This document shows positions 1 through 62,104 of a stretch of 62,104 bases of DNA, one piece after another. The DNA is taken from the IMG/VR virus record IMGVR_UViG_3300037189_018914, positions 1-62,104 of that record; one strand, given 5' to 3'. Position numbers and translations under genes: made by a program. The first letter of the stretch is position 1. The number at the start of each line of letters is the position of its first letter. A model generated the notes under the pieces. That model saw only the letters and a program-made list of their open reading frames with translations. It had not been told where the DNA came from and made no database searches. The DNA comes from a virus.

Positions 1-600
1 GAGAACACCACCATTGAACGCACCACCGCCCGCACCACTACCGCCCGGATACGTTCCGCTGGGTGTGGTCAACGTGTCTGTTGCGGGATTGTAAATCCTC
101 GCGGTCGTGCTGCTGCCGGGCACGCAGAACACCCTGCCGTCAGGCAGGAGAACACCACCATTAAACGAACGACTGCCCGGATACGTTCCGCTGGGCGTGG
201 TCAACGTGTCTGTTGTGGGATTGTAAATCCTCGCGGTCGTGCTGTTGAAGGGCACGCAGAACACATTGCCGTTAGTCAGGAGAACACCACCACTGAAAGA
301 ACTACTGCCCGGATACGTTCCGCTGGGCGTGGTCAACGTGTCGGTTGCGGGATTGTAAATCCTCGCGGTTGTGCTGCTGACGGGCACGCAGAACACCCTG
401 CCGTTAGGCAGGAGAACACCACCACTGAACGCACCACTGCCCGGATACGTTCCGCTGGGTGTCGTTAAAACGTCATTAACGCTGGCTGTTGCAATCGTCT
501 GAGAAATGCTCGCTTGATAGGCGGGCCAGTAAATATTCCCAACGAATCGCCAGTCGAGGGACGCGATACCAGCATACGCTCCGGCCTTGACTATCCACAT
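1..600 (-). CDS. Kelch-like tandem-repeat protein, C-terminus cut by window edge (putative tail adhesin)
   Basis: Two hundred codons are visible and the frame is still open at position 1, so the C-terminus is missing. The ATG at 598-600 overlaps the TGA of the collagen-like gene (TGATG) and has GGAGGG seven bases upstream. After about 45 unique residues beginning [17 protein letters not shown] come 44-residue repeats carrying TTPSGTYPGS, GGVLLPNGRVFCVP and ARIYNPATDTL. The DNA period is exactly 132 bp and the copies are nearly identical, so expansion is recent. The YNPATDT element resembles blade signatures of kelch and galactose-oxidase-type beta-propellers, which suggests a propeller or a beta-solenoid. 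Translational coupling to the fibre gene suggests a virion-surface binding role; that is inference. The last visible repeat carries a short Gly/Ala insertion (GGSGAGGG). Confidence 0.75.
   Translation of the reverse strand, partial: MWIVKAGAYAGIASLDWRFVGNIYWPAYQASISQTIATASVNDVLTTPSGTYPGSGAFSGGVLLPNGRVFCVPVSSTTARIYNPATDTLTTPSGTYPGSSSFSGGVLLTNGNVFCVPFNSTTARIYNPTTDTLTTPSGTYPGSRSFNGGVLLPDGRVFCVPGSSTTARIYNPATDTLTTPSGTYPGGSGAGGGAFNGGVL
48..456. repeat. 132-bp tandem repeats inside the kelch-like gene
   Basis: The marker ggatacgttccgct ends at 60, 192, 324 and 456, giving a period of exactly 132 bp (44 codons). The copies differ at only a few positions, for example gcaccactg versus gaactactg. A 12-bp in-frame insertion sits in the copy nearest the window edge. 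The array runs on beyond position 1. Confidence 0.9.
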
Positions 601-2105
601 CAAAAAACCCTCCAGCAAGAAGATGTGCCGTCGTACACGATGGTGACGCCGCAATTCGGAGCAAGCACATAGTCGGCAGAGTTGTACGTGATGAATCTAT
701 TTCCAGCAGAACTGCTCGAAGAATTATTAGAAAGCGTCACGTTAAAATTGCCGGCGTTGTACAGCATTTTTATAGAACCGTTGTTGTCGAACAGGGTCTT
801 TGAAATGCCCGTTACGTTTATCGCCGCTGTCGTAGAGAAGCGAACCAAAGAAGAGTTGCTAGTTGTTTGAAACGGCGGAGAGCCAGAGGTGACTGTGACA
901 ACTAAATTGTTTTGATCGCTAGATAAGTTTTGAGACGACGTTACGTAGTTCGACGTATTTAAGGTGCCAGCAGGGCCAGTAGGGCCGGTTGCACCGTCTG
1001 CTCCATTGGAGCCATTCGTACCAGCAGGGCCAGTAGCACCCTGAATACCTTGAGGGCCAGTTGCTCCTGTAACACCTGTAACACCTACGCCAGTAGCACC
1101 TTGAGGGCCAGTTGCTCCTGTAACACCGGCAGCACCTTGAGGGCCAGTTGCTCCTGTAACACCGGTAGCACCTTGAGGGCCAGTAAAACCTTGAGGCCCA
1201 GTAGCACCTTGAGGGCCAGTTGCTCCTGTAACACCGGTAGCACCTTGAGGTCCAGTAAAACCTTGAGGTCCAGTAGCACCCTGAATACCTTGAGGGCCAG
1301 TTGCTCCTGTAACACCGGTAGCACCTTGAGGTCCAGTAGCACCCTGAATACCTTGAGGGCCAGTAGCACCTTGAGGTCCAGTAGCACCCTGAATACCTTG
1401 AGGGCCAGTAGCACCCTGAATACCTTGAGGTCCAGTAGCACCTTGTGGGCCAGTAGAACCTTGAGGGCCAGTGGCACCAGTAGCACCGTCGGTGCCGTTC
1501 GCACCGGCCTGTGCGATTAAAGTCCAGTAATCATTTACGTAGCCGCCAAACGGCCCATAACCCAATGGTGCATAACGAAGACAGTACCAAGTCTGCCCAG
1601 AGTAAGTGACAACCGAACCAATGTCGTAAATAACGCCGCCAGACCATTCACCAGAAAAAAGCCAAAGTGCGGACGCACCTTGAGGGCCGGTAGCACCCTG
1701 AATACCTTGAGGGCCGGTAGCACCCTGAATACCTTGAGGGCCGGTAGCACCAGTGGCACCGTTTGCTCCGTTGGAGCCATTCGTGCCAGCAGGGCCGGTA
1801 GCACCTTGCGGGCCAGTTGCCCCTGTAACACCTACGCCGGTAGCACCTTGAGGGCCAGTAGCACCCTGCGGGCCAGTGGCACCCTGAATACCTTGAGGGC
1901 CAGTAGCACCCTGCGGGCCAGTGGCACCCTGAATACCTTGAGGGCCAGTAGCACCCCGCGGGCCAGTTGGCCCAATTGCTGATAAAGAACCAACAGTCGC
2001 TTTTTTAGTGACGAACGGCTCCACCGACGTATCGACAATTGGGAGAATGTCGTTTACGCCGGGAGTAGACTTTAGCGGGAGTTCAGAAATCTTTTTATTT
2101 GCCAT
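600..2105 (-). CDS. Collagen-like tail fibre protein with embedded carbohydrate-binding-like module
   Basis: 501 residues. An N-terminal head ([10 protein letters not shown]..., residues 1-44) resembles the start of many phage fibre proteins. It is followed by Gly-X-Y repeats built from GATGPQG and [10 protein letters not shown] units (about 45-143 and 201-380). Between them residues 145-200 form a compact aromatic insert ([28 protein letters not shown]) with the W/Y spacing of CBM5/12 chitin-binding-like modules. The C-terminal domain (about 381-501) is Ser/Asn/Thr-rich and predicted all-beta, probably a trimerisation or receptor-binding tip. Collagen-like segments trimerise in known phage fibres. 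The ATG at 2105 has AAGGTG upstream, and the stop overlaps the start of the next gene. Product type is confident; the module assignment is inference. Confidence 0.85.
966..1973. repeat. Gly-X-Y coding repeats (collagen-like)
   Basis: Imperfect 9- to 27-bp repeats (variants of ttgagggccagtagcacc on the plus strand) encode GATGPQG-type units on the minus strand. They are interrupted at about 1506-1673 by the carbohydrate-binding-like insert. Repeat length is likely to vary between related genomes. Confidence 0.9.
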
Positions 2106-2108
2106 ACG

Positions 2109-2420
2109 TCACCTTTTGTAGTCGTTGATGTCGTCGTCATCTTCTTCATAGCGATGACGGGTTTTGTTCTTTTTATCGGAGTGCTTTACGCCCTCAACAA
2201 TGTCTGCCGCCCGTGTAAGCCATTTAGCCAGCTTGCGAGCATCCGCCGCTGTAAGCATTGGTGACTGCTCCCCAAAAATATCGAAAACAACCCCGCTCTC
2301 GGCGTGATCTCCGGCGTCCCAGTCGCCGGCTTGGATGTACAAAGTCGGTGCGTTTTTTGTGCCGTTCTCGGCGTTTAGGAACTTAATGGAATTTGGGGTG
2401 TTTTCTACAAGCGTAGCCAC
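2109..2420 (-). CDS. Hypothetical protein, 103 aa, acidic/basic C-terminal tail
   Basis: No family recognised. A mixed alpha/beta N-terminal part (TLYIQAGDWDAGDHAESGVVFDIF) is followed by a helical region (TAADARKLAKWLTRAADIVEG) and a charged tail with four Asp in a row. The start is GTG at 2418-2420, since there is no ATG nearby; a GGAG lies about 11 bases upstream. It sits 3 bp upstream of the collagen-like gene and may share its transcript. The helical part reads like small phage proteins that handle a per-position mask or value, but no function is claimed. Confidence 0.75.
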   Translation of the reverse strand: MATLVENTPNSIKFLNAENGTKNAPTLYIQAGDWDAGDHAESGVVFDIFGEQSPMLTAADARKLAKWLTRAADIVEGVKHSDKKNKTRHRYEEDDDDINDYKR

Positions 2421-2425
2421 TGAAA

Positions 2426-2692
2426 TCAGTACTCCGTTACGTCGTCAAGAATCACTGGTGTGTTTTCGCCGGCCCAGATACCGACGAACTTGCCAGAAAA
2501 ATACTCCTCGGCGTCTTCTTCAGAAAGACCATCTTCCGCGAGTTTTTCAAAAATTTTTGCTTTGCTATAGACGGCTACGGGGTCCTTGTGGCCAATGTAC
2601 CCCACACCAATCAGAGCCGAAGCCATGTTTTCAAACAAATAGGCGTCTGGGTTTAAGTCGCCTAGCTGATCGAGGACGCTTTGTGGTTCCAT
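2426..2692 (-). CDS. Conserved phage protein of unknown function, 88 aa
   Basis: The segment DPVAVYSKAKIFEKLAEDG, then LSEEDAEEYF, then VGIWAGENTPVIL matches the pattern of a widespread small phage family (VYDxxKxIxxLxxDGMxxEEAxEYFxFNVxGAxVGExTPxF). Its function is unknown to me. The ATG at 2690-2692 is chosen because it lies one base after the TAA of the upstream gene (TAACATG), a spacing repeated elsewhere in this genome. A longer reading from 2734 would run into that gene. Confidence 0.8.
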   Translation of the reverse strand: MEPQSVLDQLGDLNPDAYLFENMASALIGVGYIGHKDPVAVYSKAKIFEKLAEDGLSEEDAEEYFSGKFVGIWAGENTPVILDDVTEY

Positions 2693-2693
2693 G

Positions 2694-3200
2694 TTAAGTT
2701 CCGTTGTCGAGGTCTTCGAGAAATAAAACGGCAATGTCGCTTGCTCGTCGATATCCCTCTCGGACGCCTCTTTGGTATTCAGGTGTTCCGGGCGTCGCGG
2801 GTCGCTCCGTCAGGTCCGCAATCACCGAAAGACCAGCCATCATTTTATTGCGTAGCTGCCGGTATTCAAAAGAACTGTAAACAACGTCTACGCTTAAACC
2901 GGAAACGTCGGCGTCTATTTTCGAAGAAATCTCGGGTTTTAGGCCCATATCCTGCAGCAATTTTGTGCAGTGCAACAGGGCCGAATAATCCTCAAACGTC
3001 GCCGCAGAGTTCGGGACGTACTTCTGCACAAGAGCGTGCAGTACATAACAGATTTTACGGAGTGCACTATTTACGGTTTTGTTTTCAGGGCTCACGAGCA
3101 ATTTTCGCTCTAATTTTTGAGCCTCGTTTTTAGCAACAAAAACCGAATCATCACGCTCGCGACGGGCGGCGGCGAACTCTGGTGCCAGCATTACGGCCAT
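2694..3200 (-). CDS. Hypothetical helical protein, 168 aa
   Basis: Predicted mostly helical, ending in a conserved-looking segment GTPEYQRGVREGYRRASDIAVLFLEDL. Similar tails occur in uncharacterised phage proteins. The ATG at 3198-3200 has GGAG seven bases upstream and is preferred over the longer reading from 3227. The gene overlaps the end of the thymidylate kinase gene by 50 bp in another frame, and its stop is one base from the next start. Confidence 0.75.
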   Translation of the reverse strand: MAVMLAPEFAAARRERDDSVFVAKNEAQKLERKLLVSPENKTVNSALRKICYVLHALVQKYVPNSAATFEDYSALLHCTKLLQDMGLKPEISSKIDADVSGLSVDVVYSSFEYRQLRNKMMAGLSVIADLTERPATPGTPEYQRGVREGYRRASDIAVLFLEDLDNGT

Positions 3201-3831
3201 GAGTAGACTCCATTCTTGGTTTAACACCGCGATCCTTCAATGCAGATTTCACAATGGTGTAAATCTGATGGTGTGTTGTTTCTGCCGGCTGCTCGGCGTT
3301 GATGATTTCCGTGCGTGCGGCGTGGCCGTGGTCGGCGAATTCAAGATAGGCGTCACGCATGATTTTTCGGTCAGCCATGCATTTCCGCTCGTACCGGTCG
3401 CGGGGTTTGCCCATCCTTTTTTTAGCTTTTGCCGGTTTTAGATCGAGCAAAAAGCAGATGTCAGGAAAAACGCAGTCTGACACTTCAAAGATGTTGATAA
3501 GTAGGCCGTCTGGTATGTCGTTCATGACGCCCTGATAAACAAGCGTCGACAGGAACCAACGGTCGCAGATTATGACTGTCTTTTTACGCATCTGCTCGGA
3601 GGCGTATGCCGACAGTTCTGCCCGCCCAGCGGAGAACAACAGCATCTGGGCCACCGGCGTAATTGGCCCATCGTTGTCGAGGAGGATTTGCCGGATAGCT
3701 GTGCCGATCTTTGTCGTCCCGGGGTCAGCCACAAGCTCAACCTTATAGCCGTCGTCTGCTAAGTGCTGCTGAAGCATGCGGGCCTGCGTACTTTTGCCGG
3801 CACCGTCAATCCCCTCAAAACAGATAAACAC
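3151..3831 (-). CDS. tmk: Thymidylate kinase
   Basis: 226 residues. The N-terminus MFICFEGIDGAGKSTQ carries the P-loop (GIDGAGKST) typical of dTMP kinase, followed by the DRW motif (ICDRWFLSTLVYQG) and a lid region rich in Arg/Lys (KPRDRYERK). The enzyme phosphorylates dTMP to dTDP with ATP in the cytoplasm, raising dTTP for phage DNA synthesis. The start is GTG at 3829-3831 with AAGG six bases upstream. The C-terminal about 25 residues (TRVRRRPSRA) are basic and extend past the usual end. It sits downstream of an HD-domain gene and a small unknown gene, a nucleotide-metabolism neighbourhood. Deoxynucleoside kinase would be the alternative, but the motif set fits Tmk better. Confidence 0.88.
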   Translation of the reverse strand: MFICFEGIDGAGKSTQARMLQQHLADDGYKVELVADPGTTKIGTAIRQILLDNDGPITPVAQMLLFSAGRAELSAYASEQMRKKTVIICDRWFLSTLVYQGVMNDIPDGLLINIFEVSDCVFPDICFLLDLKPAKAKKRMGKPRDRYERKCMADRKIMRDAYLEFADHGHAARTEIINAEQPAETTHHQIYTIVKSALKDRGVKPRMESTHGRNAGTRVRRRPSRA

Positions 3832-3848
3832 AACAAGCCTTTCTGCAA

Positions 3849-4172
3849 TTACCCGGTGACACGAATAGAAGAATCGGCCATCGCTCCCGCTGATCGAACG
3901 CTGCCGCCGTTGTTGCCGGTAATAGAGAAGGCCGGCATGACCGCGACAGGTGTTTCGGCGGACGGTGTGGGCGTTAGTAAATATTCACTTCCGTCTGAAA
4001 AGCGAAGAGATAGTCCGCTGGCCGCGTGGCCAACACCTACAATGCCAGAATCGGTGAGCCATTTAGTAGCATATTCACAGAAACGCTGCAACACCTCAGC
4101 GTCGTTTTTTTGGCTGGTAGTCTGGGAAAGAAAGTCATTCCGAATCTTCGCGAACATTTCGTTTTCCGGCAT
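3849..4172 (-). CDS. Hypothetical protein, 107 aa
   Basis: Starts MPENEMFAKIRNDFLS. The C-terminal part is beta-rich (GLSLRFSDGSEYLLTPTPSAE). The ATG at 4170-4172 is supported by GAGAGG six bases upstream, and overlaps the end of the HD-domain gene by 38 bp in another frame. An apparent upstream extension to 4385 is only the shadow of that gene. No family recognised. Confidence 0.75.
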   Translation of the reverse strand: MPENEMFAKIRNDFLSQTTSQKNDAEVLQRFCEYATKWLTDSGIVGVGHAASGLSLRFSDGSEYLLTPTPSAETPVAVMPAFSITGNNGGSVRSAGAMADSSIRVTG

Positions 4173-4908
4173 ATCGCACCTCTCGTTTCTGCTCTTTAGC
4201 TTTACTGATCTTTTTGGCTTTTTTCTCAGCAGCAACCGTTTCTCGCAATGTTTTCGTGCTCTGCATAACAAGCTTTTCCATCTTCGCTTTTTGCTTGCAG
4301 GCTTTGATCTTCTGGCTAATTTCTGACAGCAAGTTTCTAGCCACGTGCGTGAACATTCGTAAAACGTAGTACTTGTTCGCTGCATGCACTGCTAGCAGAT
4401 CGCCGTCAAGCTGGGCAAGAATTTTTTTAGACTTAGGCACAAGTGGTAGGCCAGCAGCCTCTATGGCGTCAGACAGATATTTGGCCGTGCAGAGGATGTC
4501 CGCGACCACGACAATCTGAGCCCCAACAGGGCTTTGACTCAACCTCCCGCGAAACTCCATATCTCGCTTTGTTTCGACAAGCCGAAAATCCCGGCTGATC
4601 GCGGCAACCATGGCGGCAATCTGCACGTTGGTGACCTCGGCGACGTTTTCAAACGCACAAGAACTAACGTTCAATACGTCATGCAAAAGACCGCAATGCA
4701 CAATCGCTGTAATGCTGTCTTTAGAGTTCTCTGGCAGATAGTCTTGTCGCATGTCTTGGTACAAGCGATGGGCAATCTTTTCGGCCTGCGTCGCGACACG
4801 CTTTGCGTGCTGAAGCATCTCCTCGCCCACGGGCGTAGTTTTATTGACGTAGCATTGAGCCGCAAAATGATATGTTTTTTCTAACGATAGCTCGTCTGTT
4901 TTTTTCAT
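4135..4908 (-). CDS. HD-domain phosphohydrolase, RelA/SpoT-hydrolase-like
   Basis: 257 residues. HAKRVATQAEKI supplies the first His, HCGLLHDVL the HD pair, and VVVADILCTAKYLSDA a late Asp, matching the H...HD...D metal-binding layout of HD hydrolases. The closest resemblance by eye is the hydrolase half of RelA/SpoT enzymes. No synthetase domain follows; the C-terminal about 60 residues are Lys-rich and likely coiled. The substrate could be (p)ppGpp or another nucleotide, which is inference. ATG at 4906-4908 has a perfect GGAGG seven bases upstream. It lies between a glycosyltransferase and thymidylate kinase. Confidence 0.7.
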   Translation of the reverse strand: MKKTDELSLEKTYHFAAQCYVNKTTPVGEEMLQHAKRVATQAEKIAHRLYQDMRQDYLPENSKDSITAIVHCGLLHDVLNVSSCAFENVAEVTNVQIAAMVAAISRDFRLVETKRDMEFRGRLSQSPVGAQIVVVADILCTAKYLSDAIEAAGLPLVPKSKKILAQLDGDLLAVHAANKYYVLRMFTHVARNLLSEISQKIKACKQKAKMEKLVMQSTKTLRETVAAEKKAKKISKAKEQKREVRYAGKRNVREDSE

Positions 4909-4929
4909 GGGTGCCTCCGTGCACCGCAA

Positions 4930-5970
4930 CTAAACAAGCCGCAAAATTGCGTGCCATCCTAGCTCGAATGATTTGCGACGTGAGTTGAGGTTATAGTTAA
5001 TTTTTTTGTTTAAATTGTCAATGTGCCACGGCTCCGCGATTAATGTCTGCAACGCTTCGGCGTACTTTTCGTAGTTCGGTGCCGCGTGTGGCACGCCGTT
5101 CTCGTCAAAATCTATTTTGGTTTTGACCAACACGCCGTTCGCGTCAGGATATACGAAGTCGGTCTGGGGCGATACGGCAAACGTCAGTACTGGCGTGCCG
5201 CAGTTGATCGACGTCAAATTACAAAACCCAAAATTGTCGCACTCGGCCGGAAAAATTGTCAGATCATGAGCGGCAAATAACGCCGGGCGTTCCGTCAACG
5301 GAACTTTACGCGTCAGGGTGACACGCCCAGTCCGTTCTCCCAGCCGTTGAAAAAATTTAGCCACAGCCGGAGAGAATTTACTCGACGAGATGCACACAGT
5401 GAGGTGGGCTTCGGGCATCCGCGGGAGCAAATACGCAAGCCAGTCCAGAAACGAGCCCTGTGTACAGCGGGCGTTCCGATCAAACCACGGTAAAAACAAC
5501 TTAATCTTACGGTGGTTAATAGTGCCTTCTTTTTTGGTAATCGGCAGTCCGGTGTCGAAGGGGATCAGCGTGACATTACGAAATTTGTATACGCCGTGAA
5601 ATAGCTCACGGGCCTCGGTCGACAGCGTGATGATGTGGTCCGCCTGCCGAGCGGCCTTGCGGAACGGCGGGCTGATTTCCTGCCACATTGGAACGAGGAC
5701 GGTAAGGATGCCGTTTCGTTTGGCGTAGTTTATCTGCTCAACACGCGGGATATGCGTCCAAACAATTACAGACTTGTGTTTGGCCCAGCTAGTAAAGCTT
5801 TGTTTGGATTTATAGACGACGACGTTGTCGTAACGCGACTTGATCTTGGCGGGCTGATTGTCGGCGTAGATAGAAAAATCTATTCCACGGTCACGCAAAA
5901 AGTCAGCTAGCCGAATGGCGAAATAAGTCTGGTCGCACTGGGCGTAGTGCGTATAGATGCCGATGCTCAT
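4930..5970 (-). CDS. GT-B glycosyltransferase (GT4-like)
   Basis: 346 residues. The N-terminal Rossmann half starts MSIGIYTHYAQCDQTYFAIRL and includes VIVWTHIPRVEQINYA. The C-terminal half has the donor-site motif FPAECDNFGFCNLTSINCG followed by TPVLTF, the E-x7-E-type region of GT4/GT1 enzymes, with the second Glu apparently replaced by the N of NLTS. It would transfer a sugar from an activated nucleotide donor to an unknown acceptor: phage DNA, a virion protein or the host envelope. It abuts the portal gene by 2 bp, so transcription with virion genes is likely. Family-level call is confident; substrate unknown. Confidence 0.8.
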   Translation of the reverse strand: MSIGIYTHYAQCDQTYFAIRLADFLRDRGIDFSIYADNQPAKIKSRYDNVVVYKSKQSFTSWAKHKSVIVWTHIPRVEQINYAKRNGILTVLVPMWQEISPPFRKAARQADHIITLSTEARELFHGVYKFRNVTLIPFDTGLPITKKEGTINHRKIKLFLPWFDRNARCTQGSFLDWLAYLLPRMPEAHLTVCISSSKFSPAVAKFFQRLGERTGRVTLTRKVPLTERPALFAAHDLTIFPAECDNFGFCNLTSINCGTPVLTFAVSPQTDFVYPDANGVLVKTKIDFDENGVPHAAPNYEKYAEALQTLIAEPWHIDNLNKKINYNLNSRRKSFELGWHAILRLV

Positions 5971-5972
5971 TT

Positions 5973-7904
5973 CTACATACCAGCGGGAGCAGGTTGTCCA
6001 TACTGCTGAGCCATAACCATTGCCCCGCCTTGAGACCGGGCTTGCTGTCGGATGTCGTCGATGATGCTCGTGACGAGAGCATGCATCGTCGCGTCGCCAC
6101 GTTTGAGATTAATAAGCTCGGAATCTTTCTGCGTCTCCGGCATCGACAGCAGTTGGTTAGCGATAAGCTGGGCCTGCTGCTGCAAATCTTCAGGCGTCCG
6201 CGGGATGTTACCAGAGTTCTGCCGTTGCATGAGGAAATGGTCAACGGCTGATGGCTGCCCCGGACCCATTGGAGCACCGCCGGCGGCTGGCACAGGAGCA
6301 CCGCCCGGATCGGCTGGCATGCCCGTCGCACTGGCACCGGCCTGTCCAACACCGCCGACCATCTCGGCCGACTGCGACAGGTCTTTCATTTGCTGCGACT
6401 GCTCCATCTGCTTCTGCATCCGCTCTTGCTCTTCGGCGTAAATGCGTTCTTCTTCCAGCATCCGCTTGGTCTCGTCTTCGTAGTCGATGCCTACGCTCTT
6501 GAGGCCCGTTGTCTTGCTGATCATCTGGCCCTGCATCAACTGCAGCTTGGCCATCTGCCGGTTGAGGTCGTCGGCGTGCGTGACGCGGACCAGCTTGGCC
6601 CCCACCGGTTCCCACGACATAACCTTGGCAACGTGGCTCGCTAAGTCATTCAGGAAGCGGTTCATATTGTGCGGCAGGTGGCTCCAGTTGGCTTCAAATA
6701 GCCGCAAGGCTGCCGGGGCAGCTTGGAACGACAGCGTGCCGTTAAACAGTTCAACCGGCATACCGATGCACTTCAACAGCGTCTCAAGGCCCTGATCGAG
6801 CAAGTCTTTGGGAGCAAGCTGCGAGGCGTCGCCGCCAAGGGCCTGATAGTTCACGGGGAAAGGCAGAACGTTCCAGCGGGCCGGGTCGGTGCGGCGGGCA
6901 CGAAGCATTGACTGCACGCGAGCCGTAAAGTTGGACAGATTAATGGTGTGTACTGGGTCGGCAGATTGGGCATCGCCGCCTCGTGGGGCGGGCGTGATGA
7001 CGCGGAACGGGATCACGTAGTCCAACGCGATCGCCTCGTTGTAGCGGTGCAAAATCTGGTAGTACCACGCTTGCCGGAAATTGGTCAGCACGCGAGAGAT
7101 GCCCCAGCCGCGGTTCCGCATGCCGGCGAGAGCGTCTTCTTTGAGGTGGTAAATCACGCCCTTATCGAACATCAGGTTTTGTTCGTTCTTGATAGCCTGA
7201 ATAACTTCCCAACTGGCTCGCTCAAGATGATGAAGATGTCCTTGCTTGATTAACGCCCGGTAGTCCTGCGGAATCTTCCAGACATACGAGCACTCGTCGG
7301 TGTACGGGTCCCAGAGAATGTCGATCTCGTGCGGACTCCAGCGTTTGACGTGCATGCTGTCCGTGTCGCCAGATCGCCGGTCGATGTGTCGCCATTCGCC
7401 GGTTCGTTTGCACTTCGGGCAGGTGGCGTGAAATTGGAAATCATGCCACTTGAATGCACACTGCTCAGAGTTGTAAACCTTGTCGAGCGGCATTTCGAGG
7501 CCGCACGATTTGCAGGACAGATATCGGCGGAACGGCACGAGCAAGCTGGTAAACGAGTTACCGTAGGACATGTAGTCCAGCCCGATGGTGTGCAACACGT
7601 TCTTAATGCTGAGCGTGTCTTCGAGAAAGACTTGAAACTTTTCCTTCTCTTCGCGGCCAGTCGTGTTCTCGCCGATGTCGTAAATTTCGATGTCGGTAAC
7701 GAAGTACGAAACCACGCGGTCGATCGCCTGCCGATACGGACCGTTGGCGTTCATGACGTATTCCGTCCAGCGTAAAGCTGTCTGAATACTTTCCGGCATC
7801 GAGAGACTGGCGATGTCGCAGAACGGGTCCGGGAAGCGTTCGTCAGAGTGAACGCCCTTGCCCAGCGAGTTGTAGCCCAATTGTGCGGTAGGAGTTAACG
7901 ACAC
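5973..7904 (-). CDS. Portal protein with an inserted zinc-ribbon
   Basis: 643 residues, a usual portal length. Portal-like features include YRQAIDRVVSYFVTDIEIYD near residue 60, YMSYGNSFTSLLVPFRRY near 111-130, a helical wing/stem region (YYQILHRYNEAIALDYVIPF) and ALRLFEANWSHLPHNMNRFL. Residues 131-165 hold CKSC and CPKC pairs, an apparent zinc ribbon inserted in the wing domain. The last about 160 residues are Met/Gln/Pro/Gly-rich and probably flexible. The portal forms the dodecameric vertex ring through which DNA is packaged and ejected. Start is GTG at 7902-7904 after GGGGTG. Neighbours are a 49-residue gene upstream and the glycosyltransferase downstream. Confidence 0.8.
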   Translation of the reverse strand: MSLTPTAQLGYNSLGKGVHSDERFPDPFCDIASLSMPESIQTALRWTEYVMNANGPYRQAIDRVVSYFVTDIEIYDIGENTTGREEKEKFQVFLEDTLSIKNVLHTIGLDYMSYGNSFTSLLVPFRRYLSCKSCGLEMPLDKVYNSEQCAFKWHDFQFHATCPKCKRTGEWRHIDRRSGDTDSMHVKRWSPHEIDILWDPYTDECSYVWKIPQDYRALIKQGHLHHLERASWEVIQAIKNEQNLMFDKGVIYHLKEDALAGMRNRGWGISRVLTNFRQAWYYQILHRYNEAIALDYVIPFRVITPAPRGGDAQSADPVHTINLSNFTARVQSMLRARRTDPARWNVLPFPVNYQALGGDASQLAPKDLLDQGLETLLKCIGMPVELFNGTLSFQAAPAALRLFEANWSHLPHNMNRFLNDLASHVAKVMSWEPVGAKLVRVTHADDLNRQMAKLQLMQGQMISKTTGLKSVGIDYEDETKRMLEEERIYAEEQERMQKQMEQSQQMKDLSQSAEMVGGVGQAGASATGMPADPGGAPVPAAGGAPMGPGQPSAVDHFLMQRQNSGNIPRTPEDLQQQAQLIANQLLSMPETQKDSELINLKRGDATMHALVTSIIDDIRQQARSQGGAMVMAQQYGQPAPAGM

Positions 7905-7916
7905 TACAGCACCCCG

Positions 7917-8066
7917 TTATTTTACGGCAGATTCGGCCGCACGCTTACGAAAATCACTATCTAATTCCGCTGCGGTCGGTTTTTTGTTGTCATTATGGGC
8001 GGCTGTCTTTTCCGGCTCGTGTTCCGGGTTTGTTAAATCAGCCCTGATCACGCCTTGCTTTTCCAT
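7917..8066 (-). CDS. Small hydrophilic protein, 49 aa
   Basis: ATG at 8064-8066, TAA at 7917-7919. The product starts MEKQGVIRADLTNPEHEP and ends FRKRAAESAVK; it is highly charged with no hydrophobic segment and is probably disordered with a C-terminal helix. It fills the gap between the 312-residue gene (stop five bases upstream) and the portal gene exactly. Upstream bases give only a weak ribosome-binding site (GGAATC). No family recognised. Confidence 0.55.
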   Translation of the reverse strand: MEKQGVIRADLTNPEHEPEKTAAHNDNKKPTAAELDSDFRKRAAESAVK

Positions 8067-8070
8067 AAGA

Positions 8071-9009
8071 CTAGATTCCGGTTGACATTACAGCCCGCTC
8101 GACCAGTAAAACGCAGTACTCGCGGTTATCATAAACATACTGAAAACCGGTCGTATGCACAAGGTACAGTTTGCTGTCCTCGTTGATTTGGACGGCCCAT
8201 GGACGCTGATATGGGTCGTTCGCCGGAGGGAACCACCGAGCGGCATTTTGATCAAAACGCAGGTCGTAAATTAACACCATGAACCCGCTTTCTTCAATAG
8301 CATCATCGTCGGCTGGGGCTGTCGACACGATGACGTCATGAAAAAACGCCGGTACAGTCCCAATCCCCTCTTTTTCAAAATAGACAAGTTTCTGGGGCGG
8401 ACCGACACGGGCAGAGCCAACAGCAGAATGACCGCCGACCTGTGACGGCGGGGACGACTGCTTTTTTAAACCAAACGCAGCCAAAGGGCTGTAGCTTCGG
8501 TCAATCTTTTCAATTGGCGGGGCGGTAGCCGGAACCGGCGGCGGATTTACGCCGGCGGCAATTTCTTCCTGCAGTTCCTCGACGATCTCCACCTCGTCGT
8601 AATCATCTTCTGGCTCAGGTCGCCGGGCTGGAGGACTGCGGCGAACAGGCGTCTTCTGCACTCCCGATTTTGTTGTCTTTGCCAGTTCTTCAAAAACCAT
8701 AGCGGCACGCTCCCTTATTGTGTCTATATCGTCGCCCGGCAGTTGCTGCTCAGCCGCTGCGATGGCAGCGTTGACTCGCTCCTGCGTCATCTGGTCGAAG
8801 CCGAGAGAATTTACGTTTCGGCCGTCTGGGCTGACTATGTTAATCCGCACTTTTGACATATCGTGCGGATCGTAATTTACCGGCGTGCCGCCAGCGGTGG
8901 CTTTACCGACAACAACGCCTTTAAGCCCATACGGTCCGGGCCGAATCGCTTCGGCCATAGACCGGCCGTTTTCCAATTTAACATTGGATGGGTCCTGATA
9001 CGCCGGCAT
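8071..9009 (-). CDS. Hypothetical protein, 312 aa, Pro/Glu-rich linker
   Basis: An N-terminal part (about 1-110) is followed by a basic-then-acidic Pro-rich linker (about 118-165, with RRSPPARRPEPEDDYDEVE). A globular beta-rich C-terminal domain (about 205-312) includes VPAFFHDVIVSTAP and LIYDLRFDQNAARWFPP. It lies just upstream of the portal and just downstream of a terminator, so it probably heads the portal transcript. A virion or assembly role is possible but unproven. AGAGG precedes the ATG. Confidence 0.8.
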   Translation of the reverse strand: MPAYQDPSNVKLENGRSMAEAIRPGPYGLKGVVVGKATAGGTPVNYDPHDMSKVRINIVSPDGRNVNSLGFDQMTQERVNAAIAAAEQQLPGDDIDTIRERAAMVFEELAKTTKSGVQKTPVRRSPPARRPEPEDDYDEVEIVEELQEEIAAGVNPPPVPATAPPIEKIDRSYSPLAAFGLKKQSSPPSQVGGHSAVGSARVGPPQKLVYFEKEGIGTVPAFFHDVIVSTAPADDDAIEESGFMVLIYDLRFDQNAARWFPPANDPYQRPWAVQINEDSKLYLVHTTGFQYVYDNREYCVLLVERAVMSTGI

Positions 9010-9026
9010 AAAAACCTCTGATAGCT

Positions 9027-9062
9027 AAAAAAAGGGGGGAGTGCTACATAGCACTACCCCCC
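9027..9062 (-). terminator. Rho-independent terminator
   Basis: On the minus strand GGGGGGTAGTGCT, loop ATGT, AGCACTCCCCCC (one bulged base), then seven T at 9033-9027. It lies between the 97-residue gene and the 312-residue gene; the stop codon of the former (9044-9046) is inside the hairpin. Confidence 0.85.
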
Positions 9063-9337
9063 AGAAAATCCTGCGGGAGGAGACCGTCACAAACGTTGTA
9101 TAGCAGACTCCGTGGAATCTGGAAATACAACCTGCCAAGTGGAATGCCGTTACCGCAAGCCGTCACGACGTGCTTTTCAGTCGGTATCACCTCGGCGACG
9201 ACTCCCCCGGATAGGAGATGGGCGACCACCAAACCTGATTTTTCGTCTTCTGGAAAGACGGGTAGTATGTGCGGCTCGGCATCATGGTCGAGCAGCCACG
9301 TTAACACGGGTTTATCAGGTTTGAGGAAGAATCGCAT
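9044..9337 (-). CDS. Hypothetical protein, 97 aa
   Basis: Beta-rich product (PVLTWLLDHDAEPHILPVF, GGVVAEVIPTEKHVVTACGNG). No family recognised. The gene ends within a terminator hairpin, so it is the last gene of a transcript that includes the 342-residue gene upstream (6 bp away). Confidence 0.75.
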   Translation of the reverse strand: MRFFLKPDKPVLTWLLDHDAEPHILPVFPEDEKSGLVVAHLLSGGVVAEVIPTEKHVVTACGNGIPLGRLYFQIPRSLLYNVCDGLLPQDFLGGSAM

Positions 9338-9342
9338 TGTGT

Positions 9343-10371
9343 CTATGCGTTTTCTTGCACCACGGCCTGTCGGGTGCTTGACGGGGCCCAGTTGTTCGGC
9401 GTCAGAACCGTACCGCCGTATTCGTCGGGCAGGTCTTGTGCAGTTTCCACGGGGAACAACTGCAACTCAGACAGCCGGCTAACACGGAGCGGGTTCTGTG
9501 GATTTTTTGCCGCAGTCACAAGGTCATTAAACGACGCCTCCCACCGATGCTTCTTCGGAAGCTCGGCACGCATAGCCGAGACAACCGACTCGGGGGAATA
9601 GTCTGCCGCCTCGGACAGCGACATGGGAAACGTGAAGTACGTCCGGCGGAACAGCAACGCCTCGACGGCCTCTGTCCAGCCAATCTCAACCTCGGGAAAC
9701 TCGGCACGGAACTCACCAACCATTTCTTCGAGTTCCGGTTGACCCACGCCCAGCGGATACTCAATTCCGCGACGGGCGAGAATCTTATCTGCCGGGTTTG
9801 CCTTACGGACAGAAACCGTCTCGATCGTCTTCGCCGGGTTATCCGTTTCAAACCCCAGCACGGGCGTGTAATCCTCGGCAACCACGCGGCCGTCTTCAAC
9901 GACAACCTGCGGAAGGCGGAGCGGCTGCAGTTCTTCGTGCATGCCGAAAGACGCCCGACGACCATATGCCACCAACGAACCCAGCAACTCGTTGGCCCGA
10001 CGAGCAAGCACAACGTTGTTTGCCGGGAGAGACTTACCGCCGCCTCGTGGCGTGTAAACCAGCGAGACGTCGTAACTGAAGATGACCGAGTAGACCAACT
10101 TGTCGTTACGTGGCCGGCTGATGGCACCGGTGAAAATCAAACTGCCGTCTTTTACTTCCAGTGTCAACAGCGGTGGACGGCGGTGCCCGCTGAGACTCTT
10201 GATCGGGTTGTCGAAGGTCTGATCAATACCGGGCATGTACAGCCCAGCAGTGACGCCACCAAGATAGTGGGAGACGTCATCAAACCGCTTTAGCAGACGA
10301 CGCTGCTGAGCGATAATTGAGGCGACTTTGTCGCTGACGATAGTGTCGAGTTTTTCTGCTGCAATCGACAT
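9343..10371 (-). CDS. Hypothetical protein, 342 aa
   Basis: Starts MSIAAEKLDTIVSDKVASII. The second of two in-frame ATGs (10369-10371) is chosen because AAAGGA lies about eight bases upstream of it and only one base from the first. The middle contains PPLLTLEVKDGSLIFTGA and RNDKLVYSVIFSYDV (beta-rich), then a helical C-terminal half. Codon use is strongly GC-ending. No family recognised; length and context allow a structural or assembly protein. Confidence 0.78.
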   Translation of the reverse strand: MSIAAEKLDTIVSDKVASIIAQQRRLLKRFDDVSHYLGGVTAGLYMPGIDQTFDNPIKSLSGHRRPPLLTLEVKDGSLIFTGAISRPRNDKLVYSVIFSYDVSLVYTPRGGGKSLPANNVVLARRANELLGSLVAYGRRASFGMHEELQPLRLPQVVVEDGRVVAEDYTPVLGFETDNPAKTIETVSVRKANPADKILARRGIEYPLGVGQPELEEMVGEFRAEFPEVEIGWTEAVEALLFRRTYFTFPMSLSEAADYSPESVVSAMRAELPKKHRWEASFNDLVTAAKNPQNPLRVSRLSELQLFPVETAQDLPDEYGGTVLTPNNWAPSSTRQAVVQENA

Positions 10372-10389
10372 GGGCATGTCCTTTGTTAT

Positions 10390-10575
10390 TTAAAGGCCGC
10401 GTACAACATCGCGACGCTTTACGTTAGCGTCGTAGTACATGTTCGTTTTCTCGGCTTCCCACTCGGCTGGTGTGACAACCAATGGTGGTCGGGAATAGAA
10501 CACAAGCAGAATCTTGTCATCCGAAATCTTTCGCTGCCGCTTGACCGCGGAACCACGAAATACAACAACACGCAT
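10390..10575 (-). CDS. Small basic protein, 61 aa
   Basis: MRVVVFRGSAVKRQRKISDD, then a hydrophobic strand ILLVFYSRPPLVVTPAEW and a charged tail. ATG at 10573-10575 has AAGGG six bases upstream. It lies 18 bp upstream of the 342-residue gene. No family recognised. Confidence 0.7.
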   Translation of the reverse strand: MRVVVFRGSAVKRQRKISDDKILLVFYSRPPLVVTPAEWEAEKTNMYYDANVKRRDVVRGL

Positions 10576-10644
10576 ATAAGCCCTTTCTTGCCCGCTGAGA
10601 AAAATAGCCGGGCGTATTAAATATGCCGTGTTATTGCGAAATGT

Positions 10645-11061
10645 TTAGCTGTCTGGGTCGGGAAGGGCACTGTCAAATATGTTGATGGCGTTACCCTCGT
10701 CGTCGTCCGAAAAGAACTCGTCTGACGCCGTGGTGGGCCGGCCGACTGGAGGAACAGCCAATTGCGGCGGGTCTTCCAGATGGGCCGGATCGAGGCCAAG
10801 GTAACCTGTGTCGTCGGGCTCGATGACCGGGTCGGTGTCGAACAGCGGGATGTTGCCGTCAGGTGTCATCAAATACCGCATGGGCGGCTTGGAGACATTC
10901 AATCGCACTCCCTTGAAGCAGGCGACAGATACGTCCTTGTTCACCAGTTCTCGGAGGCGGGCGGCGGCCTCTTCGACGGCCATAAAGACCTCGACACCGA
11001 ACGTGCCGTCAGAGTGAAGGATGGCGATATGGAAAAGCTGAGGCTGCTGTTCTTCAGTCAT
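10645..11061 (-). CDS. Hypothetical protein, 138 aa, acidic C-terminus
   Basis: The N-terminal domain (QLFHIAILHSDGTFGVEVFM, EEAAARLRELVN) looks alpha/beta; the C-terminal third is acidic (DEFFSDDDEGN) and likely disordered. The ATG at 11059-11061 lies one base after the TAA of the previous gene (TAACATG); a GTG at 11070 in the same frame is the alternative start. No family recognised. Confidence 0.75.
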   Translation of the reverse strand: MTEEQQPQLFHIAILHSDGTFGVEVFMAVEEAAARLRELVNKDVSVACFKGVRLNVSKPPMRYLMTPDGNIPLFDTDPVIEPDDTGYLGLDPAHLEDPPQLAVPPVGRPTTASDEFFSDDDEGNAINIFDSALPDPDS

Positions 11062-11062
11062 G

Positions 11063-11707
11063 TTAATCACGCAGGTCGAGGGGGTCGTTTTCTGTAAAAG
11101 GACTGAGAATTCCGTTTTGTTGTAAAAAGCCCAAAGCCGCGGTGGACGACGGCACTGGAATCTGCCGCACGCTCGGCGGACCTTTGAGCCGCTTCTCCAG
11201 CATCGTGATAAACTTGTTGGAGATCACGCCAAACACCTTTACCGGCAGAATCTCGTTAAACCACGACGTAGGGTCGGGTGTCTGTAGGTCGTACGCGAAG
11301 ACGCTGGCGAAAAAGCCTGTCTTCGGATTAGAGAAGGCGATCCCGGACAGGAACGCGAAACACTCTTCCTCGCGGGCCTTGTCAATCCCGTAGATTCGTT
11401 TGTCCCAGTGCACGGGTAGCGGGTAGCCGGGGAGCGGGTGAATACCCAACCCGTGGAAGAAGAACTCGTTCGTGTCAATCCTCAAGTCGATACAGAACGG
11501 CCGGCTGTCTTCAGACTCGGCCGGGAACCGTGCGTCAAACTCGGTAACGGGATCGCGATCAAAGCCGCCGTGCGTCACCAACAACGCCGGCGTAAACAGA
11601 GAAATCTTCTTATCGAAACCACGCAGTATGTCAGCACAAGACCGTGTGGCGATCTTGTCGGCATTCGTTATCGCGTCTAGTTCTCTGAACGAGCCCGGCG
11701 TGCTCAT
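11063..11707 (-). CDS. Hypothetical protein, 214 aa
   Basis: Contains FCIDLRIDTNEFFFHGLGIHPLPGYPLPVHWDKR and a C-terminal helical segment NKFITMLEKRLKGPP. Not recognised. It begins 3 bp after the resolvase-like gene ends and ends one base before the next gene, so it is part of the same operon. Confidence 0.75.
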   Translation of the reverse strand: MSTPGSFRELDAITNADKIATRSCADILRGFDKKISLFTPALLVTHGGFDRDPVTEFDARFPAESEDSRPFCIDLRIDTNEFFFHGLGIHPLPGYPLPVHWDKRIYGIDKAREEECFAFLSGIAFSNPKTGFFASVFAYDLQTPDPTSWFNEILPVKVFGVISNKFITMLEKRLKGPPSVRQIPVPSSTAALGFLQQNGILSPFTENDPLDLRD

Positions 11708-11710
11708 GGT

Positions 11711-12349
11711 TTATTTCTTCTGGACTGGCATTCCAGCGTGGACCTTTTGAATCAACATGAGCAGCACGAACGCCGCGTCCACGACATTGTCGATGCCCGT
11801 CGACTTATATTTAGACGCGTCAAAAGCGGCTCCCAGCGATTTGTTGGCGGCAATGATCATGTCTTCTTTATTTGACTTACCACTTCCTGTGGCGAACTTT
11901 TTAATTGTAGCAATCGCGTAACCGTTGGAGACAAGATTGTTCTCCTCGGCCCATGTCGCCACCGTCACTTTCATGCCGCCAAGCACTTCAGAGGCCGTGG
12001 CCACCCGAGAGAGCACAGCCGGGATGCCGAACTTTTTGTTGACAAAGAATTCTTTAGGCGGCGAGTACTTAACGTCTTCGTAGCCCAGTACCTCGGGAGC
12101 AGTGACGTTCAGAAACGCCCGTAGCCGAACAAAGCGGGCCGCCCCGCTTTCCAGACCCTGCGTCGACAGGTCCCACTGAAACAACTGCAGCTTCTCCTGC
12201 AGCAACTTCTTGCCGGGAATCAGATCGTAGATCGCGACCCCGCAGTTGCTCCCCAAATCCAGACCGAGAAACCGGGTGGCCTCGGGCGGGCATTTGCCCA
12301 CCTTAGAGGCAAACGTCTCCGGGTCTTTATACATCCGATACTTCGGCAT
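11711..12349 (-). CDS. RuvC-like Holliday-junction resolvase
   Basis: 212 residues. FLGLDLGSNCGVAIYD (Asp near 31) is the first RNase H-fold acidic motif, LGYEDVKYSPP carries the Glu (near 92), and STGIDNVVDAAFVLLM holds the late Asp pair. This matches the D-E-D-D pattern of RuvC and poxvirus/phage A22-type resolvases. It would cut four-way junctions before packaging and cooperate with the RecA-family and gp46/gp47-like proteins. Its start overlaps the preceding stop (TAATG). Family-level call fairly sure; enzymatic activity inferred. Confidence 0.7.
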   Translation of the reverse strand: MPKYRMYKDPETFASKVGKCPPEATRFLGLDLGSNCGVAIYDLIPGKKLLQEKLQLFQWDLSTQGLESGAARFVRLRAFLNVTAPEVLGYEDVKYSPPKEFFVNKKFGIPAVLSRVATASEVLGGMKVTVATWAEENNLVSNGYAIATIKKFATGSGKSNKEDMIIAANKSLGAAFDASKYKSTGIDNVVDAAFVLLMLIQKVHAGMPVQKK

Positions 12350-13017
12350 TACTTGTTTCCTTGCCGTGAAAAGATTGAAGAAAAGAAGCTACGCTTCTGC
12401 TTTTGTTGAGTCAGTTCTTTCTGCAGCCGAGCGTTTTCGGCTTTTAAGCTGGTAACCTCCGCGGCCCGATTTTTATACGCCGCCAACAGGTCTTTTTCTC
12501 GACCGACCATGACGTCGTTCAGCATCCGCAAATGCTCTGCCATAAAGCTGGCGTCATACGTCAACGACTTGTTCTTGTTGGCAAACTCGCGAACTGCAGC
12601 GGTAAACCGTGCCATGTCCGTTTGAGCCGGCGATTCTTCGCCAACGACCGAAACTTCTCGCACCGCCATAAACCACGCGGCACAAAAAACCTCACCGACC
12701 GCGGCCCAGAGGTACTGACGAACGCAGTACCGAAGGTTGTAAAAGCCGTGCCGGTTCAACGCCGCGTCGAAACTAGAAACAGGGTCACCAGCGTTAACGA
12801 AATCACGCTGGGCTTCGGCAAGGGCCTCCGCGATGGCGACAATCTCAGCCTCAGTGATGTTCTGCTCAGCACGCCACCGTGAACGATCTACGTCGTCATT
12901 AGCGTCGAGCTTTTCGATCGCCTGCCGCATCAGAGTCGGCGTAATGTAGGCGTAATCCCGCTCGGGACTGTATAACGGGCCGGAATCTCCTTTCCGGCGA
13001 TAGCCGATATCGGCCAT
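12349..13017 (-). CDS. Hypothetical protein with C-terminal coiled coil, 222 aa
   Basis: Helical N-terminal two-thirds with aromatic segment RYCVRQYLWAAVGEVFCAAWFMAV, then a coiled coil (about 168-205: LLAAYKNRAAEVTSLKAENARLQKEL) and a basic tail. The ATG has AAGGAGG upstream. TAATG coupling to the RuvC-like gene suggests translation together, but no function is recognised. Confidence 0.75.
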   Translation of the reverse strand: MADIGYRRKGDSGPLYSPERDYAYITPTLMRQAIEKLDANDDVDRSRWRAEQNITEAEIVAIAEALAEAQRDFVNAGDPVSSFDAALNRHGFYNLRYCVRQYLWAAVGEVFCAAWFMAVREVSVVGEESPAQTDMARFTAAVREFANKNKSLTYDASFMAEHLRMLNDVMVGREKDLLAAYKNRAAEVTSLKAENARLQKELTQQKQKRSFFSSIFSRQGNK

Positions 13018-13035
13018 GGCTTCCTCCTTGAAGAC

Positions 13036-13881
13036 TTAGTTTGTAATGTGGCGATTCACCCTGCAGCAATTAACACACATCACCCCGACGTTTTCTGGGT
13101 CAAAGAATGACACAGAATCGCAGTTGCGACAGTGGGCCTCAACATATGTCTTGGCGTGAACGGCGAACGAACACTCGTTGTACCCGACAAAACAATTTGT
13201 GCAAGCGTGTTGATAGCCTTCCGGGCACGGAGCCGTCCGGCATCGCACAGCCAGCAGTTCTTTATTGTGCTTGAGCATGCTGCTAGTCACGCTCACCTGC
13301 CGGAAGTACGGCTTCTCACGACTGCGTTCAGCTTCAATGTGGGCGAAGAACATTAAGTTGATAAAATGCATGCCGATACCGGAATACTGCAAAGGCCCCC
13401 ACGAGTTCGGCGAGAATCCGACAATCCGAGAAATAGCCCGGCAACTGTTTACAGAAAAGAACTGCGGAAACAACTCTGTGCATGGTGTACCCGCCAAAGC
13501 CCGGCATGAGAAAATAAAACCACTGATATCGCGGCGTTTTGTCGGTACGACGCGTTCTACGCAAACCGGCACAGTCTCGTCGTGCATCTGCCGTGTCCAC
13601 GGCGTCACCGCGTCGCCGTCAATAAGCCGATCTAAGTTGCCGGCCAGTCGCCACGCCATGAGTGCTGCGGCTTTCGCCGTCATGGTAGACCCGGCCAAAA
13701 CACGCACCGACTCAAATACCGCATTCCGTGAAACCGTTTGCGGCAACGCAGCCATAAGACGGTCAGCCATTTCGTAAATAACGTTACCAGTGACTGACTG
13801 GTCCCTAAATGCGTCGAGCACAGTCATCAACTGTGCCCGACGTCGAAAAATCTGCGTTCGGCTGAATTTCTTCGCCGTCAT
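13036..13881 (-). CDS. C-rich putative zinc-binding protein, 281 aa
   Basis: The N-terminal 180 residues are helical. The C-terminal about 75 contain dense Cys/His clusters: CRTAPCPEG, HACTNCFVGYNEC, HCRNCDSV and MCVNCCRVNRH, enough for two or three zinc sites. The CxxC pairs suggest DNA- or protein-binding ribbons. The start overlaps the upstream stop by ATGA (13878-13881). No named family recognised; a transcription or packaging factor is possible but not shown. Confidence 0.72.
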   Translation of the reverse strand: MTAKKFSRTQIFRRRAQLMTVLDAFRDQSVTGNVIYEMADRLMAALPQTVSRNAVFESVRVLAGSTMTAKAAALMAWRLAGNLDRLIDGDAVTPWTRQMHDETVPVCVERVVPTKRRDISGFIFSCRALAGTPCTELFPQFFSVNSCRAISRIVGFSPNSWGPLQYSGIGMHFINLMFFAHIEAERSREKPYFRQVSVTSSMLKHNKELLAVRCRTAPCPEGYQHACTNCFVGYNECSFAVHAKTYVEAHCRNCDSVSFFDPENVGVMCVNCCRVNRHITN

Positions 13882-14564
13882 GACGCCTCTAGTGTTACAG
13901 GTGTATCCGGCTGTTGATTGTTTTCGTCCTCCGCAGAAACATTATTGTCTCCGGTGCGGACGATCTTCTTGTCCTTGTTGTTCTTCTCCCACTCGCTCAG
14001 AGCAGAATTGCAGCGTTCGCTTGTTTTTTCTGCAAGTTCCTGAATCCGCCGCGACTGATCAGACAGAGCCAAAATAATCACGCCAAACTCCGTCGATAGC
14101 AGCGAAGTGATGTCGCCAATCGACGCAATCGTTTGAATTTCTGCCGAGTGCTCTTCTTCGTTACCGTCTTTGATCAAAGAAAAATTGATAACGATGTTTT
14201 TCAGGCGAACATGGTCCGGTAGCGGAGTATCAAGCTGACGCCCGTGCAGTTCTGCCGCCAACTTTTTGAGCCGGTCGAAACGTGCGTACAGCTTCTCCAT
14301 CTCTTCCGAAATCGCCTTCATGTGGATAGACGGATTGATGCGATCAACGCCGGGATCAACCTGCACGCCAGCAATCCGCGGAGCGGGGCCAACAGGGCCC
14401 GTCTGCATTTGCTGGCTTACCATGCCTTGAAGCATCTGCTGCATTTGAGACGCGTCAATTTTTAGCGGAACACTCTGCATGTTTGCGGACGATCCCGGGA
14501 CAGAGCAAGACCCGCGAGAAACAGGTTCAGACTGTGCGTCAATAATCTTCGGAACGCTCGTCAT
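13878..14564 (-). CDS. Hypothetical coiled-coil protein, 228 aa
   Basis: The Met/Gln-rich N-terminal part contains QMQQMLQGMVSQQMQTG. The central helix KAISEEMEKLYARFDRLKKL precedes a beta-rich segment (RLKNIVINFSLIKDG) and another helix (RRIQELAEKTSERCNSALSE), with a disordered acidic tail. No family recognised. It lies in a continuous operon with its neighbours. Confidence 0.75.
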   Translation of the reverse strand: MTSVPKIIDAQSEPVSRGSCSVPGSSANMQSVPLKIDASQMQQMLQGMVSQQMQTGPVGPAPRIAGVQVDPGVDRINPSIHMKAISEEMEKLYARFDRLKKLAAELHGRQLDTPLPDHVRLKNIVINFSLIKDGNEEEHSAEIQTIASIGDITSLLSTEFGVIILALSDQSRRIQELAEKTSERCNSALSEWEKNNKDKKIVRTGDNNVSAEDENNQQPDTPVTLEAS

Positions 14565-14567
14565 TCC

Positions 14568-14981
14568 TTACACTCCTTTGTCTGTAACGACGGCCAAACC
14601 AAACCAATACCGGAGGCCGACACTCGTATTTATAGCCTCATCATAAAGAAGATCAACGGGGCTTCCTGTAACCACGTGAAACTTCTTTACTCGGCCGGGC
14701 AAATAGCCCGCACAGGATAACCCCAATTGCACCATGTACGCAAGAGCGAGGTCTGCCTGATGGCTGAGTTCGTAAGAAAACAAAGGAATGCGAACATACT
14801 GATCTTGCTTCGCCGACACCCAGTTGGTCGGTTCTCCGGGAACGATCGGGCTGTCAGCGATCCACCAGTCAAGCGGGTGGACGGTGGGCTGTTTAATAAG
14901 CATTGCCGGTTGGAAAGGCAGATTGGACGGCCAATGCTGGGCGGTCTTATTTATATCGAGCCGGGAGACTTGCAGGTCCAT
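14568..14981 (-). CDS. Hypothetical protein, 137 aa
   Basis: A compact sequence with many aromatic and Pro residues (HPLDWWIADSPIVPGEPTNW), ending GLRYWFGLAVVTDKGV. Its stop is 3 bp from the next start. The 75 bp upstream (14982-15056) holds no gene I can support. No family recognised. Confidence 0.72.
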   Translation of the reverse strand: MDLQVSRLDINKTAQHWPSNLPFQPAMLIKQPTVHPLDWWIADSPIVPGEPTNWVSAKQDQYVRIPLFSYELSHQADLALAYMVQLGLSCAGYLPGRVKKFHVVTGSPVDLLYDEAINTSVGLRYWFGLAVVTDKGV

Positions 14982-15056
14982 ACGTGCTCACGTAATTGTG
15001 CGGGACAAATGATTTAACTCCGCCGTAGTCGACTCCGTTCGACTGCTGTCGCTAAA

Positions 15057-15605
15057 TCAGATTTTTACGCTCTTCAAACTGCTCTTGGGCACAGCCACAG
15101 GCATTACAACAGGATCGACGCGTGACCGAGACAGAATCGTAAACGCCGCTTCGACGTCTGCCGTGCTCGGCTTCTGATCGTTCTGCATCTGCGACATAAC
15201 GTTATCAATAAGCTCCATGAATTTGTCACGAAGCTTGGCGGAGCCGAACGAAAAACGAACAGAAAACTGTGTGACAGTCTTCCCGGCATGCTCAGCAGCG
15301 ACCTCCCGCTTATCCCACGCCTTTCCCGTCCCGTCGCGTGTGTACACAAACGAGATTCGGCCAAGGTTGTCATACACCAAAAGCGAAACCGACTCTTCCG
15401 GGGCAGCCGTCAGCGAGAAGACGTGTGGGAACTTGGTAGACGCAACGAACGGCAGCTTTGTTGCCGCCTCTTCGTCAAGGGCTACACGCAACAACTGCAC
15501 GGGGAAAGACCGCTGCTTTTTCGGCGGGTTGGCGACTGCGAACTCTGCCTCGATGCCGCCCACGCCCGGCTCGATGACAACAGGCACATTACGGACGAAA
15601 AACAT
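15057..15605 (-). CDS. Hypothetical protein, 182 aa
   Basis: Beta-rich N-terminal domain (FVRNVPVVIEPGVGGIEAEF, SLLVYDNLGRISFVYTRDG) followed by a helical segment (SAKLRDKFMELIDNVMSQM). No family recognised. It lies 9 bp downstream of the DUF1016-N-like gene. Confidence 0.75.
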   Translation of the reverse strand: MFFVRNVPVVIEPGVGGIEAEFAVANPPKKQRSFPVQLLRVALDEEAATKLPFVASTKFPHVFSLTAAPEESVSLLVYDNLGRISFVYTRDGTGKAWDKREVAAEHAGKTVTQFSVRFSFGSAKLRDKFMELIDNVMSQMQNDQKPSTADVEAAFTILSRSRVDPVVMPVAVPKSSLKSVKI

Positions 15606-15614
15606 ATAAACCTC

Positions 15615-16502
15615 TCAACGGGTGATGTCGGACTTCTTCTTGCTGACGCCCTGCGGTGCTTCATCCTCTTCATCTTCAGCGGCTTCGTCCATCTTTTCAA
15701 TAAGCTCGTTGATCTTGCGGCACATAGCCACGTGATCGGCGACGAGGTCGCTCAGCCTGTCAAAGTTTTCGGTCATCTCCGCCAAGAAACTGCGGATAGA
15801 CGTGTCAAGCTTTTTCGGCGGCGTATTGGCAACGTCGTCATAGATGTTGTCCTGCTCTTCGTTCAGCCACAGTTTCTCAGACCGACCTATAAACCGCCGC
15901 TGGTGCGTCAGCAGGTCGAGAATCTGTTGCTTGAGGCCCTTGGGTGCCCGATGGGTGCGACCGCTGTTCTTTTGCTTACCCCGCAGTTCCTGCAGTTCAA
16001 GGGAAAGATTGCGAGCCGTGTACGCCTCTTCGGCACACTTGGTCTCCAGCTTGGCCCGGTGGTCGTCATCAGCCACCTGAGACAAAAGCTGCACGTGCGA
16101 CACTGTCAGCCGCCAACGCGGCCGGTCAGGGTCTGGGCAGCGGAGGGAGAGCAGACGAGTGATGTCCGACTCGGACGGATATCGCTCGTGAAAATTAACG
16201 GCACCCCGAAGCTGATCGGCCGTGTAGATCGGGGCAAAGATAGAAATAATCAAAGACGCACCGTCAACGTGAGCCGCACGCTGCTCGGGTGTCAGATACT
16301 TGTCGGGCTCGTTTTTAACCTCCGTGATGAGCTTCCCAACCTGCCAAAAAGCCGTCAGGCTGGCGGACTGCACATCGCCGAAAATCTGGTCGATCTCGGA
16401 GACGACGTTCTGCATCTCGTCCGTCAACGCGTGCTCGGCAAGCTGACTAGCCAGCGGATCGTTGTTTACAGAAATCGACCGGGAGCCAGAATTTTGACTC
16501 AT
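15615..16502 (-). CDS. DUF1016-N (YhcG N-terminal)-like protein without nuclease domain
   Basis: 295 residues. The core SLTAFWQVGKLITEV, then SIFAPIYTADQLRGAVNFHERYP and RLTVSHVQLLSQVADDDHR, follows the layout of the DUF1016 N-terminal domain (yW.iG, a helix ending in a Y-P, then LSWSHyr.L). Typical DUF1016 proteins continue into a PD-(D/E)XK nuclease. Here a basic linker (RGKQKNSGRTHRAPKG) leads to a helical tail and an acidic end. A DNA-binding or accessory role is inferred. It starts 10 bp after the small membrane-protein gene. Confidence 0.6.
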   Translation of the reverse strand: MSQNSGSRSISVNNDPLASQLAEHALTDEMQNVVSEIDQIFGDVQSASLTAFWQVGKLITEVKNEPDKYLTPEQRAAHVDGASLIISIFAPIYTADQLRGAVNFHERYPSESDITRLLSLRCPDPDRPRWRLTVSHVQLLSQVADDDHRAKLETKCAEEAYTARNLSLELQELRGKQKNSGRTHRAPKGLKQQILDLLTHQRRFIGRSEKLWLNEEQDNIYDDVANTPPKKLDTSIRSFLAEMTENFDRLSDLVADHVAMCRKINELIEKMDEAAEDEEDEAPQGVSKKKSDITR

Positions 16503-16512
16503 AACATTCTCC

Positions 16513-16623
16513 TTAAAATCGGACAGGGGCTGCCTGCCAGTACGTCAAAAACCAAATAAATACTGTCGTCAGTATCAGACCAATAACGGACAGGACGAAA
16601 AACAACTTTTCTACGCCACGCAC
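16513..16623 (-). CDS. Single-pass membrane mini-protein, 36 aa
   Basis: Start GTG at 16621-16623, one base after the TAA of the 381-residue gene, with AAGGAG seven bases upstream inside that gene. The product starts MRGVEKLFFVLSVIGL and continues ILTTVFIWFLTYWQ: a nearly uninterrupted hydrophobic helix with a positive N-terminus, then a short tail APVRF. Too short for automatic calling, but the ribosome site and exact gap fit make it likely real. Possible roles include a holin-like or membrane-anchoring peptide; unproven. Confidence 0.6.
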   Translation of the reverse strand: MRGVEKLFFVLSVIGLILTTVFIWFLTYWQAAPVRF

Positions 16624-16624
16624 G

Positions 16625-17770
16625 TTATCGCTCCTTTTTGGGTAGGAGTATTTCCATCGCCACGCTCTGCAGAAGATCGCGGGTGGTGTGATACTGATTT
16701 CTCGAATATCGTAGAATTGAGCAAAACAAATCGTAAACGGTACGGGAACTGAGGACTTCTTGGCTGTAGAGGTCCATCGGATTGCGGGGGTCGATGTCGG
16801 CACCGACGCTCGCCGCGTTCTTGCATATATGCCGGGCGTCTTCCCGAGAGATTTTGAACCGACCCAGATAGTCGATCCATTGATTCATAGCGGCTTCTCT
16901 CGCTTTGGTCGACTCTGAGTAATTGAGCGATATGCCAGATATGCGGTTGACGCCGCGGGCTACGGCATCCATCTCAACGCTTCTGTCTACCATCTTGCCG
17001 ACCATAATGGCGGCTCGGCCGATCAGGTCAGCACCAGAGTGCCGCACAGACGACGTCCGGGACTTGGGTTCGATGGCCGCCCCAAACTTGGTCATGACGC
17101 ATAGAGACGCCCGGACAGCCAGCCCGGAGTCTTCTCGGTTTGAAAAATACCAGCCGGCGGCAAACATGTGCCGAGGGTCTCGGTACAGGGTGTTGCGTTT
17201 GGTTTTGTTGTCAATGAAGTACAACCGCAACTCCCGGCCGATAAGCTCGGCCCGGTAAAACACCGCGTCACCCTGTCTGGCCTCCAGTTCTTCAGCCGCA
17301 AGGTTGAAAAACACAGCGTTGTCCAGCATCCGGTGTTCCAGCCCGAGAAAGCCCTCAATGGTTTTTTCCCGGTGGTTGACGAGCAGCGTCCGCTCCCGCA
17401 AGTTTTCAAACCGGGCCTTGAGCACCATGTTGTAAATGCTCACCGCGGTAGCCAGATCGCCCGTTGTCATGCTGGCCCGGAACGAGTTACGCGACTCGCC
17501 AGTCAGGTCGTTGAAGACAGAGTTCATTCCGCTGATCAGGGCGTTCGAGACGGCTGAGAAGCCAATCGCGTTGAACCGATAGCCGTTCTCGGCGATACGC
17601 CCGTCAGAGGCCATCGTAAGCTGGGCCTCGTCAACGATCGGGATGCATTCGGTATCGGCACTGCGTTGAGCCAAGAAATTCTTGCACTCGTCCCGCTGTC
17701 CGGCGTTAAACGAGAACGCCACAACCGGGGCAAAGACGCTGCGAGATTTCGAGGCCGTGGGCCGAGACAC
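16625..17770 (-). CDS. Hypothetical protein, 381 aa, weakly DUF932-like
   Basis: Contains ENGYRFNAIGFSAVSNALIS, LVNHREKTIEGFLGLEHRML, and SSVRHSGADLIGRAAIMVGK. The overall order (early strand-rich domain, central hydrophobic strands, C-terminal helices) recalls DUF932 proteins of plasmids and phages, but the match is weak. Its codons are strongly GC-ending, as in the highly expressed genes nearby. It is placed among RecA-proximal unknown genes. Confidence 0.65.
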   Translation of the reverse strand: MSRPTASKSRSVFAPVVAFSFNAGQRDECKNFLAQRSADTECIPIVDEAQLTMASDGRIAENGYRFNAIGFSAVSNALISGMNSVFNDLTGESRNSFRASMTTGDLATAVSIYNMVLKARFENLRERTLLVNHREKTIEGFLGLEHRMLDNAVFFNLAAEELEARQGDAVFYRAELIGRELRLYFIDNKTKRNTLYRDPRHMFAAGWYFSNREDSGLAVRASLCVMTKFGAAIEPKSRTSSVRHSGADLIGRAAIMVGKMVDRSVEMDAVARGVNRISGISLNYSESTKAREAAMNQWIDYLGRFKISREDARHICKNAASVGADIDPRNPMDLYSQEVLSSRTVYDLFCSILRYSRNQYHTTRDLLQSVAMEILLPKKER

Positions 17771-17779
17771 GACAGGCTC

Positions 17780-18358
17780 CTAGTTTTCGAACCACTCTGG
17801 CCCGATGGCACGCAACAGGGGAGTCGCGGGCTCAATGATCAGCGGCGAAGACCCGTTGTCGAACCGCCATTGCGTCCGCGGCGACTCAGCAGACACCGGA
17901 AACGGCAGGTCCAGATTATGAGCACAAAACCGTTTTCGCACAATAGTGAAAATGAAGATAAACGGGTTGCTATCATTGACAGCACTTTCGTGCAGGGCTT
18001 TTGAGATCGCCCTGACGAGCCGATTGTTTTTAGGATTTAACAGTTCAGTAATCACCAATTGATAGATGAACTGCTTTCGTTTATTACCCGCGTCATCGGT
18101 CGTGTAACCGCAGAAGCCAATCGACCGGCCGCAGAGTGTGCCGGGAAACCGGTTGTACTTTGAATTGAACCAGTCGAAGCTGAATTCGGGGTGGCCTGTC
18201 TCGTCCCGGCACAGATTCACCAGCCGGCCCATGCTGGGTATCCGCACGCCGCATTCGGAGAACACGCGGCGAACGACGCGGCTCTCGAACGACAACTGGC
18301 GGTGAAAATTATCTTCGTTAAAAATCTCGCCGAAGAACTGATCGCGGAAGTCATTCAT
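17780..18358 (-). CDS. Hypothetical protein, 192 aa
   Basis: Contains CGVRIPSMGRLVNLCRDETG, FDWFNSKYNRFPGTLCG and KQFIYQLVITELLNPKNNR. Six Cys are present but not in clear zinc spacing. Its ATG lies within the end of the upstream 109-residue gene (8-bp overlap). No family recognised. Confidence 0.72.
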   Translation of the reverse strand: MNDFRDQFFGEIFNEDNFHRQLSFESRVVRRVFSECGVRIPSMGRLVNLCRDETGHPEFSFDWFNSKYNRFPGTLCGRSIGFCGYTTDDAGNKRKQFIYQLVITELLNPKNNRLVRAISKALHESAVNDSNPFIFIFTIVRKRFCAHNLDLPFPVSAESPRTQWRFDNGSSPLIIEPATPLLRAIGPEWFEN

Positions 18359-18680
18359 TAATGGCCTCCACGTGGGCTTTTCGGAGGGCCCGATTTGCCG
18401 CGGTCAGGTGGATCATTCGCTCGTCATCGTCAAACACGCCGTCGCCGAGGGGGTCGGCCTCGTAGACTGTTTTGCCGCCGCAGGCTGGATAGTCGGCCCG
18501 GAAGTGCCCGTGCCGCAGGCGAAGGTAACCAATCTGTACTCGGCTCAGGTCATCAAATACGTCGTATTGTTCGGGGCAGGCTCCGCAGGTGCAGATCAGC
18601 CTGCTGCCCTCAATTACGATGTCATGCTCCGACGGCTCATATTCACCGTATAAAATACCGTATAAAATTTTGTCTGTCAT
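18351..18680 (-). CDS. Hypothetical protein, 109 aa, with CxCxxC
   Basis: RLICTCGACPEQYDVF gives a CxCxxC element, with a further Cys in YPACGGKTVYEAD; one zinc site is plausible. ALRKAHVEAIN forms the C-terminal helix. The start has an in-frame context without a strong ribosome site. No family recognised. Confidence 0.7.
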   Translation of the reverse strand: MTDKILYGILYGEYEPSEHDIVIEGSRLICTCGACPEQYDVFDDLSRVQIGYLRLRHGHFRADYPACGGKTVYEADPLGDGVFDDDERMIHLTAANRALRKAHVEAINE

Positions 18681-18686
18681 TGTTCC

Positions 18687-19298
18687 TCACCAAGCTCTAT
18701 TAATTTTCTTTCGCGGCTTAAACAACGCGTCTTGATATTGAGCGATTAGATTTTTAGCGGACGGCGACCATTCGTTCCGAACAGCCAGCTTTTCCGCTAC
18801 CAATTGATCGGCGTAGTCCCAGTCGCCGATATGGCACATTTTGTTGCCAAAACCCTTGTGCGGTTTTGCTGGAAATTTCGTCGCCCACTTGTCCATAGCG
18901 TCGCGGCTAAAAACGTAATAATCGGCGTGGCGGTACACGAGCAGCGACGCACGATGCTGTACGCACATATCGAACTTATTTTGCTTGAACGTGCACGTAC
19001 GCGATTGCTTTAAACCATGGTCATGAAGCTCGTCGCCGCCGGACACTATATCTATCGGCTCCTCTTGCCCCAACGAGTCAAAAAAAATCTTGACGTCAGG
19101 ATTGTTGTTTTTTAGGTCACCCTCTATCCACTCGCCGGTGTTGTCCACGCCGTTGTCCACCACACGACAACTAAAGCCGCGATCAAAAAGGTCTGCACAA
19201 ATGATTGGCTGCAAGATACTCTCTCGCGTTGTGTAGTCTTTTATCTCGGCGGCGGCTACTGGTTTTGCACGAATATCACGACGGGAATCAGAGGACAT
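18687..19298 (-). CDS. Hypothetical protein, 203 aa, possible PD-(D/E)XK-type nuclease
   Basis: Starts MSSDSRRDIRAKPVAAAEIK, with ATG at 19296-19298 and AGGAG seven bases upstream. EWIEGDLKNNNPDVKIFFD and EEPIDIVSGGDEL, followed by CTFKQNKFDMCVQHRASLLV and YVFSRDAMDKWA, resemble the beta-hairpin core of restriction-type nucleases (D...ExK analogue QNK). The assignment is by eye and weak. It lies one gene away from the RecA-family recombinase. Confidence 0.55.
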   Translation of the reverse strand: MSSDSRRDIRAKPVAAAEIKDYTTRESILQPIICADLFDRGFSCRVVDNGVDNTGEWIEGDLKNNNPDVKIFFDSLGQEEPIDIVSGGDELHDHGLKQSRTCTFKQNKFDMCVQHRASLLVYRHADYYVFSRDAMDKWATKFPAKPHKGFGNKMCHIGDWDYADQLVAEKLAVRNEWSPSAKNLIAQYQDALFKPRKKINRAW

Positions 19299-19350
19299 AG
19301 CGGCACTCCTTTGCCTACAAACTGTCAATCCTTTTTAAACCAAAGTCTGC

Positions 19351-19611
19351 TTAGACCTCTTCGCTCTCAAAGGCTGGGGCCACGATTGGATAATCCAACA
19401 TACGTTTGCGGTTGGTGCCACGATACGAGAAAAACATCACGCATCGCATGTTGAGCGTGTCCATACGCGTCAACAGCATGTACCAGTGTTTAAAACGCTG
19501 GCCGTCATCCAGTTTTTCTGTCTTACTGAAGACGCCGCGGTTGGTGGTCGCCAGCCGGACGATCTGCCCGTCTAACGGACCGCCAACACACTCGTAGGCC
19601 TCCGTGCCCAT
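19351..19611 (-). CDS. Small conserved phage protein (GGPLDG type), 86 aa
   Basis: The N-terminus YECVGGPLDGQIVRL carries the GGPLDG signature of many small phage proteins of unknown function. The C-terminal part is beta-rich (MRCVMFFSYRGTNRKRML). It lies 11 bp after the recombinase gene. Confidence 0.72.
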   Translation of the reverse strand: MGTEAYECVGGPLDGQIVRLATTNRGVFSKTEKLDDGQRFKHWYMLLTRMDTLNMRCVMFFSYRGTNRKRMLDYPIVAPAFESEEV

Positions 19612-19622
19612 ACAGACTCCTA

Positions 19623-20999
19623 TCAGTCCACTTGTCCAAGCGGATCAAAATCTTCCGGGATGATATTATCGCCGGCAATGCTGGAAGCCGCCATAAGCTC
19701 CGGCACGTCGGTCATCTGCTGCTTCTTCAACTCTTCCATCACCTGAGCCCGAAACTTCTTAGCAGGGTCGCAAATGGTGTACTCGTTGACGCCGAGAAGG
19801 CCGTGGAGAACTCCGAGCACCTTCTTGTTATCTTCGAGGATGATCGAGGCTTCCACTTCGGAGACGGCGTCCTGCTTCGAGATGCCGAGAGCCGTAGAGT
19901 AGACGAGCGGCGTCTCGGCATTCTTGGTGCCGTGCTTGTATTCAAGATCGCAGACCTGTTTGAGCAGGGCTGGGAGCTTGGGGTCGATACCGGGCTGGGG
20001 CTTTTTGTCCGCAGCCTGTAAATCCATGAGCAGACGGATCGTAGCCGTGTGCCAGTCCCAGTAATGGTACTGCTGGTTTTTATAGGTGTCATTACCGTCA
20101 GCGTCCTTTGCTGCAACGATTGATTGATACCACATGAGGTTCACGACCAGCTTACGGCCGGGGGCTCCAAGGTTGTTCTTGGTCGCCACCATCCGCACAG
20201 CCTGTCCCTCATGACCGCCGGAGACGATGTTGCTCCGGGAGGCTTTCTGCATGTCGATAATCAGCGTGGGGTAGTAGTCAAGGCTGGCTCCGCCCGGGGC
20301 ATACTTCTTCGGCGGGCCGAAGCCCATGCTGTTAATCTCTTCCTTCAAGTGGTTCGTCGCGATCAGGGCGATCGGATAGTGACGAAGCGTGGGCACGAGG
20401 GCCGTCCGCATGAAATCAGAGAGGTTACGGGCGAGATACGGGTGGCCAGCCGCGGCGTGCCCTTCGTCAGCGACCTTTTCAACACGGCGGTCTACTTCGA
20501 CAGCCGAAATAGAGTCCACACCGATACAAATGGGCACGACCCGGTCAGGGGCGTTGGCCGCATCAATCTGGGCGTGGATGGCCTTGCAAAAGCCCATGTA
20601 CTTGCTCTGCCACTCTTCCACGCTGGCAGCCGTGGTGACCTTGGTCCGGGCAATGTACTGCGGGTTGTGACCAAAGATGCCCGACATCATCGTCGGGCTG
20701 CCCTTGTTCTCGGTGTCGATCATGATCGCACCGCCGCCGTACATATGAAACCACCGCATGATCTCAATCAACAATGCCGACTTGCCGGCACTGAACTCGC
20801 CGCGGAGTTGTGTAAACCGGGAAAGCGGAAAGATGTTGGCCTGCAGCAGATAACGAGCAGCAAGCGTCGGGAGCGGGAGACCGATAAGCGGGTCCTGATC
20901 TTCCGCCGTCGCTTTCAGCACCTCGGTGATCACAGGGTGCTCGCCATTCGGGCTAAAGACGTCGACTTCTGTGTCTTGGTTTTTCTTCTTCCTGCCCAT
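19623..20999 (-). CDS. RecA/UvsX-family recombinase
   Basis: 458 residues, longer than most RecA proteins. Residues 67-74 are the Walker A loop (GEFSAGKS); IMIDTENK near 93-100 carries the catalytic Glu; ICIGVDSISAV near 159-169 is Walker B; LIATNHLKEEI matches the strand ending in the ATP-sensing polar residue. A disordered acidic C-terminus ends DFDPLGQVD. It would polymerise on single-stranded DNA and drive strand exchange for recombination-dependent replication and repair. It is preceded by a structured 113-bp leader and the abundant 458-residue protein, and followed by small unknown genes. Confidence 0.85.
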   Translation of the reverse strand: MGRKKKNQDTEVDVFSPNGEHPVITEVLKATAEDQDPLIGLPLPTLAARYLLQANIFPLSRFTQLRGEFSAGKSALLIEIMRWFHMYGGGAIMIDTENKGSPTMMSGIFGHNPQYIARTKVTTAASVEEWQSKYMGFCKAIHAQIDAANAPDRVVPICIGVDSISAVEVDRRVEKVADEGHAAAGHPYLARNLSDFMRTALVPTLRHYPIALIATNHLKEEINSMGFGPPKKYAPGGASLDYYPTLIIDMQKASRSNIVSGGHEGQAVRMVATKNNLGAPGRKLVVNLMWYQSIVAAKDADGNDTYKNQQYHYWDWHTATIRLLMDLQAADKKPQPGIDPKLPALLKQVCDLEYKHGTKNAETPLVYSTALGISKQDAVSEVEASIILEDNKKVLGVLHGLLGVNEYTICDPAKKFRAQVMEELKKQQMTDVPELMAASSIAGDNIIPEDFDPLGQVD

Positions 21000-21030
21000 A
21001 AAAGTTCCTGTATGTAAAAGTGAATAAAGG

Positions 21031-21105
21031 GCTCAGGCTCCGGGGTACAGAGGTTGCACCGGACGGGAGGCCGGGAACAAGGCAACGTGATCCCGGAGCC
21101 TAAGC
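21031..21105 (-). promoter_or_regulatory. Structured leader between the SSB-like and RecA genes
   Basis: On the minus strand GCTTAGGCTCCGGG (21105-21092) pairs with CCCGGAGCCTGAGC (21044-21031) except at one position, enclosing a 47-base loop. Within the loop GTTGC (21086-21082) pairs with GCAAC (21057-21053). No long T run follows, so it is either a weak terminator or attenuator after the upstream gene or an untranslated leader of the recombinase gene. Confidence 0.55.
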
Positions 21106-21112
21106 GAAAAGA

Positions 21113-22489
21113 CTACTTCTTGGCCATCTTCGCCCGAGCCCGAGCCAGAATGTCGGCCGGGTTCGGCTTATCGGCAGCGGGCTGCGGAGCGGCAGGCTGC
21201 TCTACAGGAGCCGAAAAGATGTCAACAACACCAGCGGCTTCTTCGGGCGTGATCTCGCCCTCGACCGCGTCGCCCCACGGGGCACCAGTTGGCACGCTCG
21301 GTGGGTCGACACGCCGCCGCGGTTCCTGCCCAACCGGAATAATGTTGTAAGCAGGCGTCTCCTTCTGCACAGGACGCGAGAACGCCTGCACAGCCTCGTC
21401 GTTATCCTCGTCTTCCTCGACGACAGCAGCCGCCGGAGAAGAACGACGCGACAGAGCCCGCAGATACTGCGGATACTCACGCCACGCGAACTCCAACGCC
21501 TCACGCGGGAAGGCCGGAACCAGAAGTTCCGCCTGCTCCTCGTAAGACAGGACGTTTAGGATTTGATCCCACGACGTCGTTTCCTGCTCGATCCGCTCAG
21601 CAAACGGCTCCAGAGAAATCTCCGTACCGTTAAACTTCTCGTGGATCACGGCAAAGTGCGTGAACGCACTGCGACGATCCGGCGGCGGATAACCAACCAC
21701 GTACTGCGAACCGCCACGAGCGTACTTGGGGCAGAAGAAGGTCTCGGGGCCATCGGCACCGATACCCATCACCTTCTGCTCCTTGCTCTGGAACGACTCG
21801 GGGAGAATCGTCAGCAGCTTCGCCGAACCGAACGACAGCATGTCGCCGGTCAGGTGCTCGCCCGATTCGTCGTGGGCCTTGAGGGCCGAGAACAACGACT
21901 GCAGGGCACTGAACTTGAGACCGATCACGCGGGCGTTCTTCTTCGGGTCGTCGAGGAAGCAACTCAGCGTGGTCTGACCGCGGTCATCAACGCCCACGAT
22001 CGACGCCGAAATAAACAGCATCTTCTCGGGCTTGGTGAGCGAGCCAATCGACGAATTCATGACCTTGGGCTTCTGCAGCAGTTCGCTGAACAGGCGGCCG
22101 ATGCCCGGGGTCTCTTTGTTCTTCCACGCGACGTTGTACAGGAGGTTGTACGGGTTCTCGCGGATATCAAGCTCTGGATTGCCGTCGTGCACGATAAAGC
22201 ACACGCCGGGGTTTCCCACCCAGTGGGCCACGGTCATCAACCGGCACCAATCGCCAGTGGCAACGCCGTCGACTCCCTCGCGGAAATTAACGAAACCGCT
22301 GCCGCCTTCCTCACGCATCGGCATAAGGCGGAGACACAGGCCATTGGCCATCAGTTCGTTGCCGGCCGCGATCAGAACACTCTTGCCGTAGGTGTAACGG
22401 CTGTTCTTCTTGGCACCGGAGTCAAGATTATTCTGCCGCCGGAACTCCGGGTCGATGGCGGCGAGATTCTGCGAATTGTAACGAGGCAT
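21113..22489 (-). CDS. Putative single-stranded DNA-binding protein, 458 aa
   Basis: No named family is certain. The N-terminal about 300 residues look globular and beta-rich (MTVAHWVGNPGVCFIVHDG, MLFISASIVGVDDRGQTTL). The C-terminal about 140 are acidic and Pro/Ala-rich, ending PADILARARAKMAKK, like the flexible tails of SSB proteins. Context, strong GC-ending codon bias suggesting high expression, its own candidate promoter at 22576-22603, and a place between polymerase and recombinase genes support an SSB (gp32-equivalent) role. All of that is inference. The alternative is another abundant replication factor. Confidence 0.55.
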   Translation of the reverse strand: MPRYNSQNLAAIDPEFRRQNNLDSGAKKNSRYTYGKSVLIAAGNELMANGLCLRLMPMREEGGSGFVNFREGVDGVATGDWCRLMTVAHWVGNPGVCFIVHDGNPELDIRENPYNLLYNVAWKNKETPGIGRLFSELLQKPKVMNSSIGSLTKPEKMLFISASIVGVDDRGQTTLSCFLDDPKKNARVIGLKFSALQSLFSALKAHDESGEHLTGDMLSFGSAKLLTILPESFQSKEQKVMGIGADGPETFFCPKYARGGSQYVVGYPPPDRRSAFTHFAVIHEKFNGTEISLEPFAERIEQETTSWDQILNVLSYEEQAELLVPAFPREALEFAWREYPQYLRALSRRSSPAAAVVEEDEDNDEAVQAFSRPVQKETPAYNIIPVGQEPRRRVDPPSVPTGAPWGDAVEGEITPEEAAGVVDIFSAPVEQPAAPQPAADKPNPADILARARAKMAKK

Positions 22490-22575
22490 AAATCGTCCTT
22501 TCTTTTTGTGTGAGGATTGGTTACCTCACGTCATTAATAAGTACTGGGAGTTGGTTCCCCAGCGTTGTTGACCAC

Positions 22576-22603
22576 AGTCTAGCAGCCGCTGAGAAAGAAT
22601 CAA
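22576..22603 (-). promoter_or_regulatory. Candidate sigma70-type promoter upstream of the 458-aa SSB-like gene
   Basis: On the minus strand TTGATT (22603-22598), a 16-base spacer, and TAGACT (22581-22576) preceded by TGC, an extended -10. It lies in a 119-bp gap between the polymerase stop and the next start, giving a leader of about 80 bases. A TGCTAGAGT element recurs at 37294-37302. Confidence 0.4.
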
Positions 22604-22608
22604 GCCCA

Positions 22609-25600
22609 TCAATCTTCGGCCAAAAAGTGCAACCCAAGAGCCTTTGCTTCCTTCGCCGACAAGGTCTCGCCCCAGTGGACGAAAACCTCGCGGGATGAAC
22701 CGAAATGATATGGACCGGCGTCGATGAGAGAGCCGTCCAACCGACGTGGATAAAAAGGCACGTCGTCAATCATGCACTTCGGGACCACTTCCTTGTACAC
22801 CTGTTCTGCGTGCTCGATGGGCACAATGAGCACGATAGCGTCGTGAATCTGCAGCCCGATCTTGTAGTCGATCTCAGGGTGCTCTTCGCGGTATTTGTAG
22901 AAGTTGTATAACGCGATGGATACCGCGTCGGCAACACCGCCTTGAATCGGGAAGTTCTGTGCCTGCCGCTCTTGCTCGCCGCGGATAGCACGGTCGCTAG
23001 ACGGGACGAACCGCCTGAAACGCCCGTAGGGGCCGACGATCCAACCCGGGTCTTGAGACCGCGAACGGCACTCGGCCAGAAACGTCTTTGTGCGAGGATA
23101 CGACGTGAAATACGCCTCAATCATCGCCTGACACTGATCGGCCGACACGTCCACACCCTCTTCTTTACACTGCCGGGCAAGGGCCTCTGAGCCGCGGCCG
23201 TACGGAATACCGAAGTTCACGTTCTTGGCTGCAATCCGTAAGCCCTTTTTGCCGGCTTTCTCCAGCCCTTTCTTGGTTGGCTCGACGTCAGCAATGCCGA
23301 AGGTCTTAATCGCCTGCTGACTGTGGATGTCGTAGTGGTCCGGGTGGTTTTCCGGCAACAAGTTTCGCCGGATGTGTTCAATAAAGTTCTGGTCCTGACT
23401 CAGCCACGCGAGGACCGCCAGTTCCGCACCAGTGAGGTCCGTTTCGATGCCGACATGGCCTTCTGGCACCCGCAGGATTGACCGGACAGGGTGCTTGTAC
23501 TGATCTTGCAGGATTCGAGAGTAATCGTTTTCTCGCCGAGACGAGAGATTTTGCAGAGGCGGTCTTGATGACGACGCTCGGCCCGTTTCTTTAGTCTGGA
23601 AAAAATGAGTTCGTACTTTTCCGTCCGCGTGAACGCATCCGACCAAACCTTTTTCATACGAGTAATTACCGTTTTCATCGGTTTCAAAATCTCCCTCTTC
23701 CGTGACGTTCGGCTTTCGCAGCACGGACTGCAAAACCTGACTAATAAATTTGTAGTCGCGGATTTTGGCGGCCGTAGCGTTTTCGTGTCCGAGAATACCC
23801 AAACTTTCCTTGTCGGTGCTGGGCACGGCCGTATCAGCATTAACGCCACGCCAGCTTAACTCGTTCCACAGGACAGGCCGCTTGCCGGTAGTCTTCACAG
23901 GCCGCAGATTCAACAACACGGCTCCGTCAGGCACAGACGGCGGATTTGGGTAGCGGTTTGAAAACCGCTCTCCGAACAAGGCAACGGCCAACTGCGGCTG
24001 ACTCTTGGGATTGAATTCTGGCCAGTTCAACTCCGTCCTAATTTCAGCAATCAGTCGGTCCTGCGTGTTCATGAATAATGTTGTCAATTCGTCCGCTCGG
24101 GTGCGGTCGATGACAAGCCCGGTCAGTTCCATCTCCAGAAACGCCAACGAAGCGTTATGGGCCGTCCAGTAGGGCATCCAACAATCGTGGCCGTGGTTGT
24201 CACGGGCCAGCAGGCCGTCATGCCCGTTGGTCCCGTAGAACCGCATCATGATGCGACGCGTGACGTCAACGTCGTAGTTGCCGTACGGGTGCAGGATGTA
24301 AGACGGGCATTCGCCGTACCCGCCGACTTCGCCGGCCTTGAGCTTGTTCTCGGCCCGGTGCCGTTTAATCCACGCGTTCAATTCGTCCCAGTACGTTGGG
24401 GCAGACGTGAACCGCAGTGAGCAGACGTCGAGACCGAAACGGGCACACTCGTTGACGGCGTGGTACATGAGGCTTGTATCCCAACCGCCACGGGTCCGCT
24501 CGTCCGGGTCGTGGGAAGGGGCGTACTCCGCACGTAAATCCAGACCAAAATCAATAAGCCATGGCAAGTCAGCACGGAAAAAGTGACCGCCGACACGGAC
24601 ATCTCGCGACGGCGTGTTTTTGAGCAGCCGTGCAAGGTGGATTCTTGCCGCGTCCAGATTCGGCTTAAACGCCTCTGCCCCTCCTTGATGGCGTAAAACA
24701 ATGCTGCGAGCCCACATATCTTTGTTAGATATCTGGATCGTACGTAAATACGCACCGTCTTCGGTCGGATAGTCGCCGTGCCATTCGCAGTCGATGGCAA
24801 TGATGTTGGCGTTGGGGTCCGGGTCCGCCAGCATCGAATCAACAAGCTCAGACAACGCCTCTTCTGTGTAGATGTCGGCGTGGTCAACTTCTTCTTCCGC
24901 CTGCTCGCGGTCGTTGATCAAATCCTTGAACCGGGCCATCTGACCGGAGAAATCTTCATACATCTCCGGTTTCCGGGCGACATACGCCGGATGCATAATC
25001 GACATGACCTTGATTTCACGCTCGTTGCCTTCGGCGTCGTACGCCTTGATTGTCGTGGAGCGGCCGGCGAGGTCTGACACGCTCTTGTTCGTGTTCAGCA
25101 CGGCTTTCGTGGCCTCGTTGCCGAGACACAGAATGTAGTCGGGCTGGACGAGCCGGATTTCCTGCTGAAGAAGTACGGCACAGTTTTTAATCCACGCCGC
25201 CGGGACTGCCGGTGTGTCCGGCGTGGGTGTCCCAAACTTGCAGGCAAAGGTCACGTACCATTCAGCGTATTCGCGGGGATCGAAATCGTTTTCACGCAAC
25301 GCCCGGAAGAAGGGCTGCATCCCAGAGCCAACGACGGCACTTTGCTCGCTGATCTCTTTCGGGCCGGGAATCTTGCCGACCACCATGATGCGGGCCGGCT
25401 TGGGACCGAAGACGGGGTTGTCGCCCTCGCCGTACTTCATCAGGTGCCCGGGCAGGAAGTACACAAGCTCGGTGCCGTGCTTCAGCATGATCGGCATGCT
25501 AAACCGCTCGTCGTATAGAGCACGCCGATACAGGTGCTCCAGCTTTTCGCCGACCGGGATGGCCTTCTTTTTCTTGGCGTTAGACATCTCCGGGTCGTCG

Positions 25601-25758
25601 CCCAGATCAATAGCGTGGGCAATAAAGTCGGCACCCGCGGGCGGCATGCCGACAGCATCAAGCGGAACCATCGGAAACAGTTCCGCGTTTAACTCTGCTG
25701 CAGAGTTGTCATAGATTACTCGGGCATGCCTGTGTTGCAGGGATACCGACGAAGACAT
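22609..25758 (-). CDS. UDG-like domain / 3'-5' exonuclease / family A DNA polymerase fusion
   Basis: 1049 residues. Residues about 115-280 resemble a family 4/5 uracil-DNA glycosylase: VGKIPGPKEI near 127, GSGMQPFFRAL, DYILCLGNEATKAVL, MHPAYV near 255. Residues about 315-510 form the DEDDy exonuclease (AIDCEWHG D323/E325, FFRADLPWL, YGNYDVD). The C-terminal part is a Pol I-type polymerase: motif A TDLTGAEL (D774, E779), motif B KKGLRIAAKNVNFG then IPYG, motif C IHDA (D973). The Glu that normally follows the motif C Asp is Ala. It is the replicative polymerase of the block, followed by primase and helicase genes. The UDG-like part may detect or remove uracil, or be a structural relic; activity is not provable here. 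Confidence 0.85.
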   Translation of the reverse strand: MSSSVSLQHRHARVIYDNSAAELNAELFPMVPLDAVGMPPAGADFIAHAIDLGDDPEMSNAKKKKAIPVGEKLEHLYRRALYDERFSMPIMLKHGTELVYFLPGHLMKYGEGDNPVFGPKPARIMVVGKIPGPKEISEQSAVVGSGMQPFFRALRENDFDPREYAEWYVTFACKFGTPTPDTPAVPAAWIKNCAVLLQQEIRLVQPDYILCLGNEATKAVLNTNKSVSDLAGRSTTIKAYDAEGNEREIKVMSIMHPAYVARKPEMYEDFSGQMARFKDLINDREQAEEEVDHADIYTEEALSELVDSMLADPDPNANIIAIDCEWHGDYPTEDGAYLRTIQISNKDMWARSIVLRHQGGAEAFKPNLDAARIHLARLLKNTPSRDVRVGGHFFRADLPWLIDFGLDLRAEYAPSHDPDERTRGGWDTSLMYHAVNECARFGLDVCSLRFTSAPTYWDELNAWIKRHRAENKLKAGEVGGYGECPSYILHPYGNYDVDVTRRIMMRFYGTNGHDGLLARDNHGHDCWMPYWTAHNASLAFLEMELTGLVIDRTRADELTTLFMNTQDRLIAEIRTELNWPEFNPKSQPQLAVALFGERFSNRYPNPPSVPDGAVLLNLRPVKTTGKRPVLWNELSWRGVNADTAVPSTDKESLGILGHENATAAKIRDYKFISQVLQSVLRKPNVTEEGDFETDENGNYSYEKGLVGCVHADGKVRTHFFQTKETGRASSSRPPLQNLSSRRENDYSRILQDQYKHPVRSILRVPEGHVGIETDLTGAELAVLAWLSQDQNFIEHIRRNLLPENHPDHYDIHSQQAIKTFGIADVEPTKKGLEKAGKKGLRIAAKNVNFGIPYGRGSEALARQCKEEGVDVSADQCQAMIEAYFTSYPRTKTFLAECRSRSQDPGWIVGPYGRFRRFVPSSDRAIRGEQERQAQNFPIQGGVADAVSIALYNFYKYREEHPEIDYKIGLQIHDAIVLIVPIEHAEQVYKEVVPKCMIDDVPFYPRRLDGSLIDAGPYHFGSSREVFVHWGETLSAKEAKALGLHFLAED

Positions 25759-25761
25759 GTG

Positions 25762-26835
25762 TCACCCTAAAAAGGACAGATCAGCCTCGACGCCAACAGA
25801 CGCCGCGGCTTCAGACAAGATGTTAAAAAGATCGGCTCGGGAGTAGTCGGCCGGATCGCGTGCGTCCGGCAGAACGACAGGCACAACTTTCAGGTTATGC
25901 TGGCAGAGTTGCATAACAGCCTGTTCCAACTCCTTACGGGCGTCGCAGTCTAGCAGAACAAAGACGGGCTTTCCAGCCCACGTGGTCGCAATCGTATTCT
26001 CTTGCCAATACGACAACGTCTTGCCGAACAAACACACCCCAGCTTTCCCAAGCCGCCACACGCTCGGTGCACCCTCGACAAGAACAACAACGTTTTCCTT
26101 GGCGGCAACGTCGTAGTTGTAAAGGGCACGGCTCTTTCGACCCTGCGTGTAGTACTTGATTTCATTCTTGCCGGCGGGCCGCGTTAGACGCCCCTGCCAC
26201 GCCACCAGCCGACCATTGAAATACGTCGGAATAAATATCCGGCCATTCATGATCCTGTAGCGAGGCGACGCGTCAACACACAAGCCGACATTGAACGTGG
26301 CAGACAATTCATTGATGTCAAAACCACGAGAAACCAGATACTCAATCGCCGGATGGTGCTCGGGCAGCTCGGGCAGCTTGAGAATGTTGCCCGGCAGATC
26401 AAGCGTCTCATTGACGTCTGGTACGGTGCCGGGGCGGATCACCATGTTTCGCCGCAGGCTACGCCCGGGGCCAAAAATCAGGTCCTCAAGTTGTGCCGAC
26501 CGACCCTCGACCTCCAGACAATCATTTCGGTAGCAGTGGGCAAGAAACGTGTCGTTCCGCCTACCGCTCTTGGGGTCACAACTGGCACCGTACAGGTGAT
26601 TAATCCAGAGCTTGAAGTTGGTTTCGCGGCAGAACGGGCAGCAGACGCAGTAATACTCGCCCCAGTTGGTGGCTCGGGTTACGACCTTTCCGGTTCTAGG
26701 GTCTATAAACCGTTGAACACGAGCGGCAGAGCCTGCGTTTGCAATCTGCACCTCGCCGAACTTGTGCTCCAATAAAGCATAAAGCGTTGGGTTTAACGGA
26801 TTGACACTAGGTCGGGACGACTGTGTCATCGACAT
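25762..26835 (-). CDS. DNA primase (DnaG-type, zinc + TOPRIM)
   Basis: 357 residues. The N-terminal zinc-binding region has CVCCPFCRE near 63-71 and a second cluster AHCYRNDCLE near 99-108. The middle (YRIMNGRIFIPTYFNGRLVA) matches the primase core, and VVVLVEGAP... with VFVLLDCDARKE is the TOPRIM E...DxD set. The protein lays down RNA primers for lagging-strand synthesis together with the neighbouring DnaB-like helicase. It has no fused helicase. GGAG lies five bases before the ATG. It sits between the polymerase and helicase genes with 3- and 8-bp gaps. Confidence 0.85.
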   Translation of the reverse strand: MSMTQSSRPSVNPLNPTLYALLEHKFGEVQIANAGSAARVQRFIDPRTGKVVTRATNWGEYYCVCCPFCRETNFKLWINHLYGASCDPKSGRRNDTFLAHCYRNDCLEVEGRSAQLEDLIFGPGRSLRRNMVIRPGTVPDVNETLDLPGNILKLPELPEHHPAIEYLVSRGFDINELSATFNVGLCVDASPRYRIMNGRIFIPTYFNGRLVAWQGRLTRPAGKNEIKYYTQGRKSRALYNYDVAAKENVVVLVEGAPSVWRLGKAGVCLFGKTLSYWQENTIATTWAGKPVFVLLDCDARKELEQAVMQLCQHNLKVVPVVLPDARDPADYSRADLFNILSEAAASVGVEADLSFLG

Positions 26836-26843
26836 AAATACTC

Positions 26844-28562
26844 CTATGACAGCAGGTTTTGCCCAAACGTGTCGATGTCTGGCATAATCCGGCGGCGACG
26901 CTGTTCAGACGCCGAGGATGGAGCCACCACCTCGTTGCTGTGCGAGGTCGGGCCCAGTTCGCCTTTACGCATGATCTTCTTGGCCAACTCATTGATATAG
27001 AACTCTTCGTCGGCTGCCCGAACGTCGACAACTCGGTCGTCGATACGCACAAGACCGAACGGACTAGCCGGACGACCGAAACGAATCTTGGACCAGTGAA
27101 TCGTTGAAACAAAGCATTCCGGGTCAGGCTTGTTAAGGCACAAGCAGGCGTGCAGGTTCTCGGCAAAAGCCTTGGAGCCCTGTGCGTCGGCGTGACTGAC
27201 GTGCCGGTAGGCCGGAATGTTCTTGATATCGCCCTGTGCCAACTGATGAGCGATAAAGACCGTACAGCCCATAGGTGCGGCGATCTTCGTCTTCAGTTCG
27301 TCGGGCAGCATCTGCAGCGGCCGCCAAATCTGCTCCTGATACTTCGTGCTGGCGTTCTGCGACATCTCACGGTTAATAAGCGGGCCGGCGTAGTCGAGAG
27401 CCAGAAAGCCAATCTTCTTGCCGGTCTGCTCCATAAGGTTCGTTAACGTGGCCACGATCTCGTCAACACCGCCATTGCCTCGCCCGCCGGTGTCAGGGTT
27501 TGAGGAAAAGTCGAGGAAGACAAAGTTGTTGTTAAACCAGTGCTGCACCGCTCGCCACCGCTCACGCTCACCCAGCATGATCTCGGCATTAGCGTTGATC
27601 GCCAGTTCCCGCTCGTAAGCCTTGAGGTTTTCGCTGGTCGAGAGACCCTGCCAAAAAGTCTCCGGGGTTTTATTGATAAAAGCGTCACGCTCGATGTGAG
27701 CCGCGGCGGAATACAGAGAGAAATTGATCTTCTGTGCCCCGTCCTCGTAACCGATGTACACAGCCAGCGTGTCAGGGTCACTGATGGCGAACCGCTGAGC
27801 CATGCGGACGGCGATCACGCTGAGCATAGTCGTCTTACCGCCAGAGTACGGACCCAGCAGGCCCAATACGTCTCCCGACCGGAAGCCGCCGATGTAGTTG
27901 TCAATCCACGCAATCCCAGTAGGCGTTGCCGACGGCGGCAGAATAATATCCTTGTCCTCGTCAGGCATCAGGGCGACGTTCACCGCCTCGTTGCCTAAGA
28001 AGTGCACAGACTGAGCCTGCTTATTAAACGCGGCCAACAACTGAGAAAACTCTCGGGGCGAGGTGTTCTCGTCGCTGTGGCTGACCAGCCGCTGCAGTTC
28101 CTGCTTGACCAATCTGGCATTCAGGAAACGACGCAGAATATTCTCGACATAGTGCCGCTCAGCCCGTAGCTCTTCTTTGGAAAGCTCGCGGGCAGGGACA
28201 GCAAAGGCGTCGTCAATAAAACCATTAGGACTGTCTTCGGTGCCGAACAGAAAATCGGCATCATGTCCGGGCATCGGGATCAGGTTGCACTCGGCCTGTG
28301 ACATGATCTCGGTAAGAAGCATGTCTTTTGTCACGACGCCATCATGTCGCTCAAAGAGCAGCGTGTGGATGTCGACAAACAGAGCCAGCCCTGATTCGTT
28401 GCGGCTGTTAAACTGCCCGGCCTTGAGGCCCGTCCGCAAAGCAGAACGAAATACGGTCGGGAACTTCACCAGTCCGCGTACCAAGGCTTTCACCTCGCTG
28501 GCGGTCAGTGGGACGTCGTCTAGCGTCCTTGGTTGGTCTACATAATGTTGAATACTAGCCAC
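26844..28562 (-). CDS. DnaB-like replicative helicase
   Basis: 572 residues. The N-terminal about 200 residues are helical. The RecA-like motor starts near 210 (TGIAWIDNYIGGFRSGD) with Walker A GPYSGGKT at 237-244, Walker B-like IGFLALDYAG, and FIAHQLAQG as motif H3. It is the hexameric 5'-3' helicase at the fork. Start is GTG at 28560-28562 with GGAGG seven bases upstream. A Ser/Arg-rich tail ends DTFGQNLLS. It follows the primase in a fixed order, as in many phage replisomes. Confidence 0.85.
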   Translation of the reverse strand: MASIQHYVDQPRTLDDVPLTASEVKALVRGLVKFPTVFRSALRTGLKAGQFNSRNESGLALFVDIHTLLFERHDGVVTKDMLLTEIMSQAECNLIPMPGHDADFLFGTEDSPNGFIDDAFAVPARELSKEELRAERHYVENILRRFLNARLVKQELQRLVSHSDENTSPREFSQLLAAFNKQAQSVHFLGNEAVNVALMPDEDKDIILPPSATPTGIAWIDNYIGGFRSGDVLGLLGPYSGGKTTMLSVIAVRMAQRFAISDPDTLAVYIGYEDGAQKINFSLYSAAAHIERDAFINKTPETFWQGLSTSENLKAYERELAINANAEIMLGERERWRAVQHWFNNNFVFLDFSSNPDTGGRGNGGVDEIVATLTNLMEQTGKKIGFLALDYAGPLINREMSQNASTKYQEQIWRPLQMLPDELKTKIAAPMGCTVFIAHQLAQGDIKNIPAYRHVSHADAQGSKAFAENLHACLCLNKPDPECFVSTIHWSKIRFGRPASPFGLVRIDDRVVDVRAADEEFYINELAKKIMRKGELGPTSHSNEVVAPSSASEQRRRRIMPDIDTFGQNLLS

Positions 28563-29310
28563 GATACGTCCTCCAATGCTGACGAAGCCACACTACTACT
28601 TTTCGAATGTTGTCAGTGAGCAGCCAGTTGAATTCATCGTGGTCTGCTATAAAGCCGTCGTACATGGGTTGCTGCATCTCGTAGTCGATAGCAGCCAACA
28701 CCGCGTACTTGAATACGCCCCGCCGACAATCCATCGCGGCGGAAAATGCGTGCCGTAAAAACGGCGGAGCATTAACATGGGAAGTATCGCAAATCGTGAG
28801 AAGAAAGCGATCGTCCCGGTCTATGTTCAGGCTCGCTAGAATCTTGAACCGCGTGTCGATAGACGCCTCGGCTGAGGAGAACCGATCGACGAACAGTTCG
28901 TCAAAGTGCCGGATATAGTCATCATAAATCTCGTACGAGTGCGTGCCGTTCAGCAATTCGGGCCGGCTGGTGATCAGCCCTTTGCCCTGTGCCAGCCGAA
29001 CAGCGGCCACCGACGGTGAAAAGTGGGCCGCCACCCACATGCCCGGATTCGCGTTGTGCGACCTGATCCTTCGGGCGATCAGATTCCACACGCACTTGTG
29101 TTTACAGCCTTTATCATCCTTGCCTCCGTCCCAGTTCACACGGGATTTCGTGTGGGTCGGAGTGTCCCAATCCTTGACGCCCTCCCGCATGAAAATAAAC
29201 AGATAGCGGATGTAGGCTTCAAGTTGCGGCAGGGTTAGCCGATTAAACCAGTCATGGCTCAATAATTCCGTTCCGTCCTGCTTGCGTCCGCCAACTTCTT
29301 GCAGCTTCAT
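28555..29310 (-). CDS. Hypothetical protein in the replication block, 251 aa
   Basis: Starts MKLQEVGGRKQDGTELLSHD. ATG at 29308-29310 is chosen because it avoids most of the overlap with the helicase gene upstream (59 bp still overlap). Features: LPQLEAYIRYLFIFMREG, KCVWNLIARRIRSHN, and a C-terminal helical part ending WLRQHWRTYRG. No family recognised. Position between two helicase genes suggests a replication or repair accessory role; inference only. Confidence 0.7.
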   Translation of the reverse strand: MKLQEVGGRKQDGTELLSHDWFNRLTLPQLEAYIRYLFIFMREGVKDWDTPTHTKSRVNWDGGKDDKGCKHKCVWNLIARRIRSHNANPGMWVAAHFSPSVAAVRLAQGKGLITSRPELLNGTHSYEIYDDYIRHFDELFVDRFSSAEASIDTRFKILASLNIDRDDRFLLTICDTSHVNAPPFLRHAFSAAMDCRRGVFKYAVLAAIDYEMQQPMYDGFIADHDEFNWLLTDNIRKVVVWLRQHWRTYRG

Positions 29311-30805
29311 TCCAATTTTGCTCCCAGCCCAACAATTTGTAGCTATCGCGTCGGCCAGAGCTTTTGCGATAGAACGTCGGGTCAAAGGTGTCCATGCAAT
29401 CAATAACTTCGCCGTATTCTTTCACTTTGCCTTCTGGCGACGTATACATACGGCTTACACGTCCCGGGCCCTGCACGTCAACAATATCGCTGTCTCTGTC
29501 GTCGGCCCGCACGAGCACGTTTAATTGCTCAAAGTCCACGCCTGTCGACCACACATCCGTGGCGATTACCTTTCGTAAAGTCCCCTGCTCGAATGCCGAC
29601 CGCATGTCGTGCTTTTGTACGTCCGTCAACGGTTTATAGTCCTGCGGCAACAGCTTTAAACGCTTGTACGCCGTGCAGTCATACGGAGCCATCTGCGAGT
29701 ACATCAGCGTGAATTCCGGCAGCAGCGAGCCCAAATTTACAGCGTGCTCAATCGTCTCGACCAGAATCAAAATTTGATAGTCGTCGGGATACTCGCGGAC
29801 GGCGTCGGCAATGATGCTGTTGCGAGCATGATTGGTCCAGATGCCGTATTTCTTCTTGGCGACCCGGTGCTTGTACCTCTCGGCCGGGTTGTGTGTCAAG
29901 CGGATCGGCAACCACTTCACCTGCACCGGCACAACGAGGCCCAACTCGACGGCCTGTGGGTACGGGAGGTCAAAGATCATGGGGCCGAAGAGCGGCTCCA
30001 GAATCGCGTGGGCGTTGTCCATGCGGGCATACGGCGTGGCACTCATGCCGAAGTTCCGCGAATTGCGGTAGCGTGCGGCAAGGGCCGTAGAGAAATTCAC
30101 CGTGGCAAGCTGATGAACCTCGTCCGCAAACATGAAGTCTGCGTCGCCGTCAGCGTGTTGAAGGCTGCCTGCCGTGATAACCGTAATTCGCTCTCTCTGT
30201 TTCCAGCCGTCGCCGATCATGCCAACTTTAGGAACGAACCGTCGAAGGCTCCTCACAATACGCTCGGCAACGTCGACGCTCTTGGTAATGACGTCAATAC
30301 GAGCATCGGGAAACAACTGGGACGCAGCACCGATCAAGGTCGTCTTGCCGAAGCCCGTCACGGCTTTAATGATGCCGCACGGGACGCGAGAGATCAACCG
30401 CATGCACTCTTCCTGCCGCGGGCGAAACTGGATTTTGCCGTCAAGGTTCTCCCACTGCGGTACGTAGCAGTTTGGGCGTTTACGGGTAGGCGTGGTGTCG
30501 ACCAGCGTCAGGCTGCAACCCAGCTTCTTCAACCGGTTGACCATGCGGGCCATGTAACCAGACAGCAGCACGACATGCCCGTTTTCGATGCGATACAGCT
30601 TGTATTCGCGGGTCTGGAAATAAAGCCGCTGCCCGGTAATCGGATTCTTACGCGACTGCCCGTGAAGCTGCTCGACGTGGTCGTACCGAAGATCGCGGGT
30701 CAGGTGGGCGGCGAGGTCGGGGTTTAAGGCAGTGCCGCCAGCACCCGTGATCTTGAGTACGTTACCAGTTTTATTAATGACAACAGGGTAGCCGGAAAAA
30801 TTCAT
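29252..30805 (-). CDS. UvsW-like SF2 DNA helicase
   Basis: 517 residues. Q motif FRPRQEECMR, Walker A AVTGFGKTT, the DEVH box (FADEVHQ), motif III SATPYAR, and motif VI VQGPGRVSR place it in superfamily 2 with T4 UvsW and XPB-like helicases. UvsW-type enzymes remodel R-loops, reverse stalled forks and drive branch migration. The ATG at 30803-30805 lies one base after the preceding TAA (TAACATG). It fits beside the Rad50/Mre11-like pair and RecA. Confidence 0.85.
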   Translation of the reverse strand: MNFSGYPVVINKTGNVLKITGAGGTALNPDLAAHLTRDLRYDHVEQLHGQSRKNPITGQRLYFQTREYKLYRIENGHVVLLSGYMARMVNRLKKLGCSLTLVDTTPTRKRPNCYVPQWENLDGKIQFRPRQEECMRLISRVPCGIIKAVTGFGKTTLIGAASQLFPDARIDVITKSVDVAERIVRSLRRFVPKVGMIGDGWKQRERITVITAGSLQHADGDADFMFADEVHQLATVNFSTALAARYRNSRNFGMSATPYARMDNAHAILEPLFGPMIFDLPYPQAVELGLVVPVQVKWLPIRLTHNPAERYKHRVAKKKYGIWTNHARNSIIADAVREYPDDYQILILVETIEHAVNLGSLLPEFTLMYSQMAPYDCTAYKRLKLLPQDYKPLTDVQKHDMRSAFEQGTLRKVIATDVWSTGVDFEQLNVLVRADDRDSDIVDVQGPGRVSRMYTSPEGKVKEYGEVIDCMDTFDPTFYRKSSGRRDSYKLLGWEQNWNEAARSWRTQAGRNGIIEP

Positions 30806-30806
30806 G

Positions 30807-31298
30807 TTAGTCGAATCCCGGGCCGGCGACCGGTTCGATTGAAATGACTTCAAATGTTCCATACTTTTCTTGATTGTTGTTGAATGGTGAAAACCCCCTG
30901 TACTTGCCGACAAGAGTCAGGAGGTGGTTGAAGTCTGCCAATGGTATCTCATCTGGCAGCACAGCGGAAACGACAACTGTGTCGCCCGGGCGGAACGCCT
31001 CATGGAGAGCATAGTGGGTTCGCATCCCATCGCTATTGGGCGTCAGAATGTTTCGTCGCCAATCGTTTCTGGGCTCTCCGAAAATCACCGGACACCAGTC
31101 TATTTTTTTGACATCAACGTGGTGGCGGTTAGCAATCTTGGCGGCGTACCGCATGCAGGCGAGCCATGCCGCCGACATAAACATCACACGGTTGCTCGGG
31201 TCTCGCTCAAAACAGAATATCGTCTGACCGTGCCGCTTTCGTTTCGCAGCCCCGAGACACACACGATTAAACCGTAAAGTGATCGTAACTTCTTGCAT
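30807..31298 (-). CDS. Conserved phage-type protein of unknown function, 163 aa
   Basis: The N-terminus MQEVTITLRFNRVCLGAAKR leads to WLACMRYAAKIANRHHVDV and WCPVIFGEPR. The C-terminal VGKYRGFSPFNNNQEKYGTFEV has a pattern (GKYRG.SP, YGTFEV) I associate with uncharacterised phage proteins. The alternating strand layout could be a ferredoxin-like fold. Its TAG/ATG junctions on both sides show operon membership. Confidence 0.7.
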   Translation of the reverse strand: MQEVTITLRFNRVCLGAAKRKRHGQTIFCFERDPSNRVMFMSAAWLACMRYAAKIANRHHVDVKKIDWCPVIFGEPRNDWRRNILTPNSDGMRTHYALHEAFRPGDTVVVSAVLPDEIPLADFNHLLTLVGKYRGFSPFNNNQEKYGTFEVISIEPVAGPGFD

Positions 31299-31299
31299 A

Positions 31300-32241
31300 C
31301 TACTTTACCGGCTTCTTCATGTGGTGCTCGTATGACTCGCTCTCTGCCGGTGTTTTGAAATACAGGTTTGGAGCAAATAACCCGTCCTTTGGTCCCTTGC
31401 GATTTTCCAAAACAGAAAGCCAATTGTCGTTTAAATACCGAAGGAAGGCCTGCGATGCCCGTAGGTCGCCGTGAGCACCGCCGCCGGCTGCGTGCCAGAT
31501 GCGGTACAAGAAATTTTCAGGCTTTTTTAAATCAATGGTTTCAGTGTTTGCCGATTTCCAACTGTTGAGCACAGCCACGCAACGAAGCTCACGAGCCTTG
31601 GTCAGCAGTTTGTTTGGATTTGAAACTTTTTCTTGGATTGCAGGCGTCAAGCCGAGAAACAATTCCAGCTTTTTAATCCGATCGGGCCGGCGTCGGTCGA
31701 TGTACCACCGAGGGTCGATTGTTGTTACCAAAAGCTTGGCGGCGTCAGATTCGGATAGTGTTGGAATGAACGTCAGTGCTTTGTACGCCGGATGCATGTG
31801 CAAATACGACGTCGCCGGCTCGTCGAACACAAAATTATTTCGCGTCATACGAGCCAGCATGGCATAGGTCGGATAGTCGTGAAGCGTAATGCTATGCCAC
31901 CCACCGCACGCCGGGGAAACAACAGCCGACCGCATTCTCATTAATACCGTTGCCGGGTCTTTTAACTCGTGCTGGGTGTCCAAAATATTTGGGCCTGCAA
32001 TTTCCACAGACCGAATCTCGCCTTTGTACCTGCGTAAGTACAGAGCACAAATAAGCTCGGAGTTTTGCGGAATGCCTAAAACACGAAAAGTCAGCCCCAC
32101 GCCAGACACAGTCTGCGAAAGCATGAAACTGTCGACGATTTGCTCTGAGTTTTTGCACGAGCTTATACCGCGGGCGTACCAAACATTCCCGTCATCCGCG
32201 GTATGCAGTTTAATTATCGTCTCGTCCTGCGGGCCGTACAT
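31300..32241 (-). CDS. Hypothetical protein, 313 aa, in the replication block
   Basis: Contains YLHMHPAYKALTFIPTLSES, then DPRWYIDRRRPDRIKKLEL and FLGLTPAIQEKVSN; this WYIDRxxPDRIxKLxxFLGLTP segment looks conserved and may belong to an uncharacterised phage family. A C-terminal His/Lys-rich tail follows. It overlaps the Rad50-like gene by 32 bp, so the two are probably cotranslated. Function unknown. Confidence 0.7.
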   Translation of the reverse strand: MYGPQDETIIKLHTADDGNVWYARGISSCKNSEQIVDSFMLSQTVSGVGLTFRVLGIPQNSELICALYLRRYKGEIRSVEIAGPNILDTQHELKDPATVLMRMRSAVVSPACGGWHSITLHDYPTYAMLARMTRNNFVFDEPATSYLHMHPAYKALTFIPTLSESDAAKLLVTTIDPRWYIDRRRPDRIKKLELFLGLTPAIQEKVSNPNKLLTKARELRCVAVLNSWKSANTETIDLKKPENFLYRIWHAAGGGAHGDLRASQAFLRYLNDNWLSVLENRKGPKDGLFAPNLYFKTPAESESYEHHMKKPVK

Positions 32242-34378
32242 TTCGTAACTCCGGCGGTTCTAATTCAATTGTAGACTCGAAAAGGTGCGAAAGGCTCGAC
32301 GCGTGGGTCACAAGTAGACATTGTAACCCTTTTGCTGTCGATAGGTCTCGCAGCTTTTCAAGAACCGGGGCTAGTGCTTGTATACGCGGCTGATCCAAAG
32401 AAGCAGTCGGCTCGTCCAACGCGAGCAGGCCGATTTCTTCTGCAAACATTGCGTTGACGGCGACTCGAAACGCAAGAGCCAAGACCGTCTTTTGACCGAT
32501 TGAGAGTCGCTGAGCGACTTGTCGTCGGCCATCGTAAAACTCTGCGATAAACGTAGGCGATCCATCGTCCGCCACCTTTACTTGAAAGTTAACACTAAAT
32601 ATCTGCAGCAATTCGTTTATTGCCGTTTCCAACCTCTGCAGATTTCTCTGAGCCACTAATCGCGGTGCATTTTTCAGGGCTTCACGGGCTTGCTCGGCTA
32701 CCGTTGTCCATTGCCGCAATTTAACAGCCTCCGTCTCCTGTTTTACAGCAATGTCATATTGCTCCTGCAGTCGTTGCCCATCGAATGCCAACTGGGCCCG
32801 CTTCTGTTCCAGCGTCTGCCGCTGGCCGCACTGCTCGCTCAAAGCGGCGAGGCGGGTTTTGGAAAGATGGGCGTCCGCCTGCGTAACTTTGACATCTTTA
32901 ATGTCTTCTGCCAGTTGCCGCTGTCGGTCATTAATAGCAGCCAGAGACCCGGTGAGTGTGGCAATCTTCTCCCGCGTGTGCTGCATGACCGGCTGCAACT
33001 CTTTTTGAGCGGCATCGAAATCCTCGAAGTCTGACACCGCCTGTTGCAACTCCTCCTCAGTCATCTCAGGCGGCTTGACCACGGTTAAATCGCGTTCGTA
33101 GTTGTCCAGTTGCTTTTCACGGGCGAGTCGCCTCTCGTTCACAAGCTCCCACTGGTTTCGAAGGCTTTCGGCTTCAGCAGTTTTTACGGCGGCCTCCCGG
33201 ACGAGCTTTAAATGATCTCGCATCGCCGGAAGTTGCTCTTGGTATGCGACCACTTGCTTTGCCAACTGTGCCGACGGCGTATGACAGGTCGGGCATTCGG
33301 CTGTGCCTTCTGCCGTGAACATAGCCACAAACCGCTCGAACGCCGTGATTTTGTCTTTCGTGGCCTCGGCGTCGCGACGCCACTCTTCCGCCGACGGCGG
33401 GGTGGGTCGAGGCGGCTCTGGATTTTTCGCCCGTTCTTCGGCAATCTCTGCCCGCTGAGAACGAATACTACTTTTGACAGTAGCAATTTTCTTATAGTTA
33501 GCCCAGTGACCCAGAGCGATCTTGGCTTCGCGATGAGATTCCGCTTTGCCAGACGTCGCGGCAGAGAAGGCAGACATGTCTTTTTCATACTCGGCTATGT
33601 TGCCCTTGTACCGCTCAATGTCCTTCGCGTTCTGCTGGGCTTGTTGGTCGAGCGTTTGCAACTCTTGAGCAGCTTTCTCGCGTCGGTCCCATTGCTGCAC
33701 TGTTTCTTGATGGCTGGTCTGCAGCATGAGAAACGTTTCAAGCGTGGGCAAGTCTTGAATTTTACTATCAAGGTCCTCAATTTGCCCGGCCAGTTCTTGC
33801 TGCTCCAGAAAAATCTGCGAACTGGGTTTTAGCACTTCCGGGACGGAGATTTTTGACAGCACCTTGCCAATGGCGTCCTGACACTTATCGGCTTTTGACG
33901 TATTAAACAACCGCTGAAAAAACTTGTCGGTGTCGGCTTGATTGTCGTCGATGAACGAAAAGATGTCGGTCTGGCCGACGATAATAAACCGACTAATAAA
34001 TTTGGAATCAACACCCAGCAGCTTTTCGATCTCAGTCGTCACGCCTTTTTCACCGCGGGCAATTTCCTTGCCGTCGATTAGCAGCGTGGCCGGCTCCTTG
34101 TCAGGAAGCAAATGCCGGGTGACAACGGCCGTATGCCCGCTGTGCTCAAATGTCAGCCGGGCGTACGACGGTTCGCCCTCTTTGGCGTACTGCGAGATGT
34201 TGTCAGTTTTGACACCATAGTTTGGGTTCTCACCGGTCAGCAGCCAACGGATTGCACCGAACAAGCTGCTTTTGCCGGAACCATTCTCGCCAAGGATGGC
34301 AACAAGACCGCGAGTAAACTCACAGGTCCGCTGCCGGTGGTGAACCCAGTTCTTCACTTCCAGTTTCAGCAGTAGCAT
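32210..34378 (-). CDS. Rad50/SbcC-like ATPase (T4 gp46-type)
   Basis: 722 residues. Walker A GENGSGKSSLF near 30-40; a zinc hook CPTC at 362-365 between two long coiled-coil arms; ABC-type signature LSIGQKTVLALAF; Walker B LLALDEPTASLD near 660. With the neighbouring Mre11-like protein it would process DNA ends and start recombination-dependent replication. Its start lies inside the 3' end of the Mre11-like gene (59-bp overlap), a common gp47/gp46 arrangement. Confidence 0.9.
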   Translation of the reverse strand: MLLLKLEVKNWVHHRQRTCEFTRGLVAILGENGSGKSSLFGAIRWLLTGENPNYGVKTDNISQYAKEGEPSYARLTFEHSGHTAVVTRHLLPDKEPATLLIDGKEIARGEKGVTTEIEKLLGVDSKFISRFIIVGQTDIFSFIDDNQADTDKFFQRLFNTSKADKCQDAIGKVLSKISVPEVLKPSSQIFLEQQELAGQIEDLDSKIQDLPTLETFLMLQTSHQETVQQWDRREKAAQELQTLDQQAQQNAKDIERYKGNIAEYEKDMSAFSAATSGKAESHREAKIALGHWANYKKIATVKSSIRSQRAEIAEERAKNPEPPRPTPPSAEEWRRDAEATKDKITAFERFVAMFTAEGTAECPTCHTPSAQLAKQVVAYQEQLPAMRDHLKLVREAAVKTAEAESLRNQWELVNERRLAREKQLDNYERDLTVVKPPEMTEEELQQAVSDFEDFDAAQKELQPVMQHTREKIATLTGSLAAINDRQRQLAEDIKDVKVTQADAHLSKTRLAALSEQCGQRQTLEQKRAQLAFDGQRLQEQYDIAVKQETEAVKLRQWTTVAEQAREALKNAPRLVAQRNLQRLETAINELLQIFSVNFQVKVADDGSPTFIAEFYDGRRQVAQRLSIGQKTVLALAFRVAVNAMFAEEIGLLALDEPTASLDQPRIQALAPVLEKLRDLSTAKGLQCLLVTHASSLSHLFESTIELEPPELRNVRPAGRDDN

Positions 34379-35507
34379 CTGCCTGTTCCTCTTTTACAAA
34401 CGAATTAAACTGCGTGTCGCACTCTCCGGCCGGGTCGTCTGCCCGCAGTAACGCCGCGGCCAGATTGTACGCATCGACATTTCCGTCTAGCAGGTTGGAC
34501 AACGCCGACAGCAAATCGTTCCGCACTGCGTCTCGGGTCGCGGTCGGTCGGGTAGCTGTTCGGTCAGTTAACGCCTCGCAGAACAGGTGGGCCGACTCGC
34601 CAATAGCCGTCGTGATCCGCATAAAAGCGTCCGGCACTCGCTTGTCAAACTTAACCTTGACGAGCGGTTTGTGCACGTTGGGGTGATAGTTGGCGGCCTG
34701 AGCCGCTGTCACCAGTTCTTCAATGTCTTTGACAAAACCGCTGGCACAAAGAGCGTCCAGCGTTTCTGCCTCTTTGACGACGTACGTCTTAGCCCCGCGG
34801 GTTTTGAGCTTCTTAGGCTCAAAAACAATTTCCCCATCGTGCTCACAGACGACGAAGAAAAACTTGTTTGAGTCCTCGCTCATGTCCTGCATGGCGGTTG
34901 AACCCGGAGAAAGCATCTTTATCGGCTGCCCCTGTGCGTTGACGCCCTCGATAACTTTAGTGGGGTGAAAATCGCCAGAGAGCACAACCTGCACGTGATG
35001 CACATCCGTCAGTTCGCACTCAGTCCGGCCAATCTCGCCCATGAAGTCTTTCCAGACCTGATGGGTAATAAGAATATCCGTATCTTTCGGCACTCGCGTT
35101 TTAAAAGCCTCCTGAATCTCACCGCGGGGAAGCCAGTCGAGCCCCCACACAGCAATGTCGCCGAGCGGGCCAAAAAAGACGCCTGTGTCGTGCAAGTGAA
35201 TCGGCCACGGGTGCACACTTAACCACGGCGAGTTTCGGTCGTACTCGTGATTACCCTGAATGTAGTACACCAGTACCTGAGCATGCTGCATCCGCGATAG
35301 TTCCTTGCACAGCATGGCTATCGGGCGGGCCTGATTCTGCTTTCGCTCCAACACGTCGCCGCCAAGGATCAATGGCAGCTTGTGGTCAATACAGTAATCA
35401 ACAATTTGTTTAAAGCTGTAGTACGAGTCGCCGTAGATCGCCGGTTTAGACGACCACGCACCGTCTTCCAGATGAAGATCGGCACAAAACACGAAAAGCG
35501 GCTGCAC
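34320..35507 (-). CDS. Mre11/SbcD-like nuclease (T4 gp47-type)
   Basis: 395 residues. Calcineurin-like metal motifs appear in order: ADLHLEDG, LILGGDVLE, IQGNHEYDR, LITHQVW, SGDFHPTK. The C-terminal part (about 300-395) is helical with an acidic end. Together with the Rad50-like protein it forms an end-processing nuclease. Start is GTG at 35505-35507 with GGAGG six bases upstream. Confidence 0.9.
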   Translation of the reverse strand: MQPLFVFCADLHLEDGAWSSKPAIYGDSYYSFKQIVDYCIDHKLPLILGGDVLERKQNQARPIAMLCKELSRMQHAQVLVYYIQGNHEYDRNSPWLSVHPWPIHLHDTGVFFGPLGDIAVWGLDWLPRGEIQEAFKTRVPKDTDILITHQVWKDFMGEIGRTECELTDVHHVQVVLSGDFHPTKVIEGVNAQGQPIKMLSPGSTAMQDMSEDSNKFFFVVCEHDGEIVFEPKKLKTRGAKTYVVKEAETLDALCASGFVKDIEELVTAAQAANYHPNVHKPLVKVKFDKRVPDAFMRITTAIGESAHLFCEALTDRTATRPTATRDAVRNDLLSALSNLLDGNVDAYNLAAALLRADDPAGECDTQFNSFVKEEQADATAETGSEELGSPPAADL

Positions 35508-35517
35508 TCAAAACCTC

Positions 35518-36159
35518 CTAATCTTCGTCATCGTCGCCAAACAGCCAGTCAAAGGGGTCAGTGTTGGACGCGTTGTCAGCGTCAATTTCGTCGTCGGCAA
35601 CGCCCCAGTTCTTTGCATCCGGCGGCCAAACTTTTTTGGTGATGTTGGATTTGTTCGTCAGCCATTTGTTGTTATCGAACGGAAAGAAATTTAATGCCGC
35701 CGTAAAGAAGTCTGTGAGCAGGTCGGGGAGTTTGCTGGCTTTTTCCTTGGGGACATCTTTGTACTGCCCCAGCGTTTTTTTCCACTCAGTTGGCTTGCCG
35801 CTAAACCATCCTTTGTTGTGATACTTACCAGCCGGCAGATCGCCCGCGGCGGCGACCACTTTAAAAAACGACAGCGAAAACAAGTCTGCTAACTGATCAA
35901 GCGTCGGAATCGGGGGAAAATACAGCGTTCGCATGCTGTTCTTTTTTTGAATCCGCCTGATTTTGCTGTCAAAGTCTTGCTGCATTTCAGCAAGACCCAA
36001 GGCCATGTTGGTAGCCTCTGTAAAACTTTTGACGCCCAAATTTTCTGGGCTCATAAGGTCCAGCACTGACTTGAGTAAAACATACTCACGCCGAAGAGTT
36101 ACGATGTACAGCCGTATAAACTGCACTTCTACCGGCGACATTTCGGAAAAGCTGGGCAT
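35518..36159 (-). CDS. Hypothetical protein, 213 aa, acidic C-terminus
   Basis: Starts MPSFSEMSPVEVQFIRLYIV. The product is helical (LGLAEMQQDFDSKIRRIQKK) with an aromatic Lys-rich middle and a terminal FDWLFGDDDED. ATG at 36157-36159 is the best of several; the ribosome site is weak. No family recognised. It precedes the Mre11-like gene by 10 bp. Confidence 0.7.
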   Translation of the reverse strand: MPSFSEMSPVEVQFIRLYIVTLRREYVLLKSVLDLMSPENLGVKSFTEATNMALGLAEMQQDFDSKIRRIQKKNSMRTLYFPPIPTLDQLADLFSLSFFKVVAAAGDLPAGKYHNKGWFSGKPTEWKKTLGQYKDVPKEKASKLPDLLTDFFTAALNFFPFDNNKWLTNKSNITKKVWPPDAKNWGVADDEIDADNASNTDPFDWLFGDDDED

Positions 36160-36256
36160 AACTGCACCAAGACTGGAACTGGGATCGCTCGGGCACCGCC
36201 ACAACTTCTAGAATAGCGTAATGCCCAGTTTTTTCCCAGCCTAGTTTGGTCAACAG

Positions 36257-36778
36257 TTAAACAGATAACTCTGTCCACGTCACCGAAGTTAGCTCTTTTA
36301 GCTTTAGCAGTTTAGCGAGACGTTTGCCGGCAGCCGTCATCTTGGTCTCGAACAGACTTTCGTCGTCAAACACGATGCACGGCACGTCGATCGGCACGTC
36401 CCAGCCGTTTAAACGCCCGCGGTTCCAGTAGCGGAAAGACGCAGTCGGCATGTTCAGCCCGGCGGCACCGCAAATCTCGTCCCACACGCAAAGCATATGC
36501 TCGTAAGTACGGAAATACCGGTCGTTCACGTCTTCGCCGACAAGTTGGTCCTCACAAAAATTGGCAAACCACTCGCCGAGATTCTGTCCGGTTTTGACTC
36601 GGGCCAGTACTGCAATCGGCCCGTCAAAAACGTTGTCTTTGTTTATCTCGGTAAGAAATGTCTTGAGTTTTTCTTTGATCTCAGCCACGAGCGTCTTTTT
36701 GAAGTTACCGAAAAGCCGCAGGGCCAAGTCACTAACCTCGAACACAACGCCGTGCTCAGAGTAGATATCCATACCCAT
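36257..36778 (-). CDS. Hypothetical protein, 173 aa
   Basis: Starts MGMDIYSEHGVVFEVSDLAL. Contains a helix KKTLVAEIKEKLKTFLTEIN, and the C-terminal part reads VPCIVFDDESLFETKMTAAG. The ATG overlaps the stop of the 80-residue gene (TAATG) with GGAG nine bases upstream. Not recognised. The MDIYxExG start recalls other small phage proteins, e.g. the one at 55695-56198. Confidence 0.72.
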   Translation of the reverse strand: MGMDIYSEHGVVFEVSDLALRLFGNFKKTLVAEIKEKLKTFLTEINKDNVFDGPIAVLARVKTGQNLGEWFANFCEDQLVGEDVNDRYFRTYEHMLCVWDEICGAAGLNMPTASFRYWNRGRLNGWDVPIDVPCIVFDDESLFETKMTAAGKRLAKLLKLKELTSVTWTELSV

Positions 36779-37020
36779 TACTGCAAACTCCTTTGATGTT
36801 TAAATTGCTTCAGCCGCCGCTTCATTGATTCGGCACTGTCAATAAACGCGTTTAAAATCGCTGACGCGTGAGCCAGCTTTTGTTCGTCTGAATAACTCTC
36901 CTCCTCGTCGTCCATGTCAGCAAGCACGCCGTCAACGAGGTCATACACAGCCCGATACTCGGATTCGCCGATGTTGTCCGGGTGCGGGAATAAGTCACTA
37001 GCACGCATCATTTCTGGCAT
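36778..37020 (-). CDS. Small acidic protein, about 80 aa
   Basis: MPEMMRASDLFPHPDNIGES with two helices and an acidic linker (DMDDEEESYSDEQK). The true start may be the ATG at 37009-37011 or 37006-37008, since AGAGG is too close to the first ATG. Overlaps the upstream 82-residue gene. Unknown function. Confidence 0.65.
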   Translation of the reverse strand: MPEMMRASDLFPHPDNIGESEYRAVYDLVDGVLADMDDEEESYSDEQKLAHASAILNAFIDSAESMKRRLKQFKHQRSLQ

Positions 37021-37256
37021 ACCTCTTCTTTAAATGCTTGTCGCACAGATTCAAGCGTTTCTTTGGCCAGCAACTCGCAGGCTTCTCGGCAGCGGTTGTA
37101 TGTCCCGTCCGCCCGCTTCGGCATGGCGATCGCCTCTAGCGTATGCTCCATGCGGCCGACCTGCCCGCGATAGTAATCTAGCTCTTTGCGGGCGTAGGCT
37201 AACTGGGCCCGCAGGCTCTTATTGATCCGCTGCAACTCTTCGAATGATTCTGTCAT
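37008..37256 (-). CDS. Small coiled-coil protein, 82 aa
   Basis: ELQRINKSLRAQLAYARKEL and YYRGQVGRMEHTLEAIAM form a heptad-like helix; a CREACELL element follows. Its ATG lies about 38 bases after the TGCTAGAGT promoter-like element. No function recognised. Confidence 0.68.
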   Translation of the reverse strand: MTESFEELQRINKSLRAQLAYARKELDYYRGQVGRMEHTLEAIAMPKRADGTYNRCREACELLAKETLESVRQAFKEEVCQK

Positions 37257-37293
37257 TTAAAATCTTTTAAGTTGTCCATTTTTGGCCGGTCCC

Positions 37294-37302
37294 ACTCTAG
37301 CA
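37294..37302 (-). promoter_or_regulatory. Promoter-like extended -10 element
   Basis: TGCTAGAGT on the minus strand, matching the TGCTAGACT element at 22576-22584. No good -35 is visible at 16-18 bases. It lies in a 59-bp gap upstream of the small-gene cluster 36257-37256. Confidence 0.25.
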
Positions 37303-37315
37303 ACACGTTCTGTGC

Positions 37316-37609
37316 CTAACCCGCTCGCCCGAGATGCTTCACTCGGGGCCAGTAGACACCCTTCTTGTTTCCGACCTGAACCAGATACGACCGATGATCG
37401 CGAGGCAGCCCGTACCCTGCGGACGAGTTGCACTTCAAACCCTCTGGAAGAACGGGTCGCTCGTCAGCCTCAACGACGGCAACAACCACGCCGACCTTTC
37501 GCTTGTAACTACCACTGGACACGCTGCCCCAAAACACGGCGTCACCGACCTTGAACTCCTCAACCACAGAACCACGCGATGCAGAAGAATCGCGAGCGTC
37601 GTCGTTCAT
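37316..37609 (-). CDS. Hypothetical protein, 97 aa, SH3-like barrel candidate
   Basis: ATG at 37607-37609 has GGAGG eight bases upstream, inside a longer reading from 37624. The VGDAVFWGSVSSGSYKRKVG segment and later strands look like a small SH3/KOW-type beta-barrel, as also seen in the next upstream gene (VGDFVQ). Function unknown. Confidence 0.65.
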   Translation of the reverse strand: MNDDARDSSASRGSVVEEFKVGDAVFWGSVSSGSYKRKVGVVVAVVEADERPVLPEGLKCNSSAGYGLPRDHRSYLVQVGNKKGVYWPRVKHLGRAG

Positions 37610-37654
37610 TCTGTCAGCCTCCATTGTCGCGATCTTCTGATCGCTGGCGTTCTC

Positions 37655-37963
37655 TTACTTGTCCGACTCTTCATCTGCCGGCGGTGAGTACGGCATCAGT
37701 TCGATCTCGTTGAACGTGTCGATTTCCCGTGCGTACCCCGCCGCCTCACCGAAGTACGTCCGCACCTTGTAGTGCAACTGCACGCCGCCGGGACACTCTT
37801 GGTACAGCCGCTCAATGATCTGCATGGCAGGAGTCCCGCGATCCTGCGAGAAAAACGGACGCCGCTTCCCGAAGCCCAACGTCACCGAAATCGGCTGGAC
37901 GAAGTCGCCAACCTTGAACTTGAAGTGTTCGTACTGTCGTAGTCTTGTCGTAATGTCTGTCAT
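37655..37963 (-). CDS. Hypothetical protein, 102 aa, SH3-like barrel candidate
   Basis: FKFKVGDFVQPISVTLGFGK opens a beta-rich domain, with VQLHYKVRTYFGEAAGYARE and EIELMPYSPP later. Similar to its neighbour only in the VGD opening. ATGA overlap with the 85-residue gene. Confidence 0.7.
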   Translation of the reverse strand: MTDITTRLRQYEHFKFKVGDFVQPISVTLGFGKRRPFFSQDRGTPAMQIIERLYQECPGGVQLHYKVRTYFGEAAGYAREIDTFNEIELMPYSPPADEESDK

Positions 37964-38217
37964 GTGAGAACCAACGGATACGGATGCAGCGGACTCGCGA
38001 TTCCGCCGCGTGGTGTAGTTTCGTCAGCGGTCGCGAGCCGCTGATCGCTGGCGTTTCGTTCTTCCCGCAAACCGGCAATCTCATTTCGCTGCGTGCGAAT
38101 TTCTTTTCGCAACGCCTCGATGTGAGCAATTGCCTCCAGCATAAGCTGGGCAGCATCTGTACGCGGCTGCCTTGCCGCACACAACGTCAATCTCTGCACG
38201 ATATCCATGGCGGTCAA
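37960..38217 (-). CDS. Small helical protein, 85 aa
   Basis: AQLMLEAIAHIEALRKEIRT and QRNEIAGLREERNASDQRL form a coiled coil. The C-terminal 20 residues are Pro/His-rich. ATGA overlaps on both sides. No family recognised. Confidence 0.68.
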   Translation of the reverse strand: MTAMDIVQRLTLCAARQPRTDAAQLMLEAIAHIEALRKEIRTQRNEIAGLREERNASDQRLATADETTPRGGIASPLHPYPLVLT

Positions 38218-38420
38218 AGCTGTGTTATATGGAAGGGAATCATCTCTCGGATTTCTCTAGCCAACCGAGCCTCTTCTTCTGTGGGCTCGCCGTGTTTGAG
38301 CAAACTACGGCACCGCTGATCAATTTCCCACAATATCGTCAGTGCTTCTCGGCCGTGAATGGCGGCGTTGAAATCACCTTGCTCGTCAGGTAAGTCAAAT
38401 TTTAAAGTGGCAGTAGCCAT
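38214..38420 (-). CDS. Conserved small phage protein, 68 aa
   Basis: The order KFDLPDEQGDFNAAIHGREA, LWEIDQRCRSLLKHG, EEEARLAREIREM follows a common small phage protein pattern (FDLPEE..., LWE.D..LR...K). Function unknown to me. Confidence 0.75.
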   Translation of the reverse strand: MATATLKFDLPDEQGDFNAAIHGREALTILWEIDQRCRSLLKHGEPTEEEARLAREIREMIPFHITQL

Positions 38421-38432
38421 AATACTTCTTTG

Positions 38433-38612
38433 TTATTTCATCCGCGGCGGGAAAAGCAAATACAGCAATCCCTCTAATGCCAGCAGCACCGCCGGCAGTG
38501 CCAACAAAATAACCGGCACACCAAACAAAAGAAACAGGCAGCCGCCTGCCATAGTTTTATCGTCATCGTCCATCATGGGCGGCGGAACGCCAAGCCCGTT
38601 TGGTCCAGCCAT
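38433..38612 (-). CDS. Small membrane protein with hydrophobic hairpin, 59 aa
   Basis: ATG at 38610-38612 with GGAG five bases upstream; TAA at 38433-38435. The acidic N-terminus (MAGPNGLGVPPPMMDDDDK) is followed by CLFLLFGVPVILLALPAVLL and LEGLLYLLFPP. This gives one or two membrane passes. Fills the gap between the 68-residue gene and the HNH gene. A holin-like role is possible but cannot be shown. Confidence 0.65.
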   Translation of the reverse strand: MAGPNGLGVPPPMMDDDDKTMAGGCLFLLFGVPVILLALPAVLLALEGLLYLLFPPRMK

Positions 38613-38624
38613 CGCATCTCCTAA

Positions 38625-38990
38625 TTACGCAGCAGATTCGTCGCAGCCGTTTTTATTATTGGCTTGCGAGCGGTTAAACGTGCGGCACCGGTGGCAGTTT
38701 GCACAGACCAGATCGCACTTCTCTATTTCTTTCCAAATCTGCAATGTCATGTTGCGGTGCACGAGATTGGCCACGTTCGCTACCTTCTCGCCGCGGACGT
38801 GGTCGAAATCCATGACGTAATGCGGATACCGTTGGCCGCAGTCCATGCAGGGCGTTGCCGCCTTGTACGCGTACACACTCGCCCTAATCTTTTTTGACGC
38901 CGCTTTGACCCGTAAAATTTGCTCGTCTTTATGGCGTAAGTACCACCGACGTAAAGCAGCCTTGCGTTTTTTCGGGTCTTTGTAAGGCAT
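38625..38990 (-). CDS. HNH endonuclease-like protein
   Basis: 121 residues. The lysine-rich start MPYKDPKKRKAALRRWYLR, then CMDCGQRYPHYVMDFDHVRG and KCDLVCANCHR, give the CxxC...DFDHxxG...CxxCH layout of HNH domains. It may be a free-standing homing nuclease or a packaging-associated nuclease. No intron or intein is visible nearby. ATG context lacks a strong ribosome site. Confidence 0.8.
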   Translation of the reverse strand: MPYKDPKKRKAALRRWYLRHKDEQILRVKAASKKIRASVYAYKAATPCMDCGQRYPHYVMDFDHVRGEKVANVANLVHRNMTLQIWKEIEKCDLVCANCHRCRTFNRSQANNKNGCDESAA

Positions 38991-39015
38991 CCTTGCCTCC
39001 GCGATTTATAGTGAA

Positions 39016-39357
39016 CTATTCCGCTATTGCGTCTTTATTTTCGTTGTCGATCTCGTCAAGTTTGTCCCGCAAATATTCCAGATGCTCTTCGACGCCGTCT
39101 TGAATCGCGGCAAGAAATTGAAGAAGTTCTTTGGGGTTTTGAAAAGCTTGTACGGCCATGTGGCACATATGCACGCCGACGCACCAACCCAAATCGGCTT
39201 TTTCGCCGTGCCGCCACACGAACTGCTCAAGCATATTGTTGCCGTCGGCGTCGCCCACATAGTCTCCACCGCCGACGGTCTCAAATTGCAGCCGCATTTT
39301 AACAAGCGTTGCCATGCTATGCTGGCTACGCTCCAGTAATTCGTCTTTGTTGCTCAT
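39016..39357 (-). CDS. Hypothetical protein, 113 aa
   Basis: Starts MSNKDELLERSQHSMATLVK; ends in a helical acidic segment (EEHLEYLRDKLDEIDNEN). A longer reading to 39465 would run through the tRNA gene and is rejected. GWCVGVHMCHMAVQAF lies in the middle. No family recognised. Confidence 0.7.
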   Translation of the reverse strand: MSNKDELLERSQHSMATLVKMRLQFETVGGGDYVGDADGNNMLEQFVWRHGEKADLGWCVGVHMCHMAVQAFQNPKELLQFLAAIQDGVEEHLEYLRDKLDEIDNENKDAIAE

Positions 39358-39391
39358 TGTGTTTGTTGAAGGTTTGAAACAACCGATCAAA

Positions 39392-39464
39392 ATGCCCGGG
39401 TAGGATTCGAACCTACAACCGAGGGAACCAAAATCCCTTGCTCTGCCAGTTAAGCTACCGGGCA
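39392..39464 (-). tRNA. tRNA-Gln(UUG)
   Basis: A complete cloverleaf: acceptor TGCCCGG/CCGGGCA, D-arm GCTTAACTGGCAGAGC, anticodon stem AGGGA/TCCCT with loop TTTTGGT (anticodon TTG, reading CAA), and T-arm GTAGG TTCGAAT CCTAC. The U1-A72 pair is typical of tRNA-Gln. Discriminator T, no encoded CCA, so host CCA-adding enzyme would be needed. It supplies a minor codon for a GC-rich genome. Confidence 0.93.
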
Positions 39465-39469
39465 ATAAA

Positions 39470-40048
39470 TTATCTTGGCATCCGCATCATGTACGCAAAC
39501 GTCTTGGCCAACTCGATCGTCACAAGATTGTCTGTCTCGGCGTTGTGCAAGTTGCCTGTCATACCCGGCAAAAAACGCGACCGCAACGCCGCCAGCGAAT
39601 AGCCGCCGCTGTACATGCCCGCCGAGTTCAAAAATCTGGCAATGGACGCGGTGTCCAGAAACGGGTACGTGAAATACTCGTTCCATTGAGTGTCCGTCAG
39701 CAGATTGGCCCGGATAAATTGCACGTCGAAATTGACGTTGTGGCCAGCCGGGATCAGCCGTTTCTTGTTTGTGACCGCACACGCTCGTGAAACATAATCA
39801 AGCAACATGGTTGTAGCATCAGAGATTTTGACGCCTTTATCGTGATGCTCGACCAGATTAATTTTGTTGACCGCCAACGCACCGGCCGTGAGTGCGTACT
39901 CATCGTGCCTGATGCGAAGGTAGAGCCCCGGGTTGTCTTCTCCGAGCGGAACGATGTTGAACCGCTCGTCGACAACGATGAAAGACACGGTCAACAGGCT
40001 GTGTTGCGGAGTCAATCCGCCTGTCTCAGCGTCCATGAACAGGTACAT
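39470..40048 (-). CDS. DnaQ-like DEDDh 3'-5' exonuclease
   Basis: 192 residues. MYLFMDAETGG carries D6 and E8; GHNVNFDVQFI is the second motif; HNAETDNLVT provides the His and last Asp of DEDDh enzymes. Candidates are RNase T- or DnaQ-type proofreading or nucleic-acid turnover. The polymerase at 22609 already has its own proofreading domain, so a separate repair or RNA role is likely. Located beside the tRNA gene. Confidence 0.82.
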   Translation of the reverse strand: MYLFMDAETGGLTPQHSLLTVSFIVVDERFNIVPLGEDNPGLYLRIRHDEYALTAGALAVNKINLVEHHDKGVKISDATTMLLDYVSRACAVTNKKRLIPAGHNVNFDVQFIRANLLTDTQWNEYFTYPFLDTASIARFLNSAGMYSGGYSLAALRSRFLPGMTGNLHNAETDNLVTIELAKTFAYMMRMPR

Positions 40049-40335
40049 CAGAATCCTTCGTCTTCCTGAAACATGTCTTGCTCAAAGCCGACAAATTCGC
40101 CACCGTCGCTATTGAACAACAGACCGGGAACCGTGGAAACAGAATTAATGCTCTCCGACGTTTCTTTGGCGGTGCGGTACAGCAACTCGTAAATCTCGTC
40201 GCCGTGCTCCTTGCCAAAGTGAGTGCATAGCAGTCCGCGTACCGTCAGATACTGATCGTACTCGAACGAATCGCTGCCGCCTTCAAACTCCAACTCGTTG
40301 TCATCGTTAAAGTCAGCAAAAGGGGAAGGTGTCAT
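40048..40335 (-). CDS. Small acidic protein, 95 aa
   Basis: Mostly acidic: DFNDDNELEFEGGSDSFEYD at the N-terminus and FEQDMFQEDEGF at the end, around a helical middle (FGKEHGDEIYELLYRTAKE). Highly acidic small phage proteins sometimes mimic DNA, but nothing specific supports that here. Confidence 0.68.
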   Translation of the reverse strand: MTPSPFADFNDDNELEFEGGSDSFEYDQYLTVRGLLCTHFGKEHGDEIYELLYRTAKETSESINSVSTVPGLLFNSDGGEFVGFEQDMFQEDEGF

Positions 40336-40339
40336 AGTT

Positions 40340-41512
40340 TTAGAAAATACACGTTAATGAAACGAGGCGATCCTGCAAAGGAAACAGATATACGCCTCGC
40401 AGTGAGTAGTGGCGTGGAACCTCATGCCGCATGAGAACCACGTCCTTGCCGTTGGCTCCGGTCTGCACAAGCCGGGCTGTGCTGTAAGGCCCGTACGTAT
40501 CCTGCTGGGCATCGAGAATCACGGTCATGTCCGTAGCGGGCACAGCGAAACGCACGGTAGCCCCGATGGGCCCCGTGGCACCGGTGACGCTCATCCTAAC
40601 CGCCTCTCGGCCCGTGTCAAATACGTGTTCAAGCGGTTTGATGTCCTCGACATCAGTCACGCCACGAAAGTGCGGAGCGTGAAGTTTACCCAGCTTGCCG
40701 TCTCCAAGTTTGACAACCTGTTCAGGAGTCAACACGGAGAACTCGCCAAGCTCTGCGGCCGTTGCCGTCACCGCAAGCATGACCGTCGGGTTTAGATTCT
40801 TGAAATCCTCTGGAGCCGTTGAAACAGCGATATGCTCGTAATCAATTGGCACCGAGATAAACTCGCCGGTCTCGAAGAACACGTTGTGCTGCCCTTCTGT
40901 AAGCACGGATAAACCGCGAAGCGTCTGCCCCAACTTGCCGTCAGGTCTCGTGCCGCGATACGTCACAAGCTGCAAACCAAGTTGAGTAGCCACGTCTGGC
41001 GTAAACGTAACCGGCTCAAATACCCGCCGCACCAGCCGAGCGTTGAAAACCTCGGGAGATACGACGGGCGACTTAGGGTTTTCGGTGGGTGGCTCCGGGC
41101 GAACAGACTCGGCCATCAGTTCGGCCGTGCCGGTCACAATCTCCTGCAGCCGGGTTTCGTCAGGAACATTGGGTGCAGAGTTGTTCAACTCCTCCAGAAA
41201 CAACAGCAGACTCATCTGCAGCACTTCTGGCACCAGTTCATCGGGCACACCCGACTTCTTGACAAGCTGCCGGTATTTGTCGGAGAGCAGCGTCTTGGTA
41301 AACGAGAACGGCACCCGCGGAATGTCGACATACGGAATTGCAGCCAACAACTCGGCGATGTACCAGATATCTGTGGCACTTTTTGTGTGCCGCAGCAACT
41401 CGACGAGTCCAGATAACAAAAACAGTTTTTCGCCCGGGTCGTGTTTGTCCAGCCCGGTGATCAGCTTGTTGAACGGCTTTAAAAAATCTTCTTCTTCTGT
41501 GTTACTGCTCAT
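40340..41512 (-). CDS. Hypothetical protein, 390 aa
   Basis: The N-terminal half is helical (TDIWYIAELLAAIPYVD, LLLFLEELNNSAPN); the C-terminal half is beta-rich (GKLGQTLRGLSVLTEGQHNV, TVMLAVTATAAEL). No family recognised. It directly follows the HTH-DHS-like gene with an 11-bp overlap, so both probably act together. Confidence 0.75.
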   Translation of the reverse strand: MSSNTEEEDFLKPFNKLITGLDKHDPGEKLFLLSGLVELLRHTKSATDIWYIAELLAAIPYVDIPRVPFSFTKTLLSDKYRQLVKKSGVPDELVPEVLQMSLLLFLEELNNSAPNVPDETRLQEIVTGTAELMAESVRPEPPTENPKSPVVSPEVFNARLVRRVFEPVTFTPDVATQLGLQLVTYRGTRPDGKLGQTLRGLSVLTEGQHNVFFETGEFISVPIDYEHIAVSTAPEDFKNLNPTVMLAVTATAAELGEFSVLTPEQVVKLGDGKLGKLHAPHFRGVTDVEDIKPLEHVFDTGREAVRMSVTGATGPIGATVRFAVPATDMTVILDAQQDTYGPYSTARLVQTGANGKDVVLMRHEVPRHYSLRGVYLFPLQDRLVSLTCIF

Positions 41513-42656
41513 GGGAAATCTTTCCGGCGTACACGTCGTTGCAAATTTGAAACAACTGCGTGAAAGCAGCCGTTGTTGGATGGTCTAAAAAGATGACGTG
41601 ACCGCCATGATGGTGGACAAGGGTTTCAAGGTCTGAATCGTATGCGGCAAAAACAACGAACGTAAAGCCGGCCTGTTCAGAAACAGTACTCCGCAGGCTT
41701 TCCATCCGCTGCAAGATCAACCGCAACCAGCGAACGTGCTCGCCGGCAAGAATAGCCACGCCGCCGGGAAAAGAAAAAAAGTTTTGCAGACATTCGGTCA
41801 GTGCCAGCAGGTCGACATATGCGGCGGCACCGACCGCGGCTCCTAATTCGGCTCCACGCAGACTCGGAGCCGTGTGCAAAGAGACCTCGCCAAGCTCCGC
41901 CGCCACGAACACTGGAACGCCAAGCCGATGGGCTGACGCCAGCACGCTCAAATCGGGGTCGCAGGACGGGAGAGCGGCCGTGCTGATGGCTTCTCCGTAA
42001 CCAATGCCACGAGTAGCCGCAAAAAGGGCGAGCAAGTTTAAATCTGTATCTGCTGGCCGGCAGGACGAGGCAAGGTCATACCGCACGGCTGACAGCGTAA
42101 CTGCCAGCACGTCAGCAAAGCCAGCCTGATAAAACGGCAGCACGTCATACGCCGACGAATACGCAAACGGAGTGCTACCTAAAAAAAACCCTACAAATTT
42201 TTGGTGACTACGAGCCCGATACACTGCCCACCCTGCGTTGACGTAGGGTAGCGTGTCGCTCGATTTTGATTCAGGTGGTAATTGCAGCCGCGGGACTTGC
42301 GAATTGGCCGCGGTTATGACGTCAAAAAGCTTAAACGAGCTTTGCAGCGTCGCAGGTAACTGGAGGCCTTCGATATCGTGCGGTGTCCGGCAGATTGGAC
42401 CAACGCCGCAAACAAGCCACTCCGTGCGAACGTCCAATTTCGCGGCGATGTGAGCCAGCAATCGAATTGTTGGCTTTGACCGCCCCTCAAACACATAGGC
42501 CAGTTCGCGATACTTTAAACCCAACGCGAACGCCATCTCGTGGCCGTCGCCGCCGAAGAACAACTCGCTCAAGTAAACAATGCGTTGGCGAACAGGCTCA
42601 TATTCGTACGGAATAAGCCTACGCTGTTTTTGTTTTCTCTGCCTGTCGTTCGTCAT
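41502..42656 (-). CDS. Xre-type HTH fused to a deoxyhypusine-synthase-like domain
   Basis: 384 residues. Residues about 22-90 read as an Xre/HTH_3 domain (ELAYVFEGRSKPTIRLL, LDVRTEWLVCGVGPI, matching the usual GKSKPSxxxLxxIAxxLxVSxDWLLxGxGP end). Residues about 155-350 resemble the deoxyhypusine synthase superfamily: FYQAGFADVLAVTLSAVRYD, then LASAHRLGVPVFVAAELG, HTAPSLRGAELGAAVGAAAY, and GGVAILAGEHVRWLRLILQR. These recall the NAD-binding Rossmann-like core; no clear catalytic Lys region follows. The role is inferred as an NAD- or metabolite-responsive regulator. I know of no such fusion in phages, and the call should be tested. Confidence 0.6.
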   Translation of the reverse strand: MTNDRQRKQKQRRLIPYEYEPVRQRIVYLSELFFGGDGHEMAFALGLKYRELAYVFEGRSKPTIRLLAHIAAKLDVRTEWLVCGVGPICRTPHDIEGLQLPATLQSSFKLFDVITAANSQVPRLQLPPESKSSDTLPYVNAGWAVYRARSHQKFVGFFLGSTPFAYSSAYDVLPFYQAGFADVLAVTLSAVRYDLASSCRPADTDLNLLALFAATRGIGYGEAISTAALPSCDPDLSVLASAHRLGVPVFVAAELGEVSLHTAPSLRGAELGAAVGAAAYVDLLALTECLQNFFSFPGGVAILAGEHVRWLRLILQRMESLRSTVSEQAGFTFVVFAAYDSDLETLVHHHGGHVIFLDHPTTAAFTQLFQICNDVYAGKISHEQ

Positions 42657-43653
42657 GACTGGCGGCCTTCTTGGCCTTTCTGGCTAATTCGATCAAACCG
42701 TCGCCGGCTGTTTTAAATTTGCCAGACCCGCCAAGCATACGCTGTTTGGCCAGCACGCTCAATCCGGCCGCGGTCAGGTCAAGGTCTTCCCGCAAATGTT
42801 CAAGCGGATAGGCGGCAAACGGAATGAAAGAAATAATCGCATCGTCGTTGACAGAGCCCGTCAGCAACACCGTGTTGTTAAAAACAACCTTGGCGTCGCG
42901 TACAACCGTGACCGGCGGTTTTTTGCCGGGAACCGTAAGAAAGAACTGACGCAACTGAAGTCGCCAGCCGCCTTCGGAAGCTATAGGGATAATACGCCAC
43001 ATGGACGCCGCGGTGTGTCTGGTAACAGATCGTCTTCGACTAAACACGGCTTGTTTAAAACGAGCAATGCGGCGGCTGATCACCTTCGTCGCAGCACTGT
43101 ATGTCTCCGGCGGAGCATGCTCTAGCGAGTCGACAGCCTCGAACGGAACAAACTGTTCTGAAATGTGCGTGGTGGCGTAGAACCGAACAAGCGAATCTGC
43201 TTTGACGCAGGCGGCGATAAACCGTTCGTACTGCTTGAATTGCTGTTCAACCACGCGAGCCCAGCAAGCCGGGCAGTAGTTGTAATGTCCGCACGACTTG
43301 AACCGCTTCTTTTGCGTCTTTGGCGGATAGATCACGCCGGGCGGCCGGCACCAGCAGCAAAGTTTAAACGCGTTCAACAGCCGGTCTTGGTCGCAGTAGT
43401 GCTCATCGGCAACAACGCCAAACACCGGAAAGCGTTTTTCAAACCGGGCCATGTCGAAGGTCCGGTCGAGAAACTGGTCGCGAATGTCGTTAATTTGCTG
43501 ACGAACGTCATCAAGGTCAGCCTGTCGCGGGATGCCGTACACCGCCGCCAGTGACACAAGATGCGGCGTCTGATTTCGCCGATTAACGATAAACAGCCTG
43601 TAGTTTCGAGCCTTGTGGTACTCGGGCTCCAGAGCGTCTTGTATAAAAGACAT
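42619..43653 (-). CDS. Zinc-cluster protein of unknown function, 344 aa
   Basis: A central Cys cluster (CCWCRPPG near 99-106 and SCGHYNYCPACWARV near 120-134) probably binds zinc. The rest mixes strands (LVRFYATTHISEQFVPF) and basic helices, ending Lys-rich (GLIELARKAKKAASHDERQ). The Cys pattern slightly recalls zinc regions of plasmid Rep proteins. The 3' end overlaps the HTH-DHS-like gene by 38 bp, so the pair may be coupled. No safe function. Confidence 0.68.
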   Translation of the reverse strand: MSFIQDALEPEYHKARNYRLFIVNRRNQTPHLVSLAAVYGIPRQADLDDVRQQINDIRDQFLDRTFDMARFEKRFPVFGVVADEHYCDQDRLLNAFKLCCWCRPPGVIYPPKTQKKRFKSCGHYNYCPACWARVVEQQFKQYERFIAACVKADSLVRFYATTHISEQFVPFEAVDSLEHAPPETYSAATKVISRRIARFKQAVFSRRRSVTRHTAASMWRIIPIASEGGWRLQLRQFFLTVPGKKPPVTVVRDAKVVFNNTVLLTGSVNDDAIISFIPFAAYPLEHLREDLDLTAAGLSVLAKQRMLGGSGKFKTAGDGLIELARKAKKAASHDERQAEKTKTA

Positions 43654-44159
43654 CAGCCGTTCTCCGGTTGAGCCGGAGAATCGGTCCCCTCGCCACTGGC
43701 GGGTTGAACGGGTTCTGTGTCAGTTTGGACGCCAAGAGCAGCCTGCATAATCAGCATACGCTCGCGAACGAGTGTGACTGCGTGTTCTGCGTTCTCGGCC
43801 TCGACGTAAGGAAGCGTGTCCTGCAGGTGTTGCCATTTGGTGGGTCCAACGCCGGCAACGTTAATTTCGCCCGGCTCGACGACGTTGAACTCGTCCAGCG
43901 TGGCGACGGCAATGGCATCAGCCCTGTTCTGGAAAACGAGAATGCGACCGTCTTTGTCAACAAAGAAACTCGTGCCGCGGCCGTCGCAGATTACGTATCG
44001 AACGGCGGTCTCGCCGCTGTCGATATAGTGTGTTTTCTTTTTCGTCACTTTGGGCTGAGCGAGAGCCTGCGAGTGACAGCAATACTTGTGTTTCTTCCCG
44101 CTGCCACAGATGCAGCGGTCGTTCCTACGCGTGCCCATGGCACGCTTCATGGGGTTCAT
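43653..44159 (-). CDS. SEC-C motif protein, 168 aa
   Basis: The N-terminus holds the SecA-C-like zinc motif RNDRCICGSGKKHKYCC (CxCx8CC/H). The middle is beta-rich with VGPTKWQHLQDTLPYVEAE, and the tail is Pro/Gly-rich. SEC-C proteins are often adaptors binding other proteins. GGAGG lies five bases before the ATG; the gene follows the 318-bp non-coding region and may have its own promoter (TTGACG...TACGCT near 44180-44210). Confidence 0.75.
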   Translation of the reverse strand: MNPMKRAMGTRRNDRCICGSGKKHKYCCHSQALAQPKVTKKKTHYIDSGETAVRYVICDGRGTSFFVDKDGRILVFQNRADAIAVATLDEFNVVEPGEINVAGVGPTKWQHLQDTLPYVEAENAEHAVTLVRERMLIMQAALGVQTDTEPVQPASGEGTDSPAQPENG

Positions 44160-44477
44160 GTAAGCCTCCGTGCGTTGTGTTGCTAGCGTACCGAAAACGG
44201 GGGAACCGTCAACCTACGTCAAAATGTCGTTTTTCCGGGGGAAACAGCGGTTTTGGCAAAAACTCAGAAACCAAAAGTGTGAAAAATTTTTTCGTCGTAA
44301 CTCGTTGCTGGCAAAGATCTTGCGACGAAAAAATGCCAAATTCTGTCCCACTTGACCGATCTACTTCGTAGAAGACCTCTCTTTCAGAGAGAAGAATTGA
44401 AAGGCAGTACACACTGCCTTTCCAATAGTCTTTTGTCTTGATGGTTCTAAATACCAACCCCGACACACTAAATTCCG
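44160..44477 (-). other. Non-coding region with stacked inverted repeats
   Basis: The largest gap without a convincing gene, AT-richer than its surroundings. On the minus strand it has GAAAGGCAGT-GTGT-ACTGCCTTTC (44422-44399), CTCTCT-GAA-AGAGAG (44391-44377 as paired arms), CTTC-TAC-GAAG (44374-44364), and TTTTTTCGTCG pairing with CGACGAAAAAA (44333-44323 and 44297-44287). It may be a regulatory leader, attenuator, small RNA gene, terminator array or replication start. A possible 85-codon frame from GTG at 44466 to 44209 lacks a ribosome site. Confidence 0.6.
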
Positions 44478-44852
44478 TTACCGCTTTTTGATGATGGTCC
44501 CAGACTTCCGGTTAGTTACAGAACGGGGCAGCAGACCTTCCTTACGAGCCCGTACAAGAATCTTCCAAACGTGCCAACCGCCCATGTTTACGCGGAACCG
44601 CGAATTAATGGTCTTGATCAACCGTTCGAACTTCGGGGTGTACGGCAGGTCGTCAGTCGCGATGCCGAATTCAGGATAGGTCGCCATGGCAAACGCAGCG
44701 ATTGCGTCGAGCTTTTGGGTCATCTTTACGCCAACCTCGGGCAGCGTGTTGACCTCCAGCTTGTCGGCTTTGCTGTTGAGGACGTCGAAGAAACGGATTA
44801 CGTTCAGCCCCGAAAGGGTCGGGGTCTTTTTGGACTTGGACTTGGTGGCCAT
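44478..44852 (-). CDS. Hypothetical basic protein, 124 aa
   Basis: Starts MATKSKSKKTPTLSGLNVIR and ends RSVTNRKSGTIIKKR; helical overall (KMTQKLDAIAAFAMATYPEF), with a winged-helix-like end (GGWHVWKILVRARKEGLLP). A DNA-binding role is plausible. Strongly biased codons suggest good expression. It is the last gene before the non-coding region. Confidence 0.72.
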   Translation of the reverse strand: MATKSKSKKTPTLSGLNVIRFFDVLNSKADKLEVNTLPEVGVKMTQKLDAIAAFAMATYPEFGIATDDLPYTPKFERLIKTINSRFRVNMGGWHVWKILVRARKEGLLPRSVTNRKSGTIIKKR

Positions 44853-44872
44853 AGGGTCTCCTTTAGTTGTTA

Positions 44873-45208
44873 TTAAGCAACGGGTTCAGCGACCGGCTCT
44901 TCAGGCTGGTCAGGAATTTCAATCTCGGGCAGGAGGTCGAAGATATTCATCTCCATGTCCAGAATCAGTTGCTGACGACCGCCTGCCTCTGTCGGTGGCG
45001 TCAGGATCACACAGCGAACGTGGGGCTCACAGGGTACGCCCGCTTTGTGTTCGTGGAGCATAGAAAATGTGACGGGAAAGAGTCTGTCGTCAGGCAAGGC
45101 GTTGATTACGTCTTCCCGAACGGCCCTGTTGTATCGCAGGACGTGGAGGGCTTTGTAATTGACGGCCCGCAGACACTCTTTGTCGATGTACTTGTACTTT
45201 TTAGCCAT
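44873..45208 (-). CDS. Hypothetical protein, 111 aa
   Basis: The basic N-terminus MAKKYKYIDKECLRAVNYKA leads to strands (LFPVTFSMLHEHK, RCVILTPPTEAGG) and an acidic Pro-rich tail (PDQPEEPVAEPVA). No family recognised. Overlaps the next upstream gene by 8 bp. Confidence 0.7.
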   Translation of the reverse strand: MAKKYKYIDKECLRAVNYKALHVLRYNRAVREDVINALPDDRLFPVTFSMLHEHKAGVPCEPHVRCVILTPPTEAGGRQQLILDMEMNIFDLLPEIEIPDQPEEPVAEPVA

Positions 45209-45413
45209 TGTTCTTTTTTCGCTTTGGCGTTTTCTTGACCGGGATGACCATGTAGGTCCCCTTGGGAAGACTGATACTCAGGTCGCACTCTTCGTCCAGT
45301 TGAAACGCGGGCACTTCCCGAGTGGCGTCACGCTGACCGTTCATCTTTTTGTGATGCCGGTCTTTCTCGAAATAGGCGTAGACGCGGTCAGAATGCTCAA
45401 TGACCAGTTTCAT
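45201..45413 (-). CDS. Hypothetical protein, 70 aa
   Basis: Starts MKLVIEHSDRVYAYFEKDRH; ends basic (VIPVKKTPKRKKNNG). The ATG at 45411-45413 overlaps the TGA of the previous gene (TGATG), preferred over the GTG three bases earlier. Beta-rich; no family. Confidence 0.7.
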   Translation of the reverse strand: MKLVIEHSDRVYAYFEKDRHHKKMNGQRDATREVPAFQLDEECDLSISLPKGTYMVIPVKKTPKRKKNNG

Positions 45414-45667
45414 CACTGGCCTCGGGCTTTCTGGGCCTCGTGAAACTTGATAACGGCCCGGGCGGCGGTGTCGGCGTCAGAGTTGTTAAAACCTTCTTGC
45501 TTGAACCGCTCTTTGGCATATCGGTACTCAAAGCTGCCCGTGTCGGCCGGCGTGGCGGTGCTCGTGGTGCTCGACGAATTGTTGCCGGCGATCATTTGCA
45601 GGACGACGGCGAGCCCGAGCACGATCCAAACGATCGGCCAGATGCTTCCGTTGTTGCTGTTTGACAT
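45413..45667 (-). CDS. Single-pass membrane protein, 84 aa
   Basis: MSNSNNGSIWPIVWIVLGLA with VVLQMIAG completes a transmembrane helix at residues 9-27. A Ser/Thr linker (SSSTTSTATPAD) and a soluble helical domain (YAKERFKQEGFNNSDADTAA) follow. Start overlaps the preceding stop (TGATG at 45665-45669). Function unknown; an inner-membrane location is likely. Confidence 0.72.
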   Translation of the reverse strand: MSNSNNGSIWPIVWIVLGLAVVLQMIAGNNSSSTTSTATPADTGSFEYRYAKERFKQEGFNNSDADTAARAVIKFHEAQKARGQ

Positions 45668-46104
45668 CAGTTGTTCTCCGGGTTGATGGGTGGTGGGCGG
45701 TGGTCTCGATCCTCCGTCTCCGGGCCGCTTTCGTCGTCCGGGGTGTACGTCGGGTCGCCGCCAAAGTTGATGGTGACGCCGTGGAAGCCGGCGTACTTCA
45801 TCGCCTTGCCGAGCAGCGTGTACTCTTCGTCTGAGTACATGGACCCGAAGGCGTTTTGATGAATAAACAAGTTGGCCGTATCGCCCTGCTTGGCTTTTTG
45901 ACACGCGATTGCAAAGCTTGGCAACTTAGTTTCGATCTCTTTTTTGAGGGCGAGGCGGCGTGCTGACCAGACTTGCTTGGAGACGACTTCTTCGTTGCCG
46001 TCGTTCTCTTCAAGAATCGTGTCAAGTTCGACGCCTGCTCGCTGCAGCCGTTTCTGCAGCCGCCGCATCAATTCTTTTTTGTCGTTCTTTTTGTTTCGGC
46101 TCAT
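45667..46104 (-). CDS. Hypothetical protein, 145 aa
   Basis: A basic helical start (KKELMRRLQKRLQRAGVEL), then a helical-strand region (LGKAMKYAGFHGVTINFGGD) and a disordered acidic/Pro tail. ATGA overlap with the methyltransferase gene, so they are co-translated. No family recognised. Confidence 0.7.
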   Translation of the reverse strand: MSRNKKNDKKELMRRLQKRLQRAGVELDTILEENDGNEEVVSKQVWSARRLALKKEIETKLPSFAIACQKAKQGDTANLFIHQNAFGSMYSDEEYTLLGKAMKYAGFHGVTINFGGDPTYTPDDESGPETEDRDHRPPPINPENN

Positions 46105-47660
46105 GTCGCCTCCTCGATAATTCCAATGTTGACAAAATCCTGAAAGTACGTGCTGAAGAACGTGTCGCAGAGCGTCTGGATGACGGCTACTCGTTCTTCG
46201 TGCGTGGCTAGCTTGACGCCGCCTTTTTTGAGTTCCTTGCCGGACTTTTCTACGTGCACGGTGACACGTTCGGCGAGGTCGGGCAGTCCCCGCTCGATTA
46301 GCTCGTGCAGGATCGTGGCGTTGAAGTCGTTGAGGATGTGACCGGTGCCCGTCAGTTTGCTGGCCAAGGAAACGGTTCGGCCCATAAGCAGATTGTTTGC
46401 CAGCATTTGTCGATTAAATTCGCTGTTGATTTGCAGCTTGCTGTTTGATCGCAAATTTGAGCCGGTAGTCACGGACGCGACCTCGACCTCAAAGATTCCC
46501 ATGCAGGCCCCCACGTCGAGGGCACTGACGATCTCTTCGGGCGTTATGGAGCCCCAATCCTTGCTGGACAGTATCTCGGACAGTTTCATGCCCTTGCCCG
46601 TTAGGATGGCTGCTAGGGCCTCGTAGACAGGTCCCTGAGCCGCGGCGGTCACGACGCCAAGATTGACCGTGAACGGGAACTCGATGTCTGCCCGCATGAG
46701 GCGGAAGTGGAACTGGTCCGCGTGCTGGAGCCGGGCTTCCAGCGACGGCATCGCAATCGGCTCCCGGCAGTACACATCCCAGCGAAACGCCGTATTCGCA
46801 CAGAAATCTTTGTGCGTTTCAATGGTGTTTCGGTCGGTCGTGGTGCTGAACAGTTCTTTGAATTCGGGGCGGACGCACAGGTCCCAAAAATTATCGTGCG
46901 GCGGCAGACTGCCGATAAATTCAAGACCTGCTCGGTTGAAGTCATTTGCAACTTCGTAAAAGTAAAACGTGGCCCAATGCTCGTTCAGATACTCGTGAGC
47001 GAGGTAGCGGGGATTTTGTCGCGTAAACAACTCGATTTTTTCGGATACCATCGGGTTGTCTTCAAAGTATTGAGCCTTGTTGTCGCGGATATATTTGAGG
47101 TATTTGAGAGCCTCTGTGATCCGCTGCATACTGTCGCCTGAACGCCGCAAAGCGTATTGCTGCAGGATTGCTCGAATCGGCTGTAACGCCGCCCAGCCCG
47201 GCATGGCGTTGTAGCTGACCAGCAAAAGACCCTGTTTAGCCAGATGCTTTTTTGCGACGCGAACGATGGCTTCTCGCACCTCGGCGGACACCCAGCTATA
47301 AACGCCGTGCAGGGCGATGAAATCAAACTCCCCTATGTCATCGGGTAAATTCTCGAAGCCGGCCGTGATGACTCGGACGTTATTTAACTTTCCCGCCGCG
47401 ACGTCTTGTTCGATGATCGCTGTGTGGTTGGGGTTGAAGTCTACGCCGACAAATTCTCCGCGTGGATTGGCCGCGGCAAGAGTCGTCAGGCAGCGGCCAA
47501 GCCCGGAGCCTAGTTCGAGATATCGGAAGCCTTTGTCTGTTGCCGGCGGGCGAACACGGTTTATGGTCGCGATGAACTGCATCGCGATCGGGGCCATGTT
47601 TCCATAAAACCCCGGAATGTAATCTACGTCAGAAATATATCCTTTTCCGTCGGCGGCCAT
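46101..47660 (-). CDS. Class I SAM methyltransferase with C-terminal regulatory domain
   Basis: 519 residues. Motif I LELGSGLGRCLTTLAA at 48-63, GEFVGVDFNPNH (motif II) and FDFIALHGVYSWVS mark the Rossmann-like SAM domain; LLLVSYNAMPGWAA follows. The remainder (about 210-519) corresponds to the MethyTransf_Reg plus helical tail layout of bacterial proteins of unknown target. The substrate is unknown: a small molecule, protein or nucleic acid. Good GGAG at the start. Large for a phage methyltransferase and not of a DNA-methylase type (no DPPY or PC motif). Confidence 0.78.
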   Translation of the reverse strand: MAADGKGYISDVDYIPGFYGNMAPIAMQFIATINRVRPPATDKGFRYLELGSGLGRCLTTLAAANPRGEFVGVDFNPNHTAIIEQDVAAGKLNNVRVITAGFENLPDDIGEFDFIALHGVYSWVSAEVREAIVRVAKKHLAKQGLLLVSYNAMPGWAALQPIRAILQQYALRRSGDSMQRITEALKYLKYIRDNKAQYFEDNPMVSEKIELFTRQNPRYLAHEYLNEHWATFYFYEVANDFNRAGLEFIGSLPPHDNFWDLCVRPEFKELFSTTTDRNTIETHKDFCANTAFRWDVYCREPIAMPSLEARLQHADQFHFRLMRADIEFPFTVNLGVVTAAAQGPVYEALAAILTGKGMKLSEILSSKDWGSITPEEIVSALDVGACMGIFEVEVASVTTGSNLRSNSKLQINSEFNRQMLANNLLMGRTVSLASKLTGTGHILNDFNATILHELIERGLPDLAERVTVHVEKSGKELKKGGVKLATHEERVAVIQTLCDTFFSTYFQDFVNIGIIEEAT

Positions 47661-47671
47661 ATCGGCATCTC

Positions 47672-48058
47672 CTAAGCTTCCCTGCGTATTTCATTAAAAA
47701 CAACAAAACGACCGTCGAACGAATAGCTCGGCATTTCTACAGGCGGTGATTTATAACAGCAATTCCTGCGATGGTCACCCGCCGTCCAGCGGGCCCGCAC
47801 TTCTGCCGCACGGGCAATAATTTCTTCGGGGGTGGGGTCGATTTCTTTTTCACCATTTTTTCGCCGTACTTTTTGCACGTGCGTTCGTTTCGGCAGATTG
47901 TGCCGTCTGGCGAGCGTGTGCAGATACGTCAGACTGACTCTTAATTGGATAGCGATTTCTTCGGTTGTGCGTTGTGTTTCCCATAATTGCTTTAGCTTTT
48001 TTACAGGAATCTCCGGGACGTTATTTTTTGTCGGCCGGTCCTTGGCAATCTCAGTCAT
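47672..48058 (-). CDS. HTH DNA-binding protein (GcrA-like or sigma-region-4-like), 128 aa
   Basis: VKKLKQLWETQRTTEEIAIQ followed by LRVSLTYLHTLARRHNLPKR is a helix-turn-helix of the kind found in GcrA and resolvase-type regulators (T.EEIA..L.VS...V...A.RH.LP.R). The C-terminal half contains CCYKSPPVEMPSYSFDG. It may regulate the methyltransferase and following genes. No phosphorylation or ligand domain visible. Confidence 0.65.
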   Translation of the reverse strand: MTEIAKDRPTKNNVPEIPVKKLKQLWETQRTTEEIAIQLRVSLTYLHTLARRHNLPKRTHVQKVRRKNGEKEIDPTPEEIIARAAEVRARWTAGDHRRNCCYKSPPVEMPSYSFDGRFVVFNEIRREA

Positions 48059-48070
48059 ATACGCTCCGAA

Positions 48071-48286
48071 TTACTCCTCGTAACGATACCGGTTGCGAAA
48101 CTCACCGGTTTTCTTTTTGATATCCAACGCCATCTGTTTGTCGATCGTCGACGCCAGAATCAACAGGGCGTTATACGCTGTTGTGTTGATGCCGTACTTG
48201 TCTTCCAACAGAGAGTTGGAAAGCAGCTTGAAGAGGACAACCAACGGATTAGGGCCGGTATCAAGCCGGCCCGTTTTTGGTGTCAT
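48071..48286 (-). CDS. Small hypothetical protein, 71 aa
   Basis: MTPKTGRLDTGPNPLVVLFK is followed by helices LLSNSLLEDKYGIN and NALLILASTIDKQMALDI with a charged end. Overlaps the upstream gene by 26 bp. No family recognised. Confidence 0.68.
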   Translation of the reverse strand: MTPKTGRLDTGPNPLVVLFKLLSNSLLEDKYGINTTAYNALLILASTIDKQMALDIKKKTGEFRNRYRYEE

Positions 48287-48530
48287 TGATTTCGTCCTCC
48301 GTGACGACTGCCCAGCCTATAAAGCTGAAATGATGCTGCGTAGCGTAGAAATCGCCGTGTTCTTTTTCGCCGGCGGAAAGAACGAGGCGTTTATTTTTGT
48401 GGTCAACGCGGAACGCAAGCCCGGAGCGTGGAATACCCCACACGCCGCCGTCCCGAATCGTGTCCACCAGTTGCCGGCACCATTCGATGATATGGTCCGG
48501 GGGCACATTGTTTGAGTTGAGGGCGACCAT
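48261..48530 (-). CDS. Small conserved phage protein, 89 aa
   Basis: GGVWGIPRSGLAFRVDHKNK follows the W.xPRSGL.F pattern of small phage proteins of unknown function; HHFSFIGWAVVTEDEIND follows. ATG shares one base with the TAG stop of the 179-residue gene upstream. Confidence 0.72.
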   Translation of the reverse strand: MVALNSNNVPPDHIIEWCRQLVDTIRDGGVWGIPRSGLAFRVDHKNKRLVLSAGEKEHGDFYATQHHFSFIGWAVVTEDEINDTKNGPA

Positions 48531-49069
48531 TAGAGTGGTTGAAGTTGCCGACGAGTGCCGGAGGGATTGTCCAAATTTTCTGGGGCTTGTCTAGTCCGCA
48601 TTTTTTCGGCGATAGCGTCTGGGTCACATATCTTGGCCAGATACTCGACGAACGCGGCGAGCCACGGACCGTTCGGCTCGTTGTAGTAAACTCTGGCCGA
48701 AGTATTGCCGTTTTGTGCGTAGAAATAAATCATGCGACCGGAGTCTGCACTTTCTTCGCACCACCATCGCGGATTATTATCGCCGCTGTAATGGCTGGAG
48801 AACGTCATTTCGCGGATATTGGCGTTGGCCGGCACTCTTGGGTCGCAGTGCTGCCACGTCATCTCGGCCACTGTTTTCTTATAGGTGCGACTTTGGACGT
48901 CCGACCGCAGTGGTACGGCGGCGAACTCCATGTACAGGGCTGGGATACCGGATGTGCGGAAAGCCGCCCCCTCACGATTTCGCTTGGCCTGTGCCGCGAG
49001 ACGTGCTCGTTCTTGTTCGTTACGCTCTTGTTGCTGCATGGCGTAAATTTGAGTTAGTGCGTCGCTCAT
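48530..49069 (-). CDS. Hypothetical protein, 179 aa (tandem paralogue A)
   Basis: Starts MSDALTQIYAMQQQERNEQE. Aligns without gaps for the first about 50 residues to the next upstream gene (TSGIPALYMEF versus DTGIMEMWDDV at the same residue numbers), and both are 179 residues. A second shared feature near 131-152 is an aromatic helix (WLAAFVEYLAKIC). N-terminal coiled coil (about 8-35). Function unknown; a duplicated pair. Confidence 0.75.
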   Translation of the reverse strand: MSDALTQIYAMQQQERNEQERARLAAQAKRNREGAAFRTSGIPALYMEFAAVPLRSDVQSRTYKKTVAEMTWQHCDPRVPANANIREMTFSSHYSGDNNPRWWCEESADSGRMIYFYAQNGNTSARVYYNEPNGPWLAAFVEYLAKICDPDAIAEKMRTRQAPENLDNPSGTRRQLQPL

Positions 49070-49605
49070 GTTTCTGCCAGTTGGAGGATTTTACGGGACC
49101 GTTTGACGAGGCTGACCGGCTCTAGGTCGATGTTCATGTCCAGCAGCATCTGCGGCGTGATGAACTTCGACAGCCATTTGATAAACGAATCGACGAATTG
49201 CTTCTTGGCTTCCGGCTGATCGTGCGGCAGCGAAAAATTTGTTTTGGTTGTTGTCGCACGGTAGTACAGTGTTGGCTGTTCGTCTTTGTCGGCACTCGGG
49301 TCTTCGACAACCCAGTCGTGTGTGCCGTCGTTTTTGTCGCGAAGCACGAGGCCGGTTTGCTTGATATTTTCTTCTGCCGTTTCGAGTACGAGGGCAGAGA
49401 GAGGTATGGTGTAGCCCTCAAAAATATCGGGCAGCGGATTCGGGATGACGATGTCTTTTACGTCGTCCCACATTTCCATGATGCCTGTGTCTTTGAAATA
49501 GGCCTGCTGGGCACCCAGCTTCTTTTTCTTTAACAGTCGTGTCTTTTCGGCTTTTGTGATGCGGTCGCGGTGTATGGCCGCGACACGCTGAAAAACGTCG
49601 CTCAT
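49066..49605 (-). CDS. Hypothetical protein, 179 aa (tandem paralogue B)
   Basis: Starts MSDVFQRVAAIHRDRITKAE. Same length and arrangement as paralogue A: a basic N-terminal coiled coil (TRLLKKKKLG), the DTGIMEMWDDV segment, and a C-terminal FIKWLSKFITPQMLL helix. ATGA overlap with paralogue A. Probably arose by tandem duplication followed by strong divergence. Confidence 0.75.
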   Translation of the reverse strand: MSDVFQRVAAIHRDRITKAEKTRLLKKKKLGAQQAYFKDTGIMEMWDDVKDIVIPNPLPDIFEGYTIPLSALVLETAEENIKQTGLVLRDKNDGTHDWVVEDPSADKDEQPTLYYRATTTKTNFSLPHDQPEAKKQFVDSFIKWLSKFITPQMLLDMNIDLEPVSLVKRSRKILQLAET

Positions 49606-49615
49606 GTTACGCTTG

Positions 49616-49780
49616 TTAGGTGTTGTAGAGTTCGCAAAACAGGCTTGCGAGATCGCTCACTGAGATAGCGGCGTATTGCGTTAGGTCGTCATTTTGGGCG
49701 TGCTGCAGCGTGGCGTCTGAGACGTGTACGCCCAGTTCACGCATGGCAGAAAGTTCAGCGAATAGGTCGGCGTTTTTCAT
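49616..49780 (-). CDS. Small hypothetical protein, 54 aa
   Basis: ATG at 49778-49780 overlaps the TGA of the next upstream gene (ATGA). Starts MKNADLFAELSAMRELGVHV; ends SDLASLFCELYNT. Helical throughout. The longer reading to 49816 lacks support. Confidence 0.65.
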   Translation of the reverse strand: MKNADLFAELSAMRELGVHVSDATLQHAQNDDLTQYAAISVSDLASLFCELYNT

Positions 49781-50079
49781 TCTTCGCTCTCTAGGTCTAG
49801 TTCGCCGTTCTCCCACGCTTCGGCTGGGTAGAACCAGACGACGGGATAACCCTTGGCTTCGGCGTCGTCTTGGATATTGTCAATTAAAGCTACGAGGCCC
49901 TCTAGCGGGTGTGCTTCGTGTCCACGCCCAGTAACCTGAATCGTCTCCAGTAGGCGAAGTTTTTGCTTGGCCAGAGCTAGCCAGTCGATCATTTCATATA
50001 GCGGCTTTTCGAGCGGTTGGAGATGAGCATGCGTATGCTGCACGTAGACAGTGTCGTCTTCGATTTCAATTAATTTCAT
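49777..50079 (-). CDS. Hypothetical protein, 100 aa
   Basis: ATG at 50077-50079 follows the TGA of the 49-residue gene (TGATATG). Starts MKLIEIEDDTVYVQHTHAHL; contains LAKQKLRLLETIQVTGRGH and YPVVWFYPAEAWENGELDLE. No family recognised. Confidence 0.68.
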   Translation of the reverse strand: MKLIEIEDDTVYVQHTHAHLQPLEKPLYEMIDWLALAKQKLRLLETIQVTGRGHEAHPLEGLVALIDNIQDDAEAKGYPVVWFYPAEAWENGELDLESEE

Positions 50080-50080
50080 A

Positions 50081-50230
50081 TCAATCCTCTGTCGCGTCGT
50101 CGACATACCAGTCGTAGCCGCGGTCTGAAAGAAACTCCAATTCGTCACTCAGAATAGAGATCGCGTTTGTGGCGTCGTCGCTATCCGGGTCTTCGACGCC
50201 CGGGATATCAACTACTACAACAACCTTCAT
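50081..50230 (-). CDS. Small acidic protein, 49 aa
   Basis: ATG at 50228-50230 (ATGA overlap with the 173-residue gene), TGA at 50081-50083. Starts MKVVVVVDIPGVEDPDSDDA; ends YDWYVDDATED. A strand, then a helix; very acidic. Fills the gap between its neighbours exactly, which supports it. Confidence 0.65.
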   Translation of the reverse strand: MKVVVVVDIPGVEDPDSDDATNAISILSDELEFLSDRGYDWYVDDATED

Positions 50231-50748
50231 TGGGCCACTGTTGGCGACCGCCTGAACAGCCTCCGCATGCCGTCTTCTCGCCGCACCATCGCCTCGATTA
50301 CGTCTCGGGGCTCACGCCCGCCACTTCCGAACCTGAAATCAATCCATCGGTCAGGCGAAAAGCCTCGCCACTCGATGTCGACGGTCTTCTTGTTGACTTT
50401 TATAACAACATAGAACGCACAGCCGTCACCGACCGGCACAGACAAGAGCTTGCCGATATGCAGGCCTTCCGGCAGGCTTTCGGCAAAATCTTTGGCCTTG
50501 TGGTATTCGTCTTCGAGATACTGTTGGTATTCGTCGAGCGGATTGAACGTGGATCTGATTTCCGTCAGGGCGTCTACGTTGAGCACGTAGCGTTTTGGCA
50601 GGATGGCGTCGTCTACGATGACCTGCTGCCCGTCTTCGTAATACTGAATAGACTCGGGACTGTACTTGTCTACGACGCCGTAGTGCCATGTGTCAGTCTG
50701 CCGGTCGTACCATTTGACCTGATACAGATCAGGAATTGGGGTTGGCAT
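50227..50748 (-). CDS. Hypothetical protein, 173 aa
   Basis: The beta-rich start DLYQVKWYDRQTDTWHYGVV suggests an SH3-like or WW-like fold; a helix EYQQYLEDEYHKAKDFAESL follows. The C-terminal half mixes strands (GCAFYVVIKVNKKTVDIEWR). Overlaps the upstream gene by 20 bp. No family recognised. Confidence 0.7.
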   Translation of the reverse strand: MPTPIPDLYQVKWYDRQTDTWHYGVVDKYSPESIQYYEDGQQVIVDDAILPKRYVLNVDALTEIRSTFNPLDEYQQYLEDEYHKAKDFAESLPEGLHIGKLLSVPVGDGCAFYVVIKVNKKTVDIEWRGFSPDRWIDFRFGSGGREPRDVIEAMVRREDGMRRLFRRSPTVAQ

Positions 50749-51196
50749 TTCGCTTCTCCATTTCTGCCCGGATTTGCTCCATCACGACAAGGTGGTGGGC
50801 AACTTCTTTGCGGGCCAGTTGTTTGAGCAAGTCCGCGTCCCAGTCGGCGATAATCGGAAGCGAATCGGGCCACGAGGCTGATTCTTCGGCGTAGCCTGCG
50901 TCAGCACCAGCCTGCTTGTACATGTCTATCTGGCACTTTATGTACCACTTTTCCGCTTCATCACTACTGAGCGTCGGCGGATCGTCGTCGTCACTGGTGT
51001 TCTCGTGGCACAGCAGCTTCCAGCGGGCGTCCACAAGAGCTTTGATCAGATCAGCTTCGAACCCGTGTTCATACTCAAAGCTGGCGACAAACACTTTGAT
51101 AAGCATGCTCTCCAGATCGTCGGCGGATAATTCGTCGTCACCGCCGAGCCGATCCATCATGTAGCCGATTTTTTCAAGCGTTACTTCGCGATTCAT
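50729..51196 (-). CDS. Hypothetical helical protein, 155 aa
   Basis: Contains EKIGYMMDRLGGDDELSADD, FEADLIKALVDARWKLLCHE and KWYIKCQIDMYKQAGADAGY; helical, acidic in the middle. It overlaps both neighbours slightly. No family recognised. Confidence 0.7.
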   Translation of the reverse strand: MNREVTLEKIGYMMDRLGGDDELSADDLESMLIKVFVASFEYEHGFEADLIKALVDARWKLLCHENTSDDDDPPTLSSDEAEKWYIKCQIDMYKQAGADAGYAEESASWPDSLPIIADWDADLLKQLARKEVAHHLVVMEQIRAEMEKRNANPNS

Positions 51197-51410
51197 TTGT
51201 CAGTTTCAACTTTCTTTTTGAACCACTGAAGAAAAACACTTTCCCCAGTAAACCGATCGTCAGGAGGGGCCAGATGACGCAAAAGATCAGGACGTTGACG
51301 GCGTTGTAGCTGAGCCCGGTTAGATAGCCGATGAGCAGCAACAGGTTTACGCAGGCGTCAAAAATGAAATCAATTACCGCGTTACCTGACCGTATAGGTG
51401 TGTTAGTCAT
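51174..51410 (-). CDS. Membrane protein, 78 aa, two predicted helices
   Basis: ATG at 51408-51410. Starts MTNTPIRSGNAVIDFIFDAC; VNLLLLIGYLTGLSYNAVNV and LIFCVIWPLLTIGLLGKVFF form two membrane segments. A basic tail (GSKRKLKLTNESRSNA) follows. Overlaps the DUF1281-like gene by 8 bp. Possible holin-like or inner-membrane accessory; unproven. Confidence 0.7.
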   Translation of the reverse strand: MTNTPIRSGNAVIDFIFDACVNLLLLIGYLTGLSYNAVNVLIFCVIWPLLTIGLLGKVFFFSGSKRKLKLTNESRSNA

Positions 51411-52005
51411 TGTGTTCTCTTTCAAATTCTTCTGCTTGGGCCGCGTACTCGTATAGGTTGAATTCGCGGCAAAGTCTTTCGGGCACGTGGTCTTCGAGCC
51501 AGTCTTGTGTAAGCTCGCGGATATTGATCGTGTGCTCCCCGCCGTCGTGCGAGGTGCCTACAAAACCCATGCCCGGTTCAAAGTAATAGGCCCTGATACG
51601 GAAGCCAAGGTTTCGGCACATAAAGCCGTAGAAGCCGATTGGTGGGGCCCATGCGGTACTGAAGCTCAGTTTGACGCACTTCTTTCCGTCTTGTTCTTCT
51701 ATTTGGGCGGGCGGGTCGCCTGACTCACAGTCGCGGCCGAAATCCCACTTCACGCCCCAGTTATCGCAGCACCAGTCGTACCAATGCGGGGCACCGTACT
51801 TTTTGACGTTCTCGGCCTGTTTCTGCTCTAGTTCTTTTTGTTTCTCGTCGTCGCCGACATAGCCGGCGGTGGTTTCTTTTAGTTCTTGCGGGCAAGGCCA
51901 GAACGTATTCATGGTCTGCCCGTTATTAAACGCGGCGACGAGGCTTTGCAGCATTTCTTCGTCGTCGTGCTCAAATGTGACGGTGTTCATGCACCAATTA
52001 GGCAT
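51403..52005 (-). CDS. DUF1281/YubB ferredoxin-like-domain protein
   Basis: 200 residues. The opening MPNWCMNTVTFE, the PCPQELKET region, GAPHWYDWCCDNWGVKWDFG and FSTAWAPPIGFY match the YubB/DUF1281 family found on plasmids and phages (MPNWCxNxV, WYDWCxxNWGTKWD, TAWSPP). Function unknown. Confidence in the family is high because several anchor motifs agree in order. Confidence 0.82.
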   Translation of the reverse strand: MPNWCMNTVTFEHDDEEMLQSLVAAFNNGQTMNTFWPCPQELKETTAGYVGDDEKQKELEQKQAENVKKYGAPHWYDWCCDNWGVKWDFGRDCESGDPPAQIEEQDGKKCVKLSFSTAWAPPIGFYGFMCRNLGFRIRAYYFEPGMGFVGTSHDGGEHTINIRELTQDWLEDHVPERLCREFNLYEYAAQAEEFEREHND

Positions 52006-52543
52006 AGGTCAACCTGTGTGTGTTAAAAACGCGGATACGATTGCTGCGTGCAAGGATGGCGTTGGTTTTGGAGTTCAGCCGTTCACGGCCGCGGGCGTAT
52101 AGTTCCTTTTCCTCTTCCTCGCGAATTTGCCCGACATGGTTTTCGATGATGTCAAACAGTGAGTCTCGCGGCGTCTGGAAATTTCGCATCGCTTCTTCGA
52201 GCGAGCAGATTACGTTTTGCGAGCAATAGTGAACGGTGGGCTTCGTTCCAAAATTCTCAGCCACGATGTTTTGGTGCCGGGTTGTTGTCTGGCTGTGGCG
52301 GTCGGTATTGATAAAACAGGCGTCGGGGGCTCGGTTGTACATGCCCTCCCATGCCGCCGCGTAAAATAACGCGATGGCTAATGGGAATGTCTCGCGGTAC
52401 GAATACACGCTGTACGAGTGCGGCCGCAGTCTGCTAGAAAACCGCCAACCAATTCCGTTGTGTACATAAACTCGCCCGCACCGGAACTCGTAATACTGTG
52501 ATAGTTTTCGGCGTGCTTCACTGTAAGTTCTACACGTGATCAT
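51998..52543 (-). CDS. Hypothetical protein, 181 aa
   Basis: Contains YYEFRCGRVYVHNGIGWRFS, PLAIALFYAAAWEGMYNRAP and a helical, charged C-terminal half (IREEEEKELYARGRERLNSK). Basic and aromatic-rich. No family recognised. Overlaps both neighbours by a few bases. Confidence 0.68.
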   Translation of the reverse strand: MITCRTYSEARRKLSQYYEFRCGRVYVHNGIGWRFSSRLRPHSYSVYSYRETFPLAIALFYAAAWEGMYNRAPDACFINTDRHSQTTTRHQNIVAENFGTKPTVHYCSQNVICSLEEAMRNFQTPRDSLFDIIENHVGQIREEEEKELYARGRERLNSKTNAILARSNRIRVFNTHRLTYA

Positions 52544-52760
52544 CGTGCTCTTCGTCTGCGTGGATTAGAAACTCGGGGATGTCCGCCTCGGTGGCGTTGT
52601 CCGGGGCCGGCTGAACTTCCAAATACTGGTCAAGTTCGCCAAACTTGATCGCGTTCTCGATGTCTTCGAGAATGCAGACCTTGGCATCTTCGATCATTTC
52701 ATTGTTGTCTAAATCGACCACGTACCCGAGGTCGAAAGCGATTCTGCCTAAACGTGGCAT
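52530..52760 (-). CDS. Small acidic protein, 76 aa
   Basis: MPRLGRIAFDLGYVVDLDNN opens a two-strand start; VCILEDIENAIKFGELDQYL is helical; the end DADEEHDDHV-like tail is acidic. No family recognised. Confidence 0.68.
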   Translation of the reverse strand: MPRLGRIAFDLGYVVDLDNNEMIEDAKVCILEDIENAIKFGELDQYLEVQPAPDNATEADIPEFLIHADEEHDDHV

Positions 52761-53164
52761 GCTGTTTTCTCCGTGTCGCCGGCAATGGCTTCAAGCGGTC
52801 CAAGGTGCCGTTCCCACTGAGCGGCAGCCCACCGCAGCACCTGCCGGCGGGTTTTGTCGTCTTGGATAATTCTGGTGCGAATGCTCCAGCGGTTGTCGCC
52901 CTCAAGCTCGACGGTGAAAAAGCCGCACGCTTGGATTTTCACAGCCGTACAAAGCGGGGCGTTAAACACAACATAAAAGTTGTTGGGGCAGTGGGCGTGG
53001 CCTTCGCAACTGTACTCGGTCGTTGCCCCTAACTGTTCAAGCATCAGGACGAAATAGTTGACGCCGCGTTCGAGCGGCTCGGTGTATATCCCGCACGGCG
53101 AATGCCTGTGCAGTACAAGTTTTCTAGCCTTATCCCAAGGCGATTTGGGCGTCTTCTTCTTCAT
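52748..53164 (-). CDS. Conserved protein with SCEGH motif, 138 aa
   Basis: ERGVNYFVLMLEQLGATTEY and SCEGHAHCPNNFYVVFNAP form a conserved-looking motif (LG....SCEGH....YV.F) seen in other small phage proteins. Cys/His residues could bind metal. Function unknown. Overlaps the next gene by 35 bp. Confidence 0.7.
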   Translation of the reverse strand: MKKKTPKSPWDKARKLVLHRHSPCGIYTEPLERGVNYFVLMLEQLGATTEYSCEGHAHCPNNFYVVFNAPLCTAVKIQACGFFTVELEGDNRWSIRTRIIQDDKTRRQVLRWAAAQWERHLGPLEAIAGDTEKTACHV

Positions 53165-53516
53165 GTTGGCGTTCCAGTTCTTTCTCTAGGCTCTTGCCGC
53201 GGCCTAACATCCAGCGTTCTGGTTTGATGTTGCCATACCAGTCAGCCAGCGTAGGAATCTTGCCTAAGTCTTCTTTCACGTGCTGCTCGGCGATGTACCT
53301 GACCGGCACCACGCGACCGTCGCAGTTGACGATCGTCTTGCCGAAGACCCGCTCGCATTCAAATATGCCCTCGCTGTGGTGCCGGAGGGCTCGATGACGA
53401 AAGTCGGCCATATGCCGCTTAGACTCGTCAAACCAGTCGTGGATGGGCTGGTAGTCGTCTACGCAGCCGCCCCACTTATTCATGCTCGACAGTGCGTGAT
53501 GGTACGGGTGTGCCAT
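53130..53516 (-). CDS. DUF6915-like protein, 128 aa
   Basis: ATG at 53514-53516 starts MAHPYHHALSSMNKWGGCVD, followed by DDYQPIHDWFDESKRHMADF and RHRALRHHSEGIFECERVFG. This order (MAHPYHHALSS, IHDWFDESK, RHRALRHH.EGIF.CE) matches the DUF6915 family as I know it. It is His-rich; function unknown. The longer reading to 53585 lacks support. Confidence 0.72.
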   Translation of the reverse strand: MAHPYHHALSSMNKWGGCVDDYQPIHDWFDESKRHMADFRHRALRHHSEGIFECERVFGKTIVNCDGRVVPVRYIAEQHVKEDLGKIPTLADWYGNIKPERWMLGRGKSLEKELERQHEEEDAQIALG

Positions 53517-53757
53517 TTTCAACCCCTTCTGGTGGTTTGAAGTAAGACCACATGATCGGCTGTGTAATGTTTTCGCCGCCGTCACGAGTCCAGAGGTTTT
53601 TGTGCGGCCAACTGCCTATCTGCCGCGGGTAATGATATTTGCATAAGAGAACGGCTTCCGGGCCAAAGTAGCCGAGAACGCGGCGACCTCGTGGCGGAAG
53701 TTTTTCAGCCGTGATGTTCCATTTCAACACCGTAGACAGGGCCATGGTGTGTGTCAT
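53476..53757 (-). CDS. DUF551-like protein, 93 aa
   Basis: LPPRGRRVLGYFGPEAVLLC, GSWPHKNLWTRDGGENITQP and IMWSYFKPPEG give the P..G..VLgyf and HW.plP.pP-like endings of DUF551-type proteins. Start overlaps the preceding stop (ATGA at 53754-53757); a second ATG at 53745 is possible. Overlaps the DUF6915-like gene by 41 bp. Confidence 0.62.
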   Translation of the reverse strand: MTHTMALSTVLKWNITAEKLPPRGRRVLGYFGPEAVLLCKYHYPRQIGSWPHKNLWTRDGGENITQPIMWSYFKPPEGVENGTPVPSRTVEHE

Positions 53758-54023
53758 TCCTTCCGCACAGCTTCGCGTGCTCCGGCCAGACTAATGACGT
53801 GTGTCGGGTCTTGCTGATTAATGTCGGCCCACACGAGAACGCGGACGTCTTTTTCGTAATACTCGATAACGACAGGCCACCCATATCCCTCTGCCGATCC
53901 GCAGTCGCCAGTGCCTTCTGGTCGGATAAGAATCGCGTTGTCGCCGTGCTCGATGACGCACGGCACGGGATCAAGGTCGCCGCTCCAGTCGTCACGCAGG
54001 AACGTTTTGATGGTTGTGGTCAT
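53754..54023 (-). CDS. Hypothetical protein, 89 aa
   Basis: Contains CVIEHGDNAILIRPEGTGDC, WPVVIEYYEKDVRVLVWADI and an end ISLAGAREAVRKE; a beta-sheet with a C-terminal helix, resembling small phage proteins of unknown function. Confidence 0.7.
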   Translation of the reverse strand: MTTTIKTFLRDDWSGDLDPVPCVIEHGDNAILIRPEGTGDCGSAEGYGWPVVIEYYEKDVRVLVWADINQQDPTHVISLAGAREAVRKE

Positions 54024-54025
54024 GG

Positions 54026-54355
54026 TTAGTCGTAAAACACCTGAGTGTGCTTGTCTCCCTCGTTGGCCTTTTTGACGGCCTTAGCAAGCCGCACGGTCCA
54101 CGGGGGCAACTGGTCTTCGTCCTGTGCGTGGACCCAGTCCAACGCGGCTTCGGAGGCCCTGAGCAGGTCTTCCGCCGCGGAAAGGAGCAGAGCGTCTTTT
54201 TCACACTTGTGGACGTCGTCATCAAGCCATACGGTCGCAATAACTTCGTCTTCGTTTACGTCGACGATGTTGTAGTGCGGCCCGCCCATAATGTTCATAA
54301 AATTCTGGTCATCAACCTCGTAAATCGCTGCTATGTTTCGTTTCTTTTTGGCCAT
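54026..54355 (-). CDS. Hypothetical protein, 109 aa
   Basis: MAKKKRNIAAIYEVDDQNFM, then strands (IATVWLDDDVHK) and a helix (AAEDLLRASEAALDWVHAQD). The distance to neighbours is 2 bp on each side. No family recognised. Confidence 0.7.
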   Translation of the reverse strand: MAKKKRNIAAIYEVDDQNFMNIMGGPHYNIVDVNEDEVIATVWLDDDVHKCEKDALLLSAAEDLLRASEAALDWVHAQDEDQLPPWTVRLAKAVKKANEGDKHTQVFYD

Positions 54356-54357
54356 GA

Positions 54358-54567
54358 TTATTCGTTCGTGTAGAGGTTGAGAGTCATGGCGATGTCGTCA
54401 TGAGTTCCCGACCAGTCCATCTTTCGTTCGACCAGTTCTGCGGCGTGTTCCCATTCGTCGTTGTCTTCTCGGTCAAACTGGTCTGCCTCCCAATACGCTA
54501 GCAAGACGCTTTTGACGCCACGCTTTTTGGCGTCTTTCAGGTTTTCAATCGCTTCGTCAATTGTCAT
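54358..54567 (-). CDS. Small conserved phage protein, 69 aa
   Basis: Starts MTIDEAIENLKDAKKRGVKS; LLAYWEADQFDREDNDEWEH and VERKMDWSGTHDDIAM follow the pattern MTIxEAIExLK...G.K...AyW.A..F....W...v..v...DWS..H.D. of small phage proteins. Upstream extension to 54825 is a shadow of the next gene. Confidence 0.72.
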   Translation of the reverse strand: MTIDEAIENLKDAKKRGVKSVLLAYWEADQFDREDNDEWEHAAELVERKMDWSGTHDDIAMTLNLYTNE

Positions 54568-54574
54568 CTGTGCG

Positions 54575-54940
54575 TTACGCTTCCGTGGGCTGGCGAACAG
54601 TCGGCAGGTCATCGAGGTGTTTGTGCAAAGCTTCTTGGTAGACGCGGGCCTGAAACCCACGCCCCAGCTTTGCTTCGCACCGCAGGCCAAAGTCGCGAAC
54701 CATGCTTTCGAGCATGTCCAGCCCGTAGATGCCCTGCATTTCAACGACGGGGTTTCCGTCCGGGCCGGAAATGATGTACTTCGGATCGCTGAAATCGCTT
54801 CGGTAGGTGCTGGAGCAGCGGTCAATCAAATCTTGCGGAACGCCGACTTCTGCAAACGCCTCTGGTTTAAATATCGTATGCCCATCGCAGATGTCAGCCG
54901 CGGCAAGCACAATCTTTGGGTCAATTTCAATCCACTTCAT
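54575..54940 (-). CDS. Conserved hypothetical protein, 121 aa
   Basis: Starts MKWIEIDPKIVLAAADICDG. The segment GPDGNPVVEMQGIYGLDMLE with SMVRDFGLRCEAKLGRGFQA looks conserved. Overlaps the upstream gene by 14 bp. Function unknown. Confidence 0.7.
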   Translation of the reverse strand: MKWIEIDPKIVLAAADICDGHTIFKPEAFAEVGVPQDLIDRCSSTYRSDFSDPKYIISGPDGNPVVEMQGIYGLDMLESMVRDFGLRCEAKLGRGFQARVYQEALHKHLDDLPTVRQPTEA

Positions 54941-55172
54941 TTTCTATCTCCTTTCGCATTTCTTCTGTTTCAGAATCGAACGCATAGGTACTGGCCAGAC
55001 AGTCGCAGTCCTCGAAGTTTCGGGCGTAGATGTCTACGACTACACCTTCATCGGTCTTTTTGATGTATATGGAGAAATCCTTGACGCCGATCCACGTGCT
55101 GTCGGCACGGCGGGACAATTCAGCGTCTGTCTCTTCGTGCAGCTTTACTCGTTTTTTCTTTTGCCCGGTCAT
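54927..55172 (-). CDS. Small hypothetical protein, 81 aa
   Basis: The basic start MTGQKKKRVKLHEETDAELS leads to strands (VKDFSIYIKKTDEGVVVDIY) and an acidic end (ETEEMRKEIENEVD). One base overlaps the upstream gene. No family recognised. Confidence 0.68.
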   Translation of the reverse strand: MTGQKKKRVKLHEETDAELSRRADSTWIGVKDFSIYIKKTDEGVVVDIYARNFEDCDCLASTYAFDSETEEMRKEIENEVD

Positions 55173-55708
55173 CAGAACGTGAAATTCTCTGTGTTGTATT
55201 CCATTATCCGCTCATTGTGCTCAACGGAAATTTCGCCGGATGCGGTGTCGATCACGATGGTGCCAAAGCTGCCGTCGTTGATTTCCCAGCCGCCGGGCAG
55301 CAGGTCAAACGCGTCGTCCATAATTTCGGACTCGATAACGTCGGCTGTTGTGTCATTGTTCTGCAGATGCTGTTTCAGTTCTGCTTCAAACTTCTTGCAG
55401 AACTTTTTTAGCGTCATATTCTTTGGCTTACCTTCGGCAATCTCGGCCTGTTCTTCTTCTGAGCATTCGGTAAGGCACTTATTTGTATCGGGCGTATAAG
55501 CAACAGTGGACGAATACATGTCACCCGAATCACCACTTCCGTCGTATTCAAACGTGATGCTCACGGCTCCGAGAGCGTGAAATGCTTTGGCGTAATCTTT
55601 GAGGCGTCCAACGCCGGCGGCTTGCTTTGCCATGGTTCTCCCCATGAGTTCGTTGACGAGGCTACGTAGCCTTTGCTGGGCTTCTTTGTCTTCGTTAGTA
55701 AGAGGCAT
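55172..55708 (-). CDS. DUF6878-like protein, 178 aa
   Basis: The C-terminal segment LLPGGWEINDGSFGTIVIDT with GEISVEHNERIMEYN resembles DUF6878 (LPgGWEinEGSyGti.fD). The N-terminal half is helical (QQRLRSLVNELMGRTMAKQA). Overlaps the 167-residue gene by 14 bp. Function unknown. Confidence 0.62.
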   Translation of the reverse strand: MPLTNEDKEAQQRLRSLVNELMGRTMAKQAAGVGRLKDYAKAFHALGAVSITFEYDGSGDSGDMYSSTVAYTPDTNKCLTECSEEEQAEIAEGKPKNMTLKKFCKKFEAELKQHLQNNDTTADVIESEIMDDAFDLLPGGWEINDGSFGTIVIDTASGEISVEHNERIMEYNTENFTF

Positions 55709-56198
55709 AGATGGTGCAGGGCTTGCCCGTTTCTGCCTCCTTGCGTTCGGCTAATGCAACAAAATCCTGAAACGACTGCACGACTCGATCAACCTCTTCG
55801 GTGCCGGCGTCAGGATACAGCCGCTTATATCGCTCCCGGATGGCCTCTTCGACCGTCATTGGGCAGGTGATGTCGCTGAGCACCTGACCGCTCACGGCCA
55901 TACCGCTGGTCTTCATTAGCTCTGAAAACATGGCCGCAGCCATGTGGCCGCCGTTGGCCCCGATAACGGGCTCTGTAACGTGCGTCAGCCGCTCACGCAG
56001 CGTCTCAGCCGGAATCTGTGCCTCGCAGTTGTCGGTTTCGAATGCCTCGCGGCACAGAATCTTGGTGGCGTACGGGCCGCCGTGGTAAGCCTCACGCAGA
56101 TAACCGACTTCGCCGGAAATGGTGCTCATTCCGGTGTACTGCTTCTGCTGGTCTTCCTCGGTCATGCCGTCCCACTTGAGGTAGATGTCAATTCCCAT
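55695..56198 (-). CDS. Conserved hypothetical protein, 167 aa
   Basis: The opening MGIDIYLKWDGMTEEDQQKQ and GEVGYLREAYHGGPYATKIL look like a conserved family of uncharacterised phage/bacterial proteins. The remainder is helical (LRERLTHVTEPVIGANGGHM). Function unknown. One base separates it from the next gene. Confidence 0.72.
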   Translation of the reverse strand: MGIDIYLKWDGMTEEDQQKQYTGMSTISGEVGYLREAYHGGPYATKILCREAFETDNCEAQIPAETLRERLTHVTEPVIGANGGHMAAAMFSELMKTSGMAVSGQVLSDITCPMTVEEAIRERYKRLYPDAGTEEVDRVVQSFQDFVALAERKEAETGKPCTIYASY

Positions 56199-56199
56199 G

Positions 56200-56427
56200 T
56201 TACTTGGCCTTTGCTTTCTTGAGGGCGTCGGTCCAGTTCGTCTTGTCGGCGTCGTATACGCTCATACCGCTGTCTGAATCCGTGCGGATATGGACAATCT
56301 TTTTGGGATCAAACTTTTCTTCGGCGAGGGCGACAGCCAGAATTTCTTCGACGCTGTCGCGTTCGGGGGCACAGATGACGAATTCTCGGGTCACAGAATC
56401 TTGTACTCGAACGTTGTAGTAAGGCAT
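56200..56427 (-). CDS. Small hypothetical protein, 75 aa
   Basis: ATG at 56425-56427 has GGAG six bases upstream. Starts MPYYNVRVQDSVTREFVICA; ends DALKKAKAK. A beta-sheet with a helix. First gene after a strong terminator, so a promoter should lie within or upstream of 56428-56510, or the gene relies on read-through. Confidence 0.72.
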   Translation of the reverse strand: MPYYNVRVQDSVTREFVICAPERDSVEEILAVALAEEKFDPKKIVHIRTDSDSGMSVYDADKTNWTDALKKAKAK

Positions 56428-56441
56428 TTCTGCTCCTAGGT

Positions 56442-56478
56442 AAAAAGAGAGGGCATCGAGTACGCACTCGATGCCCTC
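56442..56478 (-). terminator. Strong rho-independent terminator
   Basis: A perfect 13-bp stem GAGGGCATCGAGT / ACTCGATGCCCTC with loop GCGT on the minus strand, followed by TCTTTTT at 56448-56442. It lies just after the secreted C-rich protein gene, 33 bases past its stop. Confidence 0.92.
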
Positions 56479-56510
56479 CTTGGCATTACAGGTTTTTTGG
56501 CCAACCGGGA

Positions 56511-56852
56511 TTACCGGCGGGCGGGACGATAGACCGTGCGGGCCGTGTTCGTCTTGACGTACCCGCCGAACAGACGAGGACGGCACGACTCGCTTACCGA
56601 CTCTTCGACATTGTACAGCCGGCAGTTGGGACCGGTGCAGCAACGCCCGTTACGGCAGCGAGACGGGCTGGCCACAACCACCGTCGCCGGGGCGGGATCA
56701 GCCGCAACTACGGCCGTCGGGGCAGCCGCCGGAGCGGGAGCGGCGGCCGGAGTCGGCGAACCGTGGTTCAGAACACTGATGGTCTGGCCGGCATCCTGTC
56801 CGTGGACCAGACCGCAGACGCTGAAAATCAAAGCAGCAAAAACAAAACGCAT
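56511..56852 (-). CDS. Secreted cysteine-rich mini-protein, 113 aa
   Basis: ATG at 56850-56852 after AGAGG. Residues 1-19 (MRFVFAALIFSVCGLVHGQ) are a typical signal peptide. An Ala/Pro-rich linker follows (PAAAPAPAAAPTAVVAADPA), then CRNGRCCTGPNC and SCRPRLFGGYV. Six Cys in about 30 residues suggest disulfides outside the cytoplasm. Likely exported to the periplasm or cell surface of the host. It ends before a strong terminator and has high GC codon bias, so high expression is expected. Function unknown; planctomycetal exported proteins with RxGxC repeats are the closest mental match. Confidence 0.7.
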   Translation of the reverse strand: MRFVFAALIFSVCGLVHGQDAGQTISVLNHGSPTPAAAPAPAAAPTAVVAADPAPATVVVASPSRCRNGRCCTGPNCRLYNVEESVSESCRPRLFGGYVKTNTARTVYRPARR

Positions 56853-56892
56853 CGTAACCTCTTCCTTGGTTATGTGGCTTTTACGCCACGGG

Positions 56893-57261
56893 TCAATCAT
56901 CCAAATCATCATAGTCCGGCTCGACGTACATTTGGTCGAGACCGCACTCTTCGATCTGCGTCCTGAGCTTTCTGTCGTTGTCAAGCAACGACAAAAACCA
57001 GTCGCAGATCGTCGCGTCCTCTTCTTTTGTCGGCGGCTGCATTTGCGTGTGCAGCCCGTCGATTTTAAAGAGTTTGCATTGGGCCCCCGTAATGGAGGTG
57101 TGTGGTGGATATCCGGGTTCGCCGTCGCCGTTTGGCGTGTACATAATCGCCGGTTCGCCCGGGTCGTAGTCGAACGCTACGTTGAATTCAAATTCGCCCG
57201 GCACGCCAAACGGGTTTTCCCCTTCGGAGTCGTCAATTTCCCACTGAATCCAGTTTGTCAT
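56893..57261 (-). CDS. Hypothetical protein, 122 aa
   Basis: ATG at 57259-57261 overlaps the stop of the 87-residue gene (ATGA). Starts MTNWIQWEIDDSEGENPFGV; includes FNVAFDYDPGEPAIMYTPNG and CDWFLSLLDNDRKLRTQIEE. Acidic. Resembles small phage proteins but no family named. Confidence 0.7.
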   Translation of the reverse strand: MTNWIQWEIDDSEGENPFGVPGEFEFNVAFDYDPGEPAIMYTPNGDGEPGYPPHTSITGAQCKLFKIDGLHTQMQPPTKEEDATICDWFLSLLDNDRKLRTQIEECGLDQMYVEPDYDDLDD

Positions 57262-57521
57262 GACTGTGCCTGCACGTGTTCCGTTTGCATCTTGGTGTTG
57301 AGCCACTCTTCCTCGGCGGCAAGAGCGGCTGCTCGGTCAGGAAACCCTGTCATCAGCGGACCGCCGACAGGAGACAGGTCTGCATACCATTGACCGGGAT
57401 TGTTCTGGTCGGGCTCAACGTGGCTGGCTCGCTTGATGTCGAGTTGTCCAAGGCTCGCGAGGGAAATCTTTTCGCCGTACAGGCATTGGGTCGTACCGTT
57501 CGGTCGGAAGTATAGGTTCAT
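57258..57521 (-). CDS. Conserved phage protein, 87 aa
   Basis: The segment KRASHVEPDQNNPGQWYADL with SPVGGPLMTGFPDRAAALAA and EEEWLN follows a recognisable small family (RASHVEP...GxWxADLSPVGGP.LG.F..R..ALxAE..WL). Function unknown. ATGA overlaps on both sides. Confidence 0.75.
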   Translation of the reverse strand: MNLYFRPNGTTQCLYGEKISLASLGQLDIKRASHVEPDQNNPGQWYADLSPVGGPLMTGFPDRAAALAAEEEWLNTKMQTEHVQAQS

Positions 57522-58519
57522 GTTGCCGCCTCTTGCAACCGCTGCACACGACGCGGACCCGGCTGCACGGCCAAGTAGTTGACCTGTCTTACCGGAAACC
57601 CTTGCACGGGCTGGTTTTGGTACTGTGGGATATTTGGGGTGCTCGTCGCCACGATCGGATTTCGGGCGGCTGACAAGGCTGACTCAAGCGTATGACGTGA
57701 ACCGAAATGCCGGTTCTGGAAAACAAGCGTGCCACCAATTTCTGGCCGGTAGTTGTTAGCGTCGTTGCCCGTCGTGTTAATACGACAACGCACCAGTATG
57801 GCATTTTGCTGTACAACGATCGGCGACCAGATCATAGTTTCTTCTGTCAAAATAGCGTGGCCGCAGATGCTCACCCGTTCGTTTGGATTTCTATTGTGGA
57901 TTGCTGTTCTTCGCAGCAGTTGGCTGAAGCCAGATATCCAAACAAAACCGTTGATAACGGCGTCGATAACTGTGCACTGCTCGTCGGCTCGGCTGTTGCC
58001 AGAAAACTCGCAGCGAATGAGAACCGCACGGCCGGCAATCACAGGGTTGTCACGAAACGTGGACGAAATAACCTGTGCGTTGTCTGTGATCGTCGTGCCA
58101 CCGAATACCCGAGAGGTGCCCGAGACGACAGCAAATCCGTTTATTCGTGCGTTCTCACCAATGATTGCTACGTCACTCACGCATGACTTGCCGCACACAA
58201 ACGCGTTCTGCTTGATAATGGCGTGGCCAGATATTGTCGCACTGCCACCAACGCGAGCTTTGCCTTCGAGGCGGACTTTGCCGGAGATATAGGCGTTTTC
58301 GAATACCTCGCATCGCGGACCAACGTAGACGCTGTCTTCTACAACGGCCGTGCGAGCCACCCACCCGCGACCGTTAACATGTCGTTTGGCCGGCACGCGA
58401 CCCATACCATTTTTGAAATCGTGTTTTTGAATTCTTGGCTTTTTGATATCCAGCATAACCCCCAGTTGCTCAACTGGAGGTGGTGTGATCGTTGCTGTGT
58501 CGATTAACGTCATCCTCAA
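57518..58519 (-). CDS. Left-handed beta-helix (hexapeptide-repeat) protein, 333 aa
   Basis: Many short hexad-like strands: RVGGSATISGHAIIKQNAFV, CGKSCVSDVAIIGENARING, GTSRVFGGTTITDNAQVISS and RVSICGHAILTEETMIWSP. This is the layout of YdcK- and acyltransferase-like left-handed beta-helices. The N-terminal 60 residues and the C-terminal Pro/Gln-rich 60 are outside the helix. A sugar acyltransferase would be the enzymatic reading, but no catalytic His is obvious, so a structural role (virion surface or decoration) is equally possible. ATGA overlap with the coiled-coil gene. Confidence 0.72.
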   Translation of the reverse strand: MRMTLIDTATITPPPVEQLGVMLDIKKPRIQKHDFKNGMGRVPAKRHVNGRGWVARTAVVEDSVYVGPRCEVFENAYISGKVRLEGKARVGGSATISGHAIIKQNAFVCGKSCVSDVAIIGENARINGFAVVSGTSRVFGGTTITDNAQVISSTFRDNPVIAGRAVLIRCEFSGNSRADEQCTVIDAVINGFVWISGFSQLLRRTAIHNRNPNERVSICGHAILTEETMIWSPIVVQQNAILVRCRINTTGNDANNYRPEIGGTLVFQNRHFGSRHTLESALSAARNPIVATSTPNIPQYQNQPVQGFPVRQVNYLAVQPGPRRVQRLQEAAT

Positions 58520-59460
58520 CCCATGGGCATCACACGTCGCCGCGGGGCGTTCGTGATCAGATTGTCTAACGATGACTGCACGGTAGCCATCTGCTGACTG
58601 AGGTTTCGTCGCACCTCGTCGTTATTACGCAGTTCCTTGACCTCCACGCCGGCAACAAGGTCGTTGGCCTGCTTGATCAGATTCTCAAGCTGGTCGTTCG
58701 ACCTGACGTTCATGCGGCGGAAGTTTTCATAGAACTCTTTGAAATTCTCGACCGCGGACGACCGGAACGTCTTCTTTGTTCCGTCTGGCTCGTCTGCCAG
58801 TCGTTCGATAAGGTGCGAAACCAGTTCCTGCAACCGTTCGGCAAACGCCTGCTCGGTCATGAGGACAGCGGTTTCGAATCGCTCCTGCACGCGACGCTGT
58901 TCCTGCTCATACAGGTCAGGATTAAAAGTCATCAGGTAGTTGGGGGCTTCAACGGCGGGGTACTCCCACTTGATGTCAAAGACGCCCTCAAGGGTAGACG
59001 GGTAGTCGGCAGCATTAAACAGGTCGCCCAGTTTTTGCCGTGCCGCTTCCTTGAGGGTCTCGTACTCCAGTTGTAAATTGGCAGCCGCTGCGGCGAGTTG
59101 CTCCTTGAACTCCCGCATCTTTACTTCAAATGCCTCAACATCTGACTGCTTGATCAGGCGGACGCCCTCCTGCGGATAGGGCAGCGTCATGCTCCGCCAA
59201 TAACCAGATACCTGACTCTTGAGTGCCGTCAGCACCCGATATGTCGGATTCTTTGTGTCGATGAGTTTCTTTGATGCCGTGACGAGGTCTGTCTCGGCGT
59301 GAAACGTATCAGCCGCCTGTTTGGTCTGGGCGTCCGACAGCTTTCGCTGCGTCCCCAGCCACGAGAACGACACCCGCACGGCACCCATCGTTTGCCGCAA
59401 TTCGTTGGCGGTCTGGGTTACGGTATCGGCAGTGGTTGGGGCTGCGGTTTCTGTTGACAT
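58516..59460 (-). CDS. Coiled-coil protein of the AAA cassette, DUF3150-like
   Basis: 314 residues. Predicted helical with long coiled coils (VKMREFKEQLAAAAANLQLE, RVQERFETAVLMTEQAFAER). The centre PQEGVRLIKQSDVEAFEVKM recalls DUF3150 proteins that neighbour AAA ATPases in plasmids and phages; the match is by pattern only. Encoded directly after the Ycf46-like ATPase, separated by 56 bp including a perfect hairpin. A partner or substrate adaptor of the ATPase is inferred. Confidence 0.62.
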   Translation of the reverse strand: MSTETAAPTTADTVTQTANELRQTMGAVRVSFSWLGTQRKLSDAQTKQAADTFHAETDLVTASKKLIDTKNPTYRVLTALKSQVSGYWRSMTLPYPQEGVRLIKQSDVEAFEVKMREFKEQLAAAAANLQLEYETLKEAARQKLGDLFNAADYPSTLEGVFDIKWEYPAVEAPNYLMTFNPDLYEQEQRRVQERFETAVLMTEQAFAERLQELVSHLIERLADEPDGTKKTFRSSAVENFKEFYENFRRMNVRSNDQLENLIKQANDLVAGVEVKELRNNDEVRRNLSQQMATVQSSLDNLITNAPRRRVMPMG

Positions 59461-59478
59461 AATCAGTCGTCCTTTGGT

Positions 59479-59498
59479 TTTTCACTGCGTAGTGAAAA
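59479..59498 (-). promoter_or_regulatory. Perfect 8-bp inverted repeat upstream of the coiled-coil gene
   Basis: TTTTCACT-ACGC-AGTGAAAA on the minus strand, symmetric, no T run, 19 bases before the ATG at 59460. Operator or RNA hairpin; cannot decide. Confidence 0.5.
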
Positions 59499-59516
59499 TT
59501 GGGTTATCTGTAAAAA

Positions 59517-61013
59517 TCAGTTATCAGACGCGTTCGGGGCAGTGATCTTACGGCGACCGCTGGACGGCACTGCCTGCCGCGGCTTTCCCACCCGCGTATA
59601 CAACCCCGGATTGTCAGCCGACAGGCAACGGCCCTCGGCCCACTTTCGCAGGTGCTCGATCTGTTCGGCACTGGTCACAGCGACCGGAACGACGTTCTGG
59701 GCCGCTTCGATCAGGGAGATGTCCAGCAGGGCCGCCAGACGGCAGCACGCCTTGACCTCGGCACCGGTCCAGTTGGTGTCGTCGGGACGCTGCTGGGCTT
59801 TGTCGAGCCCGAAATGGTTCAGGTAGATGTCCCAGATACGCTGCCGCTGCTCGTCCGCCGGCAGGTCCACGAAGAACACACCGTCAAAACGTTCGGCACG
59901 GGCAAACGGAGCCGGAAGCTGACTGGCATCGTTGCAGGTGCCGATAAAGAACACGTCCGACGTGTGGTCGTTAAGCCACGTCAGAAGCGTGCCGAACAAC
60001 CGGGCCGAAACGCCGCTGTCGGTTTGGCCGGAGCCACCGACGCCGGCAAGACCCTTCTCGATCTCGTCGACGAACAGGACGCACGGAGCCATGGCATCGA
60101 CCTGCTTGAGAGCACGCCGCATGTTGCCCTCGGACTCGCCCACGAACTTGCCCATCAGGCTGCCGAAGTCGAGCATTACGGTCGGGCGGCCGACCTCGTT
60201 GCCTAGAGCTTTGGCGAACTGCGACTTGCCGCAGCCCGGAGGCGAGAGCAGCAAGACACCCTTGGGCCGCTTATCGACGTTCTTCTCGCCCTGACGCCGC
60301 ATTGCCCGCAAGCAGAATTGCTTGAGGTTTTCGAGGCCGCCAAGGTTATCGAAGTTTGCATCGCCGCGATACAGGGTCATGGTGCCGCTCTTTTCGAGCG
60401 TCTGAGCCTTGATGCCCCAGATGGTATCCGGCTCCAGCTTGTTATTGCGGACCAGCGACAGGGCATAGGCGTTCTCGGCCTCCTGTCGGGTCAAGCCGCG
60501 GGACGCCTCGACGACGCTGTTGATCTGCTCTTCGGTCGGCTTTTCAAACGTCTTATCGCCGTTGAACAGGTCGTTGCAGATGCTCTTAAGCTGCGTCTCG
60601 TCGGGCAGTTCGTGATGCACGACCGTGAACAGTTTTTCGACCTCGGGCTGCAGGGCAACCGTCGGAGCCACAACGATGACATAACGACCCTCGCCCTTGC
60701 CCTGCACGACCCGGTTGGCCAGTGCCTGCAAAACCTCGGGGTTGGGAAGATAGCGATGGAAATTCTTAAGAACGAGAATCTGCGTCTCGTTCGTCTTGGG
60801 CAGGTCCATAGACCGGATCGCCTGAAGAGGACCCGGTGCCGGCGTTAAGCCAGAATAAAGCTGGCGGTCGATGTCCCAGACATCAAAGCCCCACTTCCGG
60901 TCTTCCGCTAACTTGCGGATGGTGGCGACGGCGTCGTCGCACTCCACGGACTCAACCCAGATACCGGAAAAGCCTGCACAGACGAGTTCTTTGATCTCTT
61001 TTTCGAGTGACAT
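59517..61013 (-). CDS. AAA+ ATPase, Ycf46-like
   Basis: 498 residues. The N-terminal about 200 residues resemble the Ycf46 pre-AAA region (KNFHRYLPNPEVLQALANRV, with VIVVAPTVALQPEVEKLF). The motor has Walker A SPPGCGKSQ at 257-265, LMGKFVGESEGNMRRAL, Walker B LFVDEIEK near 313-320, sensor I FFIGTCND and arginine fingers ARAERFD. A disordered tail follows. AAA enzymes of this type unfold or remodel proteins. With the DUF2997 and DUF1257 genes immediately upstream it forms a recognisable cassette. Confidence 0.85.
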   Translation of the reverse strand: MSLEKEIKELVCAGFSGIWVESVECDDAVATIRKLAEDRKWGFDVWDIDRQLYSGLTPAPGPLQAIRSMDLPKTNETQILVLKNFHRYLPNPEVLQALANRVVQGKGEGRYVIVVAPTVALQPEVEKLFTVVHHELPDETQLKSICNDLFNGDKTFEKPTEEQINSVVEASRGLTRQEAENAYALSLVRNNKLEPDTIWGIKAQTLEKSGTMTLYRGDANFDNLGGLENLKQFCLRAMRRQGEKNVDKRPKGVLLLSPPGCGKSQFAKALGNEVGRPTVMLDFGSLMGKFVGESEGNMRRALKQVDAMAPCVLFVDEIEKGLAGVGGSGQTDSGVSARLFGTLLTWLNDHTSDVFFIGTCNDASQLPAPFARAERFDGVFFVDLPADEQRQRIWDIYLNHFGLDKAQQRPDDTNWTGAEVKACCRLAALLDISLIEAAQNVVPVAVTSAEQIEHLRKWAEGRCLSADNPGLYTRVGKPRQAVPSSGRRKITAPNASDN

Positions 61014-61026
61014 GTAGTTACCTTAG

Positions 61027-61218
61027 TTAGTTCTGCTGTTCGAGGGTCTGCTCATTCGACGCGGTGTAATATTCGCCGGTCAGCGTCTCATCGACCTTGG
61101 CACCCAGAGCTTGCTCCAGAGCCCGCGTGGCATCCTGACACGAGCTACCGGAGAAGCCGGTGGTCTCGATCTTAGTTTCGCCCTTCTTATTAACTACAAC
61201 CTGAATGATTTTTGACAT
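61027..61218 (-). CDS. DUF2997 protein, 63 aa
   Basis: MSKIIQVVVNKKGETKIETT is followed by GFSGSSCQDATRALEQALG, matching DUF2997 (strand, G-F-x-G-x-x-C, helix). Small protein of unknown function that accompanies DUF1257 and AAA genes in bacteria. Separated from the ATPase gene by 13 bp and 3 bp from the DUF1257 gene. Confidence 0.82.
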   Translation of the reverse strand: MSKIIQVVVNKKGETKIETTGFSGSSCQDATRALEQALGAKVDETLTGEYYTASNEQTLEQQN

Positions 61219-61221
61219 GTA

Positions 61222-61587
61222 TTAGGCCTCCACAGTGATGTTAAGTTTGATCGAACCGTCAGCGAGCGTTTCTTCGTACACGGAATAACCGCCCTTCTGG
61301 GCTTCATAAATCGCCTTCTCGACGGCGTACGCCTGCAGGAACTTATCCAGTTCCTCCTGCCGGCCCCATGCCCCGTTGTAGTTGTCGTAGGCAGCAGCAC
61401 CGGTATCGACGTTGAACACAGCCGGGAACTGCCAGCCGGGCAGTTTCACCGCCAGACCGTCCGCCGACTGGCCGGCGAACAGGACATGGTGGCCGGCAAC
61501 GGGCTGTTCAAGGCCCAGCCGCTTGCAGGCGGCGGAAATAGCATTGGCATCACGAACTTCAGTCTTGATTTGAACGATGTGTGACAT
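61222..61587 (-). CDS. DUF1257 (Ycf35-like) protein, 121 aa
   Basis: MSHIVQIKTEVRDANAISAA is the usual DUF1257 opening (MSHfs.iKt.i.d...L..AL). KLPGWQFPAVFNVDTGAAAY and WGRQEELDKFLQAYAVEKAI complete the family pattern. Chloroplast Ycf35 belongs here; function unknown. Encoded with DUF2997 and the Ycf46-like ATPase. Confidence 0.85.
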   Translation of the reverse strand: MSHIVQIKTEVRDANAISAACKRLGLEQPVAGHHVLFAGQSADGLAVKLPGWQFPAVFNVDTGAAAYDNYNGAWGRQEELDKFLQAYAVEKAIYEAQKGGYSVYEETLADGSIKLNITVEA

Positions 61588-61611
61588 ATGTGTCTTTTTT
61601 GGTGGTAAGTA

Positions 61612-61908
61612 TTAGCAGGTCACCACGACCTCGCCTTTGGTTTCAACCCATACGCGAGCCCCGCAACTTAGGGGCTTATCTGGGGAGTACACGGCTTTAG
61701 CCGGTCCCCGAATCTCGGCGTTCTCTACCGGATATGATTTGTTACGCCACTGAACGGTAATGACGTTATTACGTTCGCCGGTAGTTTTGTTCCGGCGGAT
61801 CATGTGCTGATTGACGTGAATACGCTTGATGGTGCCGGCTTGCATGACAATGACGCTGCCGGGTGTAAGTTCACTTCGCCGCACGAGGCGGCAAGCAGTT
61901 GCGGCCAT
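61612..61908 (-). CDS. Hypothetical basic protein, 98 aa
   Basis: AGGAGG lies five bases before the ATG. Beta-rich with basic patches (LTPGSVIVMQAGTIKRIHVN, TGERNNVITVQWRNKSYPV), probably a small beta-barrel. First gene of the AAA cassette; role unknown. Confidence 0.72.
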   Translation of the reverse strand: MAATACRLVRRSELTPGSVIVMQAGTIKRIHVNQHMIRRNKTTGERNNVITVQWRNKSYPVENAEIRGPAKAVYSPDKPLSCGARVWVETKGEVVVTC

Positions 61909-61991
61909 AAACCCTCCTGATCAGCCAGCGACCAACGGGCCGCGGCAAAATCCGACAAACGTGCCGGATAAAGAATGCAGCTAGTCCCGCT

Positions 61992-62031
61992 GGGGCCGGT
62001 TGTCACCTAACGCACGGCAACAACCGGCCCC
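61992..62031. terminator. Long perfect hairpin between operons (possible terminator)
   Basis: Arms GGGGCCGGTTGT (61992-62003) and ACAACCGGCCCC (62020-62031) pair over 12 bp with a 16-base loop. TTTT follows on the plus strand at 62032-62035 but no T run follows on the minus strand. It lies between the end of the partial gene and the AAA cassette, so it could end upstream transcription despite the missing T run, or act on a plus-strand RNA. Confidence 0.5.
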
Positions 62032-62052
62032 TTTTGGCGGAGGCTAGCAACG

Positions 62053-62104
62053 TCAGCTTCCGAACGTCTGCGACAACTGGGCTGCAGCGGTCAGGATACG
62101 CTCA
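62053..62104 (-). CDS. C-terminal end of an upstream gene (partial)
   Basis: Seventeen codons including TGA at 62053-62055 remain: ERILTAAAQLSQTFGS. The helical Ala/Leu/Gln content and the following 12-bp hairpin make a gene end plausible. Too short to identify; the start lies beyond the window. Confidence 0.45.
   Translation of the reverse strand, partial: ERILTAAAQLSQTFGS

Follow-up and report, generated by a model that had tools for sequence, protein, structure and literature searches.

In phage CI repressors the C-terminal domain is of the peptidase or dimerisation type. The bacterial protein BzdR joins a repressor HTH to a shikimate-kinase-fold domain that has lost catalysis, and is a tested regulator (PMC3602430). 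Among enzymes, deoxyhypusine synthase (DHS) is a tetramer with NAD bound at the dimer interface. Its activity requires Lys329 and His288 (PMC7226451), and also Glu137, Asp316, Glu323 and Trp327 (PMC7581365). The GSU2086 family (NF052581) consists of uncharacterised bacterial proteins of ~320 aa that occur in Geobacter, Acidobacteria, Latescibacteria and Chloroflexota. Its cellular genes adjoin heptose-type sugar genes (PMC5585712), as they also do in the loci collected here, where the GSU2086 domain is fused to a nucleotidyltransferase that appears by eye to be of the RfaE2 type, or lies beside HAD, SIS and PfkB-type genes (L076 442-1863, minus strand; L078 1336-2763, plus strand; L079 442-1866, minus strand; a neighbour in L077; and L113). 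These fusions and neighbours point to a role for the family in heptose or nucleotide-sugar synthesis.

The window analysed here spans all 62,104 bases of an IMG/VR virus record. Its minus strand encodes a 384-aa protein with exactly the boundaries given in the initial annotation, and the plus strand of 41502-42656 holds no open frame, being closed by stops. A basic N-terminal arm (residues 1-18) precedes an HTH, and a linker joins the HTH to a C-terminal domain. The features of the protein are as follows.

41502 to 42656, minus strand: coding sequence of the HTH/DHS-fold protein, 384 aa (translation and 25 homologous IMG/VR loci)
42387 to 42602, minus strand: Xre/lambda-repressor-like HTH, residues ~19-90 (profile searches, AF2 model and structure matches)
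41520 to 42284, minus strand: C-terminal GSU2086/DHS-fold domain, residues ~125-379 (profile, profile-profile and structure comparison)
41637 to 42041, minus strand: match to NCBIfam NF052581, the GSU2086 family, residues 206-340 (profile search)
41874 to 41897, minus strand: phage-invariant, pocket-like loop ELGEVSLH with E254, G256, E257 and H261 (alignment and AF2 model)

The repressor-like HTH that had been proposed for the N-terminus was borne out by profiles and by structure. A PHROG repressor profile matches the HTH of the window protein at 7e-5, and Pfam HTH_3 reaches 0.018, so that the HTH alone falls under the Pfam cut-off. When a profile of 20 aligned family members was searched against the PDB, the HTH first matched that of a transcriptional regulator (3e-4) and next those of the CI (2fjr) and 434 repressors. 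The AF2 model has five helices here (residues 19-34, 38-45, 49-56, 64-74 and 78-83), and the BFVD matches of this part are phage repressors and HTH proteins. The five helices and the profile-level similarity thus place it among Xre/lambda-repressor-like HTH proteins. The N-terminal arm is net-basic in nearly all family members, and the HTH and the C-terminal domain are about equally conserved, with mean identities of 43% and 47%, respectively. We infer that the protein binds DNA in a sequence-specific manner.

The C-terminal domain had been described as DHS-like. The three motif stretches quoted for it are present in the order given, and the assignment to the DHS superfamily holds at the level of fold; the closest family, however, is GSU2086, and the C-terminal domains of ArgZ and AgrE fit the fold no less well than DHS. 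NF052581 matches the window protein (P0001) at 8e-10 and 38.7 bits, and the profile also picks up every one of the 13 proteins in the first family alignment, the best at 3e-29. Where measured, phage copies score 35-70 bits (69.7 for P0003), below the curated cut-off of 250 bits. Profile-profile comparison (hhalign) between the phage domain and GSU2086 proteins from bacteria gave 99.7-99.8% over 231 columns. The profile matches and the hhalign result establish common descent of the core domain with the GSU2086 family. GSU2086 in turn aligns with bacterial DHS at 97% over 280 columns, and its profile finds ArgZ (7e-6) and LOR/SDH (4e-4) in the PDB. Direct comparison of the phage domain with DHS is weak (61%, 109 columns), and hence the link between the two runs through GSU2086. 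Three family members match Pfam DS weakly (best 0.006), P0001 has no significant direct sequence match to DHS, and the phage-profile search of PDB sequences found the HTH and no DHS or LOR/SDH (ArgZ/AgrE) chains. By sequence, then, the nearest relative of the C-terminal domain is the bacterial GSU2086 family rather than DHS, and GSU2086 is itself related to the LOR/SDH-type domains at the C-terminus of ArgZ and AgrE and to DHS.

The AF2 model of the 384-aa protein is of moderate confidence (pLDDT 77, pTM 0.66). Its least certain part within the domain is the loop at residues 258-266 (pLDDT <50), which contains H261 and the end of ELGEVSLH. A structure search against DHS had been suggested as a check, and VIA on residues 125-379 returned DHS at Z ~15.5-15.8 (235 residues, 4.1 A), within an overall range of 15-16.6. 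The C-terminal domains of ArgZ and AgrE gave Z 16.6, and LOR/SDH (M. maripaludis 3c2q) gave Z 15.3. Because these values differ too little to rank, with the LOR/SDH-type domains matching on a par with DHS, we assign the fold to the DHS/LOR-SDH group.

We compared residues in a merged alignment of 22 phage members with GSU2086 proteins. A segment of about 20 residues in GSU2086 (TSEDV...FG...TG, with invariant T, E, G and F) is deleted in the phage domain, and the greater part of the residues invariant in that family is missing from it. Gone are the invariants H68, N93, H99, E102, D185, K236, R283, R291 and H306, as well as R242 and N243; H179 is missing except in part of one clade. The GxGxGE turn, S237, P248, G256, H261, P264, D282 and G305 are retained, and D100 persists as D194 in 20 of the 22 members. 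The phage proteins have also gained invariant residues (E254, E257, E270, R309 and C372, each 22/22), and H261 is likewise invariant in all 22. Since ancestral residues and motifs have gone and the domain has an invariant set of its own, it is altered yet under selection. The absence of an evident catalytic lysine, remarked on earlier, is confirmed by the alignment: the DHS motifs DSS.G, GGG.PKN and EA.SWGK occur in no phage member, and the domain lacks both Lys329 of SWGK and His288. The lysine of a conserved AGK at the C-terminus was dismissed as a candidate for the DHS lysine, since it follows the final helix and several members have Q or T in its place. The cofactor turn is TTGAG or close to it in one clade (L017-L044), and is degenerate in the window clade, where it reads TLSA, TLPA, TLTA, TLGA or TLAA. 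The change of the TGA/TTGAG turn to TLSA, TLPA or TLTA argues against plain NAD binding in the window clade. A regulatory or scaffold role seems likely for the domain, although the invariant acidic and His residues at about 254-270 could just as well make up an active site of a new kind.

The same fusion of HTH and C-terminal domain is present in 25 IMG/VR loci, down to ~29% identity. A few of these are near-identical copies, many lie on contigs of 190-205 kb, and each long contig holds one copy (16/16). Recurrence in 25 loci argues that the architecture arose neither by chance nor through faulty assembly. The initial annotation knew of no such phage fusion, and outside IMG/VR we found none in INPHARED, PLSDB or 311 bacterial genomes. 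INPHARED has no homologues of P0001, and the L017 protein matches only repressor HTHs there. The one match in PLSDB is a plain GSU2086 gene, which a Chloroflexota plasmid carries next to HAD and SIS genes. For cellular genomes our survey took in two phyla, plus a single genome-contig scan with a narrow pattern. Among the 247 + 64 bacterial genomes of these phyla, relatives of the domain start no earlier than profile position 112, and none shares a frame with an HTH match. The literature searched yielded no regulator-type HTH-DHS fusion. We do not class the protein as a defence component because PADLOC gave no convincing matches.

In the window the fusion gene is the second of four genes. Its partners are listed below.

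42619 to 43653, minus strand: cassette gene 1, 344 aa, zinc-ribbon-like, with four invariant Cys and a 38-nt overlap with the HTH gene
40340 to 41512, minus strand: cassette gene 3, 390 aa, of no known family, overlapping the end of the HTH gene
40048 to 40335, minus strand: cassette gene 4, 95 aa, acidic, of no known family

This order is kept in all 20 loci examined. The frames of genes 1 and 2 overlap in every one of them and the third usually overlaps, while the other neighbours vary. Neither the 344-aa nor the 390-aa family gave a match when its profile was searched against Pfam and the PDB, and we found no relatives of the 390-aa and 95-aa families. The 344-aa protein model is confident (pLDDT 89). 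Its best VIA match is SIRV1 ORF119 (2x3g), a Rep protein, at Z 6.9 over 110/116 residues, a value within background for unmatched models. Foldseek returned several plant, circovirus and parvovirus Rep domains with poor E-values (best 0.19), and no HUH motif is evident in the protein. The modelled resemblance to viral Rep folds is therefore weak and only suggestive.

Phage-like genes around the cassette encode a family A DNA polymerase, a DnaB-like helicase, a primase, a UvsX-like recombinase, a thymidylate kinase, an SbcD-like nuclease and a DnaQ-like exonuclease. The polymerase (1049 aa, 22609-25758, minus strand) has only distant relatives in INPHARED, and by eye its N-terminal part resembles a uracil-DNA glycosylase domain. 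Elsewhere in the window, also on the minus strand, are a methyltransferase with a MethyTransf_Reg domain (46101-47660; Pfam 5e-21), present in some relatives only; an AAA+ ATPase (59517-61013; phrog_8638, 4e-84); a collagen-like and probable fibre protein rich in GATGPQ repeats (600-2105); and tRNA-Gln (TTG) at 39392-39464, the sole tRNA found.

Upstream of a SEC-C gene and the cassette lies a conserved non-coding element (44255-44385, minus strand). It occurs at the same place in L007, L008, L010, L012, L013 and L028, and as a variant in L017 near 1355. The element contains a hairpin or palindrome of the form NNTAC-GWA-GTANN whose stem letters covary, the pairs being TTCCTAC/GTAGGAA, TCTTTAC/GTAAAGA and TGTAGGTAC/GTACCTACA. 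The hairpin is followed by TTCGG..AA..GACATTT and GCGTCGTAA. Rfam had no match for the element, and a DNA pattern search found it in three viral stretches only. The element is a candidate operator or structured leader RNA, and the palindrome near 44361 a putative operator. We also weighed a long inverted repeat (44286-44334) as an operator or terminator and set it aside, as it is not conserved in relatives.

That an HTH and an altered enzyme fold always stand together in the same cassette suggests an enzyme turned regulator of genes or of replication. We favour, as somewhat the likelier outcome, a DNA-binding regulator built from a repurposed enzyme fold, BzdR-like in principle. The initial annotation had offered either an NAD or polyamine sensor or a repurposed enzyme, and the latter is the better half of that proposal. 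Under the regulator model, the protein would have arisen in a lineage of large (~200 kb) uncultured phages when a copy of the enzyme-like GSU2086 domain, with its DHS fold, became fused to an Xre-type HTH. The enzyme-like half would have lost the ancestral active site and would most likely serve as an oligomerisation core and as an effector- or partner-binding domain, so that the protein would work like a repressor or activator. It probably acts with its zinc-ribbon-like, 390-aa and acidic 95-aa cassette partners. A regulatory role, oligomerisation and a ligand are what we infer for the 384-aa protein.

The invariance of the cassette, with its overlapping frames, in 20/20 loci and the presence of DnaQ-like exonuclease and SbcD-like genes nearby would also suit a scaffold that binds DNA within a complex for replication initiation or genome maintenance. 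In that case the protein would not be a transcription regulator; gene 1 would be Rep-like and the 384-aa protein its origin-binding, oligomerising partner. The SIRV1 ORF119 match and the viral Rep domains among the Foldseek matches fit such a complex, but the former lies within background, the best of the latter reaches 0.19 and gene 1 is without an evident HUH motif; we think it possible but unlikely. A DNA-tethered enzyme with a new reaction, acting for instance on DNA-bound or nucleotide-linked substrates, might explain why polar residues (E254, E257, H261, E270, R309, Y220 and E222) are conserved across 22 members and why one clade retains TTGAG. Most GSU2086 invariants and the DHS catalytic Lys and His motifs have gone, however, and the cofactor turn of the window clade is degenerate, which makes an active enzyme improbable. 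Phages do carry polyamine enzymes (PMC9992855), and the C-terminal domain has the DHS fold, both of which count towards a deoxyhypusine or homospermidine synthase whose HTH is incidental. That proposal is contradicted by the alignment, in which no member has the catalytic Lys or the motifs of the His288 and D243 regions, and the sequence is closest to GSU2086, not DHS; we regard a polyamine gene as very improbable.

Should the regulator model prove true, it would be another natural case of an enzyme fold becoming a DNA-binding regulator, here in phages. To our knowledge, a DHS-type fold has not been seen in that role before. In large uncultured phages the four-gene cassette, with its fixed order, stands out as an unexplained core module, and the widespread GSU2086 family emerges as part of the DHS/LOR-SDH superfamily. 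A bolder proposal, which we hold only tentatively, is that the protein represents a phage regulator class of its own, in an undescribed jumbo-phage lineage. A GSU2086/DHS-fold domain that senses a metabolite (NAD-related, polyamine or nucleotide-sugar) would act as a switch on the Xre HTH, and the protein would form, with the three partners, a master control or replication-initiation complex.

Compared with known systems, the 384-aa protein shares its N-terminal HTH with CI-type repressors, which are without a DHS fold in the C-terminal domain. ArgZ and AgrE join their LOR/SDH-type domain to an arginine dihydrolase module and have no HTH, whereas the phage protein has one. With deoxyhypusine synthase and DHS-type homospermidine synthase (PF01916) it has the fold in common, but it differs from these enzymes in being without the EA.SWGK lysine, GGG.PKN/KHH and DSS.G. 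Homology to GSU2086 extends over the 231 aligned columns and includes the common motifs GxGxGE, S.....P, G....H..P, Y/F.D and GG....G; the cellular members seen are without an HTH, unlike the phage protein. BzdR regulates benzoate genes in bacteria, and its effector and operator are known. The enzyme folds of BzdR and the 384-aa protein, shikimate-kinase in the one and DHS/LOR-SDH in the other, are unrelated. In design the two proteins are the same: an HTH, a linker and an enzyme-derived domain, which has lost catalysis in BzdR and the ancestral catalytic motifs in the phage protein.

Follow-up and report, generated by a model that had tools for sequence, protein, structure and literature searches.

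A tailed-phage contig was found to carry a mobile module of five core genes, which encode an AAA+ ATPase, a DUF1257 protein, a DUF2997 protein, a 314-aa protein of putative DUF3150 type and an 87-aa protein. Planctomycetota share this unit with the phage family studied here, and many further phages have it too. We somewhat favor the reading that the five products make one ATP-driven remodeling complex, with a protein complex of the host or of a rival element as its likeliest target. DUF1257, DUF2997 and DUF3150 are families without known function, and the three of them, together with an AAA+ ATPase and the 87-aa protein, offer a concrete candidate complex to express. A literature search on the module as a whole found nothing relevant.

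The gene run and its core

The DNA analyzed (the window) is the whole of IMG/VR virus record IMGVR_UViG_3300037189_018914, 62,104 bases, classed as linear. It contains genes for a collagen-like tail fiber, a DNA polymerase, a primase, a DnaB-like helicase, a UvsX-like recombinase and an SbcC-like protein, which identify it as a tailed phage. IMG/VR contigs carrying relatives of the window ATPase reach 198-205 kb and the record is linear; therefore, the window is probably a fragment of a larger, jumbo-phage genome. The module lies in a run of seven tightly packed minus-strand genes, from 61,908 down to 57,258:

61612..61908, minus strand: 98-aa protein (phrog_8676), leading the run, close phage family only, non-core
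61222..61587, minus strand: DUF1257 (Ycf35-family) protein, 121 aa, with an N-terminal MSH motif, core
61027..61218, minus strand: DUF2997 protein, 63 aa, core
59517..61013, minus strand: AAA+ ATPase, 498 aa (phrog_8638; PF00004), core
58516..59460, minus strand: 314-aa helical protein, predicted divergent DUF3150 homologue, core
57518..58519, minus strand: left-handed beta-helix/hexapeptide-repeat protein, 333 aa, inside the run, fast-evolving, non-core
57258..57521, minus strand: 87-aa protein, core

The first five genes are separated by gaps of 24, 3, 13 and 56 bp, and 4-bp overlaps join the 314-aa gene to the beta-helix gene and the latter to the 87-aa gene. A preliminary description of this DNA had delimited a five-gene cassette at 58516-61908. 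All five of its ORFs are present on the minus strand, but the run continues two genes past 58,516, so that the 87-aa gene lies beyond those limits. The 98-aa protein, which had been counted as a cassette member, was not found outside the close phage family by HMM searches of distant loci and falls outside the core. The core thus comprises the ATPase, DUF1257, DUF2997, 314-aa and 87-aa genes. Four of the proteins matched phage families listed as of unknown function, namely phrog_8638 (ATPase), phrog_8676 (98-aa), phrog_20456 (DUF1257) and phrog_23133 (DUF2997), and no paper linking these four was found in the literature. Neither the 98-aa nor the 314-aa protein had a Pfam match over the cut-off.

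The ATPase and its partner proteins

The AAA and DUF2997 assignments proposed earlier held: the former scored 96.6 bits against PF00004 (Pfam gathering cut-off 21.2), which places it in the classical AAA family, and the latter 59.6 bits against PF11211 (cut-off 24.1). The P-loop PPGCGKS and the Walker B motif VLFVDE of the ATPase are in a C-terminal module (residues ~216-490), and Gly259, Lys262, Asn360 and Arg374 (numbered as in the first sequence, A1) were invariant across 17 relatives. Residues 1-215 form a degenerate AAA-like domain without a P-loop, which aligned with the AAA core at an hhalign probability of 92.9 (E 3.7e-7). By sequence, it came closest among solved structures to CDC48/p97 and AFG2, and among named families to CDC48, CdvC and proteasome-activating nucleotidase; the CDC48 model itself gave 91.9 bits, far under its cut-off of 802.65. 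The window ATPase thus resembles the CDC48/p97 and AFG2 segregases in having two AAA-like halves, and differs from them in that one half has no P-loop. It falls outside the MoxR class, with just 12.1 bits for AAA_5, below the cut-off, versus 96.6 for PF00004. Its relatives included a case of a group I intron inserted at Walker B, as well as ATPases (L044, L080 and L241) in which the Walker-B segment comes before Walker A; a literature search on such a swapped AAA core found nothing relevant.

The DUF1257 label was carried by the homologues more than by the window protein, which scored 21.6 bits against PF06868, just under the gathering cut-off of 22.2: eight of 12 aligned homologues matched (best 4.4e-15), and the N-terminal MSH was shared. 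The AlphaFold model of this protein (pLDDT 85.9) matched no fold in the PDB (Foldseek best E 0.82; VIA-align best Z 4.0), and comparison of its alignment with solved-structure profiles gave nothing convincing (best E 0.091). The module resembles the cyanobacterial/plastid Ycf46-Ycf35(DUF1257)-DUF2997 set in having DUF1257 and DUF2997 together, and a duf2997-ycf35-fed7 gene cluster in cyanobacteria is listed in a review (PMC4284462). In three cyanobacterial contigs (L229, L233 and L234) a relative of the ATPase, in each case an unnamed AAA gene of the contig and not a reference Ycf46, was located within a few kb of DUF1257; unlike the phage module, these loci showed neither a DUF3150-like nor an 87-aa gene. 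Ycf46 has been reported to act in the regulation of CO2 utilization (work cited in PMC12172450). The present finding may bear on both plastid Ycf35 and Ycf46.

The 314-aa window protein on its own did not match DUF3150 (PF11348) up to E 1, but the family was matched by six of its 12 aligned homologues (best 1.3e-20). A model predicted from a 63-sequence alignment (pLDDT 89.9) matched DUF3150 models in BFVD with E 1.1e-15 and TM 0.74-0.79. A weaker BFVD match (E 4.3e-3) was an uncharacterized protein of Mycobacterium phage Dylan, which also encodes a relative of the window ATPase. The PDB yielded only helical-bundle look-alikes for this model, and solved-structure profiles nothing convincing (best E 0.0079). 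Its relatives and its predicted fold together identify the 314-aa protein as a divergent homologue of DUF3150. The preliminary description had taken it for an added coiled-coil adaptor; it appears instead as a DUF3150-like protein that is itself a core member. In L230 the 314-aa and 87-aa proteins were fused, which may be an assembly artefact.

DUF3150 genes also lie close to MoxR ATPase genes in two other phages: one gene after the ATPase in Synechococcus phage MinM2, where a VWA-like gene is also near, and directly after a MoxR-type ATPase gene, identified by eye, in a second phage contig. The module therefore shares a homologous DUF3150 member with the MoxR AAA+/DUF3150/VWA-like phage set, of which MinM2 is an example, and differs from it in having a classical AAA ATPase whose second AAA domain is degenerate, and in that no VWA-like gene was found. 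Its presence beside MoxR ATPases and in the present module makes DUF3150 look like an adaptor serving two kinds of AAA+ ATPase. The literature search found no paper mentioning DUF3150.

Conservation and distribution of the module

Searches of IMG/VR gave 48 loci with the ATPase as query and 30 with the 314-aa protein. In the close phage family the gene order 98-aa, DUF1257, DUF2997, ATPase, 314-aa, beta-helix, 87-aa was kept wherever the contig suffices, sometimes with extra DNA between the cassette genes, and the ATPase was present in every phage locus centered on the 314-aa gene that had sufficient upstream sequence. The pN/pS values were 0.06-0.36 for the core genes and 0.06-0.39 for all genes of the run except the beta-helix gene, which evolved much faster (0.50-0.69) than the core genes around it; all core genes are thus under purifying selection. 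The cassette is retained in ~30 related phage contigs, and this together with the low pN/pS values puts it far beyond chance.

Distant loci were examined with HMMs trained at first on the close phages only and later widened; the widened HMMs were retrained on their own matches, so that the clean E-values are those of the HMMs from close phages only. At least three of the five core members were carried by 35 of 88 distant phage loci, in 13 gene orders. Among the named phages, Tunturiibacter phage Tunturi_3, Rhizobium phage L338C, Pseudomonas phage UF_RH6 and Aeromonas phage HJ05 had the ATPase with DUF1257, DUF2997 and the 87-aa protein. This recurrence of the core in distant phages and in many orders indicates a linkage that is more than inherited synteny. 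Two observations count against the reading of the core as one complex: another 35 of the 88 loci had the ATPase alone, with no partner detected at E<1e-8, and in some distant phages a different protein of ~200 aa replaces the DUF3150-like one.

A scan of cellular genomes, for which a narrower ATPase alignment was used, returned mostly Planctomycetota, at 50-58% identity, followed by Nitrospirota, Deltaproteobacteria and others. Many Planctomycetota loci had the order DUF1257-DUF2997-ATPase-314-aa-87-aa, the same as in the window. The 314-aa family was present in 19 of 195 Planctomycetota genomes, several of them with two or more matches and one with seven copies scattered along a single 8.3-Mb contig; the isolate Neorhodopirellula pilleata has a single copy. 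All 23 Planctomycetota regions fetched contained the ATPase, and DUF2997 was within 7 kb of 29 of the 33 copies checked. Four loci had DUF2997 but no 314-aa gene within the short stretch that was read; DUF2997 was still adjoined there by the ATPase and DUF1257 genes, and ATPase-DUF1257-DUF2997 is thus probably the innermost trio. A serine recombinase gene was near part of the Planctomycetota loci, and one relative of the module was on a plasmid (L203). The module is therefore mobile, as its distribution is sporadic and multicopy, with recombinases near some loci and a plasmid copy. The gene-neighborhood survey of phages and Planctomycetota that had been suggested for this DNA thus found the ATPase, DUF1257, DUF2997, 314-aa and 87-aa genes together.

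Nine of the 23 Planctomycetota regions had an E1 (ThiF) gene with adjoining JAB and/or ubiquitin-like (Ubl) genes, and ThiF, Prok-JAB and ThiS-like genes occurred in the flanks of some loci. ThiF and Prok-JAB were absent from the window and from the close phage records, and the idea that the Ubl genes belong intrinsically to the module was accordingly rejected for the close phage family. The one phage with both ThiF and Prok-JAB (G018, 244 kb) had them ~59 kb from its ATPase gene.

The ATPase tree united the 13 close phages with 15 Planctomycetota rows in a single clade (SH-aLRT 99). A corresponding grouping of 27 rows was obtained for the 314-aa protein (SH-aLRT 100) and for DUF1257 (SH-aLRT 98), and the tree of the 87-aa protein gave no resolved grouping. 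All were quick, unrooted trees, in which several of the branches among the distant phages were long. As three of them join the phage family to Planctomycetota, the genes moved as a unit. The transfer may have run in either direction, given that no tree was rooted and that the Planctomycetota rows include some metagenome bins, in which phage DNA could be present. Independent assembly of the genes, which the preliminary description had set against its own view, is contradicted by the 13 gene orders and the three agreeing gene trees; the same co-conservation and trees agree with its proposal of a whole AAA+ gene set traveling as a unit and kin to bacterial genes. Its suggestion of a host origin stands only in that bacterial kin exist, since these form a sporadic, multicopy Planctomycetota set associated with recombinases, and do not constitute a core host system.

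The proposed machine and its alternatives

We propose that the ATPase would assemble as a ring, with its C-terminal AAA domain catalytic and its N-terminal one degenerate, and would thread a substrate or pull it apart. The ring would have a dedicated adaptor in the DUF3150-type helical protein and small accessory subunits in DUF1257, DUF2997 and the 87-aa protein. With this machine the phage would remodel or dismantle a protein complex of the host or of a rival element. ATP-driven remodeling by a ring ATPase with an adaptor follows from the protein families and is fairly supported as the class of mechanism; we infer that the five core proteins form one complex. A complex of the host or of a rival element is the probable target, preferred because the module also occurs outside phages and beside Ubl genes in some loci; we infer this target rather than read it from the phages, since the close ones are without those Ubl genes. 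No VWA-like, E1 or JAB gene pointing to a target was found in the close phages.

The module might instead serve the phage's proteins as a chaperone, assembling or maturing a virion or replisome component in the manner of MoxR, and we give this a minor but real chance. Maturation of dedicated complexes is attributed to MoxR ATPases (PMC3893208), a MoxR pair is known from a 218-kb Bacillus phage (PMC2147016), and both the DUF3150 genes near MoxR ATPases in two phages and the retention of the module in many contigs across unrelated phage lineages would fit such a role. Its relatives, however, are on Planctomycetota chromosomes and a plasmid, with no virion gene recognized in the flanks read, and no structural or replication gene recurred beside the module in the distant loci inspected. 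An unlikely alternative is that the module serves as the segregase arm in a mobile ubiquitin-like system of bacteria. Phages would then have acquired this ATPase arm, but not the genes for conjugation, in order to undo or hijack the tagging. In that case the CDC48-like ATPase and DUF3150-type adaptor of Planctomycetota would act on proteins tagged by the neighboring Ubl/E1/JAB genes, and a cysteine-rich protein there could, from its motifs only, be an E2/RING.

Quite unlikely, too, is a defense or superinfection-exclusion system against other phages, carried by mobile elements and phages. The sporadic, multicopy distribution, partly beside recombinases, and the nine regions with E1 and JAB and/or Ubl genes would suit it, as Ubl conjugation takes part in anti-phage defense elsewhere (PMC10097602), and the best match of the ATPase in defense libraries was the anti-phage ATPase IetA of PADLOC (8.4e-18). 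That match was confined to the AAA core, however; the NCBIfam model of the anti-phage ATPase IetA/IteA gave 54.9 bits versus a cut-off of 510, no accompanying toxin or nuclease was seen, and a virus has the module only once per genome, which suits a role in the phage life cycle at least equally. The MinM2 arrangement of DUF3150, MoxR ATPase and VWA-like genes would also recall a metal-chelatase-like or cofactor-inserting machine, such as CobS/CobT and other MoxR-VWA pairs. We regard this as very improbable for the present module: its ATPase is a classical AAA nearest to CDC48 and not a MoxR, and no VWA-like gene (DUF2201 or VWA_2) was found in the window, which is a fragment, or in eight close phage records, in a search that did give a DUF2201 match in MinM2. 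Finally, it is scarcely credible that these are passenger genes acquired with flanking DNA and functionless in the phage, since the core genes are far more constrained than the beta-helix gene lying between them and their order is kept throughout the close phage family.

Organization of the ATPase gene and its AAA core

Several relatives have their ATPase gene split at the Walker B codons, between VLFVD and EIEK. The insertion is a group I intron of family RF00028, scoring 67-73 bits, and comes with a 186-aa ORF that appeared HNH-like when read by eye. The ATPase gene of the window is uninterrupted and contains no intron. In another set of relatives (L044, L045, L047, L080 and L241) the segment with Walker B and DEIEK precedes the P-loop, as if two neighbouring blocks of the AAA core had been exchanged, judging from motif order. 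The proteins with this order are 35-40% identical to each other.

ATPase variants (coordinates within each locus)
L032 6939-7721, intron in the ATPase gene
L033 6954-7741, intron in the ATPase gene
L061 3958-4740, intron in the ATPase gene
L077 3991-4773, intron in the ATPase gene
L044 2087-3619, Walker-B-first; L045 and L047 identical in length and motif positions
L080 5779-7371 (Tunturiibacter phage Tunturi_3), Walker-B-first
L241 5683-7260, Walker-B-first

Variant gene sets in other phages

Phages having the trio (ATPase, DUF1257 and DUF2997) and the 87-aa gene, with the DUF3150-like gene missing, encode another protein of 200-250 aa between the ATPase and DUF1257. In L107, L109 and L149 the ATPase occurs without DUF1257 and DUF2997 and is followed by a 267-293-aa protein; L109 and L149 also present, after the ATPase, a small MPCDT/MACDT protein with HSHDGGKTWH-like C-terminal residues. 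In L164 a gene at 7366-7995, radical-SAM-like when inspected by eye, separates the ATPase from a DUF1257 gene.

Proteins in the variant gene sets (coordinates within each locus)
200-250 aa:
L084 6467-7102
L085 6380-6982
L086 6771-7394
L144 7655-8404
L154 7738-8391
L160 4451-5125
267-293 aa:
L107 7333-8133
L109 5794-6615
L149 7618-8496

Genes next to the module

Nine Planctomycetota copies (L262, L263, L265-L269, L271 and L277) are followed by a ThiF (E1) gene together with a JAB gene, a ThiS-like ubiquitin-like gene, or both. In most of these loci there is also a cysteine-rich protein that bears the motif HPHV...LCEG; it had no Pfam match and, from the motif, is a possible E2/RING candidate. 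In six other Planctomycetota loci (L264, L270, L272, L276, L278 and L279) the module is followed by a gene of about 454-459 aa, with no Pfam match above the cut-off and sliding-clamp-like by eye. JAB and ThiF genes also adjoin in the 244-kb phage G018 (L246, L247; G018:C1 about 26,700-31,400), about 59 kb from that phage's own module; by eye, they resemble a PRTRC-type cluster.

The window itself carries two further genes, the second of them downstream of the module, a few genes away, and retained among close phages:
39392-39464, tRNA-Gln, anticodon TTG
55172-55708, DUF6878 protein (48.8 bits; cut-off 24.3)
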